A stretch of DNA of 26,091 nt from a virus: positions 1-26,091 of the IMG/VR virus record IMGVR_UViG_3300032240_000463. The stretch is one strand, 5' to 3'. The translations under genes were made by a program, and so were the position numbers. Each line of letters begins with the position of its first letter. The stretch's first letter is position 1. Under the pieces are notes generated by a model. It was given only the letters and a program-made list of their open reading frames with translations, was not told where the DNA came from and did no database searches. Below are positions 1 through 26,091 of the stretch, one piece after another.

Positions 1-42
1 ATCTTGACCAGTGATGCCTGTTACAAATGCTGTCTTTTTCAT
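1..42 (-). CDS. GDP-mannose 4,6-dehydratase-like protein, N-terminal fragment
   Basis: Only the first 14 codons are inside the window; the gene continues beyond base 1. They read MKKTAFVTGITGQD, which is the Rossmann-fold start of short-chain dehydrogenases and has the GITGQD form typical of GDP-mannose 4,6-dehydratase (Gmd). Gmd makes GDP-4-keto-6-deoxymannose, the substrate of the GDP-fucose synthase-like reductase encoded at 1901-2863, so the context supports the call. The ATG at 42-40 follows the stop of the methyltransferase gene by two bases. With so few residues, another extended SDR epimerase or dehydratase cannot be excluded. Confidence 0.6.
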   Translation of the reverse strand, partial: MKKTAFVTGITGQD

Positions 43-44
43 AA

Positions 45-596
45 TTAACCTTTTTCACAAATCATTTTCAATATTGAACCAGCCGCAGGTTCTGGATTAC
101 GAGTATCAGGTACTCTACGACAATTTACAAAACCATTCTTTTCTAACAACTTTTTAAGTGAGTCTGTATCAAATGCATTTACATGCCCCATGCCTGGCAT
201 TTTGTATTCTTCTTTGTTATGGAAACCACCAAACCAATATGACATGGCGTTCTTCCATGGGTCATCAGTAGGGTTCAACCAATCAACATTGGCCTTTTCT
301 TTCCAATCACCTTTGACAATTCTCTCTGCAATCCAACGAAAGTCTGGCACAACAACTTCAAATGTTGCACCTGGTTTCAAAATACGATTGACTTCTGTGA
401 GAACACGGTCTACATCAAAAACATAAATGTGTTCTACTACATCACCCATGTATGCCTTTTCAAAAGTATTATCTTCAAAAGGGTATGGTGTCTCCAACAA
501 ATCATGTTGGCAGTTTACAGTTGGCCATGGATGCAAGTCCATACGAACATGTGCATCTGGTTTTGGCCATGGGCCTGATCCAATATCAATAATCAT
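45..596 (-). CDS. Class I SAM-dependent methyltransferase
   Basis: A 183-residue protein with a minimal class I methyltransferase fold. Motif I (DIGSGPWPKP) lies at the extreme N-terminus, an acidic residue in VRMDLHPW follows the second strand, and the motif around GDVVEHI with PFEDNTFEKAYM fits the Methyltransf_11-like pattern. The segment NRILKPGATFEVVVPDF is the usual post-motif III strand and helix. The start ATG overlaps the TGA of the upstream gene (ATGA), and GAACGAAG serves as a weak ribosome site. It sits in the sugar-nucleotide cluster, so O-methylation of a sugar is the most likely job (inference). Protein or small-molecule methylation is possible. Confidence 0.75.
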   Translation of the reverse strand: MIIDIGSGPWPKPDAHVRMDLHPWPTVNCQHDLLETPYPFEDNTFEKAYMGDVVEHIYVFDVDRVLTEVNRILKPGATFEVVVPDFRWIAERIVKGDWKEKANVDWLNPTDDPWKNAMSYWFGGFHNKEEYKMPGMGHVNAFDTDSLKKLLEKNGFVNCRRVPDTRNPEPAAGSILKMICEKG

Positions 597-1345
597 CTTC
601 GTTCAATGTCCTCTTCAACGCACTTGTTACCCCATTGTATCTCAATAATCTGTAAAGGTTTATCAGATTCGTTTGCAAGTCTATGCCATACACCCGTTGG
701 AATATTAATATGATTGTGTTTGAGTAAATCTATTCTACGAGCAGAAGAAGGTCTTTCTTCATAGAGAACGCCTTGTCCTTCAACAACATGCCAGTATTCA
801 TTTCTGTATGTGTGTTTCTGCATACTCAATGAAAGACCTGGATTTACAGTTAGTTCTTTAACTTTTGTAGTCGGTGTTTCATACAACACACGATAGTAAC
901 CCCAAGGTCGATTTGTTTTATTCTCAAAGTAGTTGTCGATAATCCAAGATGAAGAATTCATTTTGTGACTACCGCCTACACCAAATTCAAACCTTAGATT
1001 TCTATCAGTTACATCTTGTTCTGCGGTATTGCCTGTGCCACGGTCACCACCATTTGCAAAAATCAACTCTGCATCAGGAAATAAGTTGCGTGTAACATCA
1101 ATAGCAAGTCTTGCAGTATCATCATCGTCATTGAATTCGATTACATGGTCAACCATCTTCAAATTCATAACAATCTTACATCGTTCATACCATGACATAA
1201 ATGGTCGTCCTTTTTTACGAGACAACCATGCATCTGAATTTAATCCAACAATAAGTTTATCTCCAAGTGCTTTTGCGGCATTGAAGTATGCGATATGACC
1301 TGAATGAATTGGGTCAAAACCACCAGTTACAATAACGACTTTCAT
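593..1345 (-). CDS. Cytidylyltransferase-like / type II phosphomannose isomerase cupin fusion
   Basis: The 250-residue protein has two domains. Residues 1-140 are a nucleotidyltransferase of the HxGH superfamily (GGFDPIHSGH, with H14 and H17), resembling the adenylyltransferase half of HldE. The later GGSHKMNSSSW segment fits the second nucleotide-binding motif. Residues 146-245 are a cupin of the mannose-6-phosphate isomerase type II kind, with RPWGYYRVL, QKHTYRNEYWHVVEGQG and IPTGVWHRLAN, including metal-ligand candidates H178, E183 and H221. In bacterial ManC the same cupin follows a GT-A guanylyltransferase instead, so this pairing is unusual. The likely role is activation of a sugar 1-phosphate in the heptose or mannose pathway (inference). 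RBS GGAATAAAATT; ATGA overlap with gmhA. Confidence 0.8.
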   Translation of the reverse strand: MKVVIVTGGFDPIHSGHIAYFNAAKALGDKLIVGLNSDAWLSRKKGRPFMSWYERCKIVMNLKMVDHVIEFNDDDDTARLAIDVTRNLFPDAELIFANGGDRGTGNTAEQDVTDRNLRFEFGVGGSHKMNSSSWIIDNYFENKTNRPWGYYRVLYETPTTKVKELTVNPGLSLSMQKHTYRNEYWHVVEGQGVLYEERPSSARRIDLLKHNHINIPTGVWHRLANESDKPLQIIEIQWGNKCVEEDIERR

Positions 1346-1938
1346 AATTTTATTCCATCATTTCTATTGTGTTCAGTTCTAATATGTTGTGCAATAATAT
1401 GCATCAACGCTTGATGACAATCTTCAACAATACCATAATTATCTTCTTGCACATGTAAAACATAATCTGCAAGTTCTGCGGCTTGACCGCCATCAAAACC
1501 TACAAATGCAATAGTCTCCATGTTTAATTCTTTAGCCTTCTTAATTGCATTGACAATATTCGGAGAATTGCCACTTGCTGAGATTGCCACAAGAATATTT
1601 CCTGCACTACCTTTCATACTTAGTTGAAAGGAAAATACATCATCATAACCTATATCATTTGCAATTGCAGTAAGAATAGAACCTGATGTAAGTGGTTGAA
1701 TCTTTGGTCTCAATAGTGCATCATAGTGAACACCTTTTGCATGGTCACAATGAAAATGGTCACTCATTGATAGGGAACCTCCGTTACCACATACAAAAAC
1801 ATCTATTCTTTTTCTGTATGCAAAGTCTAACAACTCAAATACTTTTTGTAATTGTTCTTTATTGACCGATTCTAATCCCGCATTAATACGATTTGCGTAA
1901 TTAGACAGTCGTTGATTTATTAATAATGTTTGTGACAT
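1342..1938 (-). CDS. gmhA: Phosphoheptose isomerase (sedoheptulose 7-phosphate isomerase), SIS domain
   Basis: The family converts sedoheptulose 7-phosphate to D-glycero-D-manno-heptose 7-phosphate, the first step to activated heptoses. The 198-residue protein shows the SIS-domain phosphate loop (VCGNGGSLSMSDHF), the HFxxDxxKG variant of the metal/active-site helix (HFHCDHAKG), a second Ser/Thr-rich loop (ISASGNSPNIV) and a C-terminal helix with the EDCHQALMHIIAQH histidines. Length is normal for GmhA. The start ATG at 1938 lies 38 bases inside the end of the upstream reductase gene and has only a weak ribosome site, but the distance from the start to the CGNGGS loop fits the family. It neighbours a HddA-like kinase gene, which supports a heptose route. 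Confidence 0.88.
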   Translation of the reverse strand: MSQTLLINQRLSNYANRINAGLESVNKEQLQKVFELLDFAYRKRIDVFVCGNGGSLSMSDHFHCDHAKGVHYDALLRPKIQPLTSGSILTAIANDIGYDDVFSFQLSMKGSAGNILVAISASGNSPNIVNAIKKAKELNMETIAFVGFDGGQAAELADYVLHVQEDNYGIVEDCHQALMHIIAQHIRTEHNRNDGIKL

Positions 1939-2863
1939 ACCAATTATAAGCCTCTTTTAATCCATCAATTAACTCTACTTTAGGTTTCCATCCTAAAGAC
2001 AAAATCTTACTGTTATCGGTAAGTTTGTTCATAGTTCCATCAGGTCTACTGATATCATACACAATTTCACCTTTAAAGTCAAGCGCAAGTGCGGCAATAG
2101 TTACGAACTGTGCGATTGGTATATCAAAACCAGGACTGATGTTTACGAAATTCTGCATTGGTTGTGTTACAGAATCCCATTTCTCTTTATCTACATTCAT
2201 TACATGGATACATGCATCTGCCATATCATCAACATAGAGGAATTCTCTGCGTGGTTTACCTGTTCCCCATACCATAAAATGAGCATCACCATTTTGTTTT
2301 GCACGATGAATTCGTTGAATCACACCTGCGGCCAAGTGACCATTTTCTTCATCATAGTTATCACCAGGTCCATATAAGTTACATGGTAATACGGAACGAT
2401 AATCAACACCATATTGACGATTGTAACTTTCACACATTTTAATGCCTGCCATTTTGGCAAGTGCATATGGTTCGTTAGTTGGTTCTAACATACCAGTCAT
2501 AATTTGGTGTTCGTGAATTGGGTTTTCTGCAAACTTAGGATAAACACAAGTCGAACCCAACATCAAAAGTTTCTTAATGCCACTCTCATAAGCCGCATTA
2601 ATGACATTCGTTTGAATCATAAGATTCTTATAAATGAATTCACCAGGATGATTATTGTTACCAATAATACCACCTACTTTGGCCGCAGCCATATAGACTT
2701 GGTCAATCTTATTACTTGCAAAAAAGTCTTTAACTGCTTGTTGATTAGTTAAATCTAATTCACTATGCGTTTTGGTGATGATATCGTTATGTCCCAAATC
2801 TTTAAGGCGCCTGACAATGGCAGAACCTACTAACCCACGGTGACCCGCAACAAAAATCTTCAT
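1901..2863 (-). CDS. fcl: GDP-L-fucose synthase-like NAD-dependent epimerase/reductase
   Basis: A 320-residue extended short-chain dehydrogenase that matches GDP-4-keto-6-deoxymannose epimerase/reductase (Fcl/WcaG). Visible motifs are the N-terminal nucleotide-binding loop GHRGLVGSAI, the MAAAKVGGI segment characteristic of Fcl, the catalytic LGSTCVYP serine strand and the PYALAKMAG Tyr-x3-Lys pair. The CNLYGPGDNYD and REFLYVDDMADA segments are also Fcl-like. It would act after Gmd. In heptose-making bacteria a close relative reduces the GDP-6-deoxyheptulose intermediate, so with gmhA nearby the true product could be GDP-fucose or a GDP-6-deoxyheptose. The ATG follows GAGG, six bases upstream, one base after the stop of the kinase gene. 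Confidence 0.85.
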   Translation of the reverse strand: MKIFVAGHRGLVGSAIVRRLKDLGHNDIITKTHSELDLTNQQAVKDFFASNKIDQVYMAAAKVGGIIGNNNHPGEFIYKNLMIQTNVINAAYESGIKKLLMLGSTCVYPKFAENPIHEHQIMTGMLEPTNEPYALAKMAGIKMCESYNRQYGVDYRSVLPCNLYGPGDNYDEENGHLAAGVIQRIHRAKQNGDAHFMVWGTGKPRREFLYVDDMADACIHVMNVDKEKWDSVTQPMQNFVNISPGFDIPIAQFVTIAALALDFKGEIVYDISRPDGTMNKLTDNSKILSLGWKPKVELIDGLKEAYNWYVTNIINKSTTV

Positions 2864-2864
2864 A

Positions 2865-3866
2865 TTATACCTCTTGGTCTTGATAATCGTGATAAATTAA
2901 TTGACTGCCTAAAAATTCAAAATCAATAGGAACTTCTCGCAGCTTCAATGCTTCTGCAACACTCTTTTGTTTTTCTGGTGGTGTGAGAAACATCATAAAA
3001 CCGCCACCACCCGCACCCAATAGTTTTCCACCTACTGCGCCGTTTTCAATACCTTTTTGGTAGATATTGTCGATATCACTATTCGTGATAGTTTTCTCAA
3101 TGGTCTTTTTATGTTCCCATTGTGTATGCATTAATGCACCCAACTCATTCATTTTGTTTGGGTTATTAGAAAATAGGATTTTTTCTGCTTCATCTGTAAT
3201 TTCTTTTACAATTTTCAAATCGATACTTTTCTTTTCGATGTTCTCAATTTTCTTATGTGCAATATCCGAAGCATTTCTCAATTGTTCAGTAAAGAATACT
3301 TGAACCCATGATTCTAATTCTTTAATCGTTTCTTTCTTCACATGCAATGGTGAACACATAAACTCTGATTTACCACCAAAATTGATACGATTGAAACCAC
3401 CAAATGCAGCTGCAACTTGGTCTTGAGAACCAACTGATTCACGGAGAATATTTTGTTCTAAATTAATAGAACTCAATGCAAGGTCTCTTTTCGTCAATTG
3501 TTTGTTTTGTAATACAGAAAGACCATGTAATAGTCCTACCGTAAAACTAGAACTTGATCCAATACCAGTGCGGTTAGGCAAATCGCCATGATGAGTAATA
3601 TCGAGTCCATCAGTAAATCCCATATAGTTAATTGCTTCACGAATAACAGGAACTTGAATATCTTCAATTGTATTTGTTTCTTGTCTATCATAATATCTGA
3701 TTCTATATTTGTAATCAAAGATAGGTGGCAATTTTCGTAAAACAAGGAACGAATACTTGTTGATAGTGGTAGAGATTACTGAACCACCGTGTTCACGATA
3801 CCATGCAGGATAGTCTGTGCTACCACCAAAGAATGAAATACGATATGGGGTTCTAATAATAATCAT
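2865..3866 (-). CDS. hddA: GHMP-family D-glycero-D-manno-heptose 7-phosphate kinase
   Basis: The protein has 333 residues and the three GHMP kinase signatures. Motif 1 is at the N-terminus (TPYRISFFGGSTDYP), the ATP-binding glycine/serine loop is GIGSSSSF (residues 101-108) and motif 3 is GGKLLGAGGGGFMMF near the C-terminus. The GGSTDYP and SVGSQDQVAAAFGGFN stretches are typical of HddA/WcbL-type heptose kinases. This family phosphorylates the anomeric carbon of heptose 7-phosphate in the GDP-heptose branch. It lies directly between a dehydratase gene (ATGA overlap) and the reductase gene, with gmhA two genes on. A fucose or other sugar kinase of the same family is the alternative. Confidence 0.82.
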   Translation of the reverse strand: MIIIRTPYRISFFGGSTDYPAWYREHGGSVISTTINKYSFLVLRKLPPIFDYKYRIRYYDRQETNTIEDIQVPVIREAINYMGFTDGLDITHHGDLPNRTGIGSSSSFTVGLLHGLSVLQNKQLTKRDLALSSINLEQNILRESVGSQDQVAAAFGGFNRINFGGKSEFMCSPLHVKKETIKELESWVQVFFTEQLRNASDIAHKKIENIEKKSIDLKIVKEITDEAEKILFSNNPNKMNELGALMHTQWEHKKTIEKTITNSDIDNIYQKGIENGAVGGKLLGAGGGGFMMFLTPPEKQKSVAEALKLREVPIDFEFLGSQLIYHDYQDQEV

Positions 3867-4879
3867 CGAATAACAAACTTTCCGTTTTGTTCTGCGACCA
3901 TTTCACGCCAGTAATTCAATAAATCTTCCATAGTTTGTTGATATGGAATCTCTGGTTTCCAACCTGTATGTAATCTAAACTTTTCTGTATTAGGCACTTG
4001 TAAGTCTGCATCAATTGGTCTTAATCTAGCAGGGTCGGTTTCAATTCTAATCTTTTCTTTCATTGGTGACATGGACAATAGAGTATTCAATACATCTGAA
4101 ATTTCACATGTAAAAGTACCACCAATGTTGTAATACGCACCACGAATAGGGTTGTGTGTCAATAAGATATAATAGGCACGAACTGCATCACGCACATCTG
4201 CAATAGTTCTTAGTGACTTTAAGTTACCAACTTTGATAACTGGTTCAATATAACCGGCTTCTGCCATTGCAATCTGTTTTGCAAATGATGATTCCGCAAA
4301 TACATCACCACGGCGAGGACCTGTATGAGTAAACATACGAGTTGTCTGCACATTCATATTGTATGCTTCTGCGTAGAAACGACCAACTAAGTCTGTTCCA
4401 CATTTAGAGATAGCATAAGGTGATGCAGGATGAAAATTACATTCTTCATCGATTGGAAGTTTATCTTGTGGTACACGACCAAAAACTTCTGATGAGGCAC
4501 ATACATGAATGTGTGCTTCTGGTGCCCACTTCTTCAATGAATCTAGTAGTCTTACTGTTCCTTGAACATTGACATTTAGTGTTTCGATTGGCGAATCAAA
4601 ACTTGTTTTAGGAAAACTTTGGGCCGCCAAATGGAAAACATAATCAGGCCTGTTTTCTTTGATTGCTGTGTCAATCGATATTCCATCATTCAAATCTCCG
4701 TAAACAAGTTTTACCCTGTTCATATTGTTAATGTTCTCTATTAAATTTCTAATATTGGCAAGTGGACTTCTCCAACGAATAAGTCCAACAATGTCCCAAT
4801 CGGTATTTTCAATTAGATACTCTGCAAGGTGAGAACCCACCATGCCAGTAATACCAGTAATAAACGCAACCTTCTTCAT
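3863..4879 (-). CDS. GDP-mannose 4,6-dehydratase-like SDR enzyme
   Basis: A 338-residue extended SDR. The Rossmann loop is TGITGMVGSHLAE (about residues 8-20), the catalytic region has CASSEVFG and SPYAISKCG (Tyr-x3-Lys), and RMFTHTGPRRGDVFAES matches the substrate loop of the GDP-mannose dehydratase group. The GLIRWRSPLANIRNL segment follows the nucleotide-binding strand as in Gmd/Rmd/DmhA-type enzymes. It probably removes water from a GDP-hexose or GDP-heptose, making a 4-keto-6-deoxy sugar. With the fragment at 1-42 the phage appears to carry two such enzymes, perhaps one for mannose and one for heptose (inference). RBS GGAGATGAT; ATGA overlap with the glycosyltransferase gene before it. 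Confidence 0.8.
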   Translation of the reverse strand: MKKVAFITGITGMVGSHLAEYLIENTDWDIVGLIRWRSPLANIRNLIENINNMNRVKLVYGDLNDGISIDTAIKENRPDYVFHLAAQSFPKTSFDSPIETLNVNVQGTVRLLDSLKKWAPEAHIHVCASSEVFGRVPQDKLPIDEECNFHPASPYAISKCGTDLVGRFYAEAYNMNVQTTRMFTHTGPRRGDVFAESSFAKQIAMAEAGYIEPVIKVGNLKSLRTIADVRDAVRAYYILLTHNPIRGAYYNIGGTFTCEISDVLNTLLSMSPMKEKIRIETDPARLRPIDADLQVPNTEKFRLHTGWKPEIPYQQTMEDLLNYWREMVAEQNGKFVIR

Positions 4880-5871
4880 ATCATCTCCACGGCAGTAATC
4901 ATATCTTTAATTCTATTCACATAGGTGTGTTTGTCTTTAACCTTTTTCATTTGATTTAGAATAAGGTCTTTTGTTTTTGGATTATTTTGCATTTCTTGTG
5001 CAACATAAAACAAGTCTTTTGGATTATCTGCATATGCAACTTCTTGGTCAAAGAAGTCATAAGTCTCTTTTGAATTAGTTAAGCACAATGCACCATAACT
5101 AATATTTTTAATTGACCTACAAGATATGTATCCATTCGCCAGGTGATTTCTTGGTCGAACATCTAATGGCAAATACGATTGAATAACTGCACTACGCATT
5201 TGTTCTACTGTCAATGGGTTCTGCCATGGTGAATTATAAACAAATGGAAGTTTATTCTTTTCACATTCATCGATAAATGGTTTGAACATTTCTTGATTAT
5301 CTTCTCTGATTGTACCACCAAAGAAAGCAAATTTAGGTTCATTGAATGGTGTCAAACGAGTTTCAAAATCGATTTCATTTGGTAACAAATCAGTCGCCCA
5401 AATAGAATAGAATATATCATAGTCAGAACCTTTTTCAAAGAAAGAAGTGCCATCGTTAATTGGTGTGTATTTTTCTTTTTCGAATTTATATGCATAGTTC
5501 TTATCTTCTACGCCATCGACACCCCAATTATTTGCAAATCTAAAGTCAATCAATCGACCAACTTTACCAAGATACATGGATGCACCAGGATTTCCTTCAA
5601 CAGGTCCTTTGTTACCAATGTAGTGTATCAGATAGGTTGATGTTGGTCGTAATGGCAGTTTATTACTGATACCATTTGCAAAGACCAACCATTGTTCTGA
5701 AATGATTAATGCATTATCAAAAAATTCGTCAGGTAAGTTATGGCGATTATCTAACCAATATGTTGGATAACCTAGATACTCAGCTGCACGAACACAGGCA
5801 TCATGGACAAATGCATGTGTGTGACCAGTATCAAACATCGCACCCCATACAATTATTTTATCGTGCTTCAT
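4876..5871 (-). CDS. Probable glycosyltransferase (GT-B-like)
   Basis: The 331-residue protein is not an obvious member of a named family to my eye. The C-terminal third has the shape of a GT-B sugar-nucleotide domain: a strand-start FAFFGGT, then NGYISCRSIKNISYGALCLTN, which resembles the conserved R-x-x-E/N-x-x-x-x-G-A-l-x-l-T element of Glyco_trans_1_2 proteins, followed by a DNPKDLFYVAQEM helix. The N-terminus (IIVWGAMFDTGHTHAFV) looks like a Rossmann-type half. It lies in a chain of ATGA overlaps with the methyltransferase gene before it and the dehydratase gene after it. A role in transferring the sugar made by this cluster is inferred. Confidence 0.55.
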   Translation of the reverse strand: MKHDKIIVWGAMFDTGHTHAFVHDACVRAAEYLGYPTYWLDNRHNLPDEFFDNALIISEQWLVFANGISNKLPLRPTSTYLIHYIGNKGPVEGNPGASMYLGKVGRLIDFRFANNWGVDGVEDKNYAYKFEKEKYTPINDGTSFFEKGSDYDIFYSIWATDLLPNEIDFETRLTPFNEPKFAFFGGTIREDNQEMFKPFIDECEKNKLPFVYNSPWQNPLTVEQMRSAVIQSYLPLDVRPRNHLANGYISCRSIKNISYGALCLTNSKETYDFFDQEVAYADNPKDLFYVAQEMQNNPKTKDLILNQMKKVKDKHTYVNRIKDMITAVEMI

Positions 5872-6518
5872 TTAATTAGATACCATGCATTATTTTCAAC
5901 TGTATTGATTTTAGTGTCTGGTTTGTCTTTAAAGAACTCTTTCAATGCATTATGAACAGAAGTCAAATTGATATCGTGTCCAGCAAATACACCGCCAGTT
6001 TTAACCAGTGGCCAATAATCAATCAAATCTTTTAATGTAGTTTCGTAACTATGGTCGCCGTCAATGAAAACAAAATCCAAACTATCTTCTTTCATATTGA
6101 AGGCAGCATTTTCACTAGTATCAAAAATAAATTCAATCTTATCTTTGTATGGTTCTAGTCGTTCAATACACCTGCGTTTAGTTTCCGCCTGTCTATCTTC
6201 AGTAACTCTTGTGCCATCCCAATCAACGAATGATGGGTAGTTGTCGATTGCATATATCTTTTTGATATTTGGTATCTTTTTAACCCACAATTCAGTTGTG
6301 AATCCGTGACAGACACCAATCTCACATCCAACTAAGTCACCTTCTAGTTTTGAAATAGGTTCTACAAGACCACGACCAGAAATGTTCGTATCTTGTTCGC
6401 CATATTCAACTTGTTTTTGAACCCACTCTACCGCATCCAAATGGTCGTATGGGTCACGGGTTTGTGCTTCTTGTCGCATTAAGTTTTGCGTTGTGTCAAT
6501 GATAAATTCTTCACTCAT
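5868..6518 (-). CDS. Class I SAM-dependent methyltransferase (Methyltransf_24 type)
   Basis: 216 residues. Motif I is VGCEIGVCHGFTTELW, the acidic end of the second strand is KIYAIDNYPSF, and the signature IDGDHSYETTLKDLIDYWPLVKTGG segment (DFVFIDGDHSYE followed by a Gly-Gly turn) is typical of Methyltransf_24/CmcI-like enzymes found in surface polysaccharide loci. The following GHDINLTSVHNALKEFF is also typical. The gene overlaps the glycosyltransferase gene before it by eight bases and the one after it by four, so it is translated as part of the sugar cluster. The likely role is methylation of a glycan sugar, but the substrate cannot be read from the sequence. Confidence 0.8.
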   Translation of the reverse strand: MSEEFIIDTTQNLMRQEAQTRDPYDHLDAVEWVQKQVEYGEQDTNISGRGLVEPISKLEGDLVGCEIGVCHGFTTELWVKKIPNIKKIYAIDNYPSFVDWDGTRVTEDRQAETKRRCIERLEPYKDKIEFIFDTSENAAFNMKEDSLDFVFIDGDHSYETTLKDLIDYWPLVKTGGVFAGHDINLTSVHNALKEFFKDKPDTKINTVENNAWYLIK

Positions 6519-7365
6519 ATTTTTTCTCTATAATTTCTTTCCACTCGGGAACACGGTCATATTGATGAACAATAGCAAATGGTTTGCCAGTGCTTGTGCA
6601 TACTACATTATCTACTAAAATTGGAGAATTTTCAACCAGCCGAGTAGCATATTTACCTGCAATTTGTGGACCAGTTGTACCAAGTTGTGCGGCATATCCA
6701 TCTTCACTCATTGCAAAGTTTGTGATATCTTTAAATGGTTTCATGTTCAACAGAATATTCAACGCAGCTTGGTCTGGACCACCACCACCTTCTGTCCAAT
6801 GACTTGTGCCATTACACATCATGTAGATATTAAGAAATACATCAAGCATAGTGTCGAACTTGCCTGAGATTGTACCTGCATTGTAGATTAGATTGTCTTT
6901 GGTGTGGTCTTGTAATAAGGCACCAAATGCTTTGAACATGTTGTGTGTTCCCCATTCTTCATCTCTGTAATAAATGGATTCACATGCAACATTGATTTCT
7001 TTATCACCAATGTTTTCTTCTAACCACTTAGATGGGTTAGTTTGGAAGATAACATCTTTAACATCGGTGGTAATAATATATCGGTATTGTCCTTGGAGTT
7101 TCTTTAGGAAATACCACATGTGAAGGAATCTCTCAACGACAATTGAGAATTCTGATTTGTAAACAAAACGCTTATTGGTTTCGTCTTTGCCTAAGGCGAG
7201 AACGGTGTAATTTCTTTTGACAAGTTCTTCAACAGTTTCATATGAAACATTATAACAGACCATGGCTTTTACACCATCAAATCCACTTCTGTCTAAAGAA
7301 TTAACCCATGGTTTAATTTTTTCAAAATCATAACCAGTGATACAACCAACCACAATATCTTTCAT
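6511..7365 (-). CDS. Probable GT-A glycosyltransferase
   Basis: The protein is 284 residues from the ATG at 7365, which has a good GGAG site seven bases upstream. An in-frame TTG at 7380 would extend it by five residues, but that would place the GGAG inside the coding region, so the ATG is preferred. The RYIITTDVKDVIFQTNPSKWL segment holds an Asp-x-x-Asp element at the end of a strand, as in GT-A metal sites. LIYNAGTISGKFDTMLDV and GGGGPDQAALN resemble the acceptor and substrate loops of GT8/GT77-like enzymes. It is the first gene of the sugar cluster after a 41-base gap holding a possible late promoter. Confidence 0.6.
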   Translation of the reverse strand: MKDIVVGCITGYDFEKIKPWVNSLDRSGFDGVKAMVCYNVSYETVEELVKRNYTVLALGKDETNKRFVYKSEFSIVVERFLHMWYFLKKLQGQYRYIITTDVKDVIFQTNPSKWLEENIGDKEINVACESIYYRDEEWGTHNMFKAFGALLQDHTKDNLIYNAGTISGKFDTMLDVFLNIYMMCNGTSHWTEGGGGPDQAALNILLNMKPFKDITNFAMSEDGYAAQLGTTGPQIAGKYATRLVENSPILVDNVVCTSTGKPFAIVHQYDRVPEWKEIIEKKYE

Positions 7366-7400
7366 AATAACTCCAATCAAAAAATGATATATTTACTTTT

Positions 7401-7408
7401 TATTTATT
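7401..7408 (-). promoter_or_regulatory. Possible T4-type late promoter
   Basis: The minus strand reads AATAAATA, seven of eight bases of the T4 late consensus TATAAATA. It overlaps the stop codon of the 90-residue gene and precedes the sugar cluster by about 36 bases. By T4 geometry transcription would start near 7395. The region is very AT-rich, so a chance match is quite possible. Confidence 0.35.
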
Positions 7409-7679
7409 AACCTCTTGTGAGTGCCAAAATCTTTTGTATCTGCGCTTCTACAAGCGTCTTACGATTTGGCCAATAGATGTATTCTTTATCTGAAGTTTTT
7501 AAAAGTTTTGTAAAGAAAGGTAAAACTAATTTTTCAACTTGCTCCAATCGTGCTTTAAATTCTTCTGCTGTATCAGCAGTATCAGAAATTACTTTGTTGT
7601 ATTCTTCTTCAGAAACGGCAGAGAATCCAAAATCATCGTCACCATATTCTGCAAGAATTTTATTAATATCGTATGCCAT
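7407..7679 (-). CDS. Small acidic protein of unknown function
   Basis: I do not recognise this 90-residue protein. It is highly charged and mostly helical by composition (AYDINKILAEYGDDDFGFS, then a Glu/Lys-rich helix), with no cysteines, no signal peptide and no membrane segment. Its ATG overlaps the TAA of the ligase-like gene (TAATG), so it is translationally coupled to that gene and probably belongs to the same late unit. An accessory or structural role alongside the preceding two proteins is a guess from context only. Confidence 0.75.
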   Translation of the reverse strand: MAYDINKILAEYGDDDFGFSAVSEEEYNKVISDTADTAEEFKARLEQVEKLVLPFFTKLLKTSDKEYIYWPNRKTLVEAQIQKILALTRG

Positions 7680-8911
7680 TACTTACTCCAGTTTTTCTGT
7701 GCAGTAAAATTCAAATGACTGAATTCAAGTCTATCAACTAACTTAACTGCGTTACCTTTTAATCTATCTACTGCAACAAAACCTTCGGGATTCGTAACCT
7801 TAAATCCATCTTCTGTTTGAACAAAGGTACTTGTTACTTGTCTCATCTGTTGCAATTTTTTGATAATCATATTCTTTGCATCAACCATGCCATTCTGCAT
7901 ATCAAAGATACGAATCAAGTCCATTGAATTGTTACGGAGAGTTCGCATGATTTCATTTTTAATCATGGTCTTATCTCTCTTTGTTTTTTCCATTTTTGCA
8001 GAAGAAATATCTTTGTTTAATTTTTCTTCAACCCACTTCAACAATTCTCTTGTGTGGGCATTTGTATTTGTAATCTTCTGACCTTCACGCACTTTGGTGT
8101 TATTAAAAGTCTTAATGTATTCTCTAACAGTATCATTTGATGATATTCTATTGATAGCCAATGAATTGGTTTGTTTGAATAGTGAACCCACATTCGATAG
8201 AATAGAAGTAATTGATTTCGTTTCTTCTTCTGTGAATGATGCAGTACCAGATGCATCAGTAAAATATGCATCACGGAACCAAACATCTTTAGTTGGCGTT
8301 AAATTCTTAATGTCAATATTGAATGACGCTTTCATATCAGCAAATGTTTTGCCTGTGTATGAAGTATGAAACACAACACCCATTTGTGCAGATGTCATAG
8401 CTTTTGCAAGTTTAGAATCAGAAGGTACAGCATAGACTAATGTATTTGGTTGAAATGTAATGTAGTTTTCACCATCAAGTGTTTTTTGTGTTATATCACC
8501 TTTTGCAAACATCATATCACCTTGCAGAACACCTTTGATGCCAAGTTTTGGAAGATATCTTAGTGCAACTTTAAGTTTTACATTAAGACCCTCACCTGGA
8601 TGGTTCTTGTCAATGTCAGCATCGGTGTAATTCAACTTTGCATTTGCATTGAATACACCTTTTGTACCAACAAAGAACTGACCATTGTCTGGATTAACAC
8701 CACAAAAGATTGCAGGTGAACCATCCCATTTTGTTGTAACATTTACTTTTGATTGCGAATGACCGGCAAGCATATCTCTCAATGCTTGTAAGAAATTAAT
8801 TGCATCACGACCACCTTGAACACCACGATTGAGAATCTCATCCTCAATATGTTCTAGGTGAAGGTTCGCACCTTCTTTTTTTGCTTCGGTTAAATATTCT
8901 TTGAATTTCAT
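7679..8911 (-). CDS. Ligase-fold nucleotidyltransferase-like protein with capsid-targeting-like N-terminus
   Basis: The 410-residue protein carries an ordered set of motifs like those of ATP-dependent DNA/RNA ligases. Motif I KWDG is at residues 61-64 (candidate nucleotidylated Lys61), a motif III-like VLQGDMMF at 128-135, a IIIa-like VVFHTSYTG near 179-187, a motif IV-like EGFV at 376-379 and a motif V-like VKLVD at 389-393. About 190 residues separate IIIa from IV, far more than in ordinary ligases, so an insertion or a divergent family is likely. The N-terminus MKFKEYLTEA resembles the capsid-targeting leader of T4 internal proteins, with a Leu-x-Glu/Ala protease site. It lies one base after the preceding gene. 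It could be an active ligase, a capping-like enzyme or an inactive relative. Motif spacing is by eye only. Confidence 0.6.
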   Translation of the reverse strand: MKFKEYLTEAKKEGANLHLEHIEDEILNRGVQGGRDAINFLQALRDMLAGHSQSKVNVTTKWDGSPAIFCGVNPDNGQFFVGTKGVFNANAKLNYTDADIDKNHPGEGLNVKLKVALRYLPKLGIKGVLQGDMMFAKGDITQKTLDGENYITFQPNTLVYAVPSDSKLAKAMTSAQMGVVFHTSYTGKTFADMKASFNIDIKNLTPTKDVWFRDAYFTDASGTASFTEEETKSITSILSNVGSLFKQTNSLAINRISSNDTVREYIKTFNNTKVREGQKITNTNAHTRELLKWVEEKLNKDISSAKMEKTKRDKTMIKNEIMRTLRNNSMDLIRIFDMQNGMVDAKNMIIKKLQQMRQVTSTFVQTEDGFKVTNPEGFVAVDRLKGNAVKLVDRLEFSHLNFTAQKNWSK

Positions 8912-8912
8912 A

Positions 8913-10013
8913 TTAACTATACTTTATGAATATGCTACTGTTCTTTGTTGCGGATGATGCATATTCATAAATGTATTTACACAATGCATCCATTTTCTTT
9001 TCTTTAATAACGGTATAAACTAAATCAATACCAATATACTTAGACATCCACCAAGTCTTATCTTTTCTATGTCCTGCTTTTGCTTGTGTAATCAATGTAT
9101 CAATCTTTTCCTTTGAACCCGACAACTCTTTAAACATTGTTGCAAACTTTTTAAAGTCGGCATCAGTTGGTTTATCAATAGGTGTCTGATTAGGTTGTGT
9201 CAATTTAGATTTATTAACACCCGCTTCAACTGCACCTTCAAAAATGATACCACCACCTATTTTACCACCTGCGGCAGCTTTACCTTTAATTTCACCTTGC
9301 CATGAAGATGGAACAGGACGACTGGAGAAATTACGCAACTGAACTTCACCTGCAACACCTTCAGATTTATACTGAATGTAAATGTCTTTTGAATCCGTCA
9401 TATTCATACCAAGTTTTACACCTGTGAACTGAGCAACAAGAGGTTTACCATTATTAAAAAATTTAGAATGTGGTTGGTCTTTAGGACCAATTTTCTTTAA
9501 TGATATACCAATCATGTTGGTATATGCAAATTCATCATAAACATAACGATTATATTCACCCAATGTATCAAATTTGGTTTGTAACTTAAAACCTTTTCTA
9601 ATCATCCAAATATCGGCAGGATTCCATTTATCATCACCAGTAATACCACTACCTTTTTTGAATTTACGCCAGTTATCGTAGATTGAATTGACTAAAGCTC
9701 CACCACGATAAAATTTAAAATTCTTACCACTACTTGCACCAGGTACTTCTTCGAAAATTAAGTTAGCAGTCAATACAACACTTCTAAACCAATTCTCATC
9801 TAAACCTTCCATACATGCTGCAAGCGTTCTATCACAATCAGCATCAGCAGTTGTTGACTTGGTTATTTGAGAAACATCTGTCAATGGTTTACCTAAATGT
9901 TGTCTTGTCGCACAAGCATATGCCTGTAAACTTTCTGCCAAAGCGGTAAGTTCAGCACCTGCACCAGATTGTTTTCCTTCTGTATCTACATTAACTTTTG
10001 TTGGGATTTTCAT
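8913..10013 (-). CDS. Late protein of unknown function, possible nuclease fold
   Basis: A 366-residue protein that I cannot assign. Noteworthy stretches are NPADIWMIRKGF (about residue 130), then IGISLKKIGPKDQPHSKFFN, and later KDIYIQYKSEG with GEVQLRNFSS. A D-I-W strand followed by an S-L-K-K strand is the kind of spacing seen in some PD-(D/E)xK nucleases, but the evidence is weak. A Gly/Ala-rich segment (KGKAAAGGKIGGGIIFEGA) follows. There is no signal peptide or membrane helix. A Leu-Ala-Glu/Ser site at residues 25-28 would fit the T4 prohead protease rule. The gene has its own late promoter and an SD-covering hairpin, so it is probably expressed late and could be a virion component. Confidence 0.8.
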   Translation of the reverse strand: MKIPTKVNVDTEGKQSGAGAELTALAESLQAYACATRQHLGKPLTDVSQITKSTTADADCDRTLAACMEGLDENWFRSVVLTANLIFEEVPGASSGKNFKFYRGGALVNSIYDNWRKFKKGSGITGDDKWNPADIWMIRKGFKLQTKFDTLGEYNRYVYDEFAYTNMIGISLKKIGPKDQPHSKFFNNGKPLVAQFTGVKLGMNMTDSKDIYIQYKSEGVAGEVQLRNFSSRPVPSSWQGEIKGKAAAGGKIGGGIIFEGAVEAGVNKSKLTQPNQTPIDKPTDADFKKFATMFKELSGSKEKIDTLITQAKAGHRKDKTWWMSKYIGIDLVYTVIKEKKMDALCKYIYEYASSATKNSSIFIKYS

Positions 10014-10015
10014 TT

Positions 10016-10045
10016 TAAATACCTAAATTATTGACTAGGTATTTA
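10016..10045 (-). promoter_or_regulatory. Hairpin sequestering the ribosome-binding site of the 366-residue late gene
   Basis: On the minus strand a perfect 10-base inverted repeat is present: TAAATACCTA at 10045-10036 and TAGGTATTTA at 10025-10016, separated by a 10-base loop. The AGG that serves as Shine-Dalgarno, eight bases before the ATG at 10013, lies in the right arm. The left arm overlaps the late promoter and lies upstream of its predicted start site. Read-through RNA would therefore be folded and silent while late RNA is open, as described for T4 genes e, soc and 49. Confidence 0.65.
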
Positions 10046-10047
10046 TG
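10040..10047 (-). promoter_or_regulatory. T4-type late promoter
   Basis: The minus strand reads CATAAATA followed by CCTAG, seven of eight bases of the T4 late consensus. It lies in the only sizeable gap (43 bases) between the replication genes and the late-like module. By T4 spacing transcription would start near 10034, about 20 bases before the ATG at 10013. The gene order and the associated hairpin raise confidence. Confidence 0.6.
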
Positions 10048-10056
10048 TTATCTCAA

Positions 10057-11172
10057 TTACCGAATAATGTCAAGTTCTTTTTCGCCTGTCCAAACTTCTA
10101 TCTCGGAGCGCAGCCTATTCTCAGACTTGAGTGTATCATATCTTGTCGTTGATTTCTTCTTCCACCACTCTATAATCGATTCCAAATGAAACTTATCATA
10201 GTTCTCCTTGTCTGGAATTAACTTGTCGGTTCTTCCCATAACAACATCGGTAAAGTTACTGTAACCATAGTTTGAGGCATAGTATCGTTTCTTTTCTGTC
10301 AACGACAAGGCGTTCTCAATAGTCTTTGCGAACTTTTCACCTTCTGGTGTGCCTTTGAGTGCCGCTTTAGTCATTGCAATAATTGTATTTGAAATCTTCA
10401 TCTTACGGGAAGAAGCATCTTCTGGTACAAAAACACCAATTGCAGTTTCAACATACTGTTTCAAATCTTCATATGGTTTGCCATGCATCATTGGAATGAA
10501 ATTACTATCTGTTAGACCTTTGAATCTGAGGTAAGGTTTCATGCCATCATATTGTGATGATGACTTAGAACTACCATATAATGAAGTTGTCTCAAACAAA
10601 CATGTATTCATCTTATACTTTTTGTTCAGCATTTCTTTAATCTCATGTGAACAACAGATAGCGGCAAGCAACTTACCACCAAGGTAGTTGAAACCAAATG
10701 GTTGACTTGGCACAATCACAAAACCCATAATTGATGTGTGATTAAATGCCTTAGATGATTCTGGTGCCTGTGTAAAGACACCTTGTAACATTTCATTGCG
10801 TGGTTTCATATTAATCACAGGAGAACCTAGACGAATGAAACCGACCCACTTCTTAGTTTTCTTTTCTAATACTGCCAATCGTAAACAACGACCAGGAATA
10901 CTAGTCATGTTAGAGTGACTTGAAATCATATTCAGATAAATGTCCCAAGTATCTTGTGGCAGTTCAACCAATTCAAAGTCCATATCTTTTGGATGAATAC
11001 TGAAGTCACTAAACAAGTCATCTTCAGGTCCCATGCCAAACAAGGCAGTAGGTCTTTCAGAAAGACTGTTTAGTTTTTGGTCACGAATGTAGTCATCGAT
11101 TCTTTCGAACCTATCAAAGTAATCAGAGAATACACTTGCACAATGTATGGCTTGTTCTTTGGACAAACTCAT
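10057..11172 (-). CDS. DruA/DUF4338-like protein
   Basis: A 371-residue protein without clear enzymatic motifs. The central region (about residues 100-235) follows the pattern I associate with DUF4338, the fold of Druantia protein DruA. It has a strand with WVGFIRLGSPV, an FVIVP strand with GFNYLGGKLLAAICCSHEI, then CLFETTSLYGSSK and QYDGMKPYLRFKG. DruA is part of a bacterial anti-phage system, but phages also carry relatives of unknown role. The start has a strong GGAGAC site and overlaps the gp41 stop by four bases, so it is made with the helicase. The family assignment is from memory of the pattern and needs a profile search. Confidence 0.45.
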   Translation of the reverse strand: MSLSKEQAIHCASVFSDYFDRFERIDDYIRDQKLNSLSERPTALFGMGPEDDLFSDFSIHPKDMDFELVELPQDTWDIYLNMISSHSNMTSIPGRCLRLAVLEKKTKKWVGFIRLGSPVINMKPRNEMLQGVFTQAPESSKAFNHTSIMGFVIVPSQPFGFNYLGGKLLAAICCSHEIKEMLNKKYKMNTCLFETTSLYGSSKSSSQYDGMKPYLRFKGLTDSNFIPMMHGKPYEDLKQYVETAIGVFVPEDASSRKMKISNTIIAMTKAALKGTPEGEKFAKTIENALSLTEKKRYYASNYGYSNFTDVVMGRTDKLIPDKENYDKFHLESIIEWWKKKSTTRYDTLKSENRLRSEIEVWTGEKELDIIR

Positions 11173-12575
11173 ACTTTTAAGTCTCCAAACTTATTGTTCA
11201 ACTTTCGTTCCCGATTACCAAATGTGTTTAATGGTTGTGTATCATCATCGTGACCTTTGTCAATGATTTCATTCTGTGCAGATTGTTCGGCATCATACAG
11301 TCTCATTTTTGCACGGTCGATGCCAACAACAAATCGTTTGTAATAATTTGGGTCACTATAACGATTTTTCAATTGTTTAATAAGAATCTGATTTAAACCT
11401 TCAAGTTCTTCATTCGTTACAAGTGCAAACATAAAGTCGGCAGTTGCAGGCAAACCAAAAGATTCTGAAGTATCTTCAAGACCAGGATCCGAATTACTGA
11501 AACCAGACCTTGTTGTTTGTGTTGCAGAAACAACTGGCAATGCAAACTCAACGGCAAGACCACGGAGTTCTTCTGCAATAGATTTAATATAGGTGTAACT
11601 GTTTACATTGCCACCTGGTTTGATACGAGCAGAGGCACAGATATTCAAATAATCAATAAAAATGATTTGTGGTTTGAAATTCTTCTTCAAATGCAATTCA
11701 TTCAACAAGGCACGAAAGTGTAGTGTCGAAGCACTTGCAGTTGGATATTCTTTGATGATTAACTTACCATGTGTTTTGGATTTTAATGATTCGAACTTTC
11801 TTTCATAATCTTCTTTACTGATTGTATGAAGTTCATTTAAATCAATATTCAATAAGTTGGCATCAATACGCTCAGCGATTCTTTCTTCTGCCATTTCCAT
11901 TGTGATATACAATACATTATGACCTTGAGATAAACAACCTGCTGCCACATGGCACATGAATAATGATTTACCAACACCAGTACCTGCAAGTGCAATGTTC
12001 AATGTCTTTGTTGGCAGACCACCTTTAGTAATCTTATTGAGAATGTCAATATCAAAACGAATACGAGATTCTACTTTGTGATAGAAATCATAACGGGATT
12101 CAAAATCTTGTGTGTAATCGTGACCAACATTGCTATCAAAAGAAACACCAAGTGCATCTGCAAGAAGTTGGGGAATCTCACCTTTAGATTTCTTACCATC
12201 TCTGTCATCTAGGATGCCAACAGATTCCATGATTGCATTATAGATGGCCTTGTCTTGGCAAAACTTTTCAGTCTGCTCAGTCAACCATGCCATTTCAGGC
12301 ACATCATCTTTTTCTTGTGTGATTTCTTTAAGTAACTCAACCGAATCTCTTACTTGTGGTTCAGTAAGATTTTTCTTTTCGGTGATATTGATTACAAGTG
12401 CTTCGTGTGTGGGAAGGTTTTTGTATTTGTTTACAAACTCAAACACTTCTTTGAACACCAACTTTTCAGCTGGGTCAGAGAAGTATTCTGCTTTTATGAA
12501 AGGTAAAACTTTTCGTGTAAATGCCTCATTATACACCAAATTTTTGAGTATTGTTTTTTCCAGTCGCATCATCAT
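11169..12575 (-). CDS. 41: DnaB-like replicative helicase (T4 gp41)
   Basis: The 468-residue protein is the ring helicase that unwinds the fork and works with the primase. The RecA-like motor shows Walker A GTGVGKS (residues 198-204), a YITMEMAEE segment with the catalytic glutamate region, Walker B IIFIDYLNI and the sensor-like VVSATQTTR loop. An arginine-finger region precedes LKNRYSDPN. The N-terminal 150 residues are the helical hairpin domain of the family. Length is close to T4 gp41 (475 residues). Its start, one of three consecutive ATGs at 12575-12567, lies 47 bases inside the gp40-like gene, with a weak GAAG site. UvsX, gp40 and gp41 genes are consecutive as in T4. Confidence 0.93.
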   Translation of the reverse strand: MMMRLEKTILKNLVYNEAFTRKVLPFIKAEYFSDPAEKLVFKEVFEFVNKYKNLPTHEALVINITEKKNLTEPQVRDSVELLKEITQEKDDVPEMAWLTEQTEKFCQDKAIYNAIMESVGILDDRDGKKSKGEIPQLLADALGVSFDSNVGHDYTQDFESRYDFYHKVESRIRFDIDILNKITKGGLPTKTLNIALAGTGVGKSLFMCHVAAGCLSQGHNVLYITMEMAEERIAERIDANLLNIDLNELHTISKEDYERKFESLKSKTHGKLIIKEYPTASASTLHFRALLNELHLKKNFKPQIIFIDYLNICASARIKPGGNVNSYTYIKSIAEELRGLAVEFALPVVSATQTTRSGFSNSDPGLEDTSESFGLPATADFMFALVTNEELEGLNQILIKQLKNRYSDPNYYKRFVVGIDRAKMRLYDAEQSAQNEIIDKGHDDDTQPLNTFGNRERKLNNKFGDLKV

Positions 12576-12849
12576 TTATTTTCTTCAGTAAAACTTCGGT
12601 TAGTATCTCACCCATTATTGTAACAAATTTATCATCATTAATCAATGTTTCTAAATCATGTTCACCTGGATCGATGATACCAAAACCAAATTTTAATTTA
12701 CCGATTTCACCTTCTTCAATTATTTGGGCATCATTATAATGGTAACAGACATTAACATACTCACTCATCATAAGTTGTATGCCTGTTACCTTCCTATCAT
12801 CGGAGAATGAATAATCAAACAACCGATAATCTTTAAACTCTTTAAGCAT
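12529..12849 (-). CDS. 40: gp40-like head vertex assembly chaperone
   Basis: 106 residues from the ATG at 12849, which overlaps the UvsX stop by eight bases and has GAAGAAG eight to ten bases upstream. An earlier in-frame ATG at 12918 would add 23 residues fully inside uvsX and has no good ribosome site, so the shorter form is chosen. The protein pattern (YRLFDYSFSDDRKVTGI, a Tyr-rich strand, EEGEIGKLKFGFGIIDPG, then a C-terminal helix IMGEILTEVLL) fits the phage head-assembly chaperone family. In T4, gene 40 (114 residues) also sits between uvsX and 41. In T4 it helps start the portal vertex. The assignment rests on synteny, size and pattern. Confidence 0.62.
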   Translation of the reverse strand: MLKEFKDYRLFDYSFSDDRKVTGIQLMMSEYVNVCYHYNDAQIIEEGEIGKLKFGFGIIDPGEHDLETLINDDKFVTIMGEILTEVLLKKINDDATGKNNTQKFGV

Positions 12850-13900
12850 CCTCGGGTTCTTCTTCCAAAACTGGATTTTCTCCCATAATGTTGCCATATG
12901 CGATACCATATTTTGCATTTACGAATTCCTTAAACGATTCATTTTTAAGTAACGGTTGCCAAAATTCATCCGTTTGTGTGGCATCAAAACGAACTTTGTC
13001 ACCAATCTCTCCAGTTTTCTGGTCAATCTTTGCATACCAACCTGGTGATGGTTTAGATACAAACTTACCCTCAATCGCAATATCGACCAAGCCAGAATAC
13101 TTTTGAATACCACCATCGAAGGAGACCGCAATAGGAATTTTAGATTTCTCTTTAACATAACGAGATTTCTCCACATTAATAATGAAGTTGTAACCTACAA
13201 TCTCTGTGCCATCTTTCTCTTGTTGACGACCTAGAATGTAGATGTTGTCAGCAGAGTAGTATGAACCTGTACCGCCACCAACGATATCTTTTGGGAACAT
13301 ACCAATCTCTTTGTAAGTATGATTCACAACAACCATCGGGATATCTTTCAAGTTGAGGTGAGGTGTCACCATTCTAAACAATGATTTAACTTGTTTAGCA
13401 CGGCTCATATCTGCAACAGATTTACCTTCAAGTGCATCTTCTACTTCTTTCTTAGATGCTAGATTACCAATAGAGTCTAAAATAATGACGAGTTTATCGC
13501 CACGATTCACTTCTTGAAGCTGTTGCATTATATCGAACTTTAACTGTTCAATGTCAGTCAAAGGTGTATGTAGAACTCTGTCCATGTCAATCTGAAATGT
13601 TTCAAAGTATTTGACAGGTGTTCCAAATTCTGAATCATAGAACAATAACACCGCTTCAGGGTATTTGTCCATGTAAGCTTTTGCCATTAACAAACTAAAG
13701 GCAGTCTTAAAGTGTTTCGATGGTCCTGCCCACATCGTAAGACCTGGAATAATACCACCATCTAGTTTGCCACTTAGTGCAACATTAATCATTGGCACAT
13801 CAGTTGGCACCATATCTTTTTCGGTAAAGAATTTTGATTTAGATAGAATCGCACTATCTTTAATCGTTGTGTTCTTTTTCAATTTATCAAGTAAACTCAT
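12842..13900 (-). CDS. uvsX: UvsX RecA-like recombinase
   Basis: The 352-residue protein catalyses strand exchange in phage recombination-dependent replication and repair. It has the UvsX form of Walker A, GPSKHFKT (residues 59-66), preceded by KLDGGIIPGLTMWAG, then FYDSEFGTP with the catalytic glutamate, Walker B LVIILDSIGNLAS and the DNA-binding loop region with VVVNHTYKEIG and GGGTGSYYSADNIY. The C-terminus is acidic (ENPVLEEEPEDA), as in T4 UvsX. RBS GGAGATTTAAA; the start overlaps the stop of the membrane-protein gene by four bases. Confidence 0.95.
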   Translation of the reverse strand: MSLLDKLKKNTTIKDSAILSKSKFFTEKDMVPTDVPMINVALSGKLDGGIIPGLTMWAGPSKHFKTAFSLLMAKAYMDKYPEAVLLFYDSEFGTPVKYFETFQIDMDRVLHTPLTDIEQLKFDIMQQLQEVNRGDKLVIILDSIGNLASKKEVEDALEGKSVADMSRAKQVKSLFRMVTPHLNLKDIPMVVVNHTYKEIGMFPKDIVGGGTGSYYSADNIYILGRQQEKDGTEIVGYNFIINVEKSRYVKEKSKIPIAVSFDGGIQKYSGLVDIAIEGKFVSKPSPGWYAKIDQKTGEIGDKVRFDATQTDEFWQPLLKNESFKEFVNAKYGIAYGNIMGENPVLEEEPEDA

Positions 13901-14718
13901 TTTAAATCTCCATCCATTTTTGCAATTTGGTCTTTCGGTATGTGTTCTAAGTTATCATCCTTAAAGAAGGATTCTAAACTAGGACTGCCAGCGTTGTCAA
14001 CCTTTTTTGGTTTCTTTGCCTTCTTAATTGGCAATGCGGGTTCGGGTTCTCTGTATTTACGGAGTGTTTGTTGTGAGGCAATCAGTAACAATATGGCAAG
14101 TGGGTCAAACACCACGATGATAATAAAAATAACCGTTCTTACTGCTTTATCTATGAAACTTGGGTCGTCTTTTGAGTAGAAAGCCTCGGCGATATACTTA
14201 ATTGGCCCAATTTCTGCCGCTAATTTATTTTCTTCACTTAGTAAAGGTAGTTTTTCAGTAGAAAGTCTTTTTAATTCTGCCTGTGCTTCTTGTATTTGAT
14301 TATCAATCTTTTTTGTTGCAGTAGCAGGGTCGCCTGCTCGTTGTAGGAGGTATGTCAATCGTTCTTTTGTAATCTTCTCTTGTGTCTCTAATGTTTTTAT
14401 TTGAACACTATTTGCACCGATAACGATATTTGAATCGAGGTGTGCTTTAGAAAGGTATCCAAAGATACCCATTGATGTGATTGACATTAATAAGAAGATG
14501 GCAATGCAGAAATAATAACGCATTGCTCGCACAGTAACATTCCAATTGTCATACAACCATGATACTGTTACTACTTTCGCCAACTCTAATACACCACCCA
14601 TTAGAACAATTGGCCAGAATGAACCTGGGAATATTTGTGCTAAACCGATAACGGAATAAAATGCCGCTATGATTGATAATGCAATCGCAGTTAGAAAAGG
14701 TAGTATAACTTGTGTCAT
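13897..14718 (-). CDS. Four-helix membrane protein with coiled coil and clamp-binding-like tail
   Basis: The family is not recognised. The 273-residue protein has four hydrophobic segments at about 5-29, 36-55, 68-88 and 194-215, a charged coiled-coil-like stretch between (about 105-170) and a basic tail rich in Lys and Pro (about 220-240). The tail carries SLESFF at 247-252, close to the SLEDFF at the C-terminus of the phage DNA polymerase, which is the clamp-binding type of motif. It would sit in the host inner membrane with the tail in the cytoplasm. RBS AAGGAATCC; ATGA overlaps link it to the dioxygenase gene before it and uvsX after it. A membrane anchor for the replisome is a speculation from these facts. 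Confidence 0.75.
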   Translation of the reverse strand: MTQVILPFLTAIALSIIAAFYSVIGLAQIFPGSFWPIVLMGGVLELAKVVTVSWLYDNWNVTVRAMRYYFCIAIFLLMSITSMGIFGYLSKAHLDSNIVIGANSVQIKTLETQEKITKERLTYLLQRAGDPATATKKIDNQIQEAQAELKRLSTEKLPLLSEENKLAAEIGPIKYIAEAFYSKDDPSFIDKAVRTVIFIIIVVFDPLAILLLIASQQTLRKYREPEPALPIKKAKKPKKVDNAGSPSLESFFKDDNLEHIPKDQIAKMDGDLK

Positions 14719-15266
14719 GGATTCCTTTTTGAATGTGGAACATCAAATACAAAAGTAATTCTGGTACAATCACCTACATTTTTAGTACCATGTAATAATT
14801 TATTGTTGAACCACAATAGAGTTCCTGGTTCTACAATAACAGATTCATCACCAACACTATATTCGTAACGACCTTGTATCGAAAGGTGATATCTATCTTT
14901 TGTTAGATAGTATGTGCCTTCGTCAATATGTTTACCAACAATACCATCTACTGGTAGTGATAAGAAACCGCATCGCTTAAAGTCGTGAAAATTTCGTTTA
15001 AGAAAACGGACAATCTCTGTATGTCTTTCATATGCAGGAGTTGGAACACAAATCTCAGTATCACCTATTTTCTGTTCCAAATTTTCAATACCACCCATTA
15101 CAATTTGTAATACATCGGCAGTAACAATATATTTCTCTGCATCAAGTTGACCAATTTCTCGGTCTTTAATTTTCTTTTGATTACCCCAATCATCAGGAAA
15201 TTGTTCCAATTGTTTTAGAATCTTTGAAACATTTATACCTGTTTTAATGACTCTAATGTTTTTCAT
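14715..15266 (-). CDS. Aspartyl/asparaginyl beta-hydroxylase-like 2OG-Fe(II) dioxygenase
   Basis: A 183-residue protein with the iron and 2-oxoglutarate signature of the double-stranded beta-helix dioxygenases. HID is at residues 113-115, the RYHLSI strand at 125-130, GTLLWFNNKLLHGTKN carries the distal histidine H159, and TRITFVFDV holds R169, the likely 2-oxoglutarate ligand. The WFNNK-x-x-H-x-x-x-N pattern is typical of Asp_Arg_Hydrox proteins. Its substrate could be a protein, peptide or nucleotide. The ATG overlaps the polymerase stop (ATGA) with GAGGAC upstream, so the two are co-expressed. Similar dioxygenases are common in T4-like phages of aquatic bacteria, with unknown targets. Confidence 0.78.
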   Translation of the reverse strand: MKNIRVIKTGINVSKILKQLEQFPDDWGNQKKIKDREIGQLDAEKYIVTADVLQIVMGGIENLEQKIGDTEICVPTPAYERHTEIVRFLKRNFHDFKRCGFLSLPVDGIVGKHIDEGTYYLTKDRYHLSIQGRYEYSVGDESVIVEPGTLLWFNNKLLHGTKNVGDCTRITFVFDVPHSKRNP

Positions 15267-17797
15267 CCAAAGAAGTCCTCTAATGAAGATTGTTTCTCAG
15301 TTTTCCAATTGATACAATTTAGAATAACACGAATTGGTTCAATAAAGGCCTTATCAAACTGCAAGTCGTAATTCACATATTGGTGTAATTCGAACTCTTT
15401 TGGTAAACGAACAGGGAAAGAAATCACATCTTCTTTCAACGGGTTTGGTGTTTTGAGATATGAAAACTTCAACTTCTCACCTTCTTGGATAAGTGGGTAA
15501 GACTTTGTGAGGTTCTTCTCTTTCATCATGTGATTATAAAGAATTGCACCACGAACATGAATTGGTGTGCCTTTCTTGTATAACATAACCGAATCAGAAT
15601 ATTCTTTTAGACCATTGATGCCACGGGGAAATGCAACTTCTTCTGGTGGTAAAGATTTAAATTCTTCTTTGAATTGTGCAATAAAGTCTTGCACTTCTTG
15701 TTCGGTTGAATTCACAATCAGTTTAATTGTTTGTTTCATCTTTTCACGGATGATTGCAGGCGTAGATGACTTGACCATTTCTAGTCCCATCACTTTCATC
15801 TGCGGTTCATTATATTGAACACCCTCATTGTTATACACATTGAGAATATATCGTTTCTTTGCAGTCCAAATACCTTTGTCACATAAAGCTTCACGCTTCA
15901 TTTGCATTTTTTGGGCATACGCATGGACATACGAAGCAAGTTCTTCGTAACTTTTGTCAATGTGAGGTTGCAATTTATCTTCACAGACCTTGTCCATGAA
16001 GGAGATGATTTGATTAATATCTGTCTTTTCTTTATAGACCTTATCAATAAGGTCACCAAGACGGAGGTATATCGAATCTGTGTCCGAGGCGATAACATAA
16101 TCTACGCTTTCTGTTTTTAATAGTTTATTCATGTATAAATTGAGTTTACCTTCAATCCAACGAATAGACAATTGACCCGCAAGCGTAACTGCAAGTGCTT
16201 GGCGTAAGTCATAAAAACGGAAGTATTGCGAACCTAACGCACCATAAGCAGAGTTTAGAGAAACTTTCTTAGCGAGTTGTAGGTTATTGTATCGTGCTAC
16301 AAGTTTATCGATTTCAACTTTCTTATCAGGGTCAGTTTCATTTTCATAGTCTTGCTTTGCTTTCAACATCATCTTCTTAAACTTCTTTCTATCTTCATAC
16401 ATATCTTCCATCATTTTAGGAAGGAAGCCTTGTATGTCAGTTCGAAAGAATTGACCATTCGGTGTCAGCGCCACATCACTCAACTTCGATGTGTCGATTT
16501 GTTTATTTAGCAATTTTTCCACATTCACACCTTGATCCAAAACACTTCGCATTTCTGCACTATGATTAGAAGGTTCAATTAATGTTTCAGGAGAAATATT
16601 GTATTGAATTAACAAATGGGGGTAAAGACTGTTTAAGTCAAATGATGCCACATATTTGTGCATACCTACTTGTGGGTCTTTAACAAATGCGCCTTCAAAG
16701 GCAGCATTTTTCTGTTTGAATTCTTTTGGTGGTACAATAATCTTTTTATCCAACAAGTGTGAATAGATTAGAGCATCCCACATACGAGTTTGTGCAAATA
16801 CATCTTCATAATTACATTTTGTATCATATGCAAGAGTTAATGCCAATTCAATTAGTTTTAACTTATCTTCGAGTTTGACGATAAGTTCCACATCTTTGAT
16901 GTTATATTCAATAAATTTTTGATAGTTAAGTCTATACAGTTGATGTAGGTTGTCGTATTCGTCATAAGATAATTTACTTTCACCAAGTTCTACATTGGCG
17001 ATATTTTCCAGTTTATAAGATTCTTGGGATTTGCCACCCGGCGCATACCATTTATACAATTCAATGTAGTCTAACGAGGCGACACCGCCAATGTTGTATT
17101 GAATTAATTCACGACCATTGATGGTCACTTTTCTTTCCCACATATAGTTCCATGGAGAAAGTTTTTTCGCCTCATCGGCACCGAGAACAGTTCCGAATCG
17201 GTTTACAAGATAAGGAATATCAAAGAAGTCGGTGTTCCAACCAGAGATAACATCTGGACAATTATTTTGCCAGTCGTGTATAAACTTCTTACACAGGTCA
17301 TATTCACTATCGCACTTGATGTATTCTTCTTCACCTTGCACAATGTAATCACCGCAACCATAAACTTTATTACCACCATTCAATGTTTTCCATGCGATGG
17401 CAGTAATTGGTTCAGTTGCTTTATACGGGTCAGGGAAACCATTCTCAGAACCAACCTCAATATCGATGATAGCAATATTGATTTGCTGAATGTCCCAATC
17501 AATTAGACCTTTGAATTCATCTGCAATAAATGAATATTCATATCGGTCATTACCATAGATTTTAAAATTCTCAACGCCATCATATCGTTTAACAAAATCT
17601 TTTGCATCACGAATATCACCTAACTTAATAGGCTCGAGGTTTTCTCCGAATAGAGTTTTCCATTCTGATGGTTTCTTGGATGGCAAAAACAAAGTAGGCG
17701 AGTATTGTATTTTTAACTTTACTCGCCTACCGTTCTTGACACCTCTAAAAAGAATATTGTTGCCCTGAACGGCAACATTGGTGTAGTATTTACTCAT
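15263..17797 (-). CDS. 43: Family B DNA polymerase (T4 gp43)
   Basis: 844 residues, slightly shorter than T4 gp43 (898). Proofreading exonuclease: Exo I IIDIE (D112, E114), Exo II GWNTDFFDIPYL (about 187-197) and Exo III YNIKD (298-302). Polymerase: motif A FDLNSLYP (386-393), motif B KKVSLNSAYG (510-519) and motif C ASDTDS (D572, D574). The last residues QSSLEDFF (836-843) form a clamp-binding tail for gp45. All catalytic residues are present, so the enzyme should be active. No clear Shine-Dalgarno precedes the ATG at 17797, which lies 12 bases after the stop of the small upstream gene, so coupling or translational control is plausible. T4 gp43 represses its own translation, but no convincing operator hairpin was seen here. 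Confidence 0.97.
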   Translation of the reverse strand: MSKYYTNVAVQGNNILFRGVKNGRRVKLKIQYSPTLFLPSKKPSEWKTLFGENLEPIKLGDIRDAKDFVKRYDGVENFKIYGNDRYEYSFIADEFKGLIDWDIQQINIAIIDIEVGSENGFPDPYKATEPITAIAWKTLNGGNKVYGCGDYIVQGEEEYIKCDSEYDLCKKFIHDWQNNCPDVISGWNTDFFDIPYLVNRFGTVLGADEAKKLSPWNYMWERKVTINGRELIQYNIGGVASLDYIELYKWYAPGGKSQESYKLENIANVELGESKLSYDEYDNLHQLYRLNYQKFIEYNIKDVELIVKLEDKLKLIELALTLAYDTKCNYEDVFAQTRMWDALIYSHLLDKKIIVPPKEFKQKNAAFEGAFVKDPQVGMHKYVASFDLNSLYPHLLIQYNISPETLIEPSNHSAEMRSVLDQGVNVEKLLNKQIDTSKLSDVALTPNGQFFRTDIQGFLPKMMEDMYEDRKKFKKMMLKAKQDYENETDPDKKVEIDKLVARYNNLQLAKKVSLNSAYGALGSQYFRFYDLRQALAVTLAGQLSIRWIEGKLNLYMNKLLKTESVDYVIASDTDSIYLRLGDLIDKVYKEKTDINQIISFMDKVCEDKLQPHIDKSYEELASYVHAYAQKMQMKREALCDKGIWTAKKRYILNVYNNEGVQYNEPQMKVMGLEMVKSSTPAIIREKMKQTIKLIVNSTEQEVQDFIAQFKEEFKSLPPEEVAFPRGINGLKEYSDSVMLYKKGTPIHVRGAILYNHMMKEKNLTKSYPLIQEGEKLKFSYLKTPNPLKEDVISFPVRLPKEFELHQYVNYDLQFDKAFIEPIRVILNCINWKTEKQSSLEDFFG

Positions 17798-17809
17798 TCA
17801 ATAATTGTA

Positions 17810-18109
17810 TCATACTTTAGGAATTACAGAGGCAATTTGAATACCACTACCAAATACTTTATTGTATTGATTTTCCAATTCTCTGGATGGAGTTGTAATG
17901 CAAAGAACATTGTCCATGGTGATTTTAATACCAGTATTGAATTCTTCACAGTATTCTAAGAATGGTGCAAATGCCATCATAGGACCTTCTTTAGTTGGTT
18001 GCATGATAACTTGAACAGGTTCTTTCAGAACCACTTCATCATTTTTGGTACAGTCCACTTCTGCGAGAATCGTATGATTCGTTTTGAATGTCACGAGCTT
18101 TATTGTCAT
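17810..18109 (-). CDS. Small protein, possible Sm-like beta-barrel
   Basis: A 99-residue protein without a firm family. The first half alternates short hydrophobic strands (TIKLVTFKTNHTILAEVD, then VVLKEPVQVIMQPT) in the manner of Sm/SH3-like barrels. The second half has PFLEYCEEFNTGIKITMDNVLCIT, a strand pair leading to a helix near the end (SRELENQYNKVFG). It has no catalytic motif, signal peptide or membrane helix. The start at 18109 has only a weak GAGA site and lies 71 bases within the preceding small ORF. It is directly upstream of DNA polymerase. RNA binding or a replication accessory role is possible but unproven. Confidence 0.7.
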   Translation of the reverse strand: MTIKLVTFKTNHTILAEVDCTKNDEVVLKEPVQVIMQPTKEGPMMAFAPFLEYCEEFNTGIKITMDNVLCITTPSRELENQYNKVFGSGIQIASVIPKV

Positions 18110-18236
18110 ATTGTTTAATCTCTAATACCGAATTAATCGGTTGTTTCATTGAAAAATCTACGGCTTCTTTAAGAGTTTCATACTCTCTGAAAGCCACAGA
18201 TGATGAGCCGTTCATATAGTAACATACTCTATACAT
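18039..18236 (-). CDS. Small hypothetical protein
   Basis: A 65-residue ORF whose first 42 codons fill what would otherwise be a 120-base gap between two well-supported genes. Its last 71 bases overlap the following gene in another frame. The N-terminal part (MYRVCYYMNGSSSVAFREYETLKEAVDF) reads like a compact alpha/beta protein with a strand, then a helix that starts at ETLKEA, so it is unlikely to be noise. The ATG overlaps the stop of the gene before it by eight bases. The function is unknown. The polar C-terminus within the overlap may be constrained by the other frame. Confidence 0.55.
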   Translation of the reverse strand: MYRVCYYMNGSSSVAFREYETLKEAVDFSMKQPINSVLEIKQYDNKARDIQNESYDSRRSGLYQK

Positions 18237-18453
18237 TTACTCTAGTCTCCGCAGGTAATACACCAATCGTCACCCAACGCTTAGGGAAAAGCATTTCACG
18301 ACCACGATAGTCACGAATGTCTGCGGTTGGATCTTGCATCCAACCAATCACTTCAACATTGTTGTCGATTTCACGCAAATACAAATCGTACCTTTCTGCT
18401 CTAGGCAGTTTGTGTTCGATGGCGATTCTCTTTGCGATTTCACGGGTGTTCAT
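18229..18453 (-). CDS. Small hypothetical protein
   Basis: A 74-residue, charge-rich protein of unknown function. It starts with a basic helix (NTREIAKRIAIEHKLPRAERYDLY) and ends with a beta-rich part containing VEVIGWMQDP and PKRWVTIGVLP. It has no cysteines or membrane segments. The start is well supported: TGAGG lies eight bases upstream of the ATG, and a sigma70-like promoter lies about 30 bases further upstream, so this is the first gene of a likely early unit leading to DNA polymerase. Short first genes of this kind are often host-takeover proteins, but nothing in this sequence proves that. Confidence 0.75.
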   Translation of the reverse strand: MNTREIAKRIAIEHKLPRAERYDLYLREIDNNVEVIGWMQDPTADIRDYRGREMLFPKRWVTIGVLPAETRVNV

Positions 18454-18483
18454 ATTTTATCCTCAAAAAATGTTTATAACGAA

Positions 18484-18512
18484 ATTATACACGATAATGT
18501 AGTAGAGTGCAA
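18484..18512 (-). promoter_or_regulatory. Sigma70-like promoter
   Basis: The minus strand has TTGCAC at 18512-18507 and a perfect TATAAT at 18489-18484, with a 17-base spacer. The -35 element matches the consensus only in its TTG, so the call leans on the perfect -10, the ideal spacing and the location in a 65-base gap directly after a stop codon. It would drive the small genes and DNA polymerase. The MotA-box geometry of T4 middle promoters does not fit. Confidence 0.55.
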
Positions 18513-18518
18513 TACTTT

Positions 18519-18881
18519 TTAGGTAAACTTGCTGAAGTCTGGTGGTTTCCAACCTTCGGGTTTGAGAACTTTGCCGTCCTCTCTTTTGATAACTTTACCT
18601 GTTGCTCTATCAATCTTCTTTAGGTTACTTAACGCACCTTCATCCCACAATTGGTCACAATTCCATCCACGGGACACCATGTAACCTACAATAACCCAAA
18701 TCATATCAAAACATGCATCAATGGTTTCAACATCATCTTCATTAATTCGTGCTTCGCAAAATTCTTCGTATTCCTCATCGATTAGTTTTCGATAGAGAAC
18801 CGCCTGCTCTGGATTTTTTTGTGAAATGGTTTGTCCTGCGGCGGACATAAACACCTGCACATCACGGAATACTTTAGTCAT
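18519..18881 (-). CDS. MazG-like / PRA-PH nucleotide pyrophosphohydrolase
   Basis: The 120-residue all-helical protein is of the MazG superfamily, which splits nucleoside triphosphates into monophosphate and pyrophosphate. The metal-binding signature is present: E36-E37-x-x-E40 in LIDEEYEEF, then E52-x-x-D55 with a further D59 in VETIDACFDM. The C-terminal KPEGWKPPDFSKF tail is typical of phage members annotated as phosphoribosyl-ATP pyrophosphohydrolase-like. It may clean or reshape the dNTP pool, or lower ppGpp-like alarmones as proposed for other phage MazG proteins. It follows the cytidylyltransferase gene by one base. The exact substrate cannot be read from the motifs. Confidence 0.8.
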   Translation of the reverse strand: MTKVFRDVQVFMSAAGQTISQKNPEQAVLYRKLIDEEYEEFCEARINEDDVETIDACFDMIWVIVGYMVSRGWNCDQLWDEGALSNLKKIDRATGKVIKREDGKVLKPEGWKPPDFSKFT

Positions 18882-18882
18882 A

Positions 18883-19341
18883 TCAAGCTTTCTTAGATAA
18901 TTCAGACTGATAGGTTCTATTTCTTAATTCGGAAGAACTAAACCGATGATTGCGAGAGTTGTACCAAATTTTGATACCACGCTCTTCACAAATTTGTTTA
19001 CCTGTAAATTCTTTATCTTTATATTCTTCACCAATAATGCGAACACTAATAGGTAAGAACATCAATAAATCTTCAAGGTCTTTTTCAGTATCATAAACAA
19101 CAATCTGGTCAATGAATTTGACGGCAGATAATTGAACATATCTTTCAACAACGGATTGAACGGGTTTGTTTTTGGTACCTGGTCTATCGATAGTTGGGTC
19201 ACTTTGAACACCAACAATCAAATAGTCACAGATTGTTTTTGCTTCTGCAAGCATTAGAATATGACCTGCATGTAAGAGGTCAAAAGTTGAGCAGGTAAAA
19301 CCAATTGGTCTCCCTACCATATCATCAGGTAGAACTAACAT
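18883..19341 (-). CDS. Glycerol-3-phosphate cytidylyltransferase-like protein (TagD family)
   Basis: 152 residues, the size of a single-domain cytidylyltransferase. The FTCSTFDLLHAGH motif holds H24 and H27 of the HxGH signature. IVGVQSDPTIDRP is the following substrate loop, and the C-terminal HRFSSSELRNRTY contains the SSS element of the nucleotide-binding motif. The family joins CTP (or another NTP) to a phosphorylated alcohol or sugar. The start at 19341 has AAGGAAAAGAGAG upstream and lies 17 bases inside the AbrB-like gene. Its role here is unknown. It is far from the sugar cluster but could supply another activated precursor. Confidence 0.78.
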   Translation of the reverse strand: MLVLPDDMVGRPIGFTCSTFDLLHAGHILMLAEAKTICDYLIVGVQSDPTIDRPGTKNKPVQSVVERYVQLSAVKFIDQIVVYDTEKDLEDLLMFLPISVRIIGEEYKDKEFTGKQICEERGIKIWYNSRNHRFSSSELRNRTYQSELSKKA

Positions 19342-19507
19342 CTCTCTTTTCCTTCGTTAAGTTTTTGATGAACACCCGTTGGTCTTTCAATTCATAGTTA
19401 AGAACATCACCAACTTCCCAATTGAGTTCTTTTACCAACTCATCAGGCAATTCAACGATTGCATCACCGTTTTCACAAATTTCTACTACTTTGGTTATGT
19501 ATGTCAT
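19325..19507 (-). CDS. AbrB/SpoVT-like small DNA-binding protein
   Basis: A 60-residue protein that has the swapped-hairpin AbrB/MazE shape. After a short N-terminal strand it reads NGDAIVELPDELVKELNWEVGDVL, which corresponds to the conserved pattern of a Gly turn, a strand, P-x-E-L-x-x-x-L-x-W/I-x-x-G-D, and then a strand with RVFIKNL. In bacteria such proteins are transcription regulators or antitoxins. No toxin gene partner is adjacent; the neighbours are dCMP deaminase and a cytidylyltransferase, both overlapping it. A phage transcription regulator is the simplest reading. GTGG upstream is the probable ribosome site. Confidence 0.7.
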   Translation of the reverse strand: MTYITKVVEICENGDAIVELPDELVKELNWEVGDVLNYELKDQRVFIKNLTKEKRDVSST

Positions 19508-19980
19508 ATCTGTACCACATCAATATTACATTTCTTTAAAAAATCTAAACCTTCTGTGTTCTTATAACTGTTGCGATAATATACAGAATTAATTCCCGAT
19601 TGATAAACTAATTTAGCACAATCTAAACAAGGTGCATGTGTGATAAACATACTTGCACCATCACTTGAATTGGTTGACCTTGCAATCTTGGCAAGTGCAT
19701 TAGTTTCAGCATGAAGAACTTCTTGCTTAGTTTTTAGATTGTAAGGATGCCCACTATCCTCTTCTTGGTATTCCCAAACTTCGTTGTCAACACTCCATGC
19801 ATTTGCAAAAACTTTGTTTTCACAATCATTTGTCCAACCACTAGGCATTCCATTGTAACCAATACCAATAATTGTATTGTCTTTAACAACAACACAACCT
19901 ACTTTTAATCTTATTGCAGATGACAACCGAGAATATACCTCGGCTGCAGCCATGTGTGCATCAACAAATTTCTGCTTCAT
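19504..19980 (-). CDS. cd: Deoxycytidylate (dCMP) deaminase
   Basis: A 158-residue zinc deaminase that converts dCMP to dUMP, feeding thymidylate synthesis. The zinc site is clear: H90-A-E92 in VLHAETNAL, and P117-C118-L-D-C121 in HAPCLDCAKL. The N-terminal LKVGCVVVKDNTIIGIGYNGMPSG is the substrate-binding strand and loop typical of the dCMP deaminase family. It is shorter than T4 Cd (193 residues). RBS GAGGCATA; the ATG overlaps the TAA of the 57-residue gene (TAATG). It belongs with the nucleotide-pool genes on either side. Confidence 0.9.
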   Translation of the reverse strand: MKQKFVDAHMAAAEVYSRLSSAIRLKVGCVVVKDNTIIGIGYNGMPSGWTNDCENKVFANAWSVDNEVWEYQEEDSGHPYNLKTKQEVLHAETNALAKIARSTNSSDGASMFITHAPCLDCAKLVYQSGINSVYYRNSYKNTEGLDFLKKCNIDVVQI

Positions 19981-20153
19981 TATGCCTCAGCAGATTCTTT
20001 TTTGTTTTTATTTGATTTGAATTGAACCGACCCCACAATCTGTGCCTCAATCATTGCGTTTTTGTATTCATTACGCTTGATTGGGTCGATTATGGTGGCC
20101 ATAAACCGTTTGGTCTGTTTGGTCAGTCTGAAATTTTTATCACGCTTTAACAT
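19980..20153 (-). CDS. Small basic hypothetical protein (57 residues)
   Basis: A short gene directly after the Hsp20 terminator. The ATG at 20153 is preceded by GGAG five bases upstream. The protein begins MLKRDKNFRLTKQTKRF, continues MATIIDPIKRNEYKNAMIEAQ and ends with a Lys/Asn-rich tail. Its TAA overlaps the dCMP deaminase start. It is rich in Lys and Arg, so nucleic-acid binding is possible, but I do not recognise a family. The strong ribosome site, tight overlap and balanced composition argue that it is real. Confidence 0.75.
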   Translation of the reverse strand: MLKRDKNFRLTKQTKRFMATIIDPIKRNEYKNAMIEAQIVGSVQFKSNKNKKESAEA

Positions 20154-20167
20154 AATATCTCCATTTT

Positions 20168-20191
20168 AAAAAGTGGGGCAAAATGCCCCAC
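20168..20191 (-). terminator. Intrinsic terminator after hsp20
   Basis: The minus strand has GTGGGGCA, a TTT loop and TGCCCCAC (20191-20173), a perfect 8-base-pair GC-rich stem, followed at once by TTTTT (20172-20168). It lies four bases after the Hsp20 stop codon. This is a textbook intrinsic terminator and should end most Hsp20 transcripts. Confidence 0.92.
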
Positions 20192-20195
20192 CGAG

Positions 20196-20666
20196 TTACG
20201 CTACCTGCTTTTCTTGTAACAGTTGAAGTTTGAAATTCTTCAAATCATTACCAATTTCAATCTTGCGTGGTTTCTTGTGTTCAGGAATAACATTCTCTAA
20301 ACCAATACGCAAAATGCCATCAATAAATTCTGCACCTTTTACTTCGATTGTGTCAGCTACGGTAATTGTCTTAGTGAAAGACCTAGTGCCAATACCTTTG
20401 TGTAGATATTGCACATCACTTTCTTTATCTTCCTTTTCACCTTTCACAGTCAACACTCCTGCATTAACTGAAATATCGATTTCATCTTTAGAAAATCCTG
20501 CAATAGCAAGTTCTACGATGTATCGTGTATCATCCAGTTTTAGGATGTTATGTGGAGGGAAAGTTGATTTTTGAATATCCATGGTCAATAGTTTTTCAAC
20601 ATCGTCAAAAAACTTGTCAAATCCCAATGTAGATTGGTATAGTGGAACGAATGAAATTCGTGTCAT
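20196..20666 (-). CDS. hsp20: Small heat shock protein (Hsp20/alpha-crystallin)
   Basis: The 156-residue chaperone has an alpha-crystallin domain at about residues 40-140. NILKLDDTRYIVELAIAGFSKDEIDISV is its first half, LTVKGEKE the middle strand, and the GTRSFTKTITV, GAEFIDGILRIGLE region carries the family G-x-L-x-I pattern. A C-terminal extension follows. Such proteins hold unfolding proteins in soluble form. Hsp20 genes are common in T4-like phages of aquatic bacteria. This copy forms its own unit with a perfect T4 late promoter, a 5' hairpin, a strong AAGGAGAAC ribosome site and an intrinsic terminator, so strong late expression, perhaps to aid virion assembly, is inferred. Confidence 0.93.
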   Translation of the reverse strand: MTRISFVPLYQSTLGFDKFFDDVEKLLTMDIQKSTFPPHNILKLDDTRYIVELAIAGFSKDEIDISVNAGVLTVKGEKEDKESDVQYLHKGIGTRSFTKTITVADTIEVKGAEFIDGILRIGLENVIPEHKKPRKIEIGNDLKNFKLQLLQEKQVA

Positions 20667-20697
20667 AAAGTTCTCCTTTTAAGCGAGTTACAAAATT

Positions 20698-20718
20698 GGC
20701 GACCCTTTCGGCATCGCC
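20698..20718 (-). promoter_or_regulatory. 5'-terminal GNRA-type hairpin of the hsp20 mRNA
   Basis: On the minus strand a hairpin of six base pairs (GGCGAU with GUCGCC), a bulged G, two C-G pairs and a GAAA tetraloop spans 20718-20698. Its first base is exactly the predicted start site of the late promoter, so it would be the 5' end of the message. It could protect the RNA from decay. It lacks the immediate U-run of a terminator. Confidence 0.6.
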
Positions 20719-20723
20719 TTCAT

Positions 20724-20731
20724 TATTTATA
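20724..20731 (-). promoter_or_regulatory. T4-type late promoter of hsp20
   Basis: The minus strand reads TATAAATA, a perfect match to the T4 late consensus recognised by the gp55 sigma factor. It is located eight bases after the RegA stop codon and 58 bases upstream of the Hsp20 start. With T4 spacing the start site is 20718, the first base of the hairpin described separately. Confidence 0.82.
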
Positions 20732-20738
20732 TTACTTA

Positions 20739-21146
20739 TCAATAATCAACTGTTTTTTTACCTATATTGTATTTTGTGATGAGTTGCCATTCATCTTTTT
20801 CTTTAAATGCAATAATCTTAATTTGATGAAGTGGTGCAATATTATCTGTCAACAATGTAGGGTTTAATATCTTTATCAGACCCCATTCTTCTAATAACTT
20901 AGCTATAGCATTTCGTCTTTGGATATCGTTTTCTGTAAGATTAGATGGTTTGCCATCTAATGCAAATAATTCTTTGAAATGCACGATATAGTATCGGCCT
21001 TGTTTGTGGAGAATGTGGCATGACTGATAAAGAACTTTTTCTTTACGAGAAGAAACACCAATGCGGGTAAGTGTCTCTCTTACCTTTAGAAAATCATCCT
21101 GCTCTTGCAGGCTGACCTCTACAAATTTAGTCAAGTCTACCATCAT
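20739..21146 (-). CDS. regA: RegA translational repressor
   Basis: In T4, RegA binds the ribosome-binding region of many early mRNAs and shuts off their translation. This 135-residue protein shows the family hallmarks: DDFLKVRETLTRIGVSSRKEK, the strongly conserved VLYQSCHILHKQGRYYIVHFKE region (split here for length: VLYQSCHIL, then GRYYIVHFKE), RRNAIAKLLEEWGLI and a C-terminal WQLITKYNIGKK. T4 RegA has 122 residues. Two ATGs are possible, at 21146 (TAATG overlap with the gp62 stop) and at 21143, which has better spacing from GAGG. The position after gp62 is as in T4. Confidence 0.95.
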   Translation of the reverse strand: MMVDLTKFVEVSLQEQDDFLKVRETLTRIGVSSRKEKVLYQSCHILHKQGRYYIVHFKELFALDGKPSNLTENDIQRRNAIAKLLEEWGLIKILNPTLLTDNIAPLHQIKIIAFKEKDEWQLITKYNIGKKTVDY

Positions 21147-21535
21147 TACCTCTTATTTAATCCACCCAATTGGGTTTTTTCTTTTAGTTGTTGGATTTGT
21201 TCATTGCTAAGGAGGCGCAGAGCTTCACGAGCCTTTGAGTCGGAGAAACCATAGATAGTCTTAATACATTCTAAATCGTCACTTTTCTCAGATTTAACCC
21301 ACTTCGCAAACGGTCTTTTTTGTGACCGCACGGTATTTAGTAAAAAGTCATTTTGCAACTTCTTTTCCAAGAAGTGCCTACGATTCATCTCATTGGCATA
21401 CATGATACAGTCTTTATGATAGGAAAGACTTCGATTCACGATGAAAGGTAGATAATCTTTCTCCGTGATATCGTCATTAATTATTTGTTTCTTATTTTGT
21501 AATATCGCATTAACATAATCAAAAGGATTGCTCAT
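21146..21535 (-). CDS. 62: Clamp loader small subunit (T4 gp62)
   Basis: The protein is 129 residues, shorter than T4 gp62 (187). It begins MSNPFDYVNAILQNKK, then has the DYLPFIVNRSLSYHKDCIMYANEMNRRHF region and FLLNTVRSQKRPFAKWVK, which I associate with the compact gp62 of T4-like phages from aquatic bacteria. gp62 joins gp44 to load the gp45 clamp. The ATG at 21535 overlaps the TGA of the nuclease-like gene (TGATG); an in-frame TTG one codon earlier is not needed. It precedes regA as in T4, but three other genes separate it from gp44. Confidence 0.88.
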   Translation of the reverse strand: MSNPFDYVNAILQNKKQIINDDITEKDYLPFIVNRSLSYHKDCIMYANEMNRRHFLEKKLQNDFLLNTVRSQKRPFAKWVKSEKSDDLECIKTIYGFSDSKAREALRLLSNEQIQQLKEKTQLGGLNKR

Positions 21536-22011
21536 CAATATACCTTATTACCGTTATTAGTTACCCACTTAATGCCAAAACCAACATGCGATATATCATT
21601 TGAACTGGAATCTAACTGTCTTTCAGTCTCTTTTAAAACAACACCTGTCTCTAATTCATAGATTTCCAACACATTGAGTGGCGACTCTTTTTCAAAAATT
21701 GCACAATATATTTTACTATTTCTGGTGATTCTTTGTAAAGACTTGTTTCTCTTTTCAACCGGACTTTTGAACATTCGGTCGAACTGAAAAGAACCATTTT
21801 CAAAACAACTGAGGTATTCATACTTGATGTTCGGGTCAACCTTGTCATAAGCATCAGGCTCATGTTTTGTTCTATGTACCTGATGACCAAGTATGTCTGC
21901 CACAATCATCTCTTTAATGAAACCTGGTTGCAATATATTATTGTAACCATTTGTCTTTGCAATGTTTTGTGCTTCAACAATCAAAGAAATGATTTGACTA
22001 ACATCACTCAT
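21535..22011 (-). CDS. Unknown protein, possible PD-(D/E)xK-type nuclease
   Basis: I do not recognise this 158-residue protein with certainty. It has a helix with a conserved-looking glutamate (GFIKEMIVADILGH), then EPDAYDKVDPNIKYEYLSC, which resembles the acidic core of restriction-type nucleases (PDxxD followed by an E-x-x strand). A basic stretch (KSLQRITRNSKIYCAIF) follows. The last part (RQLDSSSNDISHVGFGIKW) looks like a conserved surface. The usual Lys of E-x-K is replaced (EYL), so activity is uncertain. RBS AAGGATGATTGC. It lies between a membrane-protein gene and gp62 inside the clamp-loader block. Confidence 0.75.
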   Translation of the reverse strand: MSDVSQIISLIVEAQNIAKTNGYNNILQPGFIKEMIVADILGHQVHRTKHEPDAYDKVDPNIKYEYLSCFENGSFQFDRMFKSPVEKRNKSLQRITRNSKIYCAIFEKESPLNVLEIYELETGVVLKETERQLDSSSNDISHVGFGIKWVTNNGNKVY

Positions 22012-22295
22012 GCAATCATCCTTATCAAACCAAAGGTATCGATTGTAGTGAGTAGAAGATAGTTAGCAAGGAGGCCAAAAGATTTCCTAGTAAAAGCAGC
22101 CCAAGCATAAAGAGCACAACCAAGGATCCACACAGGATATAAAGCAAGTAACGGAGGATTCGGTACCGTGAGAGCCATTGTAATGCTACAACCAATGCTA
22201 ATAAACCAAGCAAGCAATTCAACAACAAAACGATAACGATTAGAGTTCCAATCATCTTTTATCCATTCAAATAGTCCATTAAATATATCATTCAT
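22008..22295 (-). CDS. Small membrane protein with three hydrophobic segments
   Basis: The 95-residue protein has a short charged N-terminus (FEWIKDDWNSNRYRF), then three hydrophobic segments at about 25-43, 49-67 and 74-93, the last ending in LLLTTIDTFGLIRMIA. Between segments two and three lies AAFTRKSFGLLANY. I do not recognise the family with certainty. It should sit in the host inner membrane. Its ATG overlaps the endonuclease VII stop by eight bases and its own end overlaps the next start by four, so it belongs to the clamp-loader transcript. Its base composition is less AT-rich than neighbours, as expected from many Ala/Gly/Leu codons. Confidence 0.72.
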   Translation of the reverse strand: MNDIFNGLFEWIKDDWNSNRYRFVVELLAWFISIGCSITMALTVPNPPLLALYPVWILGCALYAWAAFTRKSFGLLANYLLLTTIDTFGLIRMIA

Positions 22296-22674
22296 TATTT
22301 TTTCCCAATAAGTATTTGGCAGCTCTCATAAGTGAATTGTGATTGTCACCCAAAAGACCAATACCAGTGTTGCATTGATTACACAACCAACCTCTGAACT
22401 TGTTGGTCTTTGGATCATGGTCTAAACACAATTTAGTTTTCTTGTGATTACTATGACCGCCTTGTTCCTTACCACAACAGTCGCAAACTATGGACATTGG
22501 TGGTGCAGTTCTCCGAATTTGTTTAACTAAATCGGATCTTTCTTTAATACAAGACTTGCATCTTCCATCGTGGCCATCAAATCGTGTTGGATGTTTTGCG
22601 AATTCAGAAAAAGGTTTTTCTTGTTGACAATAGATGCAACACTTTGTTGGTACTGAATCGTCAAATAAACTCAC
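22288..22674 (-). CDS. 49: Recombination endonuclease VII (T4 gp49-like)
   Basis: 128 residues with the catalytic core of endonuclease VII, which cuts Holliday junctions and branched DNA. The zinc ligands C64-x-x-C67 and C98-x-x-C101, the active-site D85-H86-D87 and N102 directly after the last Cys match the family pattern (CLDHDP, LCNQCNTGIG). The segment LLGDNHNSLMRAAKYL is also typical. Before the core an extra zinc-type motif is visible (C13-x-x-C16 and C39-x-x-C42). The start is a GTG at 22674 with GGTGA upstream, lying 14 bases within gp44; no earlier or better ATG exists. It trims branched DNA before packaging in T4. Confidence 0.9.
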   Translation of the reverse strand: MSLFDDSVPTKCCIYCQQEKPFSEFAKHPTRFDGHDGRCKSCIKERSDLVKQIRRTAPPMSIVCDCCGKEQGGHSNHKKTKLCLDHDPKTNKFRGWLCNQCNTGIGLLGDNHNSLMRAAKYLLGKNNE

Positions 22675-23593
22675 AGTTCACCATTAGTTCTGTCAAACAT
22701 GCCACAGTATTAATTTCTTGGTCTGCAACAAACGCAGCTTTATACTGATAGTCAGCAAGAATTAAAACTGCCTGTGGAATAGATTGTGGTTTCATTGTAT
22801 CATACATTGCATCATACAACTTACGGAAAAGAGTGTTACTATCAATTTCATTTGATGCAACCCATTTTCTAATTGAACCAAAATCTTTAGATGAAACGAA
22901 CTTTACAATTTCGGTAATTGAAACATCAGAAATCTGTGAAAGAATACCTGTGTCAATCTTGCCAAACTGTGAATATCGTTGCAACTCATTTAGAACACGG
23001 CGAAAGTCTGGGAAATGTTTCTTAACAAGTTCTGCAATAACCTTGTCATCAAACTCAACTTTTTCACTTTGCAAAATTGATTGAACTCGCTTGAAAAACG
23101 CAGAGGCCATCTTGGCCTTCTCACCATTCTTCAAACCAAATTCAATAACTGCACACCGTGAATGGAGTGGTTCGATGATACGATTCTTGTAGTTACATGT
23201 AAAGATGAACGAACAGTTGCCTGCAAATTCTTCGATTGCATTACGAAGCGCAGGTTGTGTCGAGTTTGGATTTAGATAATCTGCTTCGTCAATAATGATG
23301 ACCTTACGACCACCAGACAATGACATAGATGAAGCATAGTTTTTGATTTTGGTTCTGAATACATCGATACCAGATTCATCAGAACCGTTAATAACCATGT
23401 AGTCACATCCAATTTCGTGACACATAGCTTTTGCTACTGTGGTTTTACCTACGCCTGCACCACCACTTAGGAGTAAATTAGGAATCTGTTTCTGATTCAC
23501 ATACTCCTGAAATGGATGTTTCAGGCGTTCTGGTAAAATACAATCTTCGATTGCTTGAGGACGATACTTCTCGGTCCACAAAAGATGTTCCAT
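22661..23593 (-). CDS. 44: Clamp loader large subunit (T4 gp44)
   Basis: 310 residues, close to T4 gp44 (319). It is the ATPase of the clamp loader: Walker A GGAGVGKTT (residues 44-52), Walker B IIIDEADYL with D102-E103-A-D105, sensor FTCNYKNRI and the SRC motif (145-147) that carries the trans-acting arginine. The N-terminal WTEKYRPQAIEDCILP is typical of AAA+ clamp loaders. A C-terminal helical collar domain follows. RBS AAGGA, 11 bases upstream of the ATG. It acts with gp62 and gp45, whose genes flank it on either side. Confidence 0.95.
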   Translation of the reverse strand: MEHLLWTEKYRPQAIEDCILPERLKHPFQEYVNQKQIPNLLLSGGAGVGKTTVAKAMCHEIGCDYMVINGSDESGIDVFRTKIKNYASSMSLSGGRKVIIIDEADYLNPNSTQPALRNAIEEFAGNCSFIFTCNYKNRIIEPLHSRCAVIEFGLKNGEKAKMASAFFKRVQSILQSEKVEFDDKVIAELVKKHFPDFRRVLNELQRYSQFGKIDTGILSQISDVSITEIVKFVSSKDFGSIRKWVASNEIDSNTLFRKLYDAMYDTMKPQSIPQAVLILADYQYKAAFVADQEINTVACLTELMVNCEFI

Positions 23594-23628
23594 AATATAA
23601 GTCCTTCACATAATACATCATAAAAAAA

Positions 23629-23853
23629 TCAGTCACGCTCATTAAGGCGAGCAACAGCAGTCAAAAAATCTTCTTCGACTGTCCATGTACCTTTATCACC
23701 ACCGAAAAGAATTGTAGTCTTTTCTTCTCTATTTCCTTCTCCACCTGCAACTGTAACTTTTCTTTCTAAGACAGAAACAATAAATGCTGGGTTGATTGCA
23801 ATAGAGGTCTTTTCAAAACCTTCTGCTGAATTTGTAAACAGTTTAAGAGACAT
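23629..23853 (-). CDS. Small hypothetical protein between gp45 and gp44
   Basis: A 74-residue protein of unknown role. It is predicted beta-rich in the middle (SIAINPAFIVSVLERKVTV and KTTILFGGDKGTWTV) with a C-terminal helix (EEDFLTAVARLNE). The order of an I-N-P-x-x-I strand, a second strand and a short V-x-E helix recalls the small FlbD-type fold, but the resemblance is loose. The ATG has AAGGCGTAATC upstream and starts two bases after the gp45 stop. It is tightly linked to the clamp genes, so a replisome accessory is conceivable. A 35-base gap with a T-run follows before gp44. Confidence 0.72.
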   Translation of the reverse strand: MSLKLFTNSAEGFEKTSIAINPAFIVSVLERKVTVAGGEGNREEKTTILFGGDKGTWTVEEDFLTAVARLNERD

Positions 23854-23855
23854 GA

Positions 23856-24539
23856 TTACGCCTTTTCAAATTTAGAACCGGCTTCAGTAGAAATATAATA
23901 CTGGAGTGGAACATTTTTGTTTTCAAAATGTGATACACCTTTAGATGAAATAGAAACTTCATATGAACCAGGCATAACTTTACTGATGTTTTCTGTTTTG
24001 AAAATCATCTTAAACTTGTTGCCATTGCCTTCTGAAATTTCAAGTGCATCAGTATGAGCAGAATCATTCTGCAAATCTAGTGTAACGATACTAACTTTTT
24101 TACCATCAGATTCAATTGCAATATGTGGAGAAGAAAGAACAGAAGCGGCACGGAGAATCCAATCAAAATCCTCTGAAGTTAAAGAGAATTTAATCTCTGC
24201 TTCTGGCATAACAAATTGTTTCTCAGGAGGAGTAACAATCATAGTTGGTTCACAAAAACGATACTTGATTTTAGAACGACCTTTGTTGCCAACAATCACA
24301 ACATGTTTCTCATCGAATTCAAACGATGGGTCATCTTTGTGTAATGATACAACAGAAAGGAAGTTATTTAAATCATAAACACCAAAGTCAGCAGGAATTT
24401 CTTCCTTGATTGATACTTCAGCGAGAATGTTTTTATGTGACGAAACAGTTTTAAGTGTCTTGCCTTGTTTGAAGAAAATGCCTTGGTTAATAGAACCAAA
24501 GTTTTTCAAAACGGATAGTGTGTCATTTGATAATTTCAT
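23856..24539 (-). CDS. 45: Sliding clamp (T4 gp45)
   Basis: 227 residues, the size of T4 gp45 (228). The N-terminus MKLSNDTLSVLKNFGSINQGI is nearly that of T4 gp45, IYDLNGFL corresponds to VYDLNNFLSVVSLHKDD, and the end has PLQYYISTEAGSKFE like the T4 VVALEADS tail. The ring-shaped trimer encircles DNA, tethers the gp43 polymerase, and in T4 also activates late transcription with gp55 and gp33. The late promoters in this window therefore probably depend on it. RBS GAGGTAAAAT before the ATG. It starts the clamp-loader block. Confidence 0.94.
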   Translation of the reverse strand: MKLSNDTLSVLKNFGSINQGIFFKQGKTLKTVSSHKNILAEVSIKEEIPADFGVYDLNNFLSVVSLHKDDPSFEFDEKHVVIVGNKGRSKIKYRFCEPTMIVTPPEKQFVMPEAEIKFSLTSEDFDWILRAASVLSSPHIAIESDGKKVSIVTLDLQNDSAHTDALEISEGNGNKFKMIFKTENISKVMPGSYEVSISSKGVSHFENKNVPLQYYISTEAGSKFEKA

Positions 24540-24553
24540 ATTTTACCTCATAA

Positions 24554-24892
24554 TTAAGATTTGTCATTCACAGAATACATTGTATCATGCTCATATAGAA
24601 ACATGAGGCAACAAAGTGCATGTGCTAAGTGATGTTTGCCAGATTCAGGGTCATCTGCTTCACCCTCTTTCCATGCCCATAAGTGCCTTTGTAATGCATC
24701 AAAATAACGGCGTTTAGAATCAGGCACATGTTTCCAATTGTCTGGTTCGTATTTCTCTGCACCAAAAGTTAATACATCAACTGTGGCCTTTAAAGCAAGT
24801 GGTGGTAGTAAACCATATTGTAGTTTACCACCATCAAATTTGCGGCCGCCTGTTGTTGCAGTTTGCGAGACTTTAACAACATCGGCTTTCAT
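24554..24892 (-). CDS. dATP/dGTP diphosphohydrolase-like protein (DUF5664 type)
   Basis: The 112-residue all-helical protein has the GGRKFDGGKLQYGLLPPLAL start (residues 15-34) and VLTFGAEKYEPDNW, RYFDALQRHLWAW, GEADDPESGKHHLAHALCCLMFLYE segments that mark the family I know as dATP/dGTP diphosphohydrolase N-terminal domain. Metal-ligand candidates are E46, H70 and D81-H88 region acidic/His residues. Related MazZ proteins make dGMP in phages with 2-aminoadenine DNA, but no PurZ gene is in this window. It may just adjust the dNTP pool. RBS AGGGAAAC; TAATG overlap with the glycosyltransferase gene. Confidence 0.7.
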   Translation of the reverse strand: MKADVVKVSQTATTGGRKFDGGKLQYGLLPPLALKATVDVLTFGAEKYEPDNWKHVPDSKRRYFDALQRHLWAWKEGEADDPESGKHHLAHALCCLMFLYEHDTMYSVNDKS

Positions 24893-25707
24893 TATAGTTT
24901 CCCTGTAAACTGTGCAACAGCGGGCATGTTACCAGTAAAGGCATATGTTCCCACATGTTGTGTTTTCATCCAAGGACACAAGAAGATACTTCCGCCAAGT
25001 TTACGCCACATCTGACAGAACATATAATCTTCACTCAGATATCTCTCAGAACCGCCTCCAGTGATAGAATCTTTGGTGTCGATTACTGTATCAAAGTAAG
25101 CATGAATGTATCGTGTACCATCGAAATTGGCCTGACCGATATGGTCTGGTTTGTATTTGATTGCTGGATATTCTTTCTCCATTCTCTCAAACACTTCACG
25201 CTTTACCATCATAAAACCTGTACCGATTTCCATCACTTCAAGTGGTTCAGTAACAGAGAATTGTTTTGTGCCTTTTACGACATTGAAAACATATTCACCT
25301 ACAAGTTGTTCAAGTTCTTTTGGATCCATATCAGGGTTTGCTCTTGCAGCTTGTGCAATGTTACCCCAATTCATAGACTTCTTCGGATAAGGACCACCAA
25401 TCACATCTTTGTCTAGCGCCATAAGTGCTAGAACATCCTGTGGGTTGTAGTGAATATCTGAATCGATGAATAATAAGTGTGTGTGGTCTGAACGGAGAAA
25501 CTCATCGACTAGGTAGTTTCGGGCTCTTGTGATAAGTGATTCATTGAACAGGAAAGAAAACTTAGTTTCAATTCCATATTTGTTCATTGTGGTTTGCAAG
25601 TCCAAACTGGACTTGATATACAAACCGTGTGCAATGCCGCCATACATTGGTGTGGCGATAAACAGTTTGTTTTTTCTTAGTTTTTCTAATTCTACTTTGA
25701 TTTCCAT
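24892..25707 (-). CDS. GT-A glycosyltransferase
   Basis: The 271-residue protein has a single GT-A domain. LFIATPMYGGIAHGLY starts the nucleotide-sugar fold, ESLITRARNYLVDEFL is a helix with the conserved ITRARN, LLFIDSDIHYNPQDVLAL contains the D-x-D metal site, and IGGPYPKKSMNW follows as in related phage enzymes. Near the C-terminus SEDYMFCQMWRKLGG and TQHVGTYAFTGN give the acceptor and catalytic region. Such proteins are widespread in T4-like phages of aquatic bacteria; the acceptor may be phage DNA, virion protein or host surface. GGAG lies five bases before the ATG. It follows an intrinsic terminator, and no promoter was found in the 16 bases between. Confidence 0.75.
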   Translation of the reverse strand: MEIKVELEKLRKNKLFIATPMYGGIAHGLYIKSSLDLQTTMNKYGIETKFSFLFNESLITRARNYLVDEFLRSDHTHLLFIDSDIHYNPQDVLALMALDKDVIGGPYPKKSMNWGNIAQAARANPDMDPKELEQLVGEYVFNVVKGTKQFSVTEPLEVMEIGTGFMMVKREVFERMEKEYPAIKYKPDHIGQANFDGTRYIHAYFDTVIDTKDSITGGGSERYLSEDYMFCQMWRKLGGSIFLCPWMKTQHVGTYAFTGNMPAVAQFTGKL

Positions 25708-25723
25708 GACAACTCCATAAACG

Positions 25724-25761
25724 AAAAAAGAGGAAGGGATACTTATATGTATCTCTTCCTC
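25724..25761 (-). terminator. Intrinsic terminator after the winged-helix gene
   Basis: The minus strand has GAGGAAG, a mismatch, GATAC, a six-base loop (ATATAA), GTATC, the opposing mismatch and CTTCCTC (25761-25730), then TTTTTT (25729-25724). The stem has 12 pairs in two blocks. The structure lies between the HTH gene stop and the glycosyltransferase start and reads as an intrinsic terminator for rightmost transcripts. Confidence 0.85.
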
Positions 25762-25780
25762 ATTGCTTTAAACCTTAAAA

Positions 25781-26053
25781 TTAGGCAAAAGCACGCTCAC
25801 CTTGTGAACGAATTGCGGCGATACCAGCAGCGACCATACGCTTAGTTGGTGTGCCGAGGCGATAGAAGGAAACCTTATCACCATTTGTGTTGTAACGGCT
25901 ATTTAAGTAAATAGCATGACCTTCGTTACGCAACTCATTGATAGTTGCTGAAGGGTTTGCAACACCAAAAACAGATTGCATCTTCTGTGCGGTTAGGGTG
26001 TTGTATCCATCTTCTTTAGAAAGATATGCGAGGACTTTAGATTTAACTGACAT
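25781..26053 (-). CDS. Small winged-helix/HTH-like protein
   Basis: 90 residues from the ATG at 26053, which has GGAG nine bases upstream. An in-frame TTG at 26068 would add five residues and overlap the ribosome site, so it is rejected. The pattern KVLAYLSKEDGYNTLTAQKMQ, then FGVANPSATINELRNEGHAIY, followed by a beta wing (NTNGDKVSFYRLG), is that of a winged helix-turn-helix with the recognition helix at about residues 34-45. A basic helix (TKRMVAAGIAAIRSQGE) ends it. It is likely a DNA-binding regulator or a nucleoid-like phage protein. It ends at a strong intrinsic terminator, suggesting its own transcription unit. Confidence 0.78.
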   Translation of the reverse strand: MSVKSKVLAYLSKEDGYNTLTAQKMQSVFGVANPSATINELRNEGHAIYLNSRYNTNGDKVSFYRLGTPTKRMVAAGIAAIRSQGERAFA

Positions 26054-26091
26054 TACGAAATACTCCAATAATAAAACGGTCGCTTTAAGGA

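Follow-up and report, generated by a model that had tools for sequence, protein, structure and literature searches.

A conserved hairpin over a Shine-Dalgarno sequence, overlapping late and predicted sigma70-type promoters, as a likely timing lock in uncultured T4-like phages

Background

In phage T4, the genes e, soc, 49 and I-TevI are preceded by a hairpin that sequesters the Shine-Dalgarno sequence (SD) in the long early RNA, with a late promoter lying inside the region of the stem's 5' strand (PMC3014915). The same design has been established for the leaders of segB and of Aeh1 mobE (PMC2988022). Homing endonuclease genes that carry it (I-TevI, I-TevII, I-TevIII, segB and mobE) are inserted in early or middle operons and expressed late (PMC2988022).

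Here we analyze a leader of this kind in an uncultured T4-like phage represented by IMG/VR record IMGVR_UViG_3300032240_000463. The DNA under study, hereafter “the window,” is the whole stretch of 26,091 nt (positions 1 to 26,091 of the record). An original prediction, made from the letters alone, had placed a late promoter within an SD-sequestering hairpin and likened the arrangement to T4 e, soc and 49; the published description of those genes (PMC3014915) confirms that the comparison was apt.

Results

The locus and its variable gene

The leader lies between an upstream gene and a three-gene module, all encoded on the minus strand and listed here in the order in which they would be transcribed.

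10057-11172, minus strand: DruA-like gene (371 aa, phrog_19197), the constant gene upstream, with the predicted -35 element in its 3' end
8913-10013, minus strand: the 366-residue gene under the putative lock (phrog_1462, without an assigned function), a hypervariable cassette in relatives
7679-8911, minus strand: DUF6267 gene (410 aa, Pfam PF19782), the constant downstream partner
7407-7679, minus strand: 90-aa open reading frame, the third gene of the module, with a further ATAAATA (7407-7401) behind it

The stop codon of the DruA-like gene occupies 10059-10057, and the minus-strand gap that follows reads TAATTGAGATAACATAAATACCTAGTCAATAATTTAGGTATTTAAAATG, down to the ATG (10013-10011) of the 366-residue gene.

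In relatives, the DruA-like and DUF6267 genes are constant, with DUF6267 immediately 3' of the variable gene in almost every relative of sufficient length, and it is the middle gene that varies. This gene belongs either to subtypes of phrog_1462 or to phrog_19894, which are mutually homologous; the alternative middle genes, phrog_2496 and phrog_8438, have no detectable homology to that pair. A search of bacterial genomes for DUF6267 found nothing. The exchange is visible in relative L131, which is 97% identical to the window in DNA from 12565 to 10039, the match ending exactly at ATAAATAC; the two are unrelated across the 366-residue gene, and identity resumes, at 95%, from the DUF6267 start codon at 8911. 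Because the boundary falls at ATAAATAC, each cassette brings its own variable arm and SD, and the lock survives the swap.

L131, L133, L156, L163, L201 and others show this cassette swapped between aquatic T4-like phages whose flanking sequences are about 97% identical. Relatives L038 and L039 hold two cassette genes in tandem (1489-3833), each behind a DruA 3' end and promoter, an arrangement that suggests recombination through this sequence.

The 366-residue protein matched no Pfam family or domain, and its PHROG is without an assigned function. Its AlphaFold model (pLDDT 88) gave no PDB fold match in Foldseek (best E 0.19) and otherwise matched only uncharacterised phage proteins. A PD-(D/E)XK nuclease had been suspected from invariant W-P-x-D-I and S-L-K motifs, but we do not claim one, given the lack of a PDB match in Foldseek. 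A homing endonuclease was also considered and set aside, as no recognisable domain was found by Pfam, PHROG or PDB fold.

A hairpin and a late-type promoter share the leader

The gap contains four overlapping elements.

10036-10045, minus strand: left (anti-SD) arm of the hairpin, of which 10039-10036 is the variable, covarying part
10016-10025, minus strand: right arm, the perfect complement of the left arm, with the SD inside it
10021-10024, minus strand: AGGT, a Shine-Dalgarno-like sequence 7 nt before the ATG and the gene's only SD
10040-10047, minus strand: CATAAATA, a T4-type late promoter element whose ATAAATA (10046-10040) overlaps the left arm; predicted late start at about 10034

The arms are complementary at 10 of 10 positions and separated by a 10-nt gap, and the 36-nt hairpin element folds at -10.8 kcal/mol, a value that none of 200 shuffles equalled. 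All coordinates of arms, promoter element, SD and start in the original prediction agree with the sequence; sequence and folding likewise uphold its statements that the hairpin covers the only SD and that the late-type element overlaps the left arm. T4 geometry, with the 8-bp TATA box spanning -13 to -6, places the late start at 10034, inside the hairpin loop; in folding, the stem appears in read-through RNA and is absent when the RNA begins at 10034. Across the leaders of this locus, folded from both starts, the median probability that the SD is unpaired is 0.03 for read-through RNA versus 0.62 for late RNA, in line with the predicted states of folded and open.

ATAAATA itself behaves as a late promoter should in six large relatives, where it is strongly strand-biased, 84 of its 103 sites lie just upstream of an open reading frame, and a homologue of the late sigma factor gp55 is encoded in every one (6/6). 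In 43 other late leaders with an SD, a set that includes one DruA-locus leader (16-nt spacer) misclassed by our script, the unpaired probability is 0.46 for read-through versus 0.48 for late RNA. As these leaders show no difference between the two RNAs, the lock is specific to this gene. We likewise rejected the idea that late promoters in general share the element, since the lock and the TTGACA described below are both missing from other late leaders. A genome-wide repeated element was also rejected: the window has a single copy of the hairpin pattern, and the exact pattern in viral contigs marks either the same locus or unrelated contexts. Searched against Rfam, the whole window matched no known RNA family.

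We consider it likely that the element is a post-transcriptional timing lock on the 366-residue gene. RNA assumed to read through from the replication genes for the gp41 helicase and the DruA-like protein would contain both arms, fold and hide the SD. RNA polymerase carrying gp55 would initiate about 6 nt downstream of ATAAATA and omit the left arm; with that arm missing, the SD of the late RNA would be open and the gene would be translated late. The account builds on the sequence elements, the covariation of the arms, the codon-level conservation of the -35, the gene specificity and the presence of gp55 in relatives. From these we infer its start sites, translation states and timing.

A sigma70-type promoter predicted on the same bases

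Upstream of ATAAATA, and partly on top of it, lie two further conserved elements.

10068-10073, minus strand: TTGACA, the predicted -35 of a sigma70-type promoter, in the DruA-like gene's final codons (Leu-Asp-Ile)
10045-10050, minus strand: TAACAT, the predicted -10 after a 17-nt spacer, its final AT common with ATAAATA

The consensus of the relatives is TTGACA, N16/17, TAnnAT, in which the last two bases of TAnnAT are the first two of ATAAATA. Because TTGACA falls within Leu-Asp-Ile codons, conservation of the protein and of the DNA had to be told apart. The Asp codon within TTGACA is GAC in 116 of 122 distinct genes; at seven further conserved Asp columns the count is 6-38 of 122. Of the 114 genes whose -10 is correctly spaced, 113 have GAC, versus 3 of the 8 without such a -10 (Fisher p = 1.6e-6). 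In the DruA-like homologue of DSL-LC02, where the promoter is absent, the codon is GAT. T4-type late promoters have no conserved -35, and at this site TTGACA is conserved; we read it here as part of a second, putative promoter that overlaps the late promoter rather than belonging to it. That the two are separable elements follows from the L200-L208 lineage, where the -10-like TATGCT and ATAAATA are 5 nt apart. TAGGAT, TATAAT and TACAAT are also found as -10s, upstream of a similar-sized gene of 753-786 aa in relatives.

Where a sigma70-type RNA would begin is not predictable to the nucleotide, as the favoured positions are pyrimidines; it would start within or next to the left arm, and a few nucleotides would decide whether it is locked or open. 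For RNA that starts at the last A of ATAAATA, the SD is paired in the leaders of the locus (median 0.16 unpaired), and when the window RNA starts two nt past that A, the stem is gone. The predicted sigma70 RNA may or may not contain the left arm, depending on its start site.

Some relatives have no hairpin at all. In the clade of L018-L021, L024-L026, L032-L039 and L052-L056, the start codon directly follows ATAAATA(C/A/T) and is 7 nt downstream of the -10; RNA from either the sigma70 or the late start would have almost no leader. This clade and the conserved sigma70-type promoter on the same bases weigh against a timing lock, as do the 21 of 69 leaders that lack the strict stem (below). The clade and the promoter also make doubtful the original claim that the downstream module is made only late, as this promoter could transcribe it earlier and one clade has lost the hairpin.

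With such a promoter on the same bases, the earlier RNA need not be read-through. One tentative extension of the timing lock is that the choice of holoenzyme, and not only read-through, sets translation: sigma70 and gp55 starts about 5 nt apart would differ by the anti-SD arm, leaving the early RNA silent and the late RNA translated, and a lock that rides with a cassette swapped at the promoter edge would standardise the cassette's timing. A different account, which we regard as unlikely, makes the sigma70 promoter the main one, giving early or continuous expression, with the short 5' hairpin mainly tuning or stabilising the RNA and ATAAATA adding late expression. It would fit the retention of TTGACA-N16/17-TAnnAT at the DNA level beyond what the protein demands, and the hairpin-less clade, where the start codon lies at the point where sigma70 would start. 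It would fit, too, the abundance of similar sites in six relatives (57 of TTGACA-N16-18-TAnnAT versus 9 of the reversed pattern) and the restriction of this pairing to one late promoter, exact TTGACA with TAnn occurring at no other ATAAATA site in those relatives. However, the SD is always covered by the paired arm, and a hairpin serving only to stabilise the 5' end would have no need of this; such hairpins are not shown at other sigma70-type sites, and ATAAATA is equally conserved.

Compensatory change among relatives

We collected IMG/VR loci with two protein queries, the 366-aa protein and the upstream 371-aa protein, each of which gave 80 loci, with some contigs overlapping. ATAAATA is present in nearly all of the relatives' leaders, and the bases just after it covary with the right arm: CCTA/TAGG, CCTG/CAGG, CTCC/GGAG, CCCA/TGGG, CTCA/TGGG and others. 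A 5-bp core stem just before the start codon is found in 48 of 69 distinct homologous leaders (at least 24 nt, not chosen on pairing), and the strict stem is missing from the other 21. The corresponding mean is 1.5 (max 6) for shuffled leaders and 19.5 (max 32) for arms permuted between leaders. These counts enter related sequences as separate, the phylogeny of the leaders being uncertain through cassette exchange.

The covariation score, computed on 37 aligned leaders that bear the hairpin, is 0.377 versus 0.177 +/- 0.018 in shuffles, none of 500 of which reach it, and structures slid along the alignment score 0.01-0.07 (at most 0.074). Two middle stem positions are paired in all 37 despite U-A, C-G and U-G variants. 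Permutation of arm types gives 8.4 +/- 1.0 (max 11.2 in 1000) versus 13.3 observed. A tree-based pair test is partly circular, because the leaders had been selected for pairing, and we rely on the permutation and sliding controls instead. The hairpin is real and is maintained by compensatory change in dozens of related phages; the covariation of arms on which the original prediction had staked itself is thus present.

The same data bear on whether the repeat acts as DNA. A DNA operator or an intrinsic terminator might be suspected in a palindromic repeat that overlaps two promoters, but we hold this to be very improbable. The spacing of the arms ranges from 7 to 16 nt among relatives (one tandem-duplicated case apart), which breaks helical phasing and fits an RNA loop rather than an operator; the sequence of the arms is free to change so long as pairing stays; and the stem, immediately ahead of the start codon, is rich in A+T and has no T run. 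Chance, finally, can be dismissed almost entirely: 35% of dinucleotide-shuffled windows contain one or more stems of at least 10 bp with a 4-15 nt loop, so that an isolated repeat in 26 kb of A+T-rich DNA is not beyond chance and the significance of this one rests on conservation, but the covariation seen in relatives, and where their stems lie with respect to the SD, refute that explanation.

The lock is common, not universal, among the relatives. Leaders of the phrog_2496 and phrog_8438 cassettes are mostly unlocked, with L160 and L188 as exceptions. Among cultured phages, inspection of the corresponding leader in Melnitz showed no SD hairpin, and HTVC008M and DSL-LC02 are uninformative on the leader, as their DruA-like gene is at another location. 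In L160, the hairpin is tandemly duplicated.

Other structured leaders

Several other leaders were seen to be structured. The Hsp20 gene of the window has ATAAATA and a structured leader, GGCGA...TCGCC (20666-20730, minus strand), and Hsp20 leaders in relatives (L115, L123) show a recurring TAACTCGCTTAA...AGGAG before the start. In L114 and L124, ATAAATA and a hairpin, CGCTGTAGAGGCGGGAG, precede a gene of 844-847 aa, similar in length to the window's DNA polymerase (844 aa); this hairpin perhaps resembles the translational operator of T4 gp43. The motif CGCTGTAGAGGCGG recurs in leaders of other relatives, and the window's own polymerase leader is without it. L110, L122 and L125 have a recurrent leader, ATAAATAGGTGTG...TCGC...CACTCTAA...AAAGGA...CAGC-ATG, with a longer-range stem.

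Comparison with known systems

The design of the lock is already known from phage T4, and its presence here is well supported. A search of the literature, conducted largely outside subscription journals, found no description of the combination of features at this locus. On the evidence of covariation in many lineages, a timing lock shown in a few T-even genes extends to uncultured T4-like phages of aquatic origin, across a broad group. A host-sigma promoter also appears to be superimposed here on the phage-sigma one, the -35 of the host-type promoter lying in the codons of the upstream gene. Since otherwise near-identical phages exchange the cassette and each version keeps a lock to match, early synthesis of its product probably has to be prevented, which recommends the locked family for study.

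As in T4 e, soc and 49, a hairpin hides the SD and the late promoter is predicted, by sequence and T4 geometry, to yield RNA without the 5' strand of the stem. Unlike those genes, whose early RNA is traced to an upstream origin in the published description, the locus has a sigma70-type promoter superimposed on the late promoter, and the locked gene belongs to a hypervariable family without an assigned function. The promoter resembles T4 late promoters (gp55/gp33/gp45; PMC2988020) in having ATAAATA one helical turn before the start and gp55 in relatives; they have no conserved -35 (PMC2988020), and here TTGACA stands 16-17 nt ahead of a TAnnAT overlapping ATAAATA. Like I-TevI, I-TevII, I-TevIII, segB and Aeh1 mobE (PMC2988022), the gene is mobile and carries its own lock. 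Unlike homing endonuclease genes, the 366-residue gene has no recognisable endonuclease domain; its replacement occurs in situ, between neighbours that stay fixed, rather than by insertion at a homing site. The locus thus differs from the known cases in its superimposed sigma70-type promoter, a -35 fixed in coding sequence, its cassette context and the breadth of its conservation.
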